Source: Candidatus Limiplasma stercoravium (GTDB lineage: Bacteria; Bacillota; Clostridia; Christensenellales; Aristaeellaceae). From it: DNA of 53,027 bases. Below the pieces are notes generated by a model. The model had not been told where the DNA came from. It ran no database searches and saw only the letters and a list, made by a program, of their open reading frames with translations. The stretch covers positions 1 through 53,027 of the forward strand of contig DVME01000111.1 in assembly GCA_018715175.1 (NCBI GenBank), in the 5' to 3' direction. This document shows positions 1 to 53,027 of this stretch, piece by piece (the stretch's first letter is position 1; every line of letters begins with the position of its first letter). The position numbers were made by a program, and so were the translations under genes.

Positions 1-643
1 GCTCGCCGATGAGGACGGGGTTGTTTTTGGTGCGGCGGCTCATGATTTGCATGATGCGCTCGATTTCCATGCTGCGGCCGATGACAGGGTCGAGCTCGCC
101 ATCCTGGGCGGCCTTGGTCAAGTCGCGGCTGTAACGCTCCAGCGGATTGCCGCCGTTGTTTTCAGCGGTGTCGGAGCTGCCTGGCGCAGAATCGCTGTCG
201 GGCTGGTTGTTGGTCAAGTTTTCCTGTATCTTCTGCGCCAGAGCCTCGGTATCCACATCCATGCTGCGCAGAACGCTTACCGCCACACCTTCGCCTTCCT
301 TGAGAAGCGCAAGCCAGAAATGCTCCGTTCCCACAAACGTATGATTCAGGCGGCGGCTTTCCAGCACGCTGGCTTCCAGGATTTTTTTGCTGCGCGGCGT
401 CAGCTCCAGCATGCCTCCGCCTTGCCGGGTGCCTTCGCCCAGCACCGAGCGCACGCGCTCAAACACCGAATCGTAATTAACGCCTTCGGGCAATGCATCA
501 GAGATCATGGGGCCAGGCTCCTTGAGAAGGCCCAGCAGCAGGTGCTCCGTGCCCACATAGGGCTGACGCAGCTTGACGGCCGCCTGCTGCGCGGCGGCAA
601 CCGCGCGTTGCGCGCGTTGGGTGAAACGTCCAAAAATTGCCAT
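1..643 (-). CDS. clpC: ClpC, AAA+ ATPase unfoldase (N-terminal part, cut by window edge)
   Basis: HSP100 chaperone that unfolds substrates, including McsB-marked phosphoarginine proteins, for ClpP. Only about 214 N-terminal codons are in the window. The translation opens [15 protein letters not shown] and shows the double Clp-N repeat: [14 protein letters not shown] near residue 30 and [15 protein letters not shown] near residue 105. A linker follows, then the start of AAA domain 1 with [15 protein letters not shown] and [12 protein letters not shown] just before the Walker A, which lies beyond the edge. The start at 643 has an AGGAGG site that overlaps the mcsB stop codon, so the two are probably translated in coupling. 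Position as the last visible gene after ctsR-mcsA-mcsB is the classical Firmicutes order and predicts CtsR control. The gene is identified from direct translation of the minus strand and continues left of position 1. Confidence 0.96.
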
Positions 644-652
644 AAAAACCTC

Positions 653-1648
653 CTAGGGGTTCGATTGTAGGGTCTTGCGAATGATCTCGCACCGCGCGCG
701 CTCCACGCTCATGCCGGGAGAAAGCTGCTGCGCGTAGCGCTTGGCGTGAGCGTCCTGCGCCATGGTGAGCAGTTCGTCAACGGCAGGCAGGCGGGCGTCC
801 ATCAGCCCCATGGCCGTGCCCAGCCGCAGATTGCTCCAATGCTGCATGAACTCCTTTTCGTCCATGCTGACCGCGTAGCGCAAGATGCCATAGGAACGCA
901 TAAGCGCATCGGTCAGCTCCGTTTCCTGCTTTTGTAGGCATTGGTCGCGCAGGCTGAGCTCCATGTCGATCAGCTGGCGGCCCACCGCCACCACCGCCTC
1001 GATAATTTCCTCCTCGGTACGGCCTAGGGTAACTTGGTTGCTGACCTGGTACAGATCGCCCAGCGCCTCGCTACCTTCGCCGTAGATGCCCCGCGTGGTC
1101 AAACCCAGCTTTGCCACGCTTTGGTTGACGTTGCCCATTTGCTTGAAGCGCGTGAGCATGGGCAGGTGCATCATCAGGGAGGCGCGCATGCCGGTGCCGG
1201 TGTTGGTGGGGCAGGAGGTCAGGTATCCCAGCTGGGGATCAAAGCTGAAAGCGCAGACCGCTTCCAACCGTTCTTCGGCGGCAAAGGCCTGCTGCGCCGC
1301 GTCCGAGAGCTCCAGCCCATCCACCATGGCCTGAATGCGCAGATGATCCTCCTCGTTGACCATCACGCTTACGCGCTTGTCGTTGCGAATCAGAGCCGCG
1401 CCCACGTCCGCGTGCATGAGCAGATCACGGCTAACCAGGTGGCATTCCATAAGCTTGAGGCATTCGACATTGGGCATCTCGCTGAGGCGGTACAGGTCGT
1501 ATGGCCCGCCGCTCAGCGCCTGATGCGCCCGCTGGATGCAGGCTTCGGCGTTGGCTGTGTCGTCGGCGGTGTGGAAGGGAAGGTCGTAGTAGTTTCGCGC
1601 CAGGCGCACCCGCCCGGACAGCACGACGCTTTTGGCGTTTTCCGTCAT
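653..1648 (-). CDS. mcsB: McsB protein-arginine kinase
   Basis: Phosphorylates arginine side chains on misfolded proteins and on CtsR, tagging them for ClpC-ClpP. The 331-residue product belongs to the phosphagen-kinase fold: SGRVRLARN near the N-terminus (nucleotide-binding arginines), NEEDHLRIQ in the middle, CPTNTGTGMRASLMMHLP (active-site Cys and following loop), and IYGEGSEALGDLYQVSNQ late in the domain. It starts about 20 residues later than the B. subtilis protein, as I remember that sequence, but keeps all core motifs. The ATG at 1648 overlaps the mcsA stop as ATGA, which supports this start and translational coupling. Its own stop overlaps the clpC ribosome-binding site. Identification is firm from motifs and operon position. 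Confidence 0.96.
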   Translation of the reverse strand: MTENAKSVVLSGRVRLARNYYDLPFHTADDTANAEACIQRAHQALSGGPYDLYRLSEMPNVECLKLMECHLVSRDLLMHADVGAALIRNDKRVSVMVNEEDHLRIQAMVDGLELSDAAQQAFAAEERLEAVCAFSFDPQLGYLTSCPTNTGTGMRASLMMHLPMLTRFKQMGNVNQSVAKLGLTTRGIYGEGSEALGDLYQVSNQVTLGRTEEEIIEAVVAVGRQLIDMELSLRDQCLQKQETELTDALMRSYGILRYAVSMDEKEFMQHWSNLRLGTAMGLMDARLPAVDELLTMAQDAHAKRYAQQLSPGMSVERARCEIIRKTLQSNP

Positions 1649-2154
1649 GGCTGCTTCGCCTCCCCGCCGGACGTGAGCGCCCGAAGCTCGTCACGGTATT
1701 TTGCCGCATCCTCGAAGTTTTCACTTGCCACGGCTTCCTCCATTTTTTGCCGAAGCTGCGCCAACTGCGCGTCAAGCGCATCTTTGGCCGAGGGCGTATA
1801 AGCGGCTGGCCTGCGGCCCGCGTGTTGGGTGCGGCCATGAATGCGTTGCAAAAGCGGCTTGAGCTGCTCGGAAAACGCCCGGTAGCATTGCGCGCAGCCA
1901 AGCTTTCCCGTGCGTTCAAAATCGCTATATCGAAAGCCGCAGGCTTCGCAGACGGGGGATTGCTCCTCGTTGGGTTGCGCCGAGCTCATCAATGTGAGAA
2001 TCGAGCTTAGGAAGCTTTGAATGTCTCCTTTAGCCAGCTGGTTTTCCATAGCTTTCATGCAATCGGGGCACAGATGCCGCGTGGTCATCTCGCCGCCTGC
2101 CGTAACGGTGATGGAGACGGTGGCTTGGTTTTTCTTACATTCCTCACAAAGCAT
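1645..2154 (-). CDS. mcsA: McsA, zinc-binding activator of McsB
   Basis: Zinc-finger partner that stimulates McsB arginine kinase activity in the heat-shock operon. The 169-residue protein starts MLCEECKKN and carries CxxC pairs in the order CEEC, CPDC (HLCPDCMK), CEAC and CAQC, a four-pair set expected to bind two zinc ions. The C-terminal 40 residues (LDAQLAQLRQKMEEAV...FEDAAKYRDEL) form a UVR-type helical hairpin like those in UvrB/UvrC and ClpC. Length fits the family. The gene begins about 20 bases after ctsR with a GGAGGGG-type site and overlaps mcsB by four bases. The signals are all as expected for an intact gene. Confidence 0.95.
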   Translation of the reverse strand: MLCEECKKNQATVSITVTAGGEMTTRHLCPDCMKAMENQLAKGDIQSFLSSILTLMSSAQPNEEQSPVCEACGFRYSDFERTGKLGCAQCYRAFSEQLKPLLQRIHGRTQHAGRRPAAYTPSAKDALDAQLAQLRQKMEEAVASENFEDAAKYRDELRALTSGGEAKQP

Positions 2155-2172
2155 AGCTGCCCCTCCTTTTCG

Positions 2173-2646
2173 CTATTGTGCGGAGGTTTTGCGCCCAACC
2201 TCCAATAGCAGGTTTTTGAGAATTTTGGCGCGCAGGGCGTCCTTGATATCCACCGGAAGCGGAAGGCTGAGCGCCTGCGGCGATAGCGCCGCTTGCATCA
2301 GGTTTGCCTCGCATTGGGTAATCAGTCCTCGCTCATGCAATTGCACAATGAGGTGAGACGCCGCTACCGCGTCGATGGCGTCGCCCACGCGCTGCTTTAG
2401 CATATACAACAGTTGCTCGCCCGTATCCTGCTCCATGCGGAAAATTCGGATGCAGCCGCCACCCCCGCGCCGGCTCTGAATGATGTAGCCATGATCGGGC
2501 GTAAAGCGCGTGGCGAGCACGTAGTTGATTTGCGACGGAGCGCAGTTGAAATACTCGGCCAGCTCGTTGCGTTTCAGCTCGACTTCATGCTCGTCCTGCG
2601 TGAGCATCGCCTTGATAAACTGTTCAATGGCATCGCTCAATCGCAT
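2173..2646 (-). CDS. ctsR: CtsR, transcriptional repressor of class III heat-shock genes
   Basis: DNA-binding repressor of clp genes that acts as a protein thermosensor. The 157-residue product begins MRLSDAIEQFIKAML; the winged helix-turn-helix contains SQINYVLATRF, and the basic glycine wing RRGGGGCIRI near residues 60-70 is the CtsR hallmark (thermosensing Gly-rich loop). The C-terminal half is the helical dimerisation and McsB-binding domain. The start at 2646 was chosen over a longer in-frame ATG at 2712 because a GGAGGG site sits just upstream and the protein then aligns with the family; the longer start would also lie within the promoter and operator. First gene of ctsR-mcsA-mcsB-clpC and predicted to repress itself through the operator at 2669-2685. 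Confidence 0.96.
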   Translation of the reverse strand: MRLSDAIEQFIKAMLTQDEHEVELKRNELAEYFNCAPSQINYVLATRFTPDHGYIIQSRRGGGGCIRIFRMEQDTGEQLLYMLKQRVGDAIDAVAASHLIVQLHERGLITQCEANLMQAALSPQALSLPLPVDIKDALRAKILKNLLLEVGRKTSAQ

Positions 2647-2668
2647 AATAACCCTCCTTCGCCAAAGA

Positions 2669-2685
2669 ATTGACCATCTTTGACC
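2669..2685 (-). promoter_or_regulatory. CtsR operator (direct heptad repeat)
   Basis: On the minus strand the bases read GGTCAAAGATGGTCAAT: two tandem GGTCAA(A/T) heptads separated by GAT. This matches the published CtsR box pattern (A/G)GTCAAA-NAN-(A/G)GTCAAA in all but the last base. It lies directly downstream of the -10 element, overlapping the expected start of transcription, so a bound repressor would block initiation. The match is seen directly; control by the adjacent ctsR product is inferred. Confidence 0.93.
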
Positions 2686-2690
2686 ATTGT

Positions 2691-2719
2691 ATTGTAACAC
2701 GTTGATCGACAAAATGCAA
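2691..2719 (-). promoter_or_regulatory. sigma-A type promoter of ctsR-mcsA-mcsB-clpC
   Basis: Minus-strand -35 TTGCAT (2714-2719), 17-bp spacer, -10 TACAAT (2691-2696). The CtsR operator covers the start-site region immediately downstream, and the ctsR ATG lies about 38 bases beyond the predicted start. Confidence 0.85.
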
Positions 2720-2739
2720 TGGAAGACGGCGCAAAATAC

Positions 2740-2763
2740 AAAAAAACGCCGGCAAAGGCCGGT
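2740..2763 (-). terminator. Rho-independent terminator after the CotH operon
   Basis: Minus-strand hairpin CCGGC-CTTT-GCCGG followed by C, G and a run of seven T. It sits 20 bases after the stop of the last gene of the operon (2784) and just upstream of the ctsR promoter, insulating the two units. Confidence 0.88.
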
Positions 2764-2783
2764 GCATGCGGGCGAGTAGGGGC

Positions 2784-3314
2784 TTAGTCCAGCGTGCTGT
2801 CTTCATTTGTCAGCAGGTACGCCACGTATTCTTCGGGCAAATCCATTTCCGCTGAAAAGGTCTTTATGAGGTCGTCATTGACGCTTTGGCGAATGATCAG
2901 GACTTGTTCCTCGCCGTTTGGCTCATCGCCGGGGCGCAAAAACAGCTTCAGAACGCGGCGGACATTGGCGCGGCGCATATCGGTATCCTCGGTGATTTGC
3001 ATATCCGCCCACAGGCAATGGGAGATGGCGCGGTAATAATCGAGGCGAACCGTTTCTTCCTCCACGCCAAATTCGCTGGCATAGTGCGCGAAATCCTCCT
3101 GCGGAATCTGACACAACAGGGGCAGGGCGGCGCTGAGGACGCGGGTTTCCAAGCTGTCGTAATCGTTGATGGGATCAAAGCAGCCCATCGCCACCATTTG
3201 CAGCACCTGGCAACCGAAACGGCCTTCCGCGCAAACCACTTCCTGCGATTCTGCCGCGGCGCCGCCCGAAAAAGCCATGAACAGCACCACAGCCCAAAGG
3301 ATTGCCCGTTTCAT
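2784..3314 (-). CDS. Small secreted protein, paralogue of the repeat-tail protein
   Basis: I do not recognise a named family. The 176-residue product has a signal peptide (MKRAILWAVVLFMAFSGG, Ala-rich cleavage region at AAAE). The mature part is mostly helical and acidic, with four cysteines. Its C-terminal 110 residues align by eye with the repeat-tail protein encoded at 4934-5794: shared landmarks are YAS..G...E.VR..YY, then VL.LFL, then IRQS/IRSS, then LP..(Y/F)V..(L/I)..NE/DEN. It lacks the Thr-Pro-Asp-Tyr tail. The ATG overlaps the stop of the CotH-like gene by four bases (ATGA), so it is translationally coupled, and a terminator follows 20 bases after its stop. The tight operon suggests it works outside the membrane with the CotH-family kinase, as substrate, chaperone or scaffold. 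That role is inference only. Confidence 0.85.
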   Translation of the reverse strand: MKRAILWAVVLFMAFSGGAAAESQEVVCAEGRFGCQVLQMVAMGCFDPINDYDSLETRVLSAALPLLCQIPQEDFAHYASEFGVEEETVRLDYYRAISHCLWADMQITEDTDMRRANVRRVLKLFLRPGDEPNGEEQVLIIRQSVNDDLIKTFSAEMDLPEEYVAYLLTNEDSTLD

Positions 3315-4879
3315 TCGCTCGCTTCCTCCTGCGTCAGTCCGGCGATTCTTTCGTCCATCTTTTTCAGTACCTCTGAGAAATAGAACCGAATGTCGTCAAT
3401 GCTATCCGCGTTTCCTTCGCCTTTGCCGCACTCGGGCCAGCGCACGCTATCTCGCCACAGCGGGCCTTGGATGGCGTCGAAAAGCGTCTGCGCGGCTTCC
3501 ATAAGCGTTTCCTCCTGGGCCACGCCTTGGCGCAGCTGAGCCCAGCGTTGGACGATGGCGCTAGCCACCTCCCCGTCGCCGCTGTTGACCAGCGCCTCAA
3601 ACACGCAATCCATCACCAGGCTTCCGACGCGAAATTCGGTGTAGTTGACCGCCGGGTCATCCAGGTATACGTCGCCCAGGGTATGGTTGAGATCCCAGGG
3701 AATTTTATAGAGGGTATAGCCGTCGGCGCCATAAACGCAGTTAAGATACTGGTTCTTAAAGTGACAGTCATGCGCCTGGGTCAGCATGGCCCACAAGCCA
3801 TAGTCGATGGCGTTTTCCAGGCTGAGGGCGCCCGGCACGTCCTCCAGGCGGCGAAAGTTGATGGCCTCAATGTACTGCGCAGCCATGGCCCAGACGGACA
3901 GGCCACTATCAAGCGGGCCAGAGACAAGCTCGAAGGCGCGGCAGACTTCGGTGTCTGCGCAGCTGAGCAGCTCGCTGGCGGTGGGGCGGTCGTTGGTGGC
4001 GATTTTGTAAAGGAAATCCGTACGCTTGTCGCCGCCCACCTGCTTGTTGTCCACGCGCTCCTGCAAACCGTACAGCCCCCAATAGGCTCCATTGAAGAGC
4101 ACTTCGCCATAAGCGATTCTTGAACTGGCAGCCCGGACGCCGCTGCGGTTCATCGCGTCCCACAGGGCGTAAGCCAACGGCTCCCGGATCTTGCTGGCAT
4201 CGGAGTACATGGGGTTGAGAATCCAGTCGTCATCGCTGCGCAAACCGCCCAAAGACACGTTGCGCTTGGAGCCGTCGGCGTTAACGGCCTGCACGCGGTA
4301 GCTTTTTTTGGGCATGAGCTTGCTGGTGTTGCCGCGCAGGTTGATAAGAATCGCCGTGCGCTCCACGGAAAGTTCACCGCCGGTAATGGCGTACACGCTC
4401 ATGACGCCGGGCTGATCCTCGCTGTCGGGCATTTCTCCGGTTTGCGTTTGCACCGTCAGGACAGGCAAGGGCGTAAAGATCACTTTGGAAGACCTGCACA
4501 CGCCGTCAAGCACCTCGTACACCGTCACGCCCACGGATTGTTCCAGCGCCTGGCGCTTGTCCACCTCGTCGTAGGCAAAGAGGTAACATTGGGCGTTCGG
4601 CTCGGTTTCCAGGGTGATCGCGCCGTCGTAGCCTTCGGTCTGAGCGCTTTGAGGAATAAAGTAGGTGTTGGAGGCTTCGTCAAAGGGCAGCCTTTCGCCT
4701 CCAAAGGTCAAGGTAACCGGGCCTTGCGCCTCTGGAAGCGTTTCGGCCTCCTCCTGGCTGATGCGCGTCAGATGCGAAAGGCCCTGAATCATGTCGCCGG
4801 AAGCGTAAAAAGAGGCGGCGGGCAGCCAAAACACACTTATCAGCACAATCGCCGCAAGGGTCAAACGCGCCGCCCTCAT
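3311..4879 (-). CDS. CotH-family secreted kinase-like protein
   Basis: CotH proteins are atypical, secreted or spore-coat protein kinases; B. subtilis CotH phosphorylates coat proteins CotB and CotG. This 522-residue protein has an N-terminal hydrophobic segment (about residues 8-26; signal peptide or anchor), then about 130 residues of probable beta structure, then the CotH domain from about residue 180. The landmarks are LRGNTSKLMPKKSYRVQ (including the ATP-site lysine region), DDDWILNPMYSDASKIREPLAY, GLYGLQERVDNK, a catalytic-loop-like HDCHFKNQYL around residue 370, and KIPWDLNHTLGD around residue 395, equivalent to the metal-binding DFG. All key polar residues appear present, so activity is plausible. 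AGGAGG lies seven bases before the ATG. It sits 54 bases after the repeat-tail gene and overlaps the next gene by four bases. Family assignment is confident; substrate is unknown. Confidence 0.88.
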   Translation of the reverse strand: MRAARLTLAAIVLISVFWLPAASFYASGDMIQGLSHLTRISQEEAETLPEAQGPVTLTFGGERLPFDEASNTYFIPQSAQTEGYDGAITLETEPNAQCYLFAYDEVDKRQALEQSVGVTVYEVLDGVCRSSKVIFTPLPVLTVQTQTGEMPDSEDQPGVMSVYAITGGELSVERTAILINLRGNTSKLMPKKSYRVQAVNADGSKRNVSLGGLRSDDDWILNPMYSDASKIREPLAYALWDAMNRSGVRAASSRIAYGEVLFNGAYWGLYGLQERVDNKQVGGDKRTDFLYKIATNDRPTASELLSCADTEVCRAFELVSGPLDSGLSVWAMAAQYIEAINFRRLEDVPGALSLENAIDYGLWAMLTQAHDCHFKNQYLNCVYGADGYTLYKIPWDLNHTLGDVYLDDPAVNYTEFRVGSLVMDCVFEALVNSGDGEVASAIVQRWAQLRQGVAQEETLMEAAQTLFDAIQGPLWRDSVRWPECGKGEGNADSIDDIRFYFSEVLKKMDERIAGLTQEEASE

Positions 4880-4933
4880 GCCTCGACCTCCTCATGCGTC
4901 AAGGCGGGAGGCCGCGCCTCCCGCCCGTGGGAA

Positions 4934-5794
4934 TCAAGTGTCCCGGTATCCGCGGTCGTAATCCGGGGTGTCATGATAGTCCGGGGTGTCATGATAGTCC
5001 GGCGTGTCCTGATAGTCCGGCGTGTCCTGATAGTCCGGCGTGTCCTGATGGGCAGGGGTATCATGGTAGTCCGGCGTGTCATAATAGTCCGGGGTATTGT
5101 AGTAGTCCGGCGTGTCCAGGTACGCGGGGGTATCCACGTAGTCGTCGGTATATCCGTAGCTCCATTGCCAGCCGGTACTCCGGGTCCAGTCGTCATCGTT
5201 TGTCCAATCGTCGTCATCCCAGTTTTCATCCATGACGATGAACTCCACAAAGGAGGTGGGCAGGTTGTAGCTTTGGGCAATGGTGTTGGCATAATCGCGG
5301 GTCATGCTGCTGCGGATGGCCTGCCGGGAGGTCACGGAAACCTCGTCCGTATCCTGGTCCAGGAATAGCGACAACACCACCTGAATGTTGCGGTATTGCT
5401 CCTGGGAGGCCGGGTTGATCATGATTTCAGCGCGAAGCGCGTTGGCCAGGCTTTTGTAGTAGGCGTTGCGCACCTGCTCCACGGCCAAACCCTTTTGGGA
5501 CGCGTATTGCGAAAGCTGGCGGGAGGTGATGGCCGAAAGCGTGGACAACGCAGGCGCGAGCTGCTGGGCCGAAGCGGTATCCGCCGGCTCGGTGGCATAT
5601 ACGCCGTTCATCACATCATCCAGTTGCTGTGTAACGGTGCTTTGGGCGACAGCGGTGGGCGCAGGCGTTGTAAGGCTCTGCCCAGTAATGGCGCTAAAAG
5701 CGTCCAGCGCGCTGGTGCCGGATTGGGCAAGGGCGGGGACGCACAGGCTCAGAGCCAGCATGATGGTGAGAATCCACAGGGTACGCTTCTTCAT
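4934..5794 (-). CDS. Secreted protein with Asp-Thr-Pro-Asp-Tyr hexapeptide repeat tail
   Basis: Unrecognised family. The 286-residue product (start at 5794 chosen over 5818 because AAGGAG lies nine bases upstream and the signal peptide MKKRTLWILTIMLALSLCV then begins properly) is predicted to be exported, with cleavage near ALAQ. Residues about 95-200 are a helical domain homologous to the protein at 2784-3314. An acidic Trp-rich linker (WDDDDWTNDDDW) leads into ten hexapeptides of the form x-D-T-P-D-Y ending at the C-terminus. The tail is extremely acidic and offers one Thr and usually one Tyr per unit. First gene of the operon with the CotH-like kinase. By analogy with CotB/CotG, whose repeats are phosphorylated by CotH, it is a candidate kinase substrate; this is inference. 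Confidence 0.87.
   Translation of the reverse strand: MKKRTLWILTIMLALSLCVPALAQSGTSALDAFSAITGQSLTTPAPTAVAQSTVTQQLDDVMNGVYATEPADTASAQQLAPALSTLSAITSRQLSQYASQKGLAVEQVRNAYYKSLANALRAEIMINPASQEQYRNIQVVLSLFLDQDTDEVSVTSRQAIRSSMTRDYANTIAQSYNLPTSFVEFIVMDENWDDDDWTNDDDWTRSTGWQWSYGYTDDYVDTPAYLDTPDYYNTPDYYDTPDYHDTPAHQDTPDYQDTPDYQDTPDYHDTPDYHDTPDYDRGYRDT
4958..5137 (-). repeat. Ten 18-bp in-frame tandem repeats
   Basis: Ten near-identical 18-bp units encode (V/L/Y/H/Q)-(D/N)-T-P-(D/A)-(Y/H). Several adjacent copies are identical at DNA level, suggesting recent expansion by slippage or recombination; the copy number is likely to vary between strains. Confidence 0.93.
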
Positions 5795-5842
5795 CTCGGT
5801 CAGCTCCTTTTTCGTCATTCAAAGGCGTTTTCCAACGATGGC

Positions 5843-5872
5843 AGTATACCCCATACACCCGAAAGCTGGGAA
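5843..5872 (-). promoter_or_regulatory. Possible promoter of the CotH operon
   Basis: Minus-strand TTCCCA (5867-5872), 18-bp spacer, TATACT (5843-5848), about 50 bases upstream of the repeat-tail gene. The -35 is weak and lies in the 3' arm region of a strong hairpin, so this is only a candidate; a sporulation sigma factor could use a different site. Confidence 0.4.
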
Positions 5873-5881
5873 GCTTTCGGG
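5858..5881. other. Perfect 10-bp stem-loop
   Basis: CCCGAAAGCT-GGGA-AGCTTTCGGG, a perfect inverted repeat between the nitroreductase 3' end and the CotH operon. There is no T run on either strand, so it is not a canonical intrinsic terminator, although it could end nitroreductase transcription weakly or be a protein-binding palindrome. Confidence 0.7.
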
Positions 5882-5907
5882 CGAATTTCTCACATGATTC
5901 TCACAAA

Positions 5908-6468
5908 TCACAGCACGTAGCTGATTTTGTCGGCCCCGATGGGATGCGCGTCCTTGCTTGCCGCTGGCACGCCCACGGACAGCGCCAGGCAGAAGTCATA
6001 CCCATCCGGGAAATGGAGCAGGCGGCGGAATTCGTCGCCTTCGGGCGAGGCAAAGGCATCCCTGGGCATGCCCAGTATCACGCTGCCAAGGCCCAATCCG
6101 CAGGCGGCCAAAGCCATGTTTTCTATGGCGATGCCCACGTCTGTCTGCGCATAGCGCCGTTCGCTCAGCGGCGGGCAGGAAATGAAAATGACCGTCGGCG
6201 CGTGATGGAACACATGAAACGCCGGCGAAGCAAAACGCTCGCGCATTTCGGGCGCGCAGGTTTTCAGCAGTTGCTTTTGGGTGGCGGCGTTGATGCGGTC
6301 GATAAGCGCTTGATCCTGCACGGCGGTAAAGTGCCAGGGCTGCGAGTTGACGGCGCTGGGGGCGTAAAGCCCTGCTTGCAAAAGGGTGTCCAGCTGTTCC
6401 CGGGTAATCTGCTCGTCCTTGTAGGAACGAATGCTTCGCCGTTGAGCAATGGCGTCCAACACGTTCAT
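5908..6468 (-). CDS. Nitroreductase-family flavoprotein
   Basis: FMN-dependent oxidoreductase of the nitroreductase superfamily (186 residues). Visible signatures are AIAQRRSIRSYKDEQI at the N-terminus (FMN phosphate-binding Arg residues), LLQAGLYAPSAVNSQPWHF (FMN-binding SAxNxQPW motif), and the late LAACGLGLGSVILGMPR segment that closes the flavin site. The true substrate cannot be read from sequence; members reduce nitro-aromatics, quinones or flavins. The start at 6468 was chosen because AAGGAG lies directly upstream and a strong promoter ends about 23 bases before it. The longer upstream reading frame would run through the promoter. It is transcribed divergently from the radical SAM operon and is probably monocistronic. 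Confidence 0.93.
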   Translation of the reverse strand: MNVLDAIAQRRSIRSYKDEQITREQLDTLLQAGLYAPSAVNSQPWHFTAVQDQALIDRINAATQKQLLKTCAPEMRERFASPAFHVFHHAPTVIFISCPPLSERRYAQTDVGIAIENMALAACGLGLGSVILGMPRDAFASPEGDEFRRLLHFPDGYDFCLALSVGVPAASKDAHPIGADKISYVL

Positions 6469-6490
6469 GGTCGCATCTCCTTTTTTCTTC

Positions 6491-6519
6491 ATCATAGCAC
6501 GCGCAACCATCATTGTCAA
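6491..6519 (-). promoter_or_regulatory. Strong sigma-A promoter of the nitroreductase gene
   Basis: Minus-strand consensus TTGACA (6514-6519), 17-bp spacer, TATGAT (6491-6496). The predicted 5' leader before the ATG is only about 16 bases. Confidence 0.88.
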
Positions 6520-6549
6520 AACCATAAGCGCCGTTTTTTTCATCACGGC

Positions 6550-6578
6550 TTGCATGCCAACCGCCCCCGTGATATGAT
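6550..6578 (+). promoter_or_regulatory. Promoter of the radical SAM / RNase G operon
   Basis: TTGCAT (6550-6555), 17-bp spacer, TATGAT (6573-6578), about 45 bases before the ATG at 6624, which has an AAGGAGG site. It is divergent from the nitroreductase promoter, with about 30 bases between the two -35 elements. Confidence 0.8.
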
Positions 6579-6623
6579 ATTTATGTATGCGCTCATATTG
6601 GGCGCGACGGACAAGGAGGCACC

Positions 6624-8468
6624 ATGGCATACGATTTTGAGGCGCTGCTTTCCCTCGTGGAAAAGCCGGCGCGCTACACCGGCGGCGAGACGAACGCCAA
6701 CGTTAAGCCTTTTTCGCAGGCACAGGTCACCTTTGCGTTTTGCTTTCCAGACACCTATGAGGTGGCTATGAGCCACCTGGGAATGAAGATACTCTACGGC
6801 ATCCTCAACGACCTGCCCTACGCGCTTTGCGAAAGGGTATGCATGCCTTGGGTAGATATGCTTGCCCTGATGCGTGAAAACGGCGTGCCGCTGTGTTCGC
6901 TGGAAAGCCGTACCCCGTTGCGACGTTTTGACATCGTCGGGTTTACCCTCCAATACGAGATGAGCTATACCAACATCCTGGAAATGTTGGATTTGGGAGG
7001 CGTTGCGGTATGGGCTGAGCGCCGGGGCGACGATGATCCCGTGGTGGTCGCGGGCGGCCCGTGCGCCTTTAACCCTGAGCCGCTGTGCCCGTTCATCGAC
7101 GCCTTTATGCTGGGCGACGGCGAAGATGTGATCGTGGAACTGACCGACATCGTCAACGAATGCAAACAGCAAGGCGCTTCCCGCGTGGAATGCCTGCGCC
7201 GGCTGGCGGGGCTGCCGGGCGTGTACGTGCCGCGCTTTTACCAGGACGCCTATCACCAAGACGGTACCTTCAAAAGCCTGACGCCCACGGATGCCTGCGC
7301 GCCTGGGCGCGTGCTGCGGCGGTTTGTGACCGATTTTGACGCCGCCTATGCGCCCACCTCGCCGCCCGTTCCCTATATGCAGGCGGTGTTTGACCGCATC
7401 ATGCTGGAAATCATGCGCGGCTGCACGCGCGGATGCCGGTTTTGCCAGGCGGGGATGATCTATCGCCCTGTCCGGGAACGCAGCGTCGATACGCTGGTGC
7501 GCCTGGCGCTGGAATCGGTCAAGCATACCGGATATGAAGAAATCTCGCTTTCTTCCCTGTCATCCAGCGACTATTCCTGCCTGCCCGAATTGGCGCGCCG
7601 CTTGACCGACGCCCTCAAGGACAAGCGCGTATCGCTTTCCCTGCCGAGCCTCCGGGTGGACAAATTCGTCCAAGACACCTTGACCCAAACCCAAAGGGTC
7701 AAAAAAAGCAGCCTGACCTTTGCCCCGGAAGCCGGCTCGCAGCGGTTGCGCGACGTTATCAACAAAAACGTTACGGAGGAGGATTTGGTCAAAACCCTGA
7801 CCCATGCCTTTTCCAACGGCTGGAACGCTGTCAAGCTCTATTTCATGATCGGCCTGCCCACCGAAACCGACGAGGATTTGGCCGGCATCGCACGCCTTGC
7901 CCAAACCGCCGCCGGCGCGTATTACGCCCTTCCCAAGGACAAGCGCGTCAAAGGGCTGCGCATCACGTGCAGCGCGGCGGTGTTCGTGCCCAAGCCCTTC
8001 ACGCCCTTCCAATGGTGCGCCCAGGACGATCCCCAAACCGTCCAGCGCAAACAAAAGCTAGTGCGAAGCCTTTTTGATCCGCTCAAGACCGCCCATTTCC
8101 ACTACCACGACTTTGCCCTCAGCCGCGTCGAAGCCTGCTTTGCCGTGGGAGACCGGCGCCTGGGCCGGGTGCTCTACCGCGCCTGGGAGCTGGGCTGCCG
8201 CTTGGACGGTTGGAGCGATTGCTTCCGCTACGACCTATGGGAGAAGGCTTTTGCCGACTGCGGCATGGATATGTCCTTCTATGCCAATCGGGTGCGCGAC
8301 CCCGAGGAAGCGCTGCCGTGGGATCACATTGACGCCGGCGTCGACAAGGCGTTTCTGCGGCGGGAATACGAGCGCGCGCTTCAGGGAAAAACCACGCGCG
8401 ATTGTCGGCAGGGTTGCAACGCCTGCGGCTTGCAAAAGCTCAAGGGGGTGTGCCGGATATGCGAATGA
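6624..8468 (+). CDS. TIGR03960-family B12-binding-like radical SAM protein
   Basis: A 614-residue member of the radical SAM family usually encoded just before a DUF2344 protein and an RNase E/G gene; the reaction is not established. The N-terminal third resembles a B12-binding Rossmann region (AQVTFAFCFPDTYEVAMSHL, then VVVAGGPCAFNPEPL). The radical SAM core begins with MRGCTRGCRFCQAG near residue 265, giving the CxxxCxxC cluster ligands. SLPSLRVDKF and LTFAPEAGSQRLRDVINK follow as family motifs. A C-terminal Cys-rich segment (CRQGCNACGLQKLKGVCRIC) may bind a second Fe-S cluster. Four segments, same-strand overlaps with the next gene and a dedicated promoter make this the head of a three-gene operon. 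Confidence 0.92.
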   Translation: MAYDFEALLSLVEKPARYTGGETNANVKPFSQAQVTFAFCFPDTYEVAMSHLGMKILYGILNDLPYALCERVCMPWVDMLALMRENGVPLCSLESRTPLRRFDIVGFTLQYEMSYTNILEMLDLGGVAVWAERRGDDDPVVVAGGPCAFNPEPLCPFIDAFMLGDGEDVIVELTDIVNECKQQGASRVECLRRLAGLPGVYVPRFYQDAYHQDGTFKSLTPTDACAPGRVLRRFVTDFDAAYAPTSPPVPYMQAVFDRIMLEIMRGCTRGCRFCQAGMIYRPVRERSVDTLVRLALESVKHTGYEEISLSSLSSSDYSCLPELARRLTDALKDKRVSLSLPSLRVDKFVQDTLTQTQRVKKSSLTFAPEAGSQRLRDVINKNVTEEDLVKTLTHAFSNGWNAVKLYFMIGLPTETDEDLAGIARLAQTAAGAYYALPKDKRVKGLRITCSAAVFVPKPFTPFQWCAQDDPQTVQRKQKLVRSLFDPLKTAHFHYHDFALSRVEACFAVGDRRLGRVLYRAWELGCRLDGWSDCFRYDLWEKAFADCGMDMSFYANRVRDPEEALPWDHIDAGVDKAFLRREYERALQGKTTRDCRQGCNACGLQKLKGVCRICE

Positions 8469-9154
8469 TGGTTGTGTTTGAAAAAGGGGCGCAGGTTCGC
8501 TGGATCGGGCACTTGGATCTCATGCGCGCCATGCAGCGCGCGTTGAGGCGCAGCGGTTTGCCCGTGGAGTACTCCAACGGCTTTCACCCGCATATCCGCC
8601 TCAGCTTTGCCTCGCCTCTGAGCGTGGGCGTGGTGGGCCTGCGCGAGCTCATGGACGTGCCTTTGGAAACTTGCGTCGAAGCCGACCGCTTTGCTGGCGA
8701 GCTCAACGCCGTGCTGCCCGACTGCCTGCGCGTCAGCCGGTGCCTCCCGCTTACGGATGATTTTCCTTCGCTCATGTCCCTGGTGGCCGGCGCGGATTAC
8801 CGCATCCGCCTTTTTTCCGGGCCGGAGGCAGACCGGGCGGCGGAAGCGTTTGACGGCTTTATGTCCCTGGCGCATTACCAGGCCAACCGAAGAACCAAGA
8901 GCGGCGAAGCGCCCTGCGATATTCGGCCCTTTGTGGTCGGCGGCTCCATCGCCAGCGGAGAATGGGGATACGACATCTCCCTTCGAACGCTTCAAACCGC
9001 CGCCGGCGCGCTCAAGCCCTCTCTATGGCTGCAATGCCTGAGGGAATACGCCCAGGCCGGGGAAGAGAAAGCCTTGTTGTATCGCTGCGCCATTTTGTCC
9101 AGGCAATCTGACGGCACATTCGTTGCGATGGAGGATCTTGCCCATGCCCTTTGA
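8459..9154 (+). CDS. TIGR03936 / DUF2344 radical SAM-associated protein
   Basis: 231-residue partner of the preceding radical SAM protein. The family occurs either fused to or next to TIGR03960 proteins. The start of the domain, MVVFEKGAQVRWIGHLDLMRA, and the motif LPVEYSNGFHPHIRLSFASPL are diagnostic; the latter contains conserved His residues that might be catalytic or metal-binding. Two starts are possible: ATG at 8459, with AAGGGGG ten bases upstream, or ATG at 8465, which overlaps the upstream stop as ATGA. I use the longer one. The 3' end overlaps the RNase gene by 11 bases. The function is unknown; the constant linkage with an RNase E/G suggests a role in RNA or ribosome modification, which is inference. 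Confidence 0.92.
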   Translation: MRMMVVFEKGAQVRWIGHLDLMRAMQRALRRSGLPVEYSNGFHPHIRLSFASPLSVGVVGLRELMDVPLETCVEADRFAGELNAVLPDCLRVSRCLPLTDDFPSLMSLVAGADYRIRLFSGPEADRAAEAFDGFMSLAHYQANRRTKSGEAPCDIRPFVVGGSIASGEWGYDISLRTLQTAAGALKPSLWLQCLREYAQAGEEKALLYRCAILSRQSDGTFVAMEDLAHAL

Positions 9155-10319
9155 GCTGCTTTCGCGCACCCGAAACGGGGAAACGCGCATCGCCCTGCTG
9201 AGCCAAGGTAAGCTGGTGGAGTATTACCGCGAGCCTGCGCAGAGCGCAAGCGTGGTGGGCAACCTTTACGTCGGACAGGTCGAATGCGTGCTCAAGGACG
9301 TGGGCGCCGCGTTTGTCAAGATTGGCCTGGAGAAAAACGGGTTTTTGCCGCTGCGCGAGCAGGAAAGCTTTTGCAACGAGGCAAACGGCGGCGCGCTGAA
9401 AACCGGCCAGGCGGTGCTTGTGCAGGTCAAGAAGGATCCCCGGGGCGACAAGGGCGCTTTTTTGACGCGGGACATCGTCCTGCCCGGACAGTACTTGCTG
9501 CTTATGCCCAACAACCGCTACTATGGCGTCAGCCGGCGCGTCGATCAGCCGCAGGATGCCGCCCGCGCCCGCAGTCTCGGTCAGGACTTGGCGCAAAACC
9601 GCTTTGGCGTTATCGTGCGGCATGCGGCGCTTTCGGCCCGGAGGGAGGACGTGCAGCGCGAGGCGGATGAGCTTTGGGAGCGCTGGCTTCACGTAAAGCA
9701 AAGCGCGCAGTCCGCCCGGCCGCCTGCGCTGGCCTACCGGGAACCCGGCATGCTGGAAGTGCTCACGCGCGACTATGCCGCCCGGCATGAGCTGGCGGTT
9801 TTCAGCGACGACGCGCAAGCGTTGCCGGGCCAGGCCGTCACGCCGCAGGAAATGGACGAGCGCTGGCGCGCCTGCGGCGTGGAACGGCAGCTGTCCGCCG
9901 CGCTTGAGCGCGTCGTGCCCGTGCCCGGCGGCGGCACGCTGGTCATTGACGAACGGGAAGCGCTGACCACCATCGACGTCAACAGCGGTATCTGCGTAAC
10001 CGCCGCGCCTGGCGAAAGCCTCGCCCTGGCGGAGAATCTGCGCGCGGTGGGGGAGGCGGCCCGGCAAATTCGGCTGCGCAACCTCAGCGGCGTGATCTTG
10101 GTGGACTTCATCGACATGGACTCGGATGCCGAGCGCGAACAGGTGCAGGCCGCGCTTTCGCAGGCTTTGGCAGACGATCGCGTCAAAAGCGTTCTGCACG
10201 GCTTTACGCGCCTGGGCCTGATGGAAATGACCCGAAAGCGCACGCGGGATTCCCTGCTTTTTACCTGTACAAAACCTTGCGCCGCATGCGCCCAAACCGG
10301 CCGCGTGCGCGTGGACTGA
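9144..10319 (+). CDS. rng: RNase E/G family ribonuclease
   Basis: Endoribonuclease of the RNase G type (391 residues), implicated in rRNA and mRNA processing. Domain order: S1-like RNA-binding region (VGNLYVGQVECVLKDVGAAFVKIG...NGFLPL, residues about 35-75), the RNase H-like and DNase I-like catalytic part with magnesium-binding aspartates in TIDVNSGICV and VDFIDMDSDAE, and a C-terminal KPCAACAQTGRV that corresponds to the zinc-link CPxC. It lacks the long scaffold tail of enterobacterial RNase E. The start at 9144 has GGAGG nine bases upstream and lies within the end of the DUF2344 gene. The stop is followed by about 19 bases before miaB, so read-through into the miaB operon is likely. Confidence 0.94.
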   Translation: MPFELLSRTRNGETRIALLSQGKLVEYYREPAQSASVVGNLYVGQVECVLKDVGAAFVKIGLEKNGFLPLREQESFCNEANGGALKTGQAVLVQVKKDPRGDKGAFLTRDIVLPGQYLLLMPNNRYYGVSRRVDQPQDAARARSLGQDLAQNRFGVIVRHAALSARREDVQREADELWERWLHVKQSAQSARPPALAYREPGMLEVLTRDYAARHELAVFSDDAQALPGQAVTPQEMDERWRACGVERQLSAALERVVPVPGGGTLVIDEREALTTIDVNSGICVTAAPGESLALAENLRAVGEAARQIRLRNLSGVILVDFIDMDSDAEREQVQAALSQALADDRVKSVLHGFTRLGLMEMTRKRTRDSLLFTCTKPCAACAQTGRVRVD

Positions 10320-10338
10320 CGAAAGGAGGCGATGCGCC

Positions 10339-11742
10339 GTGCGCGCTGCGCCCGTATTCGTTTCCCAGGAGGAACTCAAAGCCCAGCAAGACGCCGCGCG
10401 GCAAGTGAGCGCGCTGCCCAACCGCCCGGGAAGCTACCACATTGTCACCTACGGTTGCCAGATGAACGCTCACGACTCCGAAAAGCTGGCCGGCCTCCTC
10501 TCCGGCATGGGCATGACCGAAGCGCCCGACCGCCGGGAGGCCGATTTGGTGCTGTTTAACACCTGCTGCATCCGCGATAACGCCGAACGCCGCGCCCTGG
10601 GCAACATTACGTGGCTCAAGGAGCTCAAGGCGCAAAAGCCGGGGCTGATCATCGGCGTGTGCGGCTGCATGGTGCAGCAGCCTGCCATGGCGCAAAAAAT
10701 CCTGCGCCAATACCGCTTTGTGGATTTGGCCTTTGGCACGCACAACCTGCATTGCCTGCCGTCTCTGCTGCTTTCTTTGCTCACGCAACGCTCCCGCGTA
10801 TTTAGCGTTACCGATGATGAAACCTTGATCGCCGAAGGCCTCCCCGTCAAACGCCTGAACGCGTACCACGCCTACATCACCATTATGTATGGGTGCGACA
10901 ACTACTGCTCCTACTGCATCGTGCCCTACGTGCGCGGGCGCGAGCGCTCGCGCAGAATGGACGACATCCTGCGCGAAGCGGAAGGGCTGGTGAAAAGCGG
11001 CGTAAAGGAAATCATGCTTCTGGGGCAAAATGTCAACAGCTATGGCAGCGGTTCCGCCACGGAGACTTTTCCCATTCTGTTGCGCAAGCTTGACGCCATA
11101 GGGGTGGAGCGCATCCGCTTTATGACCTCCCATCCCAAGGATCTCAGCGACGAGCTCATCCAGGCCATGGCGGACTGCCCGCATGTGTGCCACCACCTGC
11201 ACCTCCCCGTGCAAAGCGGCGACAACGAGATCCTTCGCCAGATGAACCGGCGCTACACGCGCGAGGCGTATTTGGATCGCGTGCGGCGGCTGCGGCAGGC
11301 GGTGCCGGATATCGGATTGACCACCGACTTCATCGTCAGCTTTCCAGGCGAAACCCAAGCGCAGTTTGAAAGAACCTGCGACTTGGTCGATGAGGTCGGC
11401 TTTGACGCCGCCTTTACCTTCATCTATTCCCCGCGCGAAGGAACCCGGGCGGCGGCGCTTCCCGGGCGCATCGAGGCGGCGGAAAGCACCCGGCGCATTG
11501 AGACGCTCATACGCCATGTGGAAGCCTCTACGGAGCGGGTACACCAATCGCTTCTGGGAACCGAGGAGCTGGTGCTGGTGGAGGGCCTTTCCAAGCGCGA
11601 CGAAGGCATGGTGTCGGGCAAGGGCCGCCGCAACATTACCATTACGTTTCCGGGAGATGCGCGCGACATCGGCGCCATCCTCCCCGTAACCATAACCTCC
11701 TGCGCCGCCAACACCCTGCGCGGCCAACGAAAAGAAAGGTGA
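10339..11742 (+). CDS. miaB: MiaB, tRNA 2-methylthio-N6-isopentenyladenosine synthase
   Basis: Radical SAM methylthiotransferase that converts i6A37 to ms2i6A37 in tRNAs. 467 residues. N-terminal UPF0004 domain cysteines in TYGCQMNAHDSE, FNTCCIRDNAE and GVCGCMVQQ hold the auxiliary 4Fe-4S cluster. The radical SAM CxxxCxxC is YGCDNYCSYCIVPYVRGRE near residue 185. A TRAM domain forms the C-terminus (LVLVEGLSKRDEG...). The GTG at 10339 is chosen as start because AAAGGAGG lies nine bases upstream and no in-frame ATG is better placed. The i6A substrate is made by MiaA, whose gene lies 5 kb downstream in the same series. Confidence 0.96.
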   Translation: MRAAPVFVSQEELKAQQDAARQVSALPNRPGSYHIVTYGCQMNAHDSEKLAGLLSGMGMTEAPDRREADLVLFNTCCIRDNAERRALGNITWLKELKAQKPGLIIGVCGCMVQQPAMAQKILRQYRFVDLAFGTHNLHCLPSLLLSLLTQRSRVFSVTDDETLIAEGLPVKRLNAYHAYITIMYGCDNYCSYCIVPYVRGRERSRRMDDILREAEGLVKSGVKEIMLLGQNVNSYGSGSATETFPILLRKLDAIGVERIRFMTSHPKDLSDELIQAMADCPHVCHHLHLPVQSGDNEILRQMNRRYTREAYLDRVRRLRQAVPDIGLTTDFIVSFPGETQAQFERTCDLVDEVGFDAAFTFIYSPREGTRAAALPGRIEAAESTRRIETLIRHVEASTERVHQSLLGTEELVLVEGLSKRDEGMVSGKGRRNITITFPGDARDIGAILPVTITSCAANTLRGQRKER

Positions 11743-11748
11743 GGAATC

Positions 11749-12150
11749 ATGGAAAAGGTACTTCAACAGGCCGAGCTCTTGGCGGAGGCCATCCTGGAAA
11801 GCGACGAGTTTATCGCCATGCGCCTGGCGGAGCAGGCCGCCATGAAGGACGAAAAGGCCACCCAGCTCATTGCCGCCTACAATGAAAAGCGCCAGAAGGT
11901 GGAAAGCATCCTGGCCAACGCTCAAATGGATCACAGCGAGCTCGCGCGCGCCGGCGAGGAGCTCCAAAACGTCGAGCATGCCGTAGATGAAAACGAGCTG
12001 ATTTCCAAAATGCGCCAGACCAACGAGGCCTTCACCCTTATGATGAAGCGCGTTAACAGCATTATCAAGTTCGTCGTCACCGGCGAATCCGACGAGGACG
12101 AGGGCTGCGCCGGTTCCTGCGAGACGTGCGGCGGGTGCCATACCCACTAA
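11749..12150 (+). CDS. YlbF/YmcA (RicA-like) family protein with Cys-rich tail
   Basis: Small helical protein (133 residues) of the YlbF/YmcA family. In B. subtilis YmcA, YlbF and YaaT form the Fe-S-containing Ric complex that affects RNase Y-dependent mRNA maturation, competence, biofilms and sporulation. The body is a predicted helical bundle or coiled coil (LLAEAILESDEFIAMRLAEQ, QLIAAYNEKRQKVESIL). The last 16 residues contain four cysteines and two histidines (GCAGSCETCGGCHTH), a likely metal or Fe-S ligand set. Position between miaB and mutS is equivalent to ymcA in B. subtilis (miaB-ymcA-cotE-mutS-mutL), with no cotE here. It starts six bases after miaB with a GGTGAGG site. Family firm; which Ric subunit it represents is uncertain. 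Confidence 0.9.
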   Translation: MEKVLQQAELLAEAILESDEFIAMRLAEQAAMKDEKATQLIAAYNEKRQKVESILANAQMDHSELARAGEELQNVEHAVDENELISKMRQTNEAFTLMMKRVNSIIKFVVTGESDEDEGCAGSCETCGGCHTH

Positions 12151-12183
12151 CCGGTCTTTCCCCATACGAAAGGAGCGGGGCTT

Positions 12184-14778
12184 GTGGCATTGACCCCCAT
12201 GATGCAGCAATACCTGGAGCTCAAGCGCAAGTATGCGGACTGCATTTTGTTTTTCCGTCTGGGCGATTTCTACGAGATGTTCTTTGACGACGCCAAGCTC
12301 GTCTCCAAAGAGCTGGAACTGGTGCTCACCGGCAAGGACTGCGGCTTGGAAGAACGCGCGCCCATGTGCGGCGTGCCTTATCACGCGGCCAGCGGTTACA
12401 TTGCCAGGCTTGTGGAAAAGGGATACAAAATCGCCATTTGCGAACAACTGACGGATCCCGCCACCAGCAAGGGCCTGGTGGAGCGCGACGTCATTCGCAT
12501 CGTGACGCCGGGCACGGTTTCCGATCCGACGCTGTTGGATGAAAAAAGCGCCAATTACGTGCTATGCGTGGCCTTCGTCGGCAAGGCCGCGGCGTTGGCT
12601 TACGCGGATGTGAGCACGGGCGAGCTGATCGCCCACCTGCTGCCCGCCCCGGAATCGACGCTTAGCGACGAACTGGCGCGAATTCGTCCGCAGGAAATCG
12701 TTACCAATAGTGCCGAAAAGCTCTCCGCCTACCTGCCTGTCCACGTCAGCGTGACCGAGCTGGAAGAAACAACGTTCTCCAAGCGCGCGGCGCAGCGTGC
12801 GATTCTGGAGCATTTTCACGTGCCCACGCTTTCCGCCCTGGGCCTGGAGGAGCGCGACCGCCGGTTCATCGCGGCCGGCGCGCTGCTGATTTATCTCAAC
12901 GACACCCAGAAAAACGCCCTGTACCACGTAACCCAGCTGACGATCTATCAGGGCGCCCACACGATGTTTTTAGACCGCATGACGCGGCGCAACCTGGAGC
13001 TGACCGAAAGCCTGCGCACGGGGGAGCGCAGGGGATCGCTGCTGTGGCTTTTGGACAAAACGCGCACCGCCATGGGCGCTCGATTGCTGCGCTCCTGGGT
13101 GGAAAACCCCATGACCGATCTTGAGCGCATCCAAACGCGGTTGGACGCGGTGGAGGCGTTCAAGGACGACTACCTGGCGTCTTCGGAGATTTCTCTGGCG
13201 CTGGAAAACGTGGCGGATATGGAAAGGCTGCTGGGAAAAATCAGCTACAACAGCCTGACCGCGCGCGACTGTCTGGCGCTTTTGCGATCGCTTCGGGCGG
13301 TGGAGCCGGTCAAGGAGCTGATGGGCCGTTTCCATGCGGTTTCCATCCAAGCGCTGTGCCGTACGCTGATGCCGCTGTCCTCGCTTTGCGAAACGCTTGA
13401 GAACGCCATCAGCCCCGACGCGCCGCTCGCCTTGGCCGACGGCGGCGTCATCCGCGACGGATACAATAAAACGCTGGACGAATACCGCGCCGCGGCCGTC
13501 CATGGACGCCAATGGATCAAGGACATGGAAGCCGCCCAGCGCGAGGAAACAGGTATCAAAAACCTGCGCATCCAGTACAACCGCGTCTTTGGCTACTACA
13601 TCGAGGTCACCAAGAGCAATCTGGATTTGGTGCCTCTGCGCTATGTACGGCGTCAAACCCTGGCCAACGCCGAGCGCTACACCACGCCGGAATTGCAGGA
13701 AATCGAGCGCCGCATCACCAACGCCCAGCAGCAGGCCCTGACCCTGGAAGCCGAGCTGTTTGCCAACGTCCGCGACGCCATCGCGCGCGACATCGGCGCC
13801 ATCCAGCAAAATGCCCTGGCCCTAAAAACCGCCGACGCGCTTTTGTCCTTGGCGCAGGTCGCGCGGGACGGAGACTACGTTAAGCCGTCCATCAACCGCG
13901 AAGGCCGCCTGCGTGTGGTTAACGGACGGCATCCCATCGTCGAGCGCACGCTCAGCGATACGCCCTTTGTGCCCAACGATGTCAGCATGGACGAGGAACA
14001 GGAGCGCATGCTGATCATAACAGGCCCCAACATGGCGGGCAAAAGCACCTACATGCGCCAAGTGGCCCTGGTTTCCCTCATGGCGCACATGGGCAGCTTC
14101 GTCCCGGCGAGCGAGGCGGACATCTGCCTGATGGACCGCGTGTTCACCCGCATCGGCGCTTCTGACGACCTGGCCAGCGGCCAGAGCACCTTTATGGTGG
14201 AAATGACCGAAACCGCCGCCATTTTGCGCAGCGCCACCCGCGATTCGCTTGTAATCCTGGATGAAATCGGCCGCGGTACCAGCACCTTCGACGGCCTGGC
14301 CATTGCGTGGGCGGTGGTGGAATACCTGCTGGACAAAAAGCGCATAGGCGCCAAAACCCTCTTTGCCACGCACTATCACGAGCTCAGCGAGCTGGAGGGG
14401 CGCTTTGAAGGCGTCAAGAACTACTGCATTACCGTCATGGAGCATGGCGAGGACGTGATTTTCCTGCGAAAAATCGTCCCTGGTGGCGCGGATCGAAGCT
14501 ACGGCGTTCATGTGGCGCGTCTGGCCGGCGTTCCAGCGCCCGTAGTGGCGCGCGCGCATGAAATTCAAGCCAGGCTAGAGGTCAGCGATATCAACCAGGA
14601 AACCATCTCGTCCAACATCCTGGAGAAAAAGAAAAAACAAAACCGGCAAACCGATTTGTTCCACCTGGGCCAGGACGAGCTGGTGGACGAGCTTAAGGAT
14701 CTGGACGTGCTTTCCATCACGCCCATGGACGCGCTGAACACGCTGTTTCGGCTGCGCGAAAAGGCCAGAAGGCTGTAA
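12184..14778 (+). CDS. mutS: MutS, DNA mismatch recognition ATPase
   Basis: Detects mismatches and small loops and recruits MutL. 864 residues, the usual length for MutS1. The N-terminal mismatch-binding domain contains FRLGDFYEMFFDDA (the Phe-x-Glu wedge motif), followed by connector, lever and clamp domains. The ATPase has GPNMAGKST (Walker A, about residue 614), a helix with MDRVFTRIGASDDLASGQSTFMVEM split across the signature loop, and VILDEIGRGTSTFDG (Walker B, about residue 690). A C-terminal helix-turn-helix dimerisation tail is present. GTG start with AAAGGAG nine bases upstream. It is followed nine bases later by mutL, the usual pair. Confidence 0.98.
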   Translation: MALTPMMQQYLELKRKYADCILFFRLGDFYEMFFDDAKLVSKELELVLTGKDCGLEERAPMCGVPYHAASGYIARLVEKGYKIAICEQLTDPATSKGLVERDVIRIVTPGTVSDPTLLDEKSANYVLCVAFVGKAAALAYADVSTGELIAHLLPAPESTLSDELARIRPQEIVTNSAEKLSAYLPVHVSVTELEETTFSKRAAQRAILEHFHVPTLSALGLEERDRRFIAAGALLIYLNDTQKNALYHVTQLTIYQGAHTMFLDRMTRRNLELTESLRTGERRGSLLWLLDKTRTAMGARLLRSWVENPMTDLERIQTRLDAVEAFKDDYLASSEISLALENVADMERLLGKISYNSLTARDCLALLRSLRAVEPVKELMGRFHAVSIQALCRTLMPLSSLCETLENAISPDAPLALADGGVIRDGYNKTLDEYRAAAVHGRQWIKDMEAAQREETGIKNLRIQYNRVFGYYIEVTKSNLDLVPLRYVRRQTLANAERYTTPELQEIERRITNAQQQALTLEAELFANVRDAIARDIGAIQQNALALKTADALLSLAQVARDGDYVKPSINREGRLRVVNGRHPIVERTLSDTPFVPNDVSMDEEQERMLIITGPNMAGKSTYMRQVALVSLMAHMGSFVPASEADICLMDRVFTRIGASDDLASGQSTFMVEMTETAAILRSATRDSLVILDEIGRGTSTFDGLAIAWAVVEYLLDKKRIGAKTLFATHYHELSELEGRFEGVKNYCITVMEHGEDVIFLRKIVPGGADRSYGVHVARLAGVPAPVVARAHEIQARLEVSDINQETISSNILEKKKKQNRQTDLFHLGQDELVDELKDLDVLSITPMDALNTLFRLREKARRL

Positions 14779-14787
14779 GGAGGAGCT

Positions 14788-16656
14788 ATGCAGGCAATCA
14801 AAAAGCTTCCGCCCGAGCTTATTGGCCAGATTGCTGCGGGCGAGGTGGTAGAGCGTCCGGCTTCGGCGGTCAAAGAACTGGTGGAAAACAGCATCGACGC
14901 CGGCGCCAAACACATTACGGTGGAGCTCAAAGAAGGCGGCATCGCGTACCTGCGCGTCTCCGACGACGGCGGCGGCATCCCTGCCGGGCAGCTCAGACTC
15001 GCTTTTGAACGCCACGCCACCAGCAAGCTCTCCGCGCCTGAAGACCTGTTTGAAATCCGAACGCTCGGCTTTCGCGGCGAGGCGTTGGCGTCCATCGCGG
15101 CGGTGGCGCGCGTCACGGTGACCACCCGCACGCAGGACGCGGATTTTGGCGCCCGCGCCAAGGTGGAGGCAGGCGTGTTTGCCCAGGTCACACAGGCCGC
15201 CTCTCCCGTGGGAACCACGATTGTGGTGGAAGACCTGTTCTTTAATACGCCCGTACGCCTGCGATTTCTCAAAAAGCCGAGCCAGGAGGCGGCTTTGGTT
15301 TCAGACTATATGCTGCGGCTGCTCCTGTCCCGGCCGGATATCGCGTTTCGCTTTGCTGTGGACGGCAAAACCGTCTACCGAAGCATGGGCGACGGCCGTC
15401 TCGAGTCCGTCCTTTACAGCTTGTACGGATCGACGGCCTTCAAGCAGATGCTGCGTGTCGGCGGTTCGCATTTGGGCGTTGCGCTCAGCGGTTATGTGGG
15501 CGTGGGCGAGCTTTCGCGCGGGAACCGGCAGCAGCAATCCTTTTTCATCAACGGGCGCTATTTCCGCAGCGCGGCGCTGAGCAAAGCGCTGGAAAGCGGT
15601 TGCGAAGGCCGTGTGATGATTGGCAAGTTTCCCATGTGCGCGCTGTTCCTGACCCTTCCTTACGCGCAGGTGGATGTCAACGTGCATCCCAACAAGCTGG
15701 AGGTTCGCTTCCAAAACGAACAGGCCGTCACGGAGGCGGTGGAGCGCTTGGTGTCGGACGCCCTGCGCGCGCAAACCCTCAGCGATGCGCTTTGCGTCCA
15801 GGAGGAAGCGGAAACGCCGAAGGACGCTCCTGATTTTCAGTTGGTCGCCCTGCAAAACAGGGCAGAGGACGCGCCCGAGGACAGCCTGGAAAAGCAGCTG
15901 GAGGACTTGCGCCAAAAGCTGCGCGCTTCCGAGCCGCAGCAAGAGCCCGAGATTCCCATGACATTTCAGGAATCGGCCCTGCCGTCCGCCATCGCGTCCG
16001 TGATGCTCAAGCCCTTCCTCCAGCCGTCGCAGGCGCCAGAGCCCGAGCAAACCGCCATGCCCGAGGTCAAGGAAAAACCGGTGCTGCGCTTGGTGGGCAT
16101 CGTGTTTGACACCTATTGGATTTTTGAAACCGTAGATCGCTTGTTGCTGGTGGATCAACATGCCGCGCATGAACGGATGCTTTACGACCGTATGATGGAA
16201 TCCTACGGCCAAACGTCCCTGTCCCAACGTTTGCTGGCGCCTCGTTTGGTTCGCCTAAACGCGCGTGACCGGGCGCTTTTGGAGGATTTGCGGCCTGTGC
16301 TGCGCCAGGCCGGGTTTGACGTGGAGCCTTTTGACGACGCTTATGTCTCTGTCAACGCCATCCCGACGCTCTTTGGCCAAAACGCGCCGCCGGACGAACT
16401 GCTTCTGGAAGCCCTGGACGAGGGCCAAACGGGGCGGGGAACCGTCACGCGAGAGCGCATGGCCAGGAGGGTTGCGCAAATGGCCTGCAAACGCGCCATC
16501 AAGGGCGGCGACCGGCTGAGCGAGCGCGAAATCGAAGGCTTTTTGGAACAGATGCTCACCAGCGGCTCCATGCCCACCTGTCCGCATGGCCGGCCCATTG
16601 TCATCGAGATCACGCGCCATGCGTTGGAAAAGCGTTTCGCGCGCATATCGTCTTAA
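14788..16656 (+). CDS. mutL: MutL, mismatch repair ATPase/endonuclease
   Basis: GHKL ATPase that couples MutS to strand incision. 622 residues. ATPase motifs: IAAGEVVERPASAVKELVENSIDAG region (N box), SDDGGGIP (G1), GFRGEALASI and FFNTPVRLRFL. A Pro/Glu-rich linker spans about residues 345-425. The C-terminal dimerisation domain has DQHAAHERMLYD, matching the metal-dependent nuclease motif DQHA(x)2E(x)4E except for a final Asp instead of Glu, plus ACKRAIKGGDRL and CPHGRP near the end. This predicts an endonuclease-active MutL, as expected in organisms without MutH. ATG with AAGGAGG upstream; the next gene follows in ten bases. Confidence 0.97.
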   Translation: MQAIKKLPPELIGQIAAGEVVERPASAVKELVENSIDAGAKHITVELKEGGIAYLRVSDDGGGIPAGQLRLAFERHATSKLSAPEDLFEIRTLGFRGEALASIAAVARVTVTTRTQDADFGARAKVEAGVFAQVTQAASPVGTTIVVEDLFFNTPVRLRFLKKPSQEAALVSDYMLRLLLSRPDIAFRFAVDGKTVYRSMGDGRLESVLYSLYGSTAFKQMLRVGGSHLGVALSGYVGVGELSRGNRQQQSFFINGRYFRSAALSKALESGCEGRVMIGKFPMCALFLTLPYAQVDVNVHPNKLEVRFQNEQAVTEAVERLVSDALRAQTLSDALCVQEEAETPKDAPDFQLVALQNRAEDAPEDSLEKQLEDLRQKLRASEPQQEPEIPMTFQESALPSAIASVMLKPFLQPSQAPEPEQTAMPEVKEKPVLRLVGIVFDTYWIFETVDRLLLVDQHAAHERMLYDRMMESYGQTSLSQRLLAPRLVRLNARDRALLEDLRPVLRQAGFDVEPFDDAYVSVNAIPTLFGQNAPPDELLLEALDEGQTGRGTVTRERMARRVAQMACKRAIKGGDRLSEREIEGFLEQMLTSGSMPTCPHGRPIVIEITRHALEKRFARISS

Positions 16657-16666
16657 GGAGGTTTTC

Positions 16667-17596
16667 ATGCGCGTACTCGCTATTACGGGGCCGACGGGCA
16701 GCGGCAAAAGCGCGCTGGCCATGGCGCTGGCGCCGAAGCTGAATGCGGAGATTGTCTGCATGGACTCCATGCAGATTTACCGCCGCATGGATATTGGAAC
16801 CGCCAAACCGACGAAGCAGGAGCGCGCCGCCGTGCCGCACCATATGCTCGACCTGGTGGAACCCACAGGCGCCTACGCCGTAGCCGATTACGCGGACGCG
16901 GCGGAAAAGGTGATTCTGGAAATTCTCGGTCGCGGGCGAACGCCGATGTTGGTGGGGGGAACGGGTTTATACCTTCAGGCGCTCATGCGAGGTCTTGGGC
17001 TTGGCGGCGTCGGGAGCGACGAAGCTTTGCGCGATCGGCTGCGCTCCATTGCACAGCAAGAAGGCGGACGCGAACGATTGCACGCCCGGCTCGCGCAGGT
17101 GGATCCACAGCGGGCCGCCAGCCTCAATCCCAACGACGTGCGCCGCGTCATCCGTGCGCTGGAGGTCTTCGAGCTCACCGGCGCGCCCATGAGCCAACAG
17201 CCGCCGCAGGCCGTCGAGCGCGCGTTTAAGGTATTGCCTCTGACGCTGGACATGCCCCGGGAAATCCTGTTTGACCGCATTGCCAGGCGCGTAAGCCGTA
17301 TGTTGGACGACGGGCTGGTCGAGGAGGTCGCGTCGCTTTTGGAAAGCGGCGTGCCTGCCCAAGCGCAGGCTATGCAGGGCATCGGATACAAGGAAATCAT
17401 CCCTGTCGTGCAGGGCCGCGAAACGATAAAAAACGCGGCGTGGAACGTCGAAATTCATACGCGCCATTATGCCAAGCGGCAAATGACCTGGCTGCGAGCC
17501 CAGCCGGAAACGATATGGCTCAAGGCTACGCAAGCGGATTTGACCTGTCAGGCGCTGGAGGCGGCGCGGCGCTTTTTAGAGGGAGGGCAAGCATGA
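16667..17596 (+). CDS. miaA: MiaA, tRNA dimethylallyltransferase
   Basis: Transfers an isopentenyl group from dimethylallyl diphosphate to N6 of A37 in tRNAs reading UNN codons, giving the substrate for MiaB. 309 residues. P-loop GPTGSGKSALAMALA at the N-terminus, then MDSMQIYRRMDIGTAKPT (the conserved catalytic Asp and substrate-binding region), VGGTGLYLQALMRGL, and the C-terminal GIGYKEII and TRHYAKRQMTWLR motifs. The start at 16667 follows an AAGGAGG site. hfq, which often follows miaA, is absent here; the stop overlaps the next ATG by four bases instead. Confidence 0.97.
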   Translation: MRVLAITGPTGSGKSALAMALAPKLNAEIVCMDSMQIYRRMDIGTAKPTKQERAAVPHHMLDLVEPTGAYAVADYADAAEKVILEILGRGRTPMLVGGTGLYLQALMRGLGLGGVGSDEALRDRLRSIAQQEGGRERLHARLAQVDPQRAASLNPNDVRRVIRALEVFELTGAPMSQQPPQAVERAFKVLPLTLDMPREILFDRIARRVSRMLDDGLVEEVASLLESGVPAQAQAMQGIGYKEIIPVVQGRETIKNAAWNVEIHTRHYAKRQMTWLRAQPETIWLKATQADLTCQALEAARRFLEGGQA

Positions 17597-18822
17597 AAGC
17601 GATTTTTGAACGGGCGCAGGCGCGCTGTCAAGAGGCGTTTGCAAGAATAGAAGACATTGAAACCTACAACACCTCGCGCGTGCTGGAAGCTTACTCCAAC
17701 CATCAGGTTGGGCAGCGACATTTTGCGCCTTCGACCGGCTACGGATATGACGATGTTGGCAGGGATACGCTGGAATCCCTTTTTGCAGACCTGTTTCATG
17801 CGCAGGCGGCCATCGTGCGCCCGCACATTGCCTCCGGTACGCATGCCCTGGCTTTGTGCTTGTTCGGCCTGCTTCGTCCCGGCGACGAGCTGCTTTACGT
17901 AACAGGCGCGCCGTATGATACCCTGGAGGAAGTCATCGGCATTCGCGGCTGTCCGCCGGGCTCGTTGCGAGAAATGGGCGTAAGATACGGGGAAGTCGCC
18001 CTGAAGGAAGGAAAGATCGACGTCGAGAGCGTCATGGAGCGCCTGACGCCTCAAACGCGCGTGGTAGCGGTGCAGCGCAGCCGCGGCTACGCCCAGAGGC
18101 CCAGTCTGATGCCCGGCGCCGTCCATGCCTTGGCGCAGGCTCTGCATGCCGCGCGACCGGACGTTTTTTTGATGGTGGACAACTGCTACGGCGAGTTTGT
18201 CTGCCAGGACGAACCTACGGACTGGGGCGCGGACGTGTGCGTAGGCAGCCTGATCAAAAACCCCGGCGGCGGCCTTGCGCCGACGGGCGGCTATGTGGTC
18301 GGGCGTGCAGAGGCGGTGGAGCGCATTGCCTACCGGCTGACGGCCCCGGGCATTGGACGGGAAGTCGGCAGCTATGCGGCCAGCTATCAGCCGTTTTACC
18401 AGGGGTTGTTTTTGGCGCCGCACACGGTGGCCCAGGCCGTCAAAACCGCCACCCTCGCCGCAGCGGTATGCCAGGAGCTGGGTCTTTCTTCGACGCCCGC
18501 GCCGCGGGAGGAGCGATCCGACATCATTGAGGCCCTGCAGCTGGGCACGCCGCAGCGCCTGGTGTGTTTTTGCCAAGGCATCCAATCCGCCTCGCCCGTG
18601 GATAGCATGGCCCTTCCCGAGCCTTGGGACATGCCGGGCTATCAGCATCAGGTCATCATGGCGGCCGGCACGTTCGTCAGCGGCGCGTCCATCGAGCTCA
18701 GCGCCGACGCTCCCATGCGGCCGCCCTACGAGGTTTACTTGCAAGGCGGTTTAAGCTACGCCCATGGAAAGCTGGCTTTGATGCGCGCGTTCGACCGCAT
18801 GCGAGAGCATGGCCTCATCTAA
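17593..18822 (+). CDS. ynbB: YnbB-type PLP-dependent enzyme (aluminium resistance / methionine gamma-lyase family)
   Basis: Fold-type I PLP enzyme of 409 residues from the family variously annotated as aluminium resistance protein or methionine gamma-lyase family protein; its true reaction is not settled. Features: STGYGYDDVGRDTLE near residue 50, a glycine-rich cofactor region (IASGTHALALCLFGLLRPGDE), the Asp of VDNCYGEFV that would contact the pyridine nitrogen, and the Schiff-base lysine in VGSLIKNPGGGLAPTGGY near residue 225. In B. subtilis ynbB lies close to miaA (miaA-hfq-ymzC-ynbA/hflX-ynbB), so synteny supports the call. The ATG overlaps the miaA stop, making it the last gene of the mismatch-repair operon before a strong terminator. 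Confidence 0.9.
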   Translation: MKAIFERAQARCQEAFARIEDIETYNTSRVLEAYSNHQVGQRHFAPSTGYGYDDVGRDTLESLFADLFHAQAAIVRPHIASGTHALALCLFGLLRPGDELLYVTGAPYDTLEEVIGIRGCPPGSLREMGVRYGEVALKEGKIDVESVMERLTPQTRVVAVQRSRGYAQRPSLMPGAVHALAQALHAARPDVFLMVDNCYGEFVCQDEPTDWGADVCVGSLIKNPGGGLAPTGGYVVGRAEAVERIAYRLTAPGIGREVGSYAASYQPFYQGLFLAPHTVAQAVKTATLAAAVCQELGLSSTPAPREERSDIIEALQLGTPQRLVCFCQGIQSASPVDSMALPEPWDMPGYQHQVIMAAGTFVSGASIELSADAPMRPPYEVYLQGGLSYAHGKLALMRAFDRMREHGLI

Positions 18823-18838
18823 TCGGTGCTGAATCCTT

Positions 18839-18881
18839 GCATCCCCGCATATCCTTGTCAACAAGGGAGGGGATGCTTTTT
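18839..18881 (+). terminator. Intrinsic terminator overlapping the spoIVFA translation start region
   Basis: A long hairpin: outer stem GCATCCCC (18839-18846) with GGGGATGC (18869-18876), inner stem CCTTG (18853-18857) with CAAGG (18862-18866), loop TCAA, then TTTTT (18877-18881). It begins 17 bases after the ynbB stop. The AGGGAGGGG sequence inside the 3' arm is also the only good Shine-Dalgarno for the following gene. Confidence 0.85.
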
Positions 18882-19554
18882 GCGGACGGAAGTCAGGAGC
18901 GTAAAGCTCAAGGAAACGGGCGTGCTGCTCAGCGAGCGCGCGACGCTGAGCGAGCTTCCCAAGCGAGAATCCTGGGGCGCGCGCTTTTTGCGCATCGATC
19001 GGCTGATTCGCAACCTTGCCGTGGCGGGCGCGCTGCTGCTGACCGTGGTGGCGGTAAAAAATGCGGGCGCGCCGGACGTGCAAAGCGTCTTTTCGGCGCT
19101 AGAGGAAACCGCCGGCATGGAATGGGATGAAAGCCTGGGAAAGCTTACCTTTGTCAACTCGCTTTTGCCGGAGGAACTGCAAGCCGTATGGAACGAAACG
19201 CAGTCCCTCGCCATTTTTATGCCTATTGACGGCCAAACCGTCCATGCCTGGACAGAGCAGGAGCCGTATGTGGAATTCTCGTCGGTGGTTTCGGACGTGC
19301 GGGCCGTGGCGGACGGCGAGGTCATGAGCATCGCGCACGGTTTGGGAGAGGAGCGCATCGTGCGCGTGAGGCATGACGACAGCAGCGAGTCGCTCTACGG
19401 CAATCTGGAAACGTGCTACGTCCAAGTGGGCGACCGGGTAAGCGCAGGCGAAATCTTCGCCAAGCTCCTGCCGGATGCGCCGCTGGCCTTTGAGCTGAGG
19501 TTGGACGGACGTTCCGTAAATCCCGACGGGCTGATGATGGAACTGCCTCAATGA
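18880..19554 (+). CDS. spoIVFA: SpoIVFA-like protein with degenerate LytM (M23) domain
   Basis: In B. subtilis SpoIVFA anchors and inhibits the protease SpoIVFB in the outer forespore membrane until the SigmaK checkpoint is released. This 224-residue protein has a charged N-terminus, one membrane segment (LAVAGALLLTVVAV, about residues 47-60), a spacer and a C-terminal LytM-like domain (PIDGQTVHAW...VRAVADGEVMSIA...VRVRHDDSSESLYGNLETCYVQVGDRVSAGE...FELRLDGRSVNPDG). The peptidase zinc ligands are missing: HxH is replaced by LAFEL and the Tyr-x-His position reads YGN. The domain is therefore probably a binding module. TTG start at 18880 is supported by AGGGAGGGG nine bases upstream; GTG at 18922 is an alternative. 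Overlaps the SpoIVFB-like gene by four bases, which strongly supports the pairing. Confidence 0.82.
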   Translation: MRTEVRSVKLKETGVLLSERATLSELPKRESWGARFLRIDRLIRNLAVAGALLLTVVAVKNAGAPDVQSVFSALEETAGMEWDESLGKLTFVNSLLPEELQAVWNETQSLAIFMPIDGQTVHAWTEQEPYVEFSSVVSDVRAVADGEVMSIAHGLGEERIVRVRHDDSSESLYGNLETCYVQVGDRVSAGEIFAKLLPDAPLAFELRLDGRSVNPDGLMMELPQ

Positions 19555-20405
19555 GCCGTCTGAACGTGCGCATACATCCTGCGGGATGGGTTTTGCTGGC
19601 TGTCTTGCTGCTTTTTACGCCCACGCGCGAGGCGTTGGCCCTGGTGGGCGCGCTTGTGTGGCATGAGACGGGGCACGTGGCGGCGCTTTGCGGGCTCGGG
19701 GCCAGGCGCGTGAACATCGAGCTTACACCGTTTGGCGGTATGATCGACGCGCAGGATATGGAAAAATGGTCTCCCGGGAAGCAAGCGGCGGCGGCATTGT
19801 CCGGTGTGGCGGCCAGCGCTGCCGCGTCCCTTCTGTGCCTGTGGTTTGCGCCGCGGACGGCGTTTTGGTATGCGTTTTGGTGCGCGCATACGTCCTTGGC
19901 CCTGCTCAATTGTCTTCCGCTGTGGCCGTTGGACGGCGCGCGCGCGCTGGCGGCGTTGGCCGCCCGCCTGGGAATGCAGCGGGCGTTTTGCCGCGTAATG
20001 CGCCTGGCGGCTTATGCTTTCAGCGTTTCCATGGTTGGCCTTGGCCTGTACGGAGCCTGGCATGGGCATGTCAATCTTTCGCTGTTTCTTTTGGGGCCGT
20101 ACCTGTGCTATGCCGCGAGTCAGGCAACGCTGGGCGGACAGGTGCGCCGTCTGCTAAACGTCCACGACGCCCTGCCGCCTCCCGGAGCGCTGTACCCGGT
20201 CGCGTGCAGCGCCTGTACGGGAGACCCGGATGCCGCCGCCATGACGCGCTTGCTTACGCGAACCGCGCCGGGGCGTATGCATGTGCTATGCGTGCTGGAC
20301 GAGCAAACAGGCCGTCTGCGCGGCACGATGACCCAATGCGAGCTGGCGCAGCGCCTGTTCGCCGGCGACTCTTCCAAGCCAGGGATTGGCACTCCGCAGG
20401 CATAG
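19551..20405 (+). CDS. spoIVFB: SpoIVFB-like intramembrane metalloprotease (M50)
   Basis: Site-2-type protease; SpoIVFB cleaves pro-SigmaK in the mother cell. 284 residues. The zinc motif HExxH is WHETGHVAAL at about residues 43-47, inside a hydrophobic helix. LNCLPLWPLDGARAL near residue 123 supplies the conserved aspartate ligand of the NPDG-type motif. Several membrane helices fill residues 10-190. The C-terminal tail (residues about 210-284, with MHVLCVLDEQTGRLRGTMTQ) resembles the CBS domain that senses ATP in SpoIVFB. The short ATGA overlap with the SpoIVFA-like gene and the arrangement itself match spoIVFAB of bacilli. The stop codon is part of the -35 of the next promoter. Another M50 role is possible but less likely given the partner. 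Confidence 0.88.
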   Translation: MSRLNVRIHPAGWVLLAVLLLFTPTREALALVGALVWHETGHVAALCGLGARRVNIELTPFGGMIDAQDMEKWSPGKQAAAALSGVAASAAASLLCLWFAPRTAFWYAFWCAHTSLALLNCLPLWPLDGARALAALAARLGMQRAFCRVMRLAAYAFSVSMVGLGLYGAWHGHVNLSLFLLGPYLCYAASQATLGGQVRRLLNVHDALPPPGALYPVACSACTGDPDAAAMTRLLTRTAPGRMHVLCVLDEQTGRLRGTMTQCELAQRLFAGDSSKPGIGTPQA

Positions 20406-20431
20406 ACAAATCGGGAAGAGTGTGGTACAAT
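20403..20431 (+). promoter_or_regulatory. Promoter of the SpoIID/SH3 protein gene
   Basis: TAGACA (20403-20408), 17-bp spacer, TACAAT (20426-20431), about 50 bases before the ATG at 20482. The first three bases of the -35 are the spoIVFB stop codon. Confidence 0.8.
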
Positions 20432-20481
20432 CGCAAATAGTTACGAAAGTATTACGAACTGACGAAGGAGGACGCAACGAC

Positions 20482-23400
20482 ATGCCAAAGCCAACCGCCG
20501 CGAGCTTCTGCCGCAAAGCCATTGCCAGTATGCTGGCCTTTGCGCTGCTGTGGGGAAGCGTTTTTTCGGCCTTGGCCAGCGATGTAGACGCCGTGCAAGT
20601 GGCCGCCGCGCCGCTGAGCACCCAAACCAGCGCGACCAACGGCATGGTGCGGGTATATTTGTCCTCGTTGGGCAACCCCTCTCGACTGGATTTGACCATT
20701 GCCGGGAACTACAGCCTTAGCACCACAGGCGCTTTTTTGACCAATGGTTCCACGGCTAGCGTTGGATTCAACAGCTCGACGGGCAACCTTACCTTCACCT
20801 ACAACGGCGTCACCACCAACATGGGCAAAAGCTTTTCCCTGCGCCGCCATAGCGCGACCGGAACAAACGGCATCAAAATCAGCCAGGCGCGCGAAAGTGG
20901 CAACCCATACCCAGGCGATCTGTCCTTTGAGGCGGTCGCCAGCGGCAGCGGATATACGCTATATACCATTGCTCACATATACATCGAAAACTACCTGTAC
21001 GGCGTTTTGCCCTACGAGATGGGCAACTCCACGCACATCGAGGCGCTCAAGGCCCAGGCGGTCGCCGCGAGAACCTATACGGTGCGCATGATGCAAAACC
21101 GCGCCTCCGGCCGCTACGATGTCAAAGACACCACCAGCGACCAGGTCTACCGCGGGACGCCCAGCGGCAACGCCAACTGCGTCGCGGCGGTGGACGCTAC
21201 CAAGGGCATCGTGCTCATGTACGGATCGTCCTACATCACGACCTATTATTCCGCCAGCAACGGCGGCCAGACGGAGATTCCCCGAACCGGCGGATCCTAC
21301 GGCTACATGACAGTTAAGGACGATCCATTCGACTATGCCAACACCAGCTCCACCGTGAAAAAAAAGACCCTTTACGCGGATTTGACCAGCAGCCAAAACC
21401 CGTCGGGTCTCGTGTCTCTTTTGAAAAGCAAGGCCGTCACGGTGCTAAGCGGCATGGGATATGCGGCCACAACGTCCAATACCACCCTGCAAACGCTACA
21501 GGCCGTTACGCCGCACACGCCCATGTACGCATCGCCCAGCCGCCTCTATACCAAGATGGATTTCACCATGCGCGTGGAAACCCTTACCTCCGCCGGCGTG
21601 CGCACGCAGACGACCGTCACGGTGACCTGCGATATCTTTGACGAGCTGGAAAGCTTGCTGTCCATGAGCATCCAATCGATGGATAACGAGCTATGGAGCG
21701 TGCAAAAAAGCGCAGACACCTTCTCCCTTCAAGCGCGGCGCTACGGCCACGGCATGGGCATGAGTCAGCGCGGCGCCATGTATATGGCCAAGCTGGGCTA
21801 CACCTACGACGAAATCCTGGGCTTTTATTACGAAGGCTGCACCCGGGTGCGGCACAGCTTTACCAACACCATTCTCAGCGCCGGATCGTCGGAAACGCAG
21901 ACCACCGTGGAGGACGCGGCGCAAATTGAGGACGATAACGACGACGCATGCCGCGGCACCGTGCGCTTGACCGGCACCGGCGCAACGCTGGCCATTCGCG
22001 CGGAAAAATCGACCACGGCAGCCACCGTGGGCTCTGCCGCAAACGGCGCCATTGTGGAAGTGCTGTCCGACGACGGCACATGGCTCTACATCGCCTTTGG
22101 CAACATTCGCGGTTACGTACCCAAAAGCGCCGTTTCCTACACCGGAACGCCAAGCGGCTCGGACGGCCAGGCCACCAGCATCCTGGGCTTTGCCACGGTC
22201 ACAGCCAGCGATTTCGTCAACCTGCGCGCCGCCGGCAGCATGAGCGCCACCGTTTTGACCACCGCTCCCGCTGGCGCGGTGCTTACCGTGTTCAGCCGCG
22301 AGGGATCGTGGGCTTATGTGCAGTACAATGCCACCGTTGCCTACGTCAACACCAACTATATTTCTACGATCAGCGCTACCTATCCCGGCAATACCGTCAA
22401 CGGTTCTTCCGTGGCGACCGTCGTCACCTCGGACGGCACCGGCACGGTCAACCTGCGCGCCTACGCTTCCACCAGCGCTTCGGTCTTGGCCAAACTGTCC
22501 CATGGCACCCAAGTGACGGTATTGTCCGACGATGGCTCCTGGAGCCTCATACGCTACGGAGAGGAAACCGGCTACATGATGTCCTCCTTCCTGACCTACA
22601 TGGGCGAAGCAGGCGTGCCGGACGGAAACGAGGAGCTGCCGCCGGACGGGGACGCGCCCCAGGAGGATGATGCGCCGGACGGCGAGGAAGCGCCAAGCGA
22701 CGGCGAACAGCCTTTGACCGCGCGGGTGACCACGGAGTATGGCTCTTTGAACATGCGTGCGGAAGCGCGGGCCGGCAGCCCCATTCTTACCACGATTCCG
22801 CGCGGCGCGTTGGTCACGGTCACGCAGGCGGGTTCCATCTGGTGCGGCGTGAGCTACAACGGTTATCAGGGCTACTCCATGACCTGCTACCTGACCTTTG
22901 AAGAAGGCGAACAAGGCGGCGAAACCGACACGCCTGTGCAGATGACCGCCATTGTGACCACCGTTTCGGGATCGCTCAATCTGCGGGCCTTGCCGCGCAG
23001 CGGCAGCGACATTCTGCTTCGCATTCCTCAATACGCGACGGTCAACGTGACCGAATACGGATCGCAATGGTGCGGCGTCAACTACAACGGCGTATCCGGC
23101 TATGTGATGACCATGTTCCTCACCCTGCAACCCACCCAGCCTGACGTGGGAGACGCAACGCCGTCCCCTTCGCCCAACCCGGATGCGTCCGAGCCTTCCC
23201 AAAGCCCGGAGGCTACGCCGGACGCCACGCCTGCGCCGGATGCCCAAAAGCTTTATGCCGTAGTAACCACCGCCTCCGGCTCCCTCAACCTGCGCCAGCA
23301 GGGAAGCACCAGCAGCAGCGTATTGACGCTGATTCCGAGGGGAACGTCCATCGAGGTTCTGGAGCGTTTTGAAACCTGGAGCCGCGTAAGCTATGCGGGC

Positions 23401-24627
23401 ATGACGGGCTTTGTGATGAACCAATTCCTGACCTTTACCCAGGAGTCGGCGCCGTCCGAGGGCGCTTCGCTGAGGGCAACCGTTACCACGGTATCCGGTT
23501 CGCTGAACCTGCGCAGCGGCCCTTCGCTCAATGACGGCGTGATGACCCGCATTCCCCAGGGCGCGGTGATCGACGTGCAGGAGCGCGGCGATACGTGGTG
23601 CGTCGTTCGCTATGGCGGAATGTCCGGCTATGTGATGACGCAGTACCTGGCCTTCCACGGCAACGCGTCCGCCACAGCGCAGCCTACCCAGAGCCCGGAT
23701 CCGACGGTTCCCGACGCTACGACGGCGGCTCCTGACGCAACGCCGACGGCGCTTGTCGCGTATGTTAACACGTCTTCCGGATCGCTCAACCTGCGGGCGG
23801 AGCCGTCAACCGCCGCGGCCGTTCTTACCACCATTCCTCGCGGCGCGACCGTGAGCGTCACCCTTCGGGGAGAATCGTGGAGCAGCGTAACCTACGGCGC
23901 GTACTCCGGATATGTTATGGACAGCTACCTGTGGTACGCGCCGGTGGATCCGGGAACGCCCACACCGCCGTCGTCGCCGGAGCCTAGCGCAATGCCTGCG
24001 CCGCAGGAAAGCACGACGGTTTGGGTTGTGACGCCTTCGGGCTCCCTGAACCTGCGCGACGCGCCCGGCGGCAACGTCATTGGCACCATTCCGCGCCTGG
24101 CCGCCATGCAGCTTCTTGGGCGCAGCGGCAGCTGGTGCCTGGTGATGTACCAGGGAACTACCGGCTATGTGTCTGACGAGTTCGTCTCCCTGACCGATCC
24201 TTCCGCAACGCCAAGCCCATCCCCGCAGCCGTCCTCTTCCCCGGAAAGCGCCGAGCCTTCGGCAACCGACCAAACAAGCGAACCGTCCCCGAGTCCCTCG
24301 CCGCAGGAGGCGACGGAGCCTCCCACGCAAAGCCCGACGACGCCTTCGCCGTCCGCCGAGCCGCAAAGTTATCTGGTCACGCAAAACGGCGTGACGATGG
24401 ACAGCACCCTTGCAACGCCTGACACGCCCACCAGCGCCATCCTATCGCCGGCCGGCCAAGGCGACGCGCTGCTATGGCCGCAATGCCTGGCTGAAGGCGA
24501 ACCCATCCTTCGGGCGCCCGCCGGAGGAGAAGTCACGGTGCTGCTCAAGGGCAAACTCTGGTGCTTCGTAGAGTATGACGGTACCCAGGGTTATTGCCCA
24601 ACCGACGATTTGGAGTTCTTGCCATGA
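20482..24627 (+). CDS. Large secreted SpoIID/LytB-domain protein with nine to ten SH3 repeats
   Basis: SpoIID-type enzymes are lytic transglycosylases that act on peptidoglycan during engulfment; this 1381-residue protein has that domain with a very long cell-wall-binding tail. Signal peptide at residues 1-36 (IASMLAFALLWGSVFSALAS). SpoIID domain at about 165-440: YLYGVLPYEMGNSTHIEALK with the catalytic-type Glu, VAARTYTVRMM, YSASNGGQTE and YGHGMGMSQRGA. Bacterial SH3 repeats follow from about residue 490 to 1240, each of the form SGSLNLR...IPRG...W..V.Y.G..GYVM..(Y/F)L, with acidic or Pro/Ser/Thr-rich linkers; a degenerate tenth copy ends the protein. Start at 20482 with GAAGGAGG. Size and repeats suggest a wall-anchored vegetative or spore-cortex hydrolase rather than SpoIID itself, which is about 340 residues. 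Confidence 0.92.
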   Translation: MPKPTAASFCRKAIASMLAFALLWGSVFSALASDVDAVQVAAAPLSTQTSATNGMVRVYLSSLGNPSRLDLTIAGNYSLSTTGAFLTNGSTASVGFNSSTGNLTFTYNGVTTNMGKSFSLRRHSATGTNGIKISQARESGNPYPGDLSFEAVASGSGYTLYTIAHIYIENYLYGVLPYEMGNSTHIEALKAQAVAARTYTVRMMQNRASGRYDVKDTTSDQVYRGTPSGNANCVAAVDATKGIVLMYGSSYITTYYSASNGGQTEIPRTGGSYGYMTVKDDPFDYANTSSTVKKKTLYADLTSSQNPSGLVSLLKSKAVTVLSGMGYAATTSNTTLQTLQAVTPHTPMYASPSRLYTKMDFTMRVETLTSAGVRTQTTVTVTCDIFDELESLLSMSIQSMDNELWSVQKSADTFSLQARRYGHGMGMSQRGAMYMAKLGYTYDEILGFYYEGCTRVRHSFTNTILSAGSSETQTTVEDAAQIEDDNDDACRGTVRLTGTGATLAIRAEKSTTAATVGSAANGAIVEVLSDDGTWLYIAFGNIRGYVPKSAVSYTGTPSGSDGQATSILGFATVTASDFVNLRAAGSMSATVLTTAPAGAVLTVFSREGSWAYVQYNATVAYVNTNYISTISATYPGNTVNGSSVATVVTSDGTGTVNLRAYASTSASVLAKLSHGTQVTVLSDDGSWSLIRYGEETGYMMSSFLTYMGEAGVPDGNEELPPDGDAPQEDDAPDGEEAPSDGEQPLTARVTTEYGSLNMRAEARAGSPILTTIPRGALVTVTQAGSIWCGVSYNGYQGYSMTCYLTFEEGEQGGETDTPVQMTAIVTTVSGSLNLRALPRSGSDILLRIPQYATVNVTEYGSQWCGVNYNGVSGYVMTMFLTLQPTQPDVGDATPSPSPNPDASEPSQSPEATPDATPAPDAQKLYAVVTTASGSLNLRQQGSTSSSVLTLIPRGTSIEVLERFETWSRVSYAGMTGFVMNQFLTFTQESAPSEGASLRATVTTVSGSLNLRSGPSLNDGVMTRIPQGAVIDVQERGDTWCVVRYGGMSGYVMTQYLAFHGNASATAQPTQSPDPTVPDATTAAPDATPTALVAYVNTSSGSLNLRAEPSTAAAVLTTIPRGATVSVTLRGESWSSVTYGAYSGYVMDSYLWYAPVDPGTPTPPSSPEPSAMPAPQESTTVWVVTPSGSLNLRDAPGGNVIGTIPRLAAMQLLGRSGSWCLVMYQGTTGYVSDEFVSLTDPSATPSPSPQPSSSPESAEPSATDQTSEPSPSPSPQEATEPPTQSPTTPSPSAEPQSYLVTQNGVTMDSTLATPDTPTSAILSPAGQGDALLWPQCLAEGEPILRAPAGGEVTVLLKGKLWCFVEYDGTQGYCPTDDLEFLP
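21955..24210 (+). repeat. Nine tandem SH3b-coding units
   Basis: Nine protein-level repeats of about 60 residues, spaced unevenly by linkers. Units four to eight are the most alike (SGSLN(L/M)R core) and look like the product of internal duplication; units one to three are more divergent. The C-terminal 24470-24624 stretch (EGEPILRAPAGG...CFVEYDGTQGYC) is a tenth, degenerate unit. Confidence 0.85.
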
Positions 24628-25361
24628 GCTTCATCAAGCCCCATGAGCGCGTGGACGACCTGCAGCTCAACGGCCTGCGCATCATCCAGAATCCATGCGC
24701 TTTCCGATTTGGCATGGACGCCGTGCTGCTGGCCTCCTTTACACGGCTTCGTCCCCATGAACGTGTGGCGGATATGGGTACCGGCACAGGGATTTTGTCG
24801 CTTCTGCTGAGCCAACAGGAACCAACGGCCTCCTTTGAGGCGGTGGAGCTTCAGGCGGACATGGCGGACATGGCTGCCCGCTCCGTGCGCTTAAACGGCC
24901 TGGAAGACCGCATTTGCGTTCGCCAGGCCGATATGCGCATGGCTTATGAAATCATCGGACGTGAAAGCATGGACGCCGCCGTGTGCAATCCGCCTTATGG
25001 AAAACGGGGCGGCACGCTGCCCAGCGACCGCGACGGCGTTAACCTGTCGCGCCACGAGGCTTCCCTCACCATCCGGGAAGCCTCGAAAGCATGCGCGGCG
25101 GTACTTCGCACCCACGGGCGTCTGTCCATGGTCTTTCCGGCCGCAAGGATGCTGGAGCTGTGCGACGCGCTGCGCGAAAGCCGTCTGGAACCCAAGCGGG
25201 CGCGCATGGTTTGCGCCAAGATCAGCCGCCCGCCCTATCTGCTGCTTTTGGAAGCAATGAAAAACGCCAAGCCGGGGCTTTTATGGCTGCCCCCATTGGT
25301 GGCCTACGAGGAAGACGGTTCCGAAACGCAAGAGCTTTTGCGCATCTATCACCGTCTGTGA
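24624..25361 (+). CDS. TrmN6-like tRNA1(Val) adenine N6-methyltransferase
   Basis: Class I SAM-dependent methyltransferase of 245 residues in the YfiC/TrmN6 (and B. subtilis YabB) family. SAM-binding motif I is VADMGTGTGILSLLLSQ; motif IV is AAVCNPPYGKRGG, typical of N6-adenine methyltransferases. QNPCAFRFGMDAVLLASF is the family N-terminal signature. Predicted to methylate A37 of a tRNA. In many Firmicutes the yabB gene sits beside rsmI/tmk; here it overlaps the SpoIID-type gene by four bases (ATGA), so it shares its transcript. Its 3' end overlaps the convergent SpoVB-like gene by 13 bases. Confidence 0.9.
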   Translation: MSFIKPHERVDDLQLNGLRIIQNPCAFRFGMDAVLLASFTRLRPHERVADMGTGTGILSLLLSQQEPTASFEAVELQADMADMAARSVRLNGLEDRICVRQADMRMAYEIIGRESMDAAVCNPPYGKRGGTLPSDRDGVNLSRHEASLTIREASKACAAVLRTHGRLSMVFPAARMLELCDALRESRLEPKRARMVCAKISRPPYLLLLEAMKNAKPGLLWLPPLVAYEEDGSETQELLRIYHRL

Positions 25362-26635
25362 CGCCGCCAACGAAGGAACACACAGGCGTTCCACGCAATC
25401 ATGCCCGCCTGACCGACCGCCTGTGCCGCAATGACCCCGTTGAGCCGCCATCGCGCGTCTCCAGCCAAAAAATAGGTCAACACCAGCGTCAGCATAGAAA
25501 CCGCGAGCGTTCCGTACATGGAACGCTTTTGTTCGCCTAAAGCGGCGATGATGCCGCCGCTGAGATGCCCCACCGAAAACAGCGCCGCCATGGGCGCGCT
25601 TGAACGAAACAGATCGCCCAATTCCGCAAGCCGGTAAATGCTGTTGGAAAGCAAGGGCGCCAGCAGATAGATCGCCATGGCGCTCAACACGCCGACCGGC
25701 ACGCACGCCGCGGCGCACCACAGCAAAAGCCGCCGCAGCTCTCGCCGGTTGTCCTCCGCCTTGGCGATGCGCGGCATGGACACCATGGAAAGCGCGGACG
25801 TAAACACGCAAGGCAACATCAAAAAAGGCATGACCATGCCGTTAAGCATGCCCAGGCGCGCCGTGGCCTCCGAAGCCGGCAAGCCGCTGGCTTGCAGGCG
25901 AAGCGGTATCAGTATGGCCGTGACCGAGCGCATCAGGGTTTGAATGACGCGCGTGAACGTGGTAGGCAGCGCCAGGCGCAGCACGGGCTTTCGCCAGGCG
26001 CGAGCGTTTTCGGCGTCAAAGGCCGAAAATCCGACCCGCCTGAGCACGTACCAAAGCCCGGCCAATTCCGCCAGCATCGTCGCGGCCACCGGCACGGCAG
26101 CCAACCAGGGCGCCGTCAGACGGCGCAGCGCAAAAATCAGCAGCAGCGCAAGCGTCACGCGCAGAGCCTGCTCGATAAGCTCGCTCAATGCCGGTACCCG
26201 GTTGAGCTCCATGCCGTAGCAATACCCGTTAAACGCCGCGGAGTACCCCAGGATGAGCACGCAGGGCGCGGTAAACCACAAGGACGGCAGCACCCGCACA
26301 TCGCCCATCATCCGGGCAAGCAGCGGCGAAAACAACAATAGCGCCGGAATCAGCCCGACGGAGGCCGAGCGTACCAGCATAAGTCCGGCCAGGAGCGGTT
26401 TTCGCTTGTTGGACAAGCCGGCTTTGGCGGTCATGCGGCTAATGGCCAGGGGCAGCCCGGAGGTCAGAGGCGTAATGGCCAGCATATGCACGCTTTGCGC
26501 AAGCTCCGTGATGCCCATGATTTCCGGTCCCAACAGCCGCGAAAGCATCACACGCATCAGCAGACCCATCGCGCGCACAGCCGCGTTCACGCCCGTGAGG
26601 AACGCCGTTTGCTTTTTGGCTCCCTCCGCCTTCAT
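25349..26635 (-). CDS. SpoVB/MurJ-like polysaccharide flippase (MOP superfamily)
   Basis: Multi-pass membrane transporter of 428 residues with about 12-14 helices, in the MATE/MurJ-like group that includes SpoVB, needed for spore cortex, and YtgP/MurJ lipid II flippases. Diagnostic segments: VRAMGLLMRVMLSRLLGPEIMG at the N-terminus, LPLAISRMTAK, SVTAILIPLRLQASG, and GMLNGMVMPFLMLPCVFTSAL. The closest match by memory is the stage V sporulation protein B subgroup, consistent with the sporulation genes just upstream on the other strand. The start at 26635 was taken because GGAGG lies in the correct position; an in-frame ATG at 26680 is less well supported. No clear promoter was found. Confidence 0.85.
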   Translation of the reverse strand: MKAEGAKKQTAFLTGVNAAVRAMGLLMRVMLSRLLGPEIMGITELAQSVHMLAITPLTSGLPLAISRMTAKAGLSNKRKPLLAGLMLVRSASVGLIPALLLFSPLLARMMGDVRVLPSLWFTAPCVLILGYSAAFNGYCYGMELNRVPALSELIEQALRVTLALLLIFALRRLTAPWLAAVPVAATMLAELAGLWYVLRRVGFSAFDAENARAWRKPVLRLALPTTFTRVIQTLMRSVTAILIPLRLQASGLPASEATARLGMLNGMVMPFLMLPCVFTSALSMVSMPRIAKAEDNRRELRRLLLWCAAACVPVGVLSAMAIYLLAPLLSNSIYRLAELGDLFRSSAPMAALFSVGHLSGGIIAALGEQKRSMYGTLAVSMLTLVLTYFLAGDARWRLNGVIAAQAVGQAGMIAWNACVFLRWRRHRR

Positions 26636-26689
26636 AGCCTCGCCTCCAAGGGGAGGGTATGAGGCGCGGACGCGGCGCATGACCTTGGA

Positions 26690-26718
26690 TTGCCAAAAAA
26701 AGCGAAAGGGAGTATAAT
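26690..26718 (+). promoter_or_regulatory. Promoter of the dCMP deaminase gene
   Basis: TTGCCA (26690-26695), 17-bp spacer, TATAAT (26713-26718), 24 bases before the ATG at 26743, with GGGGAGGG as ribosome-binding site. Confidence 0.85.
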
Positions 26719-26742
26719 GCCCTAAAGCGGGGAGGGAATGTC

Positions 26743-27216
26743 ATGAAAGAATGGGACAAATGGGACAAACGCTTTATGAAAATGGCGCGCCTGATTTCGG
26801 AATGGTCGAGCTGCTATGTGGAAGGCCGCAGCATCGGCGCGGTGATCGTCAAGGACAAGCGCATCATGACCACCGGCTACAACGGCGCGCCCGCAGGCCT
26901 GAAAACCTGCCGCGAGCGCGGCGAATGCCTTCGGCGCAAAATGGGCATTGCCTCCGGCACGCGCGCGGAGGTATGCTATGCCATTCACGCCGAGCAAAAC
27001 GCTATTTTGCAAGCGGCCAAGCTGGGCATCTGCATCGACGGCGCCACGCTGTACTGCACCCATCAGCCTTGCTCGGTCTGCGCGAAGATGATCGTCAACA
27101 CCGGTATCCGCCGCGTGGTCTATAAATACGGCTACCCGGACGCCTTCTCGCTGGAGATCTTCGACGAGGCTGGCGTTACGCTTGAACAGTACGACCTCGA
27201 GCTGGATCAGGCCTAA
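26743..27216 (+). CDS. comEB: Deoxycytidylate (dCMP) deaminase, ComEB-like
   Basis: Zinc enzyme converting dCMP to dUMP for dTMP synthesis; in B. subtilis the homologue is called ComEB. 157 residues. The deaminase active site is complete: AIHAEQNAIL (zinc His plus catalytic Glu) and CTHQPCSVCAKMIVNTGI (PCxxC zinc cysteines). Additional conserved cysteine/histidine residues in CRERGECLRRKMGIASG resemble the second metal site seen in dCMP deaminases. Own promoter upstream and its stop overlaps the stop of the convergent DUF6062 gene by four bases. Nothing here indicates a competence role; the name reflects homology only. Confidence 0.94.
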   Translation: MKEWDKWDKRFMKMARLISEWSSCYVEGRSIGAVIVKDKRIMTTGYNGAPAGLKTCRERGECLRRKMGIASGTRAEVCYAIHAEQNAILQAAKLGICIDGATLYCTHQPCSVCAKMIVNTGIRRVVYKYGYPDAFSLEIFDEAGVTLEQYDLELDQA

Positions 27217-27941
27217 GCCTCCCGTCCGTCCTTGAGGCACCGACCGCGCAGACGGTTGACGGTTCGCTCCAGCGCGTTGCGACTGTTGCCCCAGGGCTTA
27301 TCCTGGTTACGATAGTCGAACTTGAAGGTAAACCACTCCAAATCTTTCTCGTCCTGGGCCAGGCTAAGGCTGAGCCGCTCCAGCACGCTTTGGCAAAACG
27401 CCGCGCGCTTTGGGCCGCTTAACGCGTCCTGCGCGAAGCGGATCAGCGCGCAGGCATGGGGAATGCACACGCCGCGCGATGCTTCCCAGCGCTGGCGAAA
27501 ACTCGTGTCGGTTTTCCAAAGGTGGACAAAGGTATAGAAATAGCGCTTCATGTGCGCGTCGATGTTCTGACAGATCACGCACTCGCTCGCCAGCTTTTCC
27601 AGCCTTTCAGCCAAGGGCCGCACATCCTCGCCCCGGCTGAGAAAACCGCGCTTCCCTTTGCCCGGTTCCATTGCGTTGAGCTTTTTGAGAAGCTCCTTGG
27701 TGTGCGAATCCGCCAGCAGCGCGTGACCCAGGCGGTTTTGTTGGGCGTAAAGCTGCTGATGATGGCGGGCGCACATGCCCGTTTCGTTAACGCGGATGCG
27801 TTCGTCCGGCTCCATGACGCTTCCGCCGAGGCTGCGCTCGACCTCTGAGCGCTCGCACTTTTCATAAAGCGCGCAAAGCGGGCAGTCCGTATCCGCTTCC
27901 ATGGCTTCCCACACGGGAATCGTATCCAGATGATATTGCAT
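27213..27941 (-). CDS. DUF6062 family protein
   Basis: I assign this 242-residue protein to DUF6062 from memory of the family pattern; its function is unknown. It starts MQYHLDTIPVWEAMEADTDCPLC and carries paired motifs CPLCALYEKCE, CARHHQQLY, CVICQNIDAHMKRY and CIPHACALI, a spacing of Cys and His that suggests one or two metal sites. The rest is helical and rich in charged residues; there is no signal peptide or membrane segment. A GGAGG sits close upstream of the ATG. The gene is convergent with comEB, and its start codon is overlapped by the -35 of the divergent promoter for the SPOR-domain gene. Confidence 0.8.
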   Translation of the reverse strand: MQYHLDTIPVWEAMEADTDCPLCALYEKCERSEVERSLGGSVMEPDERIRVNETGMCARHHQQLYAQQNRLGHALLADSHTKELLKKLNAMEPGKGKRGFLSRGEDVRPLAERLEKLASECVICQNIDAHMKRYFYTFVHLWKTDTSFRQRWEASRGVCIPHACALIRFAQDALSGPKRAAFCQSVLERLSLSLAQDEKDLEWFTFKFDYRNQDKPWGNSRNALERTVNRLRGRCLKDGREA

Positions 27942-27964
27942 AATCGTCCTCCGTCACGTATAAT
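27936..27964 (+). promoter_or_regulatory. Promoter of the SPOR-domain gene
   Basis: TTGCAT (27936-27941), 17-bp spacer, TATAAT (27959-27964). The -35 covers the start codon of the divergent DUF6062 gene, so the two genes probably interfere with each other. The transcript leader to the ATG at 28072 would be about 100 bases; I saw no obvious structure in it. Confidence 0.82.
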
Positions 27965-28071
27965 GAACCCGAAACCATCTTACCAGAACGCATGCGCAAG
28001 CGCAACCTCATCATATCGTCAAAGGGGCTTGCATACCGTTTTGCGATTAGAGCGTGAGGGGGATGGAGCGG

Positions 28072-28911
28072 ATGGAGGGCAACCGGCGCGTTTATCCAGC
28101 CAATCGGCCGGCCGGCAAATGGCTGAGCTACCTGATGCTGTTTTTATCGGCGGTGATTGTGCTGTCGGGCCTGGTGTGGCGCGGCGACGGCGACGGCGTG
28201 ACCATTGCGCTTTCTCCTACGCAAACCCCCGTGCCAACCGCCGAGGTTTTTGACGAGACCTTAGAGGAACGCGAGATCACCCTTCCGGGAAGCACCTGGT
28301 ACGCCTTGCAGCTTGGCGCGTTCGAGAATGAAAACGCGGCCCAAGAGCTTGCGCAGCAGTATGCCATGCGCGGCGCGGCGGGATATGTGTGGTATGACGG
28401 CCGTTATCGCACGTTGGCGGCGGTCTATCCTACCCGCGACGATGCCCAGTATGTGCGCACGCAGCTTGCCCAGGAGCACACCGTGGATTCCTATCTGTTT
28501 CAGATTGACCTGCCCGCCATACGGGTGCGCATGAGCGGCATGCGCGGCCAGCTGGACATTTGGGAAGCTGCCTTTGCGCAAGCCAACGCGCTGGCAAGCG
28601 GCTTGCAAAGCCTCAGCGTTTCCATCGACCGCCAGGAACTGAGCGTGGAAGAGGCGCTGGCCGGCGTTCAAGCCCTCGGCCAGGAGGCGGATACCGTATC
28701 CCTGCGGCTAAAGCAGCGCTTCGCTGAACCCAGGCATGCGAGCGTAGAGGGGTTAATGGCCTGTTTTTCCGATTACGCGGCGTTTTTAGACACGGTTTCC
28801 AGGAACGACAGCGCCGTGGAGATGAGCACGCGGCTCAAGCGGCAAACGCTGAGAACGCTGGAGCTGATACAAGCTGTATACGACGGTTTGAGCACGACAG
28901 AGGAAGGATGA
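28072..28911 (+). CDS. Membrane-anchored SPOR-domain protein
   Basis: Predicted single-pass protein of 279 residues: short basic cytoplasmic N-terminus, membrane helix LSYLMLFLSAVIVLSGLVW (about residues 20-38), a Thr/Pro linker and an extracytoplasmic SPOR domain (WYALQLGAFENENAAQELAQ...YVWYDGRYRTLAAVYPTRDDA, about residues 77-140). SPOR domains bind glycan strands stripped of stem peptides, as found at division septa and in spore-wall remodelling. The remaining 130 residues are helical and not recognised. The ATG at 28072 is chosen because AGGGGG lies nine bases upstream; GTG 28054 and ATG 28063 are in frame but badly spaced. It has its own promoter and ends eight bases before the hydrogenase-associated genes, so it may be co-transcribed with them. 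Confidence 0.87.
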   Translation: MEGNRRVYPANRPAGKWLSYLMLFLSAVIVLSGLVWRGDGDGVTIALSPTQTPVPTAEVFDETLEEREITLPGSTWYALQLGAFENENAAQELAQQYAMRGAAGYVWYDGRYRTLAAVYPTRDDAQYVRTQLAQEHTVDSYLFQIDLPAIRVRMSGMRGQLDIWEAAFAQANALASGLQSLSVSIDRQELSVEEALAGVQALGQEADTVSLRLKQRFAEPRHASVEGLMACFSDYAAFLDTVSRNDSAVEMSTRLKRQTLRTLELIQAVYDGLSTTEEG

Positions 28912-28918
28912 TCGACAC

Positions 28919-29278
28919 ATGAAGATTCGGGATCTGCTGCCGGTAATCGACGCGACGGTGCTGTGCGGCGAGGAAAACCTGGACCAGGACGTCAACTCTG
29001 CCTGCGGCAGCGACCTGATGAGCGACGTGTTGGCCTTTGTAAAGGACAAAACCGTGCTCATTACGGGCCTAACCAACGTGCATGTCATGCGCACGGCGGA
29101 AATGCTGGACATCCATTGCGTGGTTTTCGCCCGCGGAAAGATTCCCGGCGAGGCCATCCTGGACGAAGCGCGGGAGCTGGGCATCGTGGTGCTGGCCACG
29201 CCTCATACCACCTACACCACCTGCGGCCTCATGTACGAGGCGGGCATCCGCGGCGCCAACGAGCGCGTGGGCGCGTAG
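28919..29278 (+). CDS. DRTGG-domain protein, hydrogenase-associated (first copy)
   Basis: Small 119-residue protein formed almost entirely by a DRTGG domain, found in phosphotransacetylase and CBS-linked proteins; biochemical role unknown. It begins MKIRDLLPVIDATVLCGEENL, has the ACGSDLMSDVLAFVKDKT segment and the VHVMRTAEMLDIHCVVFARGK region that give the Rossmann-like fold. A paralogue lies at 31067-31414. In many Clostridia stand-alone DRTGG proteins are encoded with HATPase, PHP and NuoE-like proteins beside [FeFe] hydrogenases, as here. Membership in the set is firm from the neighbourhood; function is inference. Confidence 0.87.
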   Translation: MKIRDLLPVIDATVLCGEENLDQDVNSACGSDLMSDVLAFVKDKTVLITGLTNVHVMRTAEMLDIHCVVFARGKIPGEAILDEARELGIVVLATPHTTYTTCGLMYEAGIRGANERVGA

Positions 29279-29294
29279 GGAAAGAAGGGTACAT

Positions 29295-29723
29295 ATGCAG
29301 CCAAACGTACTGACTAACGCCTACGACGTGCGCTCAGGCGCGTTTCAAACCGCGGGCGACGCATCCGCCAGCATTAAGCGCAAGCTTAAGCAAATCGGCG
29401 TAGACAGCGGCATTCTGCGCCGCATCGCCGTGGCTAGCTACGAGGCGGAGCTTAACCTGATCATCCACAGCTTGGGCGGCACCCTGACCCTGGAGATGAG
29501 CCCGGAAAAAATCGTCCTGGTTTCCCAGGACGTAGGCCCCGGCATCGCGGACATTTCAAAGGCCATGCAGGAAGGCTATTCCACCGCCAGCGAGGAAGCC
29601 CGAGATCTGGGCTTTGGCGCCGGCATGGGCCTTCCCAACATGAAGCGCAACGCCGACGGCTTCGACATCGCCAGCGAACTGGGCAAGGGTACGCGCATCG
29701 AAATGGAATTCCACCTCAAATGA
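29295..29723 (+). CDS. RsbW-like ATP-binding protein (anti-sigma/serine kinase fold)
   Basis: 142-residue single-domain GHKL ATPase like RsbW/SpoIIAB-type anti-sigma kinases. The N box is in ASYEAELNLIIHS, the G1 box is DVGPGIAD and the lid/G2 region is GFGAGMGLPNMKRN. It has no sensor or receiver domain. Anti-sigma or serine kinase activity is possible, but no anti-sigma antagonist or sigma gene lies nearby; in the hydrogenase context it may instead be a regulator or an adaptor of the adjacent iron-sulfur protein. ATG at 29295 has GAAGGG upstream. It follows the DRTGG gene by 16 bases and precedes the H-cluster-like protein by 27. Confidence 0.88.
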   Translation: MQPNVLTNAYDVRSGAFQTAGDASASIKRKLKQIGVDSGILRRIAVASYEAELNLIIHSLGGTLTLEMSPEKIVLVSQDVGPGIADISKAMQEGYSTASEEARDLGFGAGMGLPNMKRNADGFDIASELGKGTRIEMEFHLK

Positions 29724-29750
29724 GCAAGGGCCGCTTCGGAGGATACCGCC

Positions 29751-31055
29751 ATGAGTGAACAACGCTTTCATTCCGTGAGATTGGACAAAGACAAATGCAA
29801 GGGCTGCACCAACTGCCTCAAGCGCTGTCCCACGGAGGCCATCCGCGTGCGCGGCGGGCGGGCGCACATCATTGACGAACGCTGCATCGACTGCGGCGAG
29901 TGCATCCGCGTATGCGGTTATCACGCCAAGTACGCCCAGACGGATCCATTGGAAAGCATCCGCCGCTTTCGCTACAAAATCGCGCTGCCCGCGCCGTCTC
30001 TCTACGGGCAGTTCAAGCACCTCGTCAGCCCTTCGCAGGTGCTGGAAGGCCTCAAGCGCATCGGGTTTGACGAGGTATTCGAGGTCGCCGAAGGCGCGGA
30101 CATCGTAACCCGCGCCATCCGCGAACGCATGCGCAACATCCGCCCAGATCAATATCCCGTCATTTCTTCGGCTTGCCCGGTGATCGTGCGCCTCATTCGC
30201 GTGCGTTTTCCCGAGTTGATCCCGCATATCATCGACGTGCGCCAGCCTATGGAAGTCGCCGCGATGGTTGCGCGCCGGGAGTTTTGCAAGGCGCACGACG
30301 TTAAGCCCGAGGAGGTCGGCTGCTTCTTTATCACGCCCTGCGCGGCCAAGATGACGGCCATCCGCAACCCTATCGGCCACGAAACCTCCGCCTTGGACGG
30401 CGCCATTTCGATGCTGGAGCTTTACGGACTCATCGCCGCCCAACTCAAAAACGTGCCCGTCAACACCCATATTGCCCGCGCAAGTTCCTACGGTGTGGGC
30501 TGGGCCGGCAGCGGCGGCGAGGCCATGGCCGTGTGTCCGGAGCACAGCATGGCCGTGGACGGCATCGAAAACGTCATCCGCGTGCTGGAGGAAATCGAAA
30601 ACGACAAGCTCAACGACCTGGTCTTCTTTGAAGGCGCCGCCTGCACAGGCGGATGCGTGGGCGGGCCGCTGACGTTTGAAAACAGCTATGTCGCGCGCAA
30701 CGCCGTACACGCGCTGATGAGCGGGTGCGATATTGCCCACCCGGATGAAAAGGTAAAAACGGCCTATCTGACGACCTATCCGCTCACCTTCAACCGAAAC
30801 ATTTCCGCCAACAGCGCCATGCGCCTGGACGACGATATTGTGGAGGCCATGCGCAAGATGGAGCAGTTGGAGGAAATTGTGCGAAGCTTGCCCGGGTATG
30901 ACTGCGGGAGCTGCGGCAGCCCAACCTGCCGCACCTTTGCCGAAGACATCGTGCGCGGGTACTGCAACCGCATGGATTGCATTCACGTGCTCAAGGAACA
31001 GCTCAAAGTCATGGCGCAGCAGATGGTGGAGCTGGCCAAAACAACGAGAGAATAG
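29751..31055 (+). CDS. [FeFe] hydrogenase-derived iron-sulfur protein lacking H-cluster motifs
   Basis: 434 residues: two ferredoxin-type 4Fe-4S motifs at the N-terminus (CKGCTNCLKRCP and CIDCGECIRVC), a domain homologous to the large-subunit C-terminal part of [FeFe] hydrogenase, and a C-terminal Fe-S domain (CGSCGSPTCRTF...CNRMDC). The three H-cluster motifs are altered. L1 TSCCPxW reads SSACPVIVRL, L2 MPCxxK reads TPCAAKMTA and L3 reads EGAACTGGCVGG without the GGGxP. Some cluster ligands remain, but catalysis of H2 turnover as in HydA looks unlikely. It resembles the sensory or accessory HydS/HfsB group, without a PAS domain. A redox-sensing or electron-relay role for the hydrogenase is inferred. 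Confidence 0.85.
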   Translation: MSEQRFHSVRLDKDKCKGCTNCLKRCPTEAIRVRGGRAHIIDERCIDCGECIRVCGYHAKYAQTDPLESIRRFRYKIALPAPSLYGQFKHLVSPSQVLEGLKRIGFDEVFEVAEGADIVTRAIRERMRNIRPDQYPVISSACPVIVRLIRVRFPELIPHIIDVRQPMEVAAMVARREFCKAHDVKPEEVGCFFITPCAAKMTAIRNPIGHETSALDGAISMLELYGLIAAQLKNVPVNTHIARASSYGVGWAGSGGEAMAVCPEHSMAVDGIENVIRVLEEIENDKLNDLVFFEGAACTGGCVGGPLTFENSYVARNAVHALMSGCDIAHPDEKVKTAYLTTYPLTFNRNISANSAMRLDDDIVEAMRKMEQLEEIVRSLPGYDCGSCGSPTCRTFAEDIVRGYCNRMDCIHVLKEQLKVMAQQMVELAKTTRE

Positions 31056-31066
31056 GGGAATGCCTG

Positions 31067-31414
31067 ATGACGGTTCGAGAATTGATGACCCTGCTGGACG
31101 CCAAAAACCTTACCGAAGGAACGGACGAAAGCGCGGAAATCACCTGCGGCTACGCGTGTGATCTGCTCAGCTGGGTGCTTTCGCACGGCAAGCAGGGCAT
31201 GGCCTGGAGCACGGTGCAGACCCATGTGAACGTCATCGCCGTGGCTGTGCTCATGGAAATGGCCTGCGTGATTCTGGTGGAGGGTGTGGAGCCGGAGGCG
31301 GCTTCCATGGACAAGGCTACGGACGAAGGCCTGCCCGTGCTCACAACGGCTAAAACCGCTTATGAGGTTTGCACGCTCATGGGCCGGGCGGGGGTTCTGC
31401 CCCCGGCACAATGA
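31067..31414 (+). CDS. DRTGG-domain protein, hydrogenase-associated (second copy)
   Basis: 115 residues, paralogue of the protein at 28919-29278. Shared landmarks are the N-terminal (R)(D/E)L segment, CGYACDLLSWVLSHGKQG (compare ACGSDLMSDVLAFV), the middle VNVIAVAVLMEMACVILVEG and the C-terminal TTAKTAYEVCTLMGRAGV, which parallels TPHTTYTTCGLMYEAGI. Two divergent copies in one cluster suggest hetero-oligomers or two ligand specificities. The start at 31067 has AGGGGAA nearby. It lies 11 bases after the hydrogenase-like gene and two bases before the PHP gene. Confidence 0.85.
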   Translation: MTVRELMTLLDAKNLTEGTDESAEITCGYACDLLSWVLSHGKQGMAWSTVQTHVNVIAVAVLMEMACVILVEGVEPEAASMDKATDEGLPVLTTAKTAYEVCTLMGRAGVLPPAQ

Positions 31415-31415
31415 A

Positions 31416-32117
31416 ATGAGCGCCTTTGTCGACCTGCACATTCACTCTTGTCTCTCGCCCTGCGCCCAGGACGACATGACGCCCTGGAACCTGGTGGGGA
31501 TGGCGCGGGTGAAGGGATTGCGGGTGGTGGCCATCACCGACCATAACACCGCCAAAAACGCGCCCGCTGCGATGGCGGCTGGCGAGGAATATGGCGTGTC
31601 CGTCATTCCCGGCATGGAGATCACCAGCCGGGAGGAGGTTCATATTTTGGGCTATTTCCCGGCGGTGGAAAATGCGCTGGCCGCCGGGGAAGAAGTGTAT
31701 GCGCATTTGGCCGGCGTGCGCAACCGTCCGGCTTTGTTTGGCAATCAAATTCTCGTCAATCTCGACGACGAGCCCTGCGGCACGCTGGACAAGCTGCTCA
31801 TCGGCGCAACGGATTTGACCGTGGACGCTGTGCGCGCGCTTGTGGCCGCCCATGGCGGCGTCTCGGTGCCGGCGCACATCAACCGGGGCTCCAACGGTAT
31901 GCTGGGAGCCTTGGGCTTCATGCCGCCGCTGCCTGTCTTTCCGGTGGCGGAGGTGTATCGCGGGGCGCCTTGCCCGGCGCATGCCACGCAAGGGCGGTTC
32001 GTGTTGCACTCCAGCGACGCGCACCGTCTGGAGGACATCTCCGAGGCGGATTTTTCGCTGGAGGTGCCGCCAAAAGCGAGCGAAGTGCTCGCGCTTTTCC
32101 GCGCTTTGGGCGCATGA
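31416..32117 (+). CDS. PHP-domain metal-dependent phosphoesterase
   Basis: 233-residue PHP-domain protein. The metal ligands are visible: VDLHIHSCLSPCAQ (HxH), VVAITDHNTAKN (second His), IPGMEITSREEVHILGY (Glu and His) and SSDAHRLEDI (DxH). These proteins hydrolyse phosphoesters such as 3',5'-nucleotide bisphosphates or other small phosphates; the substrate here is unknown. It starts one base after the second DRTGG gene. Its presence with DRTGG and GHKL ATPase proteins suggests nucleotide-linked signalling around the hydrogenase, which I infer. It is followed by the B12-riboswitch promoter, which starts six bases after its stop. Confidence 0.89.
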   Translation: MSAFVDLHIHSCLSPCAQDDMTPWNLVGMARVKGLRVVAITDHNTAKNAPAAMAAGEEYGVSVIPGMEITSREEVHILGYFPAVENALAAGEEVYAHLAGVRNRPALFGNQILVNLDDEPCGTLDKLLIGATDLTVDAVRALVAAHGGVSVPAHINRGSNGMLGALGFMPPLPVFPVAEVYRGAPCPAHATQGRFVLHSSDAHRLEDISEADFSLEVPPKASEVLALFRALGA

Positions 32118-32122
32118 GCGCA

Positions 32123-32151
32123 TTGACGCATGACACAGCAACGGCTATAAT
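32123..32151 (+). promoter_or_regulatory. Promoter of the cobalamin-riboswitch transcript
   Basis: TTGACG (32123-32128), 17-bp spacer, TATAAT (32146-32151). Transcription would start about 32158, roughly 13 bases before the riboswitch P1 stem. Confidence 0.9.
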
Positions 32152-32170
32152 AGACGCGGCAAATGAATAG

Positions 32171-32378
32171 CCGGTGTATCTGCGTGGAAACACGCGGCGG
32201 GGCGTCGCCCCGTCATGGGAATCGGATGAGACTTCCGAACTATCCCGGTAACCGTGAAGCGGACGAAAGAGCCACGAAAGGCCGCGGGCGAAAGCCCTCC
32301 CGGTCGGATCGAGCCACTGCCTATGCGGGAAGGCGCTTGAGTAGGATGAGGCCAAGTCGGGAGACCTGTTTACACCGT
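32171..32378 (+). promoter_or_regulatory. Cobalamin (adenosylcobalamin) riboswitch
   Basis: Closing stem P1 is CGGTGTA (32172-32178) with TACACCG (32371-32377). Conserved internal elements in order: TGGGAATC then GGATGAGACTTCC, CCCGGTAACCGTG, AGCGGACGAAAGAGCCAC, GAGCCACTGCC with GGGAAGGC, and the B12 box AAGTCGGGAGACCTG. A GCGTG-GAAA-CACGC hairpin and a GGGGC-GTC-GCCCC hairpin sit near the 5' end. Two terminator-like hairpins follow, and then the btuFCD genes, so ligand binding would be expected to stop expression. Identity rests on consensus motifs and P1 pairing. Confidence 0.93.
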
Positions 32379-32404
32379 ACTCCCCGGGGATGGGACATGC
32401 TATC

Positions 32405-32431
32405 AAAGGCCTGCTTTCGCTAGGCTTTTTT
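32405..32431 (+). terminator. First terminator after the cobalamin riboswitch
   Basis: GCCTGC-TTTC-GC(T)AGGC stem with one bulged T, followed by six T (32426-32431). AAA upstream can pair with the T run. A short stem, probably effective only in combination with the second hairpin. Confidence 0.7.
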
Positions 32432-32434
32432 GGC

Positions 32435-32462
32435 GCGCCCTCCAAACCGGAAGGCGCTTTTT
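32435..32462 (+). terminator. Second terminator after the cobalamin riboswitch
   Basis: GCGCCCTCC (32435-32443) pairs with GGAAGGCGC (32449-32457) except one C-A mismatch; loop AAACC; TTTTT follows (32458-32462). Located 50 bases before the btuF start. Confidence 0.78.
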
Positions 32463-32513
32463 GCGTTTCCCCTGCGGTTCGTTTGCCCAAAATCAGCAAG
32501 GGGGATGCCAACC

Positions 32514-33419
32514 ATGACCCAGAGAATTCTGACCCTGTTTACCGCCTTGACGCTTGCGCTTGTCGGCTGCGCGAGCGCGCAAAGCATCACGGACATGACC
32601 GGCCGCGAAATCGTTTTGGATGCGCCGGCACAGCGCGTGATCGCCCTTAATCCGGCCGATTGCGAAATCCTTTACGCCATTGGCGCGCAGGAGGTTTTGG
32701 TAGGCCGCGGAGAGTACTGCAACTATCCTGAGGAGGCGCTTGACCTTCCCAGCGTCAACAGCGGCGCCGAAACCAACGTTGAGCAGATTTTGGCGCTGGA
32801 ACCTGATGTGATTGTTATGAGCAAGATGGCCCAAACCGTCGAGCAGGTTGAGGCGCTGGAAGCCGCAGGCGTTCGGGTGGTGGTATCCGACGCGCAAAGC
32901 ATTGAGGGCACCTATGACGCCATTGCGCTCATCGGGGCGCTGGTGGGCAGGGAAGACGAAGCCTCCATGCTGATTGCTCAGATGCAGGACGGTTTTGCCG
33001 CCCTTTCCGAGCAAAGCGAAGAGGTAGGAAAAACCGTCTATTTTGAGGTATCCCCATTGGAATGGGGGCTTTGGACCGCGGGCGCGGATACCTTTTTGGA
33101 CGAGATAGCGCAAGTTTGCGGCCTTCAAAACGCATTTGAGGACGTGAGCGGCTGGGCGGAGATTTCGCAGGAGCAGGTTTTGGCGCGCGATCCCGACTAC
33201 ATTGTAACCACTTCGGTGGATCTGGGGCAAGGGCTCTCGCCTGAGGCGGAAATCATGGCTCGAACCGGCTGGGAAAGCCTCAAGGCCGTCGAAAACGCCA
33301 ATGTCTTCAGCATCGGCGCGGACGAGTCCTCCCGCCCCGGCCCGCGTCTTTTGGAGGCGGCGGAAGCGCTTTGGCGTTTGGTGTACGCAGGCGAGGCGCA
33401 GCAGCCGGCGGCGGATTGA
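32514..33419 (+). CDS. btuF: BtuF-like ABC transporter substrate-binding lipoprotein (cobalamin)
   Basis: Extracytoplasmic binding protein of the periplasmic-binding-protein fold class III used for B12 or siderophore uptake, 301 residues. Lipoprotein signal: MTQRILTLFTALTLALVGC with lipobox LVGC at residues 16-19. Core motifs: ITDMTGREIVLDAPAQRVIAL, ILALEPDVIVMSK, TAGADTFLDEIAQVCG and QEQVLARDPDYIV. Cobalamin is preferred over iron because the operon is led by a cobalamin riboswitch. The start at 32514 has AAGGGGG nine bases upstream; ATG 32505 is an in-frame alternative. The stop overlaps the start of the permease gene by one base. Confidence 0.9.
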   Translation: MTQRILTLFTALTLALVGCASAQSITDMTGREIVLDAPAQRVIALNPADCEILYAIGAQEVLVGRGEYCNYPEEALDLPSVNSGAETNVEQILALEPDVIVMSKMAQTVEQVEALEAAGVRVVVSDAQSIEGTYDAIALIGALVGREDEASMLIAQMQDGFAALSEQSEEVGKTVYFEVSPLEWGLWTAGADTFLDEIAQVCGLQNAFEDVSGWAEISQEQVLARDPDYIVTTSVDLGQGLSPEAEIMARTGWESLKAVENANVFSIGADESSRPGPRLLEAAEALWRLVYAGEAQQPAAD

Positions 33420-34423
33420 TGAAGTCCAAACCTTTTGCCATCGTTCTTTTCGTCTTGATCTGCACGGCGGCGGCCACGCTGTGCCTTTGCGTTTCGCTGG
33501 GCAGCGTGGCCATCCCCTTGGGGGATACGCTGCGCCTGCTCACGGGGCAGCCATGCGCCAATGTCGCGTATGCCTCCATCCTGCTGAGCGTTCGCTTGCC
33601 CAGGGTGCTTTGCGTGGCTCTGACAGGCGCGTCGCTTTCGTTATGCGGCGCCGCGATGCAGGGCCTTTTGCGCAATCCGCTGGCGGATGGTTCGACCCTA
33701 GGGGTTAGCTCGGGCGCGTCCCTGGGGGCGGTGGTGGCGCTTTGGCTGGGCCTATCCTTTCCGGCCCTGCCCTTTGCAGGCACGATGGTGATGGCCATGG
33801 CGTTTGCCTTTGGCACGTTGGCGCTGCTATTGCTGCTTTCCTATGCGGCCGATAGGCGCATGGGAACAACCACGATACTATTGATGGGCGTCATTTTCAG
33901 CATGTTCGCTACGAGCCTCATCAGCCTTTTGACCGCGTTTTCGGGCGACAAGCTTCGTTCCATCACCTTTTGGACCATGGGCTCGCTTTCCGGCGCGGGC
34001 TACGAGGACGCGGCGGTCTTGCTGGGCGCGCTGTTGCTCTTTGGCACGGTGCTAATGAGGCGCTCCACGGAGTTAGACGCGTTCGCCTTAGGCGAGGAGG
34101 AAGCCCGGCACGTCGGCGTTTCGGTGCGGCGCGTGAGGCTGATGGTGATGGTCTGCGTGTCGGCCATCATCGGCGTATGCGTATCCATTGGGGGCGCAAT
34201 CGGGTTTGTGGGCCTGGTCGTGCCTCATGGCGTGCGGCTGTTAACCGGCCCTTCGCACCGGCGGCTTTTGCCCGCGTCGCTGCTATCTGGCGCCATTTTT
34301 CTAATGCTGGCGGATCTATTATCGCGCACCGTCGTCAGTCCCGTTGAATTGCCCGTTGGGGTGGTCACATCCCTTGTGGGTTCCGTGGTGTTTGTCACGC
34401 TTTTTTTCAGGAGGCGCAAGTGA
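33419..34423 (+). CDS. btuC: BtuC-like ABC transporter permease
   Basis: FecCD/BtuC family integral membrane protein (334 residues, about nine to ten helices) that forms the translocation channel. Signature stretches: LRLPRVLCVALTGASLSLCGAAMQ (LPRxxxAxxxGxxLxxxGxxxQ), RNPLADGSTLGVSSGASLGA (coupling region N-P-L-A-x-P-x-x-L-G type), GAIGFVGLVVPHGVRLL and the C-terminal ELPVGVVTSLVGSVVF. Together with the adjacent binding protein and ATPase it forms one B12 importer. Start ATG at 33419 overlaps the btuF stop (TGATG), and its own stop overlaps btuD in the same manner, indicating tight translational coupling. Confidence 0.92.
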   Translation: MKSKPFAIVLFVLICTAAATLCLCVSLGSVAIPLGDTLRLLTGQPCANVAYASILLSVRLPRVLCVALTGASLSLCGAAMQGLLRNPLADGSTLGVSSGASLGAVVALWLGLSFPALPFAGTMVMAMAFAFGTLALLLLLSYAADRRMGTTTILLMGVIFSMFATSLISLLTAFSGDKLRSITFWTMGSLSGAGYEDAAVLLGALLLFGTVLMRRSTELDAFALGEEEARHVGVSVRRVRLMVMVCVSAIIGVCVSIGGAIGFVGLVVPHGVRLLTGPSHRRLLPASLLSGAIFLMLADLLSRTVVSPVELPVGVVTSLVGSVVFVTLFFRRRK

Positions 34424-35199
34424 TGCTGGAAGCCAGAGGCGTATCCGTTGTCTATGGACGGGCGGTGGCCGTGTGCAATGCCGATTTGCGCCTGGAGGCG
34501 GGGGAATGGTTGATGCTGTTGGGGCCCAACGGCGCGGGCAAAACGTCCCTTTTGTCCGCCTTGGCGCAAACCGCCGCCTACACCGGCAGCGTGCTGGTGG
34601 ACGGTCAGGACGCGCGAAGGATGAGCCCTCGGGCGTTTGCCCGCCAGGTCGGGGTATTGAAGCAATGTCACGGAGACCCGTATGATTTTCCCGTGCGCGA
34701 TGTGGTGGCCTTGGGGCGCTACGCCCATCGCCGCGGGCTATGGAAGGGTTCCGGCCGCGACGACGAAGCCGCCGTGGAGGAAGCCATGACCCTGGCCGGC
34801 GTCAAGGCGTTGGCCGATCGCGGCCTGGCCGGGCTGTCGGGCGGCGAGCGTCAGCGCGTGTACCTGGCCCAGGTTCTGGCGCAGCAACCCCGCATCCTCC
34901 TTTTGGATGAGCCGGCCAACCATTTGGACATTCTGAGCCAGTTCCAAATGCTGGATATCATTGGGCGATGGCTTCGGGGTGGGGAACGCGCGGCCGTCAG
35001 CGTGGTGCACGACCTCAGCCTGGCGCTTCGCTACGGCACGCGCGCGGCCTTGATGGGGGAGGGAACCATCGCGGCCACGGGTTGCGCGGCCGAACTGATG
35101 GGTTCCCCGTTGGCGGAGCGGCTGTTTGGCATGGATGTACGCGCTCGGATGCTGGAACTACTGCACGCCTGGGAAAATACGCCGGCAGAAACCGCTTAA
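34423..35199 (+). CDS. btuD: BtuD-like ABC transporter ATPase
   Basis: ATP-binding subunit (258 residues) of the B12 importer. Walker A GPNGAGKTSLL at about residue 34, Q-loop in VGVLKQCHGD, ABC signature LSGGERQRVYLAQVLAQ, Walker B RILLLDEPANHLD, and the switch His in SVVHDLSLALRYG. The ATG at 34423 is preferred to the GTG at 34420 because AGGAGG is eight bases upstream, and it restores the one-base overlap with the btuC stop. It is the last gene of btuFCD; no clear terminator was found in the 167 bases before the hydrogenase genes. Confidence 0.93.
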   Translation: MLEARGVSVVYGRAVAVCNADLRLEAGEWLMLLGPNGAGKTSLLSALAQTAAYTGSVLVDGQDARRMSPRAFARQVGVLKQCHGDPYDFPVRDVVALGRYAHRRGLWKGSGRDDEAAVEEAMTLAGVKALADRGLAGLSGGERQRVYLAQVLAQQPRILLLDEPANHLDILSQFQMLDIIGRWLRGGERAAVSVVHDLSLALRYGTRAALMGEGTIAATGCAAELMGSPLAERLFGMDVRARMLELLHAWENTPAETA

Positions 35200-35305
35200 A
35201 GCCGTTGCGTTTACGCAAAGTCCCTCCTTTCGTTAAATAAAAAATTATCATTCTTTCTCGAAAACTCGTGCATTTCGGCTCAATGTATGATAAACTACAT
35301 TGGGT

Positions 35306-35338
35306 GCGTTTGCATGAGCTTTGCGCATGCAAAGACGC
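35306..35338 (+). other. Stem-loop in the leader of the hydrogenase operon
   Basis: GCG-TTT-GCATG (35306-35316) pairs with CATGC-AAA-(GA)-CGC (35326-35338), loop AGCTTTGCG. An overlapping shorter inverted repeat, CTTTGC-GCAT-GCAAAG (35319-35334), competes with it. The structure lies just before the ribosome-binding site of the NuoE-like gene. The AT-rich stretch 35228-35260 upstream and a TATGAT at 35286-35291 could be parts of a promoter, but I find no convincing -35. Confidence 0.65.
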
Positions 35339-35366
35339 TAGATTATGGAGGAGGTCAGGGACGCAC

Positions 35367-35834
35367 ATGCAAAATGACAACTACCAAAAGCTGGCCGAGT
35401 TCATCCGCGCGCATAAGCAGCAAAAGGGCGCGTTGATGCCGGTTCTGCAGGAGGCGCAAAACCTGTTCGGCTGCGTGCCGCTGGACGTGCAGGAGATTAT
35501 CGCCGACGGTTTGGGCGTATCGCTCTCCGAGGTCTATGGGGTTGCCACATTCTATTCACAGTTTTCTCTCAAGCCTAAGGGCAAGTACATCTGCGGCGTA
35601 TGTTTGGGAACGGCTTGCTATGTCAAGGGTTCGCAAAAGGTGCTCGACGAGCTGCTCAGCGAGCTCAACATCACCGTGGGCGACACCACGCAGGACGGCC
35701 TTTTTACCGTGGATGCCACACGCTGCCTGGGCGCGTGCGGCCTGGCTCCTGTGATGATGATCAACGACGAGGTTTACGGGCGCCTCACGCCGGAGGAAAT
35801 CCCGGAGATCATCGCCAAGTACCGGGCTTCGTAA
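35367..35834 (+). CDS. NuoE-like 2Fe-2S subunit of the [FeFe] hydrogenase (HydC-like)
   Basis: Thioredoxin-fold 2Fe-2S protein of 155 residues corresponding to NuoE/HydC. The N-terminal helical bundle includes KKxLMPVLQEAQNLFG- and VPLDVQEIIADGLGVSLSEVYGVATFYSQF-like segments. The cluster cysteines are GVCLGTACYVKG and ATRCLGACGLAP, the C-x4-C and C-x3-C pattern of the family. In trimeric hydrogenases HydC passes electrons between the flavin subunit HydB and HydA. Start at 35367 with GGAGGAGG upstream. Head gene of a five-gene operon ending in hydA. Confidence 0.92.
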   Translation: MQNDNYQKLAEFIRAHKQQKGALMPVLQEAQNLFGCVPLDVQEIIADGLGVSLSEVYGVATFYSQFSLKPKGKYICGVCLGTACYVKGSQKVLDELLSELNITVGDTTQDGLFTVDATRCLGACGLAPVMMINDEVYGRLTPEEIPEIIAKYRAS

Positions 35835-35837
35835 GCC

Positions 35838-36392
35838 ATGCGCGATTTAAGCATGCATGTCCTGGACATCGCCCAAAACAGCATCAAGGCGGGCGCCTCG
35901 CTGGTGGAGGTTGCGTTTGTTCTGGATGAGGCGCAGCGCCTTACCCTTCGCGTCACGGACGACGGCTGCGGCATGAGCGCTGATTTTCTCCAGCGGGTCA
36001 CGGATCCCTTTACCACGACGCGCACAACGCGAAAGGTGGGCCTGGGCATTCCCATGCTCAAGCAAAGCGCGGAAATGGCCGGCGGAACGTTTGCCATCGC
36101 CAGCACGCCGGGCGAAGGAACCACCGTGCAGGCGTCGTTTGATCTGACCAACATCGATTGCATCCCCATGGGGGAAATGTGCGACACGCTGTTGACGCTG
36201 GTGGTGCTTAATCCCGATAAGCCCGATTTTTTATTCACCGCCGAAGCTCCTAAGTTGCAGGCGTCATTGGATACGCGGCAGCTGCGCGCGGCGCTGGGCG
36301 ATATGCGGCTTAACGAGCCGGACGTGATTCAATGGATGAAGGAAAGCATTGACGAAGAATTCAAACCGATTTTGGAGGTGCGTGAAAAATGA
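35838..36392 (+). CDS. Histidine-kinase-like ATPase domain protein, hydrogenase-associated
   Basis: 184-residue stand-alone HATPase_c protein. N box IAQNSIKAGAS, G1 DDGCGMS, G2/ATP lid with TTTRTTRKVGLGIPMLK. There is no dimerisation/phosphoacceptor domain or sensor, so it is not a complete sensor kinase. The C-terminal 60 residues after ASFDLTNID are unknown. It starts three bases after the NuoE-like gene without a clear ribosome-binding site, so translational coupling is likely, and overlaps the ferredoxin gene by four bases. Such an HATPase regularly sits between nuoE-like and nuoF-like genes in clostridial hydrogenase operons; its role is undetermined. Confidence 0.88.
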   Translation: MRDLSMHVLDIAQNSIKAGASLVEVAFVLDEAQRLTLRVTDDGCGMSADFLQRVTDPFTTTRTTRKVGLGIPMLKQSAEMAGGTFAIASTPGEGTTVQASFDLTNIDCIPMGEMCDTLLTLVVLNPDKPDFLFTAEAPKLQASLDTRQLRAALGDMRLNEPDVIQWMKESIDEEFKPILEVREK

Positions 36393-36763
36393 AGTCTCTG
36401 GCTGAATTGGAAGCCATTCGTCAAAAGACGCTGGAAAGGGTTAGCGTTCGCAAGGAAGCGGACGACGCCATCCGCGTGGTGGTCGGCATGGCGACGTGCG
36501 GCATCGCCGCGGGCGCGCGGCCGGTCATGCTCAAGTTCCTGGAGGAAGTTCAGCGCCGCAACCTGCACAACGTGACCGTCTCTCAAACGGGGTGCATCGG
36601 CATGTGCCGCCTGGAGCCCATGCTGGATGTCATCATGCCCGGCAAGGAAAAGGTCACCTATGTAAAGGTTACGCCCGACATGGTACCGCGCATCGTGGCT
36701 GAGCATATCGTCAACGGCCGCCCCGTGGAGGAGTATACCATCACCGCCGCCGAGAGCAAATGA
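36389..36763 (+). CDS. Thioredoxin-like 2Fe-2S ferredoxin
   Basis: 124-residue ferredoxin of the thioredoxin-like (NuoE C-terminal/Shethna) type. Cluster ligands are VGMATCGIAAGAR and TGCIGMCRLEPM. Expected to carry one 2Fe-2S cluster and serve as an additional electron-transfer module of the hydrogenase; similar sequence forms the N-terminal part of the adjacent NuoF-like subunit. The ATG overlaps the HATPase gene by four bases (ATGA). The gap to the next gene is 23 bases, with a strong AAGGAGG site there. Confidence 0.9.
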   Translation: MKSLAELEAIRQKTLERVSVRKEADDAIRVVVGMATCGIAAGARPVMLKFLEEVQRRNLHNVTVSQTGCIGMCRLEPMLDVIMPGKEKVTYVKVTPDMVPRIVAEHIVNGRPVEEYTITAAESK

Positions 36764-36786
36764 CCCAACGCTAAGGAGGAAGAAAC

Positions 36787-38574
36787 ATGGAACTTTTTCG
36801 CGCACACGTACTGGTCTGCGGCGGCACGGGCTGTTCTTCCAGCGGCTCTGGCGAACTGATTCGGCGCTTTGAAGAGCAAATCGCCAAGCAGGGCCTGGAC
36901 AAGGAAGTCAAGGTGGTTCGCACAGGCTGCTTTGGTCTTTGCGAGGCTGGCCCGGTGGTCATCGTCTATCCGGAAGGCACGTTTTATAGCCGCATTCGTC
37001 CCGACGACGTGGATGAAATCGTATCCGAGCACCTGCTCAAGGGCCGCATTGTTCAGCATCTGGTCTATAAGGAGAAATCCAAGGAAGAGCATCTTTCCCT
37101 GGATAATATCGACTTTTACCGCTCCCAGATGCGCCTGGCGCTGCGCAATTGCGGCGTGATCGACCCGGAAAGCATCGACGAGTACATCGCCTTTGACGGC
37201 TATAAAGCTTTGGCCAAGGTGCTGACCGAAATGTCGCCCCAACAGGTCATCGACGAGGTGCTGCGCTCCGGCCTTCGCGGTCGCGGCGGCGCCGGCTTCC
37301 CCACCGGCAAGAAGTGGCAGTTCGCAGCGGCGTCTCAGGCTGAACAAAAGTACATGGTCTGCAACGCCGACGAGGGCGATCCGGGCGCGTTTATGGATCG
37401 CTCCGTGCTGGAAGGCGACCCGCATGCGGTTTTGGAAGCCATGGCCATCGGCGGCTATGCCATCGGCGCGAGCGAGGGATACATTTATGTGCGCGCCGAA
37501 TACCCCATCGCTGTCAAGCGCCTGCAAATCGCCATCGAGCAGGCCCGCGAATATGGACTTTTGGGCAAGAACATCTTTGACAGCGGCTTTGATTTTGACG
37601 TCTACATCCGCCTGGGCGCCGGCGCGTTTGTCTGCGGCGAGGAAACCGCCCTCATGCATTCCATTGAAGGCGGCCGCGGCGAACCCAAGCCCAAGCCTCC
37701 CTTCCCCGCGGTACGCGGGCTGTTTGACAAGCCCACCAACATCAACAACGTCGAAACCCTGGCCAACATTCCCCAGATCATCCTCAAGGGCGCCGACTGG
37801 TTCTCCTCCATCGGTACCGAAAACAGCAAGGGCACCAAGGTCTTCGCCCTGGGCGGAAAAATCAACAACACCGGCCTGGTCGAAGTTCCCATGGGCACGC
37901 CGCTGCGCGAGATCATCTACAACATCGGCGGCGGTATTCCGGGTGGCAAAAAATTCAAGGCCGTACAGACCGGCGGGCCTTCCGGCGGCTGCATTCCCGC
38001 CGAGCAGCTGGACATCGCCATCGACTATGATTCCCTGACCGCCATCGGTTCCATGATGGGATCCGGCGGCATGATCGTCATGGACGAGGACAACTGCATG
38101 GTAGATATCGCCCGCTTCTTCCTGGATTTCACGGTGGACGAAAGCTGCGGCAAGTGTACGCCCTGCCGCATCGGTACCAAGCGCATGCTGGAAATCCTGG
38201 AGCGCATTGTGGAAGGCAAAGGCGAGGAAGGCGATATCGAAAAACTGGAATCCCTGGCCAAAAACATCAAGGCTACCGCGCTTTGCGGCCTGGGCCAGAC
38301 CGCGCCTAACCCCGTGCTGAGCACGCTGAAGTACTTCCGCAGCGAGTATGAAGCCCACATCCGCGAAAAGCGCTGCCCGGCGCATCATTGCCAGAAGCTG
38401 CTTAACTACGAGATCACCGACAAGTGCCGCGGCTGCACGGCCTGCGCGCGCATCTGTCCCGTGGGCGCCATCACCGGCAACGTCAAGGAGCAGCATCACA
38501 TCGACATCACCAAGTGCATCAAGTGCGGATCGTGCATTGAAAAGTGCCGTTTCGGCGCCATTGTGAAAAACTGA
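36787..38574 (+). CDS. NuoF-like flavin/NAD(H) subunit of the hydrogenase (HydB-like)
   Basis: 595 residues. Domain order: N-terminal thioredoxin-like 2Fe-2S (VCGGTGCSSSGS, RTGCFGLCEAGP), NuoF core with NADH-binding GLRGRGGAGFPTGKKW, FMN-binding CNADEGDPGAFMDRS, SLBB region, a 4Fe-4S site ESCGKCTPCRIGT, and two C-terminal ferredoxin motifs (CRGCTACARICP and CIKCGSCIEKC). This matches HydB of trimeric electron-bifurcating hydrogenases, which oxidise NADH and reduced ferredoxin to drive H2 production, or the reverse. Whether this enzyme bifurcates cannot be told from sequence alone. Strong AAGGAGG site before the ATG; hydA follows in 22 bases. Confidence 0.95.
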   Translation: MELFRAHVLVCGGTGCSSSGSGELIRRFEEQIAKQGLDKEVKVVRTGCFGLCEAGPVVIVYPEGTFYSRIRPDDVDEIVSEHLLKGRIVQHLVYKEKSKEEHLSLDNIDFYRSQMRLALRNCGVIDPESIDEYIAFDGYKALAKVLTEMSPQQVIDEVLRSGLRGRGGAGFPTGKKWQFAAASQAEQKYMVCNADEGDPGAFMDRSVLEGDPHAVLEAMAIGGYAIGASEGYIYVRAEYPIAVKRLQIAIEQAREYGLLGKNIFDSGFDFDVYIRLGAGAFVCGEETALMHSIEGGRGEPKPKPPFPAVRGLFDKPTNINNVETLANIPQIILKGADWFSSIGTENSKGTKVFALGGKINNTGLVEVPMGTPLREIIYNIGGGIPGGKKFKAVQTGGPSGGCIPAEQLDIAIDYDSLTAIGSMMGSGGMIVMDEDNCMVDIARFFLDFTVDESCGKCTPCRIGTKRMLEILERIVEGKGEEGDIEKLESLAKNIKATALCGLGQTAPNPVLSTLKYFRSEYEAHIREKRCPAHHCQKLLNYEITDKCRGCTACARICPVGAITGNVKEQHHIDITKCIKCGSCIEKCRFGAIVKN

Positions 38575-38596
38575 CGACCGCTGAGGAGGAACGATT

Positions 38597-40342
38597 ATGG
38601 AACGCATGATTCCCCTGACCATTGACGGCGTAAAGGTCGAAGTTCCGGCGGGCTCAACGGTGCTGGAAGCGGCGCGAATCGCAAAGGTCAACATTCCTAC
38701 GCTTTGCTTTTTGAAGGACGTTAACGAAACCGCCAACTGCCGCGTATGCGTGGTGGACTGCGGCGCAAGAGCATTGCAGGCCGCGTGCGTGATGCCGGTT
38801 TCACCCAATATGGTGGTGCGCACCAACACCCCGGCCGTGCGCGAAGCGCGAAAAATGAACCTGGAGCTCATCCTGAGCAATCACGAAAAGAAATGCCTCA
38901 GCTGCGTACGCAGCCAAAACTGCGAGCTGCAAAAGCTGTGCCTTGACCTGGGCGTGGAGGACGGCGAGCGCTTTGCCGGCGCTCGCACGGAATTTGCGAT
39001 GGACAAAACCTCGCCGTCCATCGTGCGCGATAACAACAAGTGCATCCTGTGCCGCCGCTGCGTGGGCGCGTGCGCCAATGTGCAAAAGGTGGATGTCATT
39101 GGCCCTGTGCGCCGCGGCTTTAAGACCGCCATCGAAAGCCCCTGGAATATGCACCTGGCGCAGATGGCTTGCATCAACTGCGGCCAATGCATCGTCAGCT
39201 GTCCGGTGGGCGCGCTTACGGAGAAGGACAACACCCAGGAAGTCTGGGACGCGCTGGGCGATCCGACCAAGCACGTCGTGGTGCAGCCCGCGCCTGCCGT
39301 TCGCGCGGCGCTGGGCGAGGAATTCGGCCTGCCCATGGGCACCAGCGTGACCGGCAAAATGGCCGCCGCGCTCAGGCGTTTGGGCTTTGACCGCGTGTTT
39401 GACACCGATTTTGCCGCCGATTTGACCATCATGGAGGAAGGCACGGAGCTCATCGAGCGCATCACCAAGGGCGGCGTGCTGCCCATGATTACCAGCTGCT
39501 CCCCGGGCTGGATCAAGTACTGCGAGCACTACTATCCCGAGTTCATCCCCAACCTGAGCACCTGCAAGTCGCCCCATGAAATGGCCGGCGCGATGATCAA
39601 GTCCTACTACGCTGAAAAGACGGGCGTGAACTGCCGCAATATCGTGGTGGTCTCGGTCATGCCCTGCACGGCCAAGAAGTTTGAGGCCAAGCGCCCCGAG
39701 CTGAGCCACAACGGAATGGCCGACGTAGACGTGGTCATCACCACCCGCGAGCTGGCGCGCATGATCAAGGAAGCCGGCATCGATTTTGCCAACCTGCCGG
39801 ACGAGGACTTTGACCGTCTCATGGGCCAAAGCTCCGGCGCGGGCGTCATCTTCGGCGCAACGGGCGGCGTGATGGAAGCCGCGCTGCGCACCGCCTACGA
39901 GCTCATCACCGGCGAGGAGCTTAAGGATGTTAACTTTACCGCCGTACGCGGTGTGGAAGGCATCAAAGAGGCTACCGTCAAAATTGGCGAGATGGACGTA
40001 AACGTGGCCGTGTGCTCCTCCACCGGCAAGGCCAGCGAGCTTTTGGAGTCCGTCAAGCGTGGCGAAAAGCAGTACCATTTCATCGAGGTCATGGGCTGCC
40101 CCGGCGGTTGCGTCAACGGCGGCGGCCAGCCCATCGTCTCCTCGCAGATCCGCAACTGGGTGGACGTGCGCGCCGAACGCGCCAAAGCCCTGTACGATGA
40201 GGACGCCGGCAAGCCGATTCGCAAGAGCCACGAAAATCCGGAAATCAAGCAGATTTACGACGAATACCTGGGCAAACCCAACAGCCACAAGGCTCATACC
40301 CTGCTGCACACCACCTACGAGCAGCGTGATATCTACATCTGA
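38597..40342 (+). CDS. hydA: HydA, [FeFe] hydrogenase catalytic subunit
   Basis: 581 residues. N-terminal 2Fe-2S domain (TLCFLKDV..NCRVCVVDC..ACVMPV), a His-coordinated 4Fe-4S site (HEKKCLSCVRSQNCEL), two ferredoxin-type 4Fe-4S motifs (CILCRRCVGACA, CINCGQCIVSCP) and the H-domain. The H-cluster motifs are L1 TSCSPGW (about residues 299-305), L2 MPCTAKKFE (from about 355) and L3 EVMGCPGGCVNGGGQP (from about 497). The second Cys of the usual TSCCPGW is Ser, the residue that relays protons in well-studied enzymes. The C-terminus is short and lacks the additional 2Fe-2S domain of Thermotoga HydA. Last gene of the operon; a terminator follows. Confidence 0.96.
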   Translation: MERMIPLTIDGVKVEVPAGSTVLEAARIAKVNIPTLCFLKDVNETANCRVCVVDCGARALQAACVMPVSPNMVVRTNTPAVREARKMNLELILSNHEKKCLSCVRSQNCELQKLCLDLGVEDGERFAGARTEFAMDKTSPSIVRDNNKCILCRRCVGACANVQKVDVIGPVRRGFKTAIESPWNMHLAQMACINCGQCIVSCPVGALTEKDNTQEVWDALGDPTKHVVVQPAPAVRAALGEEFGLPMGTSVTGKMAAALRRLGFDRVFDTDFAADLTIMEEGTELIERITKGGVLPMITSCSPGWIKYCEHYYPEFIPNLSTCKSPHEMAGAMIKSYYAEKTGVNCRNIVVVSVMPCTAKKFEAKRPELSHNGMADVDVVITTRELARMIKEAGIDFANLPDEDFDRLMGQSSGAGVIFGATGGVMEAALRTAYELITGEELKDVNFTAVRGVEGIKEATVKIGEMDVNVAVCSSTGKASELLESVKRGEKQYHFIEVMGCPGGCVNGGGQPIVSSQIRNWVDVRAERAKALYDEDAGKPIRKSHENPEIKQIYDEYLGKPNSHKAHTLLHTTYEQRDIYI

Positions 40343-40362
40343 TCGACCTTTTTATCCCTTTG

Positions 40363-40407
40363 AAAGCGCGCGTGTGTTTTCTTTAAGAAAAACGCATGCG
40401 CGCTTTT
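40363..40407 (+). terminator. Terminator of the hydrogenase operon
   Basis: AAAGCGCGC (40363-40371) pairs with GCGCGCTTT (40398-40406), inner partial pairing TGTGTTTT with AAAACGCA, loop CTTTAAG, ending in TTTT. Starts 20 bases after the hydA stop. Confidence 0.85.
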
Positions 40408-40438
40408 CGTTCATAAAAGCTTTACAAGCGTCAGTTTT

Positions 40439-40459
40439 CCCTTGAATTTCAAGGGTTTT
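40439..40459 (+). terminator. Second hairpin downstream of hydA
   Basis: CCCTTG-AATTT-CAAGGG followed by TTTT; the flanking TTTT before the stem makes it nearly symmetrical, so it could act in both directions. Probably a backup terminator ahead of the rbgA promoter. Confidence 0.6.
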
Positions 40460-40484
40460 GCCGTCACCGATGCCATTTTTCCCC

Positions 40485-40513
40485 TTGCGCTTTCCCAAAA
40501 AGAATGCTTTAAT
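40485..40513 (+). promoter_or_regulatory. Promoter of the rbgA-rnhB unit
   Basis: TTGCGC (40485-40490), 17-bp spacer, TTTAAT (40508-40513), about 34 bases before the ATG at 40547, which has GGAAGGGG upstream. Confidence 0.75.
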
Positions 40514-40546
40514 AAGTTGTGCCCAAAGAACGGAAGGGGATGTGCT

Positions 40547-41413
40547 ATGCAAATCCAATGGTATCCCGGCCATATGGCCAAAGCCAAGCGGCTTTTGTCC
40601 GCTCAGCTAAGCAATGTGGATATCGTGGTGGAGCTCTGCGACGCCCGCCTGCCGCTTTCCAGCCGCAACCCGGATTTGGAAGCTCTTATTTTGCACAAGC
40701 GCCGCGTGCTGCTGTTGTGCAAGGCCGACCTTGCGCAGCCAGAGATCACGCAAAAATGGCTTTCGCATTTTCGCCGTCAAGGATTGGACGTAATGGCTTA
40801 CGACAAAAGCCCGCGTAAGACCAAGGAAGCGCGTGAGCTCATTTCTACCGCCGCGCGCGATGTGCTGGAGCGCAATCAGCGCCGCGGCATACGCAAGGTG
40901 CTGCGCGCAATGGTAGTGGGCGTTCCCAACGTTGGCAAAAGCACGTTCATCAACCGGCTTTATGGAAGCGCCGTCACCCGCACCGCCGACCGGCCAGGCG
41001 TGACGCGCAGCAATCAATGGGTTAAGGTGTCGCGCGATTTGGAAATCATGGACACGCCGGGCCTATTGTGGCCTAAGCTCAACGATCCCCTGGCAGCCAC
41101 CCGCCTTGCCTACATCGGCACCATCCGCGACGCCGTCTACGATCAGTACGAGCTTTGCTACCGCCTGCTGGAAGATCTTTTGCGCCTTGCGCCGCAAAGC
41201 ACGATGGAGCGTTTTCGCATTGCCAACGCCGACGCCCGGGGCTATGAGCTGGTCTGCGAGGTTTGCCGCGGGCGCGGGTTTTTGATGCGCGGCGGCGAGT
41301 ATGATTTGGACCGCGCCTGTTCCGTGGTCTTGGACGAATTCCGCGAGGGCAAGGTGGGCAAGCTCACCCTGGAAACCCCTCAGGAGGGAGACGCCAATGC
41401 CCAAGCCTTCTGA
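40547..41413 (+). CDS. rbgA: RbgA (YlqF), ribosome biogenesis GTPase
   Basis: GTPase required for a late step of 50S assembly in Firmicutes. 288 residues. Circularly permuted G-domain order: G4-type CKADLAQPE first (about residue 60), then G1 VGVPNVGKSTFINRL (about residue 125), G2 region and G3 MDTPGLLWPK (about residue 170). The N-terminal IQWYPGHMAKAKR is diagnostic for YlqF. The C-terminal domain is helical. Its start at 40547 is fixed by GGAAGGGG and by the conserved MQIQWYPGHM opening. It overlaps rnhB by 17 bases; the rbgA-rnhB pairing is the classic Firmicutes order. Confidence 0.96.
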   Translation: MQIQWYPGHMAKAKRLLSAQLSNVDIVVELCDARLPLSSRNPDLEALILHKRRVLLLCKADLAQPEITQKWLSHFRRQGLDVMAYDKSPRKTKEARELISTAARDVLERNQRRGIRKVLRAMVVGVPNVGKSTFINRLYGSAVTRTADRPGVTRSNQWVKVSRDLEIMDTPGLLWPKLNDPLAATRLAYIGTIRDAVYDQYELCYRLLEDLLRLAPQSTMERFRIANADARGYELVCEVCRGRGFLMRGGEYDLDRACSVVLDEFREGKVGKLTLETPQEGDANAQAF

Positions 41414-42038
41414 GAAACGCCTGTTGCATTTGCATAGTCTCGTGGCCTATGACGCGTCGTTTGACGGCTTTGGCACGACGCTAGCCGGCATGGACGAGGC
41501 GGGACGCGGCCCGTTGATGGGCCCTGTTGTGGCGGCCTGCGTAATTCTGCCGCGCGAGCCTGTGCTGGAATGGGTGGACGACAGCAAACGCCTCAGCGCC
41601 GCGCGCCGCGAAGAAATGGAGAGGCGCATACGGGAGGTGGCGCTGTATGTCGGCGTGGGGGAAGCTGGGCCGGAGGAGATTGACCGGTGGAACATCCTGG
41701 GCGCGACGCGCCTGGCCATGCGCCGTGCGGCGGCCGCTGCCCCGGCGACGCTGTGCATCGTGGACGCTGTGACCGGTCTGGATGTGCCTTTTAAGATTCA
41801 TAGCATTGCCCACGCTGACGCCACCAGCTACCATGTGGCGGCGGCCAGCATTGTCGCCAAGGTTGCGCGCGACCGTCAAATGGCGTCTTATGCGGCCTTG
41901 TATCCAGGGTACGGCTTTGAACGAAACATGGGCTATGCAACGTCGGAGCACTTGGCGGCGCTCAAAACGCTCGGGCCGACGCCTGTGCATCGAAAAAGCT
42001 TTATCACCAAATGGTGCGGAGAGGAAGCGATACCGTGA
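41397..42038 (+). CDS. rnhB: Ribonuclease HII
   Basis: Cleaves RNA in RNA-DNA hybrids, including single ribonucleotides in DNA. 213 residues. Active-site residues: GMDEAGRGPLMGPV (Asp-Glu-x-Gly motif), VDDSKRLSAARRE, CIVDAVTGL (third acidic residue) and HADATSYHVAAASIVAKVARD (fourth Asp). PGYGFERNMGYATSEHLAAL is the usual C-terminal signature. The ATG at 41397 has AGGAGGGAG eight bases upstream inside the end of rbgA. Its stop overlaps the GTG of the following large gene (GTGA). Confidence 0.96.
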   Translation: MPKPSEKRLLHLHSLVAYDASFDGFGTTLAGMDEAGRGPLMGPVVAACVILPREPVLEWVDDSKRLSAARREEMERRIREVALYVGVGEAGPEEIDRWNILGATRLAMRRAAAAAPATLCIVDAVTGLDVPFKIHSIAHADATSYHVAAASIVAKVARDRQMASYAALYPGYGFERNMGYATSEHLAALKTLGPTPVHRKSFITKWCGEEAIP

Positions 42039-45000
42039 AACGAGCTTGGGCCTTGTTTCTCCTGCTGCTATTGCTGCCGGCCTTGTGCCTCAACGCGCTG
42101 GCGGAAGAAACCGAGCTGCTTGAAAACGGCGGTTTTGAAATCCTGGACGACACCGGCCGTCCCGAAGGCTGGTACACCAACGCCTATCATGCGCAGGAGG
42201 GGTATTCCCGCTTGACGGTGACCACCGAGGAAGCCAGGAGCGGGCAATATAGCGTCCTGGTGGAAAACGCCACCGCCAACGACGCGCGATTCATTTGCAC
42301 GGTCAACGTCAAGCCCAATACCATGTACCGTCTCAGCGGTTACGTGCTGGTTTCATCAATGGAGGATGTTGGGAACGGCGCGAATTTTGCCATTGAGGAT
42401 ATCTATTCGGTGTCCGAATGCTTATACGATACCGGCGGCGAATGGCAGCGCATCGAATGGTACGGACTGACCGGCGACAGCCAAACGTCTGTCACCATCG
42501 GCGTGCGCGTGGGCGGTTACAGCGCCGAAAGCGTGGGCAAAGCCTATTTTGACGACCTTTCGCTTGTGGAAGTGACCAGTCTGCCACAAGGCGTTGTGGC
42601 AGATCTATGGTATAAGGATACGACACCCGCGCCTTCTGCCGCGTCCAACGAAGCGCAAACGCACACGCTTTGGCTGGTGCTGATAGACGCGGCCTTTTTG
42701 CTGGCGCTGCTGATGGTTCGGCCTTTGCTTAAAAGCCGGGAGCATCCGGCCAGCAACGTGATCTTTGGCGTTTTTTTGGCGATTTGCTTGATGCTGCGCG
42801 TCATCATTGCCCTAACGGTCAGCGGCTATGAAGTGGATATCAATTGCTTCTTAAGCTGGGGGACCCGTATGGCGCAGGTGGGCCCGACGGAGTTTTACGC
42901 AGCGGATTATTTTTGCGACTACCCGCCGGGATTCCTGTTGTTGCTTTTGCCGTTCGGCTGGCTGATGAATGCGGCGAATCAGGCGGGCACGGGCGTTCTT
43001 GTGCTGCTGGTCAAAGCCCTGCCCATCCTGTGCGACCTGCTGGGCGCCATGTTTCTATACACCTTTGCAAAAAAACGCTTAGGCGGCGTTCCCGCCATCG
43101 CGCTGGCCATGCTGTACGCCCTGAACCCTGCCACGCTGGTCAACGGCGCCGCCTGGGGCCAAATGGACAGCGTGCTCGCGCTCTTGCTGCTGCTGGTGAC
43201 CGGCTTCGCCATCCGCCGTGAATGGCGGGCGGCGATTCCGCTGTATGTGCTGGCGTTGCTGATTAAGCCGCAAGCTTTGCTGGTCGCACCAATAGGCGGC
43301 GCGTATCTGCTGGTCTGCTTCCTTCAAAAACAGGAGCCTGCCCAACGCCGCAAGGAAGCCATCCATGCGCTTTGGGGGCTTGGTTTGGCCGTTGTGGTGG
43401 CCGCAGCGGTGGTAACGCCTTTTGCCATTCACAAGGAAAACCCGCTTGTGTGGCTGTTTGAACTGTACCGCACGACGACGACGTTTTACAGCTACGCGAC
43501 CATCAATACGGCTAACCTTTACTATCTGGCGGGAGCCAACTGGACTTCCCTAAGCCAGGAAGCCCCCGGACTGCTGTGCGCGCTTACGGCGCTGCTTTCG
43601 GGCGTTTGCGGTGTGTGGCTCATGCTTCGCGGCCCGGTGCAGATCAAGCGGCGCAGCACCGCAATTGCGGTTTTGTGCTTGGTGCTTTGCGGCGTGCAGG
43701 TCGCGCTTTGGGCCTTTGGCGCGACTTACGGAACGTACGGCTATCTGATGATGGGCTTCGCGTTCCTCTATGCGCTGCTTTGCCTGATCTATGATCCCCG
43801 ACCTGAGACGCTGCCTTTTACGATGGCGCTGGCGCTGATTGGGGTGTATATGCTGGGATGCATGGTTCACGAGCGCTACCTGTTCCCGGCGCTGCCGCTG
43901 TTGATTATGGGCTACACGCTGACCCGGGACAAGCGTTTGCTCTTATTGTGCGGCGGTCTTTCAGCGACGACGTTCCTCAATGTGTCCATCATTTTGGACA
44001 ATGCCATCGTCCTGGGTGCGCAGCAAGGGCATTTGAACAATGACACCATGGCGCTCAACATCATCCTGTGCATCCTCAACCTGCTCTTGCTTCTATATGC
44101 CGGTTATATCGGCCTCACGGGGCTTCGTCCTTCGCCGGAGCGCAAGGAAGCCAAAGCGGAGGAAACCACGGAGGATCCTTCCTCCTACCGTGATATGCTG
44201 CTGCATCCCGGGGACGCGCGCATGCGTTTGGGCGCGAAGGACTACCTCATCATGGGCGTTACGACGGCGCTGTACGCGGCGCTGGCCTTTACCAACCTGG
44301 GCAGCACCGTCGCGCCGCAAACCGCTTGGGTGTCGACCTCGGCGGACGAACAGGTGGTATTGGAACTGGAGGACGTGCAGACCTTCTCCATGCTTTACTA
44401 CGCCGGGGTATGCGATAACGATTTCAGCATTTCCATCAGTCAGGACGGGCTGAACTGGTCGGAGCCTGTGCCGTGCCGCATGCGGCAAGGGCTATGCTAT
44501 CGCTGGCTATATGCGCTTCGATATGACGATTCCGGTTCGACGGTGGAATACACCAGCGATTCGCCGGAAAATGTGCTATGGTTTACCGGCAAATACCTGC
44601 GCATCCATGCGCAAGCGGCTGGGCTGAACTTGTGGGAAGTTGTGCTTCGGGACAAGGAGGGAAACAACCTTCCCGTGACTGTGGCCAGCCATACCGGTGC
44701 AAAGCCCGAGCTCTTGAATGAAAGCAAGCCAGCCGAAAACCTCATCGACGAACAAGACACCTGCATAGGCGAACCCAGCTGGTACAACGGCACCTATTTT
44801 GACGAAATCTATTATGCGCGCACGGCTTATGAACATTTACATGGGCAGTCGCCCTACGAAAACACGCATCCGCCGCTGGGCAAGCTGTTGATTGCAGCCG
44901 GCATTGCGCTCTTTGGCATGACGCCGTTTGGCTGGCGTTTTGCCGGGACGCTGATTGGCGTTTTGATGCTGCCGGCGCTCTACCTTTTGGGTATGCAATT

Positions 45001-46129
45001 GAGCAAGCGGCGCAGCATTGCCGCGATGTCCATGCTGGCTTTTGCGCTGGATTTGATGCATTACGCCCAAACGCGCATCGCTACCATCGACTCCTTCCCG
45101 GTGTTTTTCATCATCCTCACGTACTTGTTCATGGTGCGGTATCTGCAAACCGACCTGCTCAAACCCGACCCCGACGCACAGCCCCGCCTCCTGAGCCGCG
45201 CGTACCTGAAAAGCCTCATTCCGTTGGCCCTGTGCGGCATAGCCATGGGCCTGTCCATTGCCAGCAAATGGATTGGGCTGTATTCCGCCGTGGGGCTTGC
45301 GGTGCTGTTCTTTACGGCGTTGTACCGGCAGTACCGCGCCAGCAACGTTGCCTGCGGCATGGATACTGAGACGCTGGAGGGCGAGGCGCGCGCCCGCGTG
45401 ATCACGGCGCAGCGCTATACCCTTTCTCGCGCGTTGCTAACCTGCGGAGCCTGTCTGATTTTCTTTGTGGCGATTCCGGCCGCGATTTACTACGCAAGCT
45501 ATGTGCCCTTTCTTTCGCCCACAGGCAAGGTAACGTGGCAGCGCGTCTTAGCGGCCCAGCAGGTCATGCTGAGCTATCATAGCAAGCCTGGCCTGGGCAT
45601 GGATCATGCGTTTTACTCTCCCTGGTGGCAATGGCCGTTCATTCTTAAACCCATGTGGTTTGCCCAGGATCGTTATGAGCCTGCGGGCTATGCCTCCACC
45701 ATCATGTGCATGGGCAATCCCTGGGTGTTCTACTTGGGAGCCGTGGCCATGGTTGTGGTGCTGGTTGCGTGGGCAGGCAAGTATGTGCAAGTCCAAAACG
45801 GATCGCTGCGCCTGCGCCAAGGCGACGGAGACCTTACCTTGCCCGTGCTTGGCATCGGCTTCTTGGCGCAGTTTTTGCCCTGGGCGCTGGTGCCTCGCGG
45901 AACGTATATGTACCACTACTTCGCCAGCGTGCCCTTTATCATCCTGGCCACAACCTGGCTGTTGGATCGTTATGCGCCCAAAAATCCAAAGCAAAGGTTC
46001 GCGTTGATGGCCGTGTATGTCGCCGGGGCCGCCGTGTTTTTCGTGATGTTTTTCCCTTATGCGTCAGGTTGGCTATGCAGCACGGAGTGGCTGGACGCCA
46101 TGAAATGGTTCTCAAAGCTGTACTACTAA
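42035..46129 (+). CDS. Large membrane protein with two fused GT-C glycosyltransferase units
   Basis: 1364 residues. Signal peptide (FLLLLLLPALCLNALA), then a carbohydrate-binding-like beta domain (LLENGGFEILDDTGRPEGW...FDDLSLVEV, residues about 28-190). First GT-C unit: membrane segments from about residue 215, with SGYEVDINCFLSWG and CDYPPGFLLLLLPFG (residues 263-300) and VHERYLFPALPLL. A jelly-roll/discoidin-like insert spans about residues 740-890. The second GT-C unit matches the protein O-mannosyltransferase (GT39/PMT) family: FDEIYYARTAYEHL and NTHPPLGKLLIAAGIALFG (about 918-950). Such enzymes use polyprenyl-phosphate sugars outside the membrane. GTG start overlaps the rnhB stop. Acceptor and sugar are unknown; the tandem fusion is unusual. 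Confidence 0.86.
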   Translation: MKRAWALFLLLLLLPALCLNALAEETELLENGGFEILDDTGRPEGWYTNAYHAQEGYSRLTVTTEEARSGQYSVLVENATANDARFICTVNVKPNTMYRLSGYVLVSSMEDVGNGANFAIEDIYSVSECLYDTGGEWQRIEWYGLTGDSQTSVTIGVRVGGYSAESVGKAYFDDLSLVEVTSLPQGVVADLWYKDTTPAPSAASNEAQTHTLWLVLIDAAFLLALLMVRPLLKSREHPASNVIFGVFLAICLMLRVIIALTVSGYEVDINCFLSWGTRMAQVGPTEFYAADYFCDYPPGFLLLLLPFGWLMNAANQAGTGVLVLLVKALPILCDLLGAMFLYTFAKKRLGGVPAIALAMLYALNPATLVNGAAWGQMDSVLALLLLLVTGFAIRREWRAAIPLYVLALLIKPQALLVAPIGGAYLLVCFLQKQEPAQRRKEAIHALWGLGLAVVVAAAVVTPFAIHKENPLVWLFELYRTTTTFYSYATINTANLYYLAGANWTSLSQEAPGLLCALTALLSGVCGVWLMLRGPVQIKRRSTAIAVLCLVLCGVQVALWAFGATYGTYGYLMMGFAFLYALLCLIYDPRPETLPFTMALALIGVYMLGCMVHERYLFPALPLLIMGYTLTRDKRLLLLCGGLSATTFLNVSIILDNAIVLGAQQGHLNNDTMALNIILCILNLLLLLYAGYIGLTGLRPSPERKEAKAEETTEDPSSYRDMLLHPGDARMRLGAKDYLIMGVTTALYAALAFTNLGSTVAPQTAWVSTSADEQVVLELEDVQTFSMLYYAGVCDNDFSISISQDGLNWSEPVPCRMRQGLCYRWLYALRYDDSGSTVEYTSDSPENVLWFTGKYLRIHAQAAGLNLWEVVLRDKEGNNLPVTVASHTGAKPELLNESKPAENLIDEQDTCIGEPSWYNGTYFDEIYYARTAYEHLHGQSPYENTHPPLGKLLIAAGIALFGMTPFGWRFAGTLIGVLMLPALYLLGMQLSKRRSIAAMSMLAFALDLMHYAQTRIATIDSFPVFFIILTYLFMVRYLQTDLLKPDPDAQPRLLSRAYLKSLIPLALCGIAMGLSIASKWIGLYSAVGLAVLFFTALYRQYRASNVACGMDTETLEGEARARVITAQRYTLSRALLTCGACLIFFVAIPAAIYYASYVPFLSPTGKVTWQRVLAAQQVMLSYHSKPGLGMDHAFYSPWWQWPFILKPMWFAQDRYEPAGYASTIMCMGNPWVFYLGAVAMVVVLVAWAGKYVQVQNGSLRLRQGDGDLTLPVLGIGFLAQFLPWALVPRGTYMYHYFASVPFIILATTWLLDRYAPKNPKQRFALMAVYVAGAAVFFVMFFPYASGWLCSTEWLDAMKWFSKLYY

Positions 46130-46151
46130 CGCGCGCGAAGGAGGATGTTCC

Positions 46152-47684
46152 ATGCTGGCAAGGACGCTATCCTGCGGCTTGGACGGCGTGAATGGTTTTT
46201 TGGTCGAGGTGGAAGCCTTCCTGTCCGGCGGGATGATCGGTTTTGAAATTGTGGGTTTGCCCAGCGCTGCCGTGCGCGAAAGCCGAGACCGCATTCGGGC
46301 CGCCATCAGCGTCAGCGGTTACCGCTTTCCGGTGGCGAAAGTTACGGTAAACCTGGCGCCGGCGGACATCAAAAAAGAAGGCACCGCCTTTGAGCTGGCG
46401 ACCGCCGTGGCCGTCTTGTGCGCCAGCGAGCCCAAGGGATTCGCAGGCCTGGACAAAACCATGCTCCTTGGAGAACTTTCCCTCAACGGCGCGCTTATGC
46501 CGGTGCGCGGCGCCTTGGCCATGGCCATTACCGCAGCCGAACAGGGAATTGAGCACATCGTCCTGCCGCGCAAGAACGCTAGAGAATGCGAGTGCGTCAG
46601 CACCGTACACCTGTACCCGGCGGATACGTTTCAGGAAGTGATTGATCACCTGAAGGGCAAGCGGCTGCTTTCTGAGCACCCGCATGTGACCTATAACCAG
46701 TTGCTCGAAGCGCAGGTTGTCGTTAACGACCTCAAACACGTCAAGGGTCAGTCCCTGGCGCGGAAGGCTTTGGAAGTCGCCGCCGCCGGCGGCCATAACA
46801 TGCTGATGGTGGGCATACCCGGCAGCGGCAAGACCATGCTGGCGCGCTGTTTGCCTGGCATATTGCCGCCGCTGAGCTATGAGGAATCGCTGGAAACCAC
46901 GCTTATCCATTCGGCGGTCGGAGAGCTTTGCGACGGCGGCGGGTTGATAACGCAACGGCCTTTTCGCTCCCCACATCACAATGTGTCCATGCCCGCCATG
47001 ATCGGCGGCGGGGTAAAAGCCAAGCCTGGCGAAGTCTCGTTGGCGCATAACGGCGTGCTGTTTTTGGATGAATTGCCGGAGTTCCAGCGCGCCACCCTGG
47101 AAGCGCTGCGCCAACCCTTGGAGGACGGATTTGTCAACATCACGCGCGTTAACGGTCAAAGCCGCTACCTTAGCCGCTGCATGCTGGTGGCTGGCATGAA
47201 CCCTTGCCCGTGCGGAAATCTTGGCAGCAAAACCCAGGAATGCCGATGCTCTCCCGTCGATATCAAGCGCTACCTCAGCCGCATCAGCGGGCCGTTATTG
47301 GATCGCATTGACATTCAGGTGGAAATGGACGCCGTTACCCTGGAGGAAATCGAGTCCGCCCGGGAACAGGAGGACAGCGCTACCGTCGCCTCGCGGGTGT
47401 TGGCAGCCAGAACGCGCCAGCGCGAACGCTACCGGCGCTTGCCTATTCACAGCAACGCACAGCTCGATCAGCGCGGCGTAGAACAATTCTGCCAAATGGA
47501 CGAGCCGGCGCGAAAGCTGCTGCGCCAGGCGGTGGAGCGGTTTCATATTTCCATGCGCACTTATGCCCGAATTCGGAAAGTGGCGCTGACGTTGGCGGAT
47601 TTGGCAAGCCACGATCGCATTCAGCCGGGCGACGTTGCTCAGGCCATTCAGCTTCGCAATGTCGAAGGCCGCTTTTGGAGGTAA
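46152..47684 (+). CDS. YifB/ComM family AAA+ Mg-chelatase-like ATPase
   Basis: 510 residues, the normal length for YifB/ComM. The N-terminal Lon-like ChlI domain opens with LSCGLDGVNGFLVEVEAFLSGG and FEIVGLPSAAVRESRDRIRAA. The AAA+ core has GIPGSGKTMLARCLPGILPPL (Walker A), LFLDELPEFQRATLEALRQP (Walker B) and RPFRSPHHNVS. The zinc-binding element MNPCPCGN...CRCSP is present. ComM acts as a branch-migration helicase in natural transformation of Gram-negatives; the gene lies directly before dprA here, which fits a DNA-uptake or recombination role. Strong GAAGGAGG site before the ATG. Confidence 0.93.
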   Translation: MLARTLSCGLDGVNGFLVEVEAFLSGGMIGFEIVGLPSAAVRESRDRIRAAISVSGYRFPVAKVTVNLAPADIKKEGTAFELATAVAVLCASEPKGFAGLDKTMLLGELSLNGALMPVRGALAMAITAAEQGIEHIVLPRKNARECECVSTVHLYPADTFQEVIDHLKGKRLLSEHPHVTYNQLLEAQVVVNDLKHVKGQSLARKALEVAAAGGHNMLMVGIPGSGKTMLARCLPGILPPLSYEESLETTLIHSAVGELCDGGGLITQRPFRSPHHNVSMPAMIGGGVKAKPGEVSLAHNGVLFLDELPEFQRATLEALRQPLEDGFVNITRVNGQSRYLSRCMLVAGMNPCPCGNLGSKTQECRCSPVDIKRYLSRISGPLLDRIDIQVEMDAVTLEEIESAREQEDSATVASRVLAARTRQRERYRRLPIHSNAQLDQRGVEQFCQMDEPARKLLRQAVERFHISMRTYARIRKVALTLADLASHDRIQPGDVAQAIQLRNVEGRFWR

Positions 47685-47688
47685 CGGC

Positions 47689-48783
47689 ATGAACGTAACC
47701 CCAGAGGGAAAATGCCTGCTATGGCTGTCGGCCGCTGAAGTCACGCCGGCCAAGGTGGACGCGCTCACGGAGGCGTACGGAAGCGCCACGGCTGTTTGGG
47801 AGGCGTTTGGCAAACCGGACGGCCCGCGCTTTCCTGCGCAGGCGCAAGACCGTTTGTCCCGGCTGCATTCGCAGGCGGCCATGGATGCGCTCTTAAAGCG
47901 CCTGGACGAAAAGCACGTCCAGCTCCTCTTCCGCACGGACGCCGCCTATCCGCCGCAGCTTTTGGCCATTGATGATCCGCCGTACGTGCTGTATTATGCC
48001 GGTGATGCGGGCTGTCTGTCCAGGCCCATGGTAGCGGTGGTGGGAACACGCAGATCCAGTCAGTACGGGCGCAGCATGGCCAAAAGCTTGGCGTCCGGGC
48101 TGGCGCGAGCCGGCGTGTGCGTGGTCAGCGGTTTGGCGCGAGGCATTGACGAGGCCGCTCATGAAGGAGCGCTGGAGGAAGGCGGAGCGACGCTTGGGGT
48201 ACTGGGCAGCGGCATCAACGTTCCTTATCCTCCGGAGCACACAATGCTTCTTAGGCGGATTGCAGGAGGAAACGGCCTGGTGCTTAGCGAATATCCTTTG
48301 GACGCGGAGCCGGTTCCTTTCCATTTTCCGCACCGAAACCGCCTCATTTCCGGATTATGCCTTGGTGTGGTGCTGGTGGAAGGCCGTCTCAAAAGCGGCG
48401 GTATGCTGACCGTCGGCGCGGCGCTTAACCAGGGACGCGAGGTATTCGCGGTGCCGGGGCGCGTCGGATGCCAGGGAAGCGAAGGCCCGCACACGCTGTT
48501 GCGCGAAGGCGCGCGAATGGCGACATGCGCGCAGGATGTGTTGGAGGATTTGGGCCTTGTGCCTTTGCAGGCGCCTAAGCCGCCTACAGAGGACGAAACG
48601 CTTACCTCAACGCAGCGAAGCATCATTCATGCGCTCAAGGTAGAGCCCATGAATGTGGAAGAATTGCAAAAGCAAACCGGCATCGATGCAAGCGCGCTTC
48701 TAAGCGAATTGGGAATGCTTGAGATCGCTGGATTGATTGAACGCGAGGCCGGCAATCGCTTCGTCCTTCCCATTGGCAAATAA
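47689..48783 (+). CDS. dprA: DprA, DNA-processing protein
   Basis: Loads RecA onto incoming single-stranded DNA during transformation. 364 residues. N-terminal helix-rich (SAM-like) domain, the Rossmann-like DNA-binding core with VAVVGTRRSSQYGRSMAKSLA, GLARGIDEAAHEGAL, VLGSGINVPYPPEH and HRNRLISGLCLGVVLVE, and a C-terminal winged helix (DETLTSTQRSIIHALKVEPM...). ATG at 47689 with TTTGGAGGT upstream, four bases after yifB, and a 12-base gap to topA. The rnhB-...-dprA-topA order is common in Gram-positives. Confidence 0.96.
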   Translation: MNVTPEGKCLLWLSAAEVTPAKVDALTEAYGSATAVWEAFGKPDGPRFPAQAQDRLSRLHSQAAMDALLKRLDEKHVQLLFRTDAAYPPQLLAIDDPPYVLYYAGDAGCLSRPMVAVVGTRRSSQYGRSMAKSLASGLARAGVCVVSGLARGIDEAAHEGALEEGGATLGVLGSGINVPYPPEHTMLLRRIAGGNGLVLSEYPLDAEPVPFHFPHRNRLISGLCLGVVLVEGRLKSGGMLTVGAALNQGREVFAVPGRVGCQGSEGPHTLLREGARMATCAQDVLEDLGLVPLQAPKPPTEDETLTSTQRSIIHALKVEPMNVEELQKQTGIDASALLSELGMLEIAGLIEREAGNRFVLPIGK

Positions 48784-48794
48784 GGAGGATTTTG

Positions 48795-50927
48795 ATGGCA
48801 ACAACAACCCAAACCGCAAAACTGGTCATTGTGGAATCGCCCGCAAAAGCCAAAACCATAGAAAAATTCCTTGGCAAAGGGTACCGTGTAGAAGCGTCCC
48901 AAGGCCATGTGCGCGATTTGCCCAAATCACAGCTGGGCGTGGACGCGCAGCATGACTTTGACTTGAAATACATCACCATCCGCGGCCGCGGCAAAATCCT
49001 TGCCCGCATCAAAAAGGAAGCCAAGTCCGCCAGCCGCGTTTTCCTGGCCACAGACCCTGACCGCGAAGGCGAGGCCATTTCCTGGCATCTAGCCAATACC
49101 TTGGAGATGGATCCCGCCGCTCCCTGCCGCATCGAATTCCACGAAATCACGAAAAAGGCGGTCAAGGAAGCGCTGGAGCATCCGCGCCCCATCGACATGG
49201 ATCGCGTGGACGCACAGCAGGCGCGGCGCGCGCTAGATCGTCTGGTGGGTTATAAAATCAGCCCGTTGTTGTGGGCCAAGGTCAAAAAAGGACTTTCCGC
49301 CGGCCGCGTTCAAAGCGTCGCCACCCGCCTGGTGGTGGATCGCGAGCAGGAGATCGAGGCGTTCATTCCCGAGGAATACTGGGATATCACAGGACGCTTT
49401 GAGGGCCGCAACGCAAAAGGCCGCCGCATGATCTGCGAAGCGCGCCTGACCGCGCTGGACGGCAAAAAGGAGCCCATCCAAAACGAGCAGGACGCCATGG
49501 CCGCCAAGGAGCGCATCCTCAAAACCGCTTTCAGCGTCCAGTCCGTGAAGCTCAGCGAAAAGCTCAAGCGTCCCCAGCCGCCTTTTACCACCTCCAGCCT
49601 GCAACAGGAGGCCAGCCGCAAGCTTAATTTCTCCACCGCCAAAACCATGCAGGTTGTTCAACAACTTTACGAAGGCATCGACTTGGGCAAGGCAGGCACC
49701 GTCGGCTTGGTCACCTACATTCGTACCGACAGCGTGCGCGTGGCGGACGAAGCCCTTTCCGCCGTTCGCAACCAAATCTTAGCGGAGTATGGCAAAGCCT
49801 ACTGCCCGGATGCGCCCAACCAGTATAAAGGCCGCAAAAACGCTCAGGACGCGCATGAGGCCATCCGTCCGACCTATGTGGAGCGCACGCCGGACAGCGT
49901 GAAAGCCTTTTTGACGCGGGAGCAGTACAACCTTTACCGCCTCATTTACGTGCGCTTCCTGGCAAGCCAGATGAAGCCGGCTGTGTTTCAAACCCTGACG
50001 ATGGACATCGCCGGAGACGGCGTGGAAATGCGCTACTACGGCGAGCACATGACCTTTCCCGGCTATCGCGCCGTCTATGTGGAAAGCACCGACGACGAGC
50101 AGGAATTGCCTGAAAGCGTGTTGCCTGAGTTTGCCAAAGGCGACGCCATCATGTTTGAATCGGTGGAGGCGTCGCAGCACTTTACCCAGCCGCCGGCGCG
50201 CTATACGGAAGCAAGCCTCGTGCGCACCCTGGAGGAAAAGGGCATCGGACGCCCCAGCACCTACGCGCCGACCATCACCACCATCCTGGCGCGCGGATAT
50301 GTGTCACGCGAGAAAAAGCGCCTGTTTCCCACAGAGCTTGGGCGCATGATTAACAACATGATGATGGAATACTTCGCGCCTGTGGTCGATACAGAGTTTA
50401 CGGCTTCGCTGGAGGATAAGCTGGACGAGGTCGAAGAAGGCAAAATCCAATGGAAGCAAATCCTGCGCGATTTCTATCCCGCGTTTATGAGCATGCTGGA
50501 GGTGGCGGAGGAACACATCGAGAAAGTCGAGATACAGGACGAGGTCAGCGACGTGAAATGCGAAAAATGCGGCGCGACCATGGTGTATAAGATGGGGCGA
50601 TTTGGCCGGTTTTTGGCCTGCCCCAACTTCCCGGCCTGCCGCAACGCCAAGCCGATCGTAACCTATATTGAAACGCCCTGTCCCAAATGCGGCGCGCGCC
50701 TGATGGAAAAGACCAGCAAAAAGAACCGCAAGTTCTACGGCTGTGAAAAATACCCCGACTGCGACTTCGTCAGCTGGGAGATGCCCATTCCCGATCGATG
50801 CCCGCAATGCGGCAGCTATATGGTTCAAAAACGTGGCCGCCGGGGAGAAACCATCCACCTGTGCGCCAACGAAACCTGCCGTTTCAAGCAGGTTGTGGAA
50901 AGCGAGAATCCCCATGACGAAGAATAG
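48795..50927 (+). CDS. topA: DNA topoisomerase I (type IA)
   Basis: Relaxes negative supercoils; 710 residues. TOPRIM domain with [19 protein letters not shown] and [16 protein letters not shown]; catalytic Tyr in [16 protein letters not shown]. Three C-terminal C4 zinc fingers: [11 protein letters not shown]...[18 protein letters not shown]...CEKYPDC and [11 protein letters not shown]...CANETC. ATG at 48795 follows AAGGAGG by six bases; the TTG at 48792 is too close. Overlaps the trmFO gene by 14 bases. Confidence 0.97.
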
Positions 50928-52290
50928 CGTCACCGTCATCGGCGGCGGGCTGGCGGGCTGCGAAGCGGCCTGGCAGCTGGCAAAGCGCGGGGTGCCGGTA
51001 ACCCTTTATGAAATGAAGCCGCGCAAACGCAGCCCGGCTCACAAGCTGGATACGCTGGCGGAACTGGTTTGCAGCAACAGCCTGCGGGGAGACCGGCTGG
51101 TCAATGCGGTGGGGCTTCTGAAAGCCGAAATGCGAAAGCTCGATTCCATCATCCTGCGTTCGGCGGACGCAACGGCTGTGCCTGCCGGCGGAGCGCTGGC
51201 GGTGGATCGCGTTGGGTTTTCCGAGACAGTCGACGCATCCATCCGCCGTCATCCGCTCATCACGATCATCGAGGAAGAATGCGCGGACATTCCCGGGGAA
51301 GGCACGGTCATCATCGCTACGGGCCCTTTGACCAGCGAGTCTCTCAGCAAGCGTATCGCCAACATGGAAGGCTTGAAAACGCTGCATTTCTATGATGCGG
51401 CGGCGCCCATCGTGACCTATGAAAGCCTTGATTTGGAAAAGGTCTTTGCCATGTCGCGCTACGATCGCGGCGCGGATTATCTGAACTGTCCCATGAACCG
51501 CGAAGAATACATGGCCTTTATTGAGGCGCTCAAAACGGCGCAGACCGTCGAGGTGCGCGATTTCGAGGAAAAGGCGGTGTTTGAAGGGTGCATGCCCATT
51601 GAAAGCATGGCCAAGCGCGGCGATCTGGCCGTGGCCTTCGGGCCGCTCAAGCCCGTGGGATTGTCGGATCCGCGCACGGGCAAAAGGCCCTTTGCCGTGG
51701 TGCAGCTTCGGCAGGACAACGCCGCCGCAACGCTGTATAACCTGGTGGGTTTTCAAACGCGGCTGACTTTCCCGGAGCAGCGCCGCGTCTTTGGCATGAT
51801 TCCCGGCCTGGAAAACGCCGAATTCGCGCGCTATGGCGTGATGCACCGCAATACCTTCCTGCAAAGCCCCGGCTACCTGGACGACACCTACCGCGTTATC
51901 TCGCAGCCACGCTTGTATTTTGCCGGGCAGATCACCGGCGTCGAAGGTTATGTGGAAAGCGCCGCCAGCGGCCTCGTGGCCGGACTGTCCGCCGCGTATC
52001 GCGCTTGTGGGCTTCCGCCTCCGCATTTTGGCGGTCAAACCGCTATCGGCGCCATGGCCCGGTATGTCTCCGCCCCCAACAGCCGCTTCCAGCCCATGAA
52101 CTGCGCCTTTGGCCTTTTGGATGCGCTGGAAACCGAACCGGGCGCAAAGCGCTTGAAAAACAAGCAGCAGCGCTATGAACGACTGGCCCAGCGTTCGCTT
52201 GCCCATTTGGATCGCCTGATCGGACAAATGGAGCGGGATTTCCCCACAACAGGCAACGAATGTGCTATGATATCAACCAAGGAGGTATGA
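50914..52290 (+). CDS. trmFO: TrmFO, methylenetetrahydrofolate-dependent tRNA U54 methyltransferase
   Basis: FAD/folate enzyme making ribothymidine at U54 of tRNA. 458 residues. FAD motif VTVIGGGLAGCEAAWQLAKRG, family signature YEMKPRKRSPAHK and ELVCSNSLRG, folate/active-site CPMNREEY with its cysteine, FEGCMPIESMAKRGD and GPLKPVGL, and late ITGVEGYVESAASGLVAG. The start at 50914 lies inside the end of topA; only a weak GGAAAGCGAG site precedes it, so translational coupling is probable. The topA-trmFO-hslV series is conserved in Firmicutes. Confidence 0.97.
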   Translation: MTKNSVTVIGGGLAGCEAAWQLAKRGVPVTLYEMKPRKRSPAHKLDTLAELVCSNSLRGDRLVNAVGLLKAEMRKLDSIILRSADATAVPAGGALAVDRVGFSETVDASIRRHPLITIIEEECADIPGEGTVIIATGPLTSESLSKRIANMEGLKTLHFYDAAAPIVTYESLDLEKVFAMSRYDRGADYLNCPMNREEYMAFIEALKTAQTVEVRDFEEKAVFEGCMPIESMAKRGDLAVAFGPLKPVGLSDPRTGKRPFAVVQLRQDNAAATLYNLVGFQTRLTFPEQRRVFGMIPGLENAEFARYGVMHRNTFLQSPGYLDDTYRVISQPRLYFAGQITGVEGYVESAASGLVAGLSAAYRACGLPPPHFGGQTAIGAMARYVSAPNSRFQPMNCAFGLLDALETEPGAKRLKNKQQRYERLAQRSLAHLDRLIGQMERDFPTTGNECAMISTKEV

Positions 52291-52293
52291 ACC

Positions 52294-52815
52294 ATGAAAC
52301 ACAAACTTGTCCCCATCCTGCTCGCTGTTGTGATGCTCTTTTCCTGTACGGCCCACGCTGACCAAATGGAGGAGGGCGTCCCGGTTTGGACGGAGGAAAC
52401 AGTACGGCAATACCTGCTGGATTATATTGAGGGCTCCTCCATGGATCGGCTATGGGGCTATTTCGATCTGCAAATACGCCGCTATATGCCCATGGAAACC
52501 TACACGGCGATGCTGTCGGATTTGGAATTCCTCACCGGCGACTTCGTGGAACTGGGCGCTTACAGCTGCTTTGAAGAACCTGAATTCCAAACCAAGACCC
52601 ATGTGGTTCACATGATTATGGAAAAACAGGATCTGGACGTGTATTTCACCCATAAGAACCAGGAGGACGATTGGGAAATCATGGCCCTGGAGTTTGCCTT
52701 GGCTGACGAGGTTGATCCCACCGAAGCGGATGCCGAGCCCGCCGTCCAGCCGAGCACGGCTCCAAGCGCCGAGCCGGAATCCAACGAAGAAACGAGCGAG
52801 GATGACGCGCCATGA
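52294..52815 (+). CDS. Small exported or lipoprotein of unknown function
   Basis: Unrecognised protein of 173 residues. The N-terminus [22 protein letters not shown] is a signal peptide; the LFSC could serve as a lipobox, although the following AHA also offers a signal peptidase I site. The mature part has helices followed by a beta-rich segment ([20 protein letters not shown]) reminiscent of small DUF3887/NTF2-like folds, and ends in an acidic Pro/Glu/Ser tail ([18 protein letters not shown]). AAGGAGG precedes the ATG. It stands between trmFO and hslV where bacilli have xerC/codV, and overlaps hslV by four bases, so it shares the transcript. No function is proposed. Confidence 0.82.
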
Positions 52816-53027
52816 GCATGATGGGTACGACCATATGCGCCGTGCGCCGGGGCGACCAGGTGGCCATAGCCGGCGACGGCCAGGTAACCATGGGGGAAAA
52901 TACGGTTTTTAAATCCTCAGCCAAAAAGGTGCGCAGGCTTTACAACGGCCAGGTCATCGCCGGTTTTGCCGGTTCGGTGGCGGACGCCTTTACCCTTTGC
53001 GAGCGTTTTGAGGAAAAGCTGACCCAA
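52812..53027 (+). CDS. hslV: HslV (ClpQ), ATP-dependent protease peptidase subunit (5' part)
   Basis: Proteasome-like Thr protease of the HslUV complex; 72 codons visible before the window ends. The propeptide MSMMG precedes the catalytic [23 protein letters not shown] (read in two parts), with Thr at mature position one and the following Gly-Asp-Gly-Gln-Val-Thr motif. [22 protein letters not shown] also matches the family. The ATG overlaps the stop of the preceding gene (ATGA). hslU and codY would be expected beyond the right edge. Confidence 0.95.

Follow-up and report, generated by a model that had tools for sequence, protein, structure and literature searches.

An operon joining a predicted exported CotH-family kinase to a candidate acidic repeat substrate in Candidatus Limiplasma stercoravium and its relatives

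In this article, I discuss three minus-strand genes, A, then cotH, then C, that form an operon in the window, i.e. the whole stretch of DNA that was analysed (53,027 nucleotides from Candidatus Limiplasma stercoravium). The features are:

5843 to 5872, minus strand: possible sigma-70-like promoter ahead of gene A; the match is weak (9 of 12) and does not exceed chance
4934 to 5794, minus strand: gene A, an exported-looking protein of 286 aa with an N-terminal domain, an acidic W-rich motif and a repeat tail; proposed CotH substrate
5186 to 5221, minus strand: acidic/aromatic motif WDDDDWTNDDDW, residues 192-203 of A, conserved among A proteins
4958 to 5137, minus strand: ten hexapeptides, seven of them exact xDTPDY; proposed phospho-acceptor tail of A
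3311 to 4879, minus strand: cotH-family kinase gene, 522 aa, exported-looking, with the kinase domain at about 3380-4345 (own-genome match)
2784 to 3314, minus strand: gene C, 176 aa, exported-looking, homologous to the A domain but tailless
2749 to 2762, minus strand: terminator-like hairpin and T run 3' of gene C (consensus match only)

The original prediction of a three-gene operon with a CotH-family protein between two homologous exported proteins is confirmed by the gene calls, Pfam and BLASTP of A against C (26% identity, pairwise E 3e-14), and the gene coordinates give both the 54-base gap between A and cotH and the four-base overlap between cotH and C that it had described. The terminator is there as a hairpin with a T run at 2762-2749, but such matches number 6 in the region against a shuffled mean of 4.3, i.e. 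near chance; likewise, ten hexapeptide units are present, but only seven are exact copies of the x-D-T-P-D-Y that had been claimed for all ten, the other three being VDTPAY, YNTPDY and HDTPAH. An AAGGAG ribosome-binding-like site lies ahead of the gene A ATG at 5794, and export-signal-like N-terminal hydrophobic stretches were found in A, CotH and C by inspection and a hydropathy scan. Residues W192, D194, D200 and W203 of the acidic/aromatic motif are invariant in the 14 rows of alignment A2, and Tandem Repeats Finder reports 18-, 36- and 72-base arrays in the A tail with scores of 184, 190 and 213.

CotH-family proteins are found far outside Bacillus. The window's CotH matches the Pfam family CotH (PF08757) at 101.6 bits (cut-off 23.8; E 7.7e-29), and its residues D371, N376, D396, Y291 and W395 (numbered by own count) align through profile A6 with their counterparts in the PDB entry 5jd9; D371, N376 and Y291 are invariant in 9 rows of the CotH alignments, and W395 and D396 in 7. 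The roles described for these positions are those of a catalytic Asp, an Asn five residues on, a second Asp and the Tyr/Trp that sandwich adenine (PMC12189002). The claim that the kinase-like residues of the 522-residue protein are intact is borne out by this alignment to Bacillus CotH and 5jd9: the window protein keeps the ATP-site and catalytic residues of active CotH kinases and is a predicted kinase. Its subfamily (at least 546 bits with profile A3, plus one contig-cut gene) was found in 13 of 308 family genomes, and no CotH outside it exceeds 239 bits, A3 and A-domain scoring having covered the best 4 to 10 first-look candidates per genome. Throughout, a genome without CotH is one without this subfamily, and G092, for example, carries another, weaker CotH (73 bits).

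The domain shared by A and C has no earlier description. Neither protein matches a Pfam or NCBIfam family at curated cut-off or has a PDB sequence match of weight, and BCAL1086 (E 0.0027, below its own cut-off) and DUF5817_CT (E 0.0039, below its own cut-off where scores are shown) were rejected as candidates for the domain. A profile built from two rows, A and C, finds relatives in other genomes at up to 212 bits. The domain is present in 24 of the 308 family genomes; within the window's genus, none of the other 16 genomes has the A domain at E 1e-5, and the A/C domain occurs only in G000 and G063, both of the same family, in an order sample of 297 genomes and only in G000 in a class sample of 391. 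Phages searched with protein A gave no relatives, none of 203 pattern matches for A relatives in viral contigs was confirmed, and plasmids, searched for CotH only, yielded three distant CotHs. A peptidoglycan (PG)-binding domain was recognized in 10 of 18 A proteins by two sequence patterns, and the Pfam scan found PG_binding_1 (PF01471) in two of three relatives (L060 and L048, not L050) and not in the window's A. All 13 genomes with this CotH subfamily fall among the 24 with the A/C domain, including G293, where A was not detected. The expectation of finding the domain next to cotH gave a mixed result: 13 of 24 genomes have this CotH, but 11 are without a detected one, of which five form a diverged tailless clade (G063, G259, G182, G244 and G269) and two have a contig end where CotH could lie.

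In relatives, the usual operon reads A-CotH-response regulator-histidine kinase-C; the two-component pair was not part of the original description. If the tailless clade is set aside, 19 genomes remain, and 15 of them have this conserved OmpR-type pair in the operon. C is the last gene, seen in 14 of these 19, and in the remaining five the contig ends ahead of C's place; the second secreted protein had been proposed as a partner, and it is conserved and may be one. The window's operon is without the two-component pair, and no ortholog of the pair was found in the 95.7% complete assembly (best response regulator 42-43%). An own-genome two-component match on contig C39 (L104) was considered as the missing pair and taken as PhoPR instead, because it adjoins phosphate-transport and PhoU-like genes (read by eye, not by family search).

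The units of the tail vary by genome (DTPD, NSLD, DTDD, DTGD, NTVD), and [S/T]-x-[D/E] is common to all 12 kinase-bearing tails. An acid at +2 of Ser or Thr exceeds the shuffled mean in 12/12 tails, alone among the offsets -1, +1, +2 and +3 to do so, and 170 of 279 Ser/Thr have it versus about 81 in shuffles; p<0.05 was reached in 9 of 12 tails, shuffle p-values that are too optimistic because the tails are repetitive and that come from a test performed after inspecting offsets from an earlier one, which pooled +1 and +2 and brought just 5 of the 12 tails below p 0.05. The PG-binding part was cut from the tails for the +2 figures and left in the G309 tail in the pooled test. Thr is commoner than Ser (186 T and 133 S over 12 tails) and the acid is mostly D, not E. 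It had been suggested that the Thr (or Tyr) of each repeat is modified, and Thr or Ser with an acid at +2 is the predicted site common to the tails, but Tyr is not common to them. Ser/Thr-rich acidic repeats of the ETPA/SETPAE type are also seen in unrelated proteins of relatives, and weak tail matches in other genomes were rejected as A relatives, their frames reading as other repeats or other proteins.

Tail type is associated with the presence of the kinase. All 12 tails with this CotH contain 11-29% S+T and 6.8-15.5 [ST]x[DE] per 100 residues, whereas all six tails where this CotH was not found are Asp-rich, with 0-4.2% S+T and 0-3.1 [ST]x[DE] per 100 residues; these counts exclude the five tailless diverged copies and G293, include the PG-binding part of the G302 tail, and take the G302 and G078 tails as cut by contig ends. 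Twelve named loci, largely contigs already in the genome set, added nothing to the counts, and the frame-broken G116 operon supplied its gene A pieces separately (the domain piece to the trees, the tail piece to the tail counts). In the A core, S+T content shows no difference between proteins with and without CotH (p 0.51, 17 proteins; G164, whose domain is cut by a contig end, was left out here and from the A-domain trees), and G209 and G257, assigned to one genus, differ in both CotH presence and tail type. The median charge per residue of kinase-bearing tails is -0.19 and would become -0.45 if fully phosphorylated, compared to -0.58 for the Asp-rich tails. Four contiguous kinase-less loci only (G257, G127, G103 and G092) exclude CotH in place; the G078 contig ends at A, where CotH could lie, and G115 is missing the response regulator too, therefore the gap may hide CotH. 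On the kinase-bearing side, the CotH of G190 is cut by the contig and G302 has A and CotH on different contigs. On the best A-domain tree, CotH state has to change twice, G115 being left unassigned, and tail type three times; a single clade of all kinase-less rows is not rejected (p-AU 0.34 for A and 0.19 for the histidine kinase), and tree tests for independent CotH changes are not significant; the association of CotH with tail type rests on few independent changes, and a single change is compatible with it.

What was observed is the gene content, the conservation, the residues and the way tail type varies with the kinase; on these I base what I consider the probable reading, that the operon encodes a dedicated extracytoplasmic kinase-substrate module in which CotH would phosphorylate the A tail into a wall-associated polyanion, Asp replacing phosphate where the kinase is absent. 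A would be exported and would reach the cell surface through the A domain, helped in roughly half of the relatives by the PG-binding domain. CotH, exported too, would phosphorylate Thr/Ser of the [S/T]-x-[D/E] units in the A tail, which is presumably disordered; the resulting dense polyanion would most likely serve to retain cations, or molecules with positive charge, at the wall. Working outside the cell, the kinase would need a phosphate donor there, a point that weighs against this reading. C, as a tailless A-domain copy, may be a partner, conceivably one that acts as adaptor to the kinase or to its substrate, the response regulator and histidine kinase probably control the operon in relatives, and kinase-less relatives would reach a similar charge through the Asp-rich tail.

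Since S/T-P repeats are common in exported proteins, one could argue that the S/T-P-D tail is nothing more than an extended linker of the Pro-Thr type that spans the wall and may carry O-glycans, with CotH acting elsewhere (on C, the outer domain of the histidine kinase or a surface polymer) and linked to the tail by descent only. The ETPA/SETPAE-type repeats and the single change of state that the trees do not reject fit such a linker, as do the other CotHs of the family, which adjoin VTC and DUF4956 genes (L077, from the window's genus) or sit in tandem arrays, and near which a low-complexity scan of 16 stretches (L106-L121) found no evident repeat substrate. However, the constant feature of the tails is the acid at +2 and not Pro (DTDD, DTGD, NSLD, NTVD), the tails without the kinase are rich in Asp, unlike a neutral linker, and this CotH subfamily is found only where the A/C domain is found, which leaves the linker rather unlikely, though the best placed of the alternatives. 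It is also unlikely that the exported proteins A and C act as sensors that feed the histidine kinase next to them, with tail phosphorylation setting signalling and not wall charge: the pair's place in most operons outside the tailless clade would suit this, but in the window the three genes persist although the pair is missing and no ortholog of it was found in the assembly, and 10 of 18 A proteins have the PG-binding domain.

The kinase-plus-substrate system originally proposed, on the surface or the spore, gains from the comparison of genomes: S/T-x-D/E tails accompany this CotH, and Asp-rich tails occur where it was not detected, which suggests a substrate. The spore part is not supported, since all three proteins look destined for export, unlike the coat proteins of B. 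subtilis, which are assembled from the cytoplasm of the mother cell, and since the conserved neighbours are an OmpR-type pair. The clustering of a kinase gene with two genes for repeat or partner proteins does recall cotB/cotH/cotG (PMC7821199), and strong Spo0A matches (at least 136 bits) occur in 18 of the 24 domain genomes, the window's included. Yet the repeats of CotB and CotG are Ser/Lys/Arg-rich versus acidic here, and three domain genomes have no Spo0A_C match (G302, G115 and G099) and three only weaker ones (G192, G092 and G063), four of these six being <90% complete; that A, CotH and C coat the spore is very improbable. Least likely of all, kinase-like folds with other chemistry exist, such as SelO, and a kinase outside the cell would need a phosphate donor there, but AMP transfer or the like on the tail Ser/Thr is hard to credit when the residues match active CotH kinase and Asp replacement would suit phosphate best.

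The literature search returned no identified bacterial substrate for CotHs outside the spore coat, and I know of none. Here, comparing genomes points to a likely CotH substrate and to its target motif, and the relatives with Asp replacing the sites serve as a natural control. If true, this would give a defined substrate, beyond those of the spore coat, to an exported CotH kinase of bacteria and would be a gene-level case of phosphate and Asp interchange across species, and it would raise the question of which phosphate donor serves such a kinase outside the cell.

Among known systems, a CotH-polyphosphate polymerase-DUF4956 module adjoins Pel loci in Gram-positives (PMC7112168), similarly placing CotH outside the spore coat, and the L077 CotH has the corresponding VTC and DUF4956 neighbours; it differs as another subfamily (<240 bits with A3) with no A/C domain found beside it. 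In B. subtilis, the genes for CotB and CotG lie in one cluster with cotH, and CotH multiply phosphorylates the Ser repeats of both proteins (PMC7821199); the window likewise clusters a CotH-family kinase with repeat-protein genes, whereas its products all look exported, the flanking proteins share a domain without library match, the repeats are acidic S/T-x-D/E and not of the Ser/Lys/Arg type described for CotB and CotG, and a two-component system belongs to the usual operon. FAM20C, the secretory-pathway kinase of animals, is a distant relative of CotH (PMC7821199) and prefers Glu at +2 of the target Ser (PMC12650399). Unlike FAM20C, the system described here is bacterial and operon-linked, has one apparent substrate, mostly D rather than E and more Thr than Ser, and its phosphorylation is predicted; like FAM20C, it would act on secreted substrates. 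The +2 acid is enriched in the presumed substrate, whose sites are putative. Tentatively, and with some doubt, it may be a bacterial FAM20C counterpart, a wall polyanion charged by an exported kinase on S/T-x-D repeats or directly by Asp, normally under two-component control.

Three genes of the window, arranged head to tail, make up the operon discussed here:

5794 to 4934, minus strand, first gene, A, an exported protein with a repeat tail
4879 to 3311, minus strand, second gene, a CotH-family kinase
3314 to 2784, minus strand, third gene, C, a tailless homologue of the A domain

Their spacing and overlap are as described in the original prediction, which also correctly saw that A and C are homologous and counted ten hexapeptides in the A tail, although only seven of these read x-D-T-P-D-Y exactly. 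A terminator-like hairpin lies 3' of gene C, followed on the same strand by ctsR, mcsA and mcsB (named from Pfam matches to CtsR, UVR and ATP:guanido phosphotransferase, respectively). The window, from an assembly of 2.38 Mb in 142 contigs that is 95.7% complete, also carries a cobalamin riboswitch (32175-32383, plus strand, 59.3 bits, Rfam RF00174).

The A/C domain received no name from any sequence-family library searched, and its profile (A2, E 1e-5, at most 10 candidates per genome scored) matches 24 of 308 Aristaeellaceae genomes; it was found in no further family among samples of 297 order and 391 class genomes, and is absent by the same profile and threshold from all 16 other genomes of the window's genus. 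One scan returned 12 loci in named relatives, Clostridia MAGs such as Candidatus Pullichristensenella (placed by NCBI in Clostridia incertae sedis); several of the MAG titles mention rectum, duodenum or rumen. Diverged stand-alone copies (L068:4980-5714, L069:4302-5090, L070:51-1046, L071:2110-2769 and L072:4822-5481) have no repeat tail but a conserved C-terminus of TDDDVERVL type, with neither this CotH nor the operon's two-component genes nearby.

In relatives the gene order is A, CotH, OmpR-type response regulator, histidine kinase, C, and all five genes are present in G209, G192 (regulator split over two frames), G303, G253 and G309. Leaving out the diverged tailless clade, both two-component genes occur in 15 of 19 genomes; of the remaining four, G115 and G116 carry just the histidine kinase, G190 breaks off at the edge of its contig and the window lacks both genes. 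A search of the window's assembly turned up no orthologous pair, its best response regulator sharing 42-43% identity, compared with 57-67% between the G209 operon regulator and seven other operon regulators. C is present in 14 of these 19 genomes, and in the other five the contig stops before its place. Four loci (L054, L057, L058, L059) end at or just behind the A domain or tail, as expected where repeats break assemblies; the G116 operon (L063:4124-7478) is apparently frame-broken, with A in two pieces, a CotH that stops early, and histidine kinase and C sharing one open frame, through assembly error or decay.

The operon CotH subfamily scores at least 546 bits with its own profile and the next CotH 239 (at most 4 candidates per genome scored); it occurs in 13 of 308 genomes, one copy cut by a contig end, all within the 24 domain genomes, and only G293 has it with no A found. 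The A tail is readable in 18 genomes, 12 with this CotH and six where it was not found; in two of these six, G115 and G078, the contig breaks off at a place that CotH could occupy. Tails with this CotH contain 11.4-29.0% S+T and 6.8-15.5 [ST]x[DE] per 100 residues, against 0-4.2% and 0-3.1 in the six, which carry long Asp runs or Asp-rich repeats; the S+T of the A core is equal whether or not this CotH was found (p 0.51, 17 proteins). This perfect split has an exact probability of 5.4e-5 on the assumption of independent rows, which these are not. Loci in which this CotH was not detected read A-regulator-kinase-C (G257), regulator-kinase-A-C (G127, G103, G092), regulator-kinase-A and contig end (G078), or A, gap, kinase-C (G115). 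The best A-domain tree implies two kinase-state changes, with G115 left open, and three tail-type changes, and the histidine-kinase tree likewise places G257 among kinase-bearing rows; a single kinase-less clade was not rejected (p-AU 0.34 for the A domain, 0.19 for the histidine kinase), and there were not enough independent pairs to run a sign test. The assignment to one genus of G209, with the kinase and TPDYNSPA units, and G257, with Asp runs and no kinase, argues for a separate change.

The predicted intactness of the kinase-like residues is borne out by alignment for D371, N376, D396, Y291 and W395. Residues were mapped through alignments A3, A5 and A6 and through the Bacillus structure 5jd9, to which the family CotH profile aligns at E 1.6e-13, with numbers counted from the alignments after allowing for a shift of one residue in the crystal construct. 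D371 and N376 align, with equal spacing, to the pair read as PKA D166 and N171 equivalents, D396 to the second Asp, and Y291 and W395 to Tyr142 and Trp245, which hold the adenine in Bacillus CotH (accessible part of PMC12189002). B. subtilis CotH D228Q has no catalytic activity (excerpt of PMC7821199).

Other CotHs occur in the family. One in the window's genome, distinct from the operon's, lies at a contig end (G000:C43:6-848; L001, L080; 110 bits with the Pfam model), and another of the window's genus (L077:4612-7575) follows DUF4956 and VTC (polyphosphate polymerase-like) genes, resembling the CotH module with VTC/DUF4956 adjoining Pel loci in the available text of PMC7112168. Within the stretches examined, tandem arrays of four to six paralogues, mostly 520-600 aa, were seen in one genus, g56 (L106, L110, L113, L114, L116, L117), with no repeat-tail protein beside them.

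A surface or spore system had been proposed. Strong Spo0A matches in 18 of the 24 domain genomes, the window's included, make sporulation possible, but export signals and the two-component partner point to products that act at the vegetative surface, disfavoring the spore part. The most likely mechanism, judged from sequence, is that A is exported to the wall and that CotH, exported too, phosphorylates its tail, which would become a polyanion with a charge closer to that of the Asp-rich tails (median -0.19, or -0.45 with [ST]x[DE] fully phosphorylated, against -0.58) and would probably serve at the surface to bind cations or cationic molecules; I infer that C has a role and that the two-component pair exerts control.

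The repeat units vary by genome (DTPDY, TPDYNSPA, NTPD, SPDTPD, DDTDDDD, DDTGDD, NSPDYD) and have in common an acid two residues after Ser/Thr, at 170 of 279 positions against about 81 in shuffled tails, an enrichment that such tests overstate because units are repeated. Acid at +2 exceeds the shuffled mean in 12/12 tails, with p<0.05 in nine, the three others (G091, G190, G164) all being acid-rich; acid at -1 is also frequent, yet falls under the shuffled mean in G209, G192 and G116, and the pooled +1/+2 test gives p<0.05 in only 5/12. Among the matches listed from open-access papers on CotH, nothing resembled this operon, and the closest worked-out system is B. subtilis CotH with CotB and CotG. 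CotH is a distant relative of FAM20C (excerpt of PMC7821199), whose hallmark is Glu at +2 of its target (accessible part of PMC12650399).
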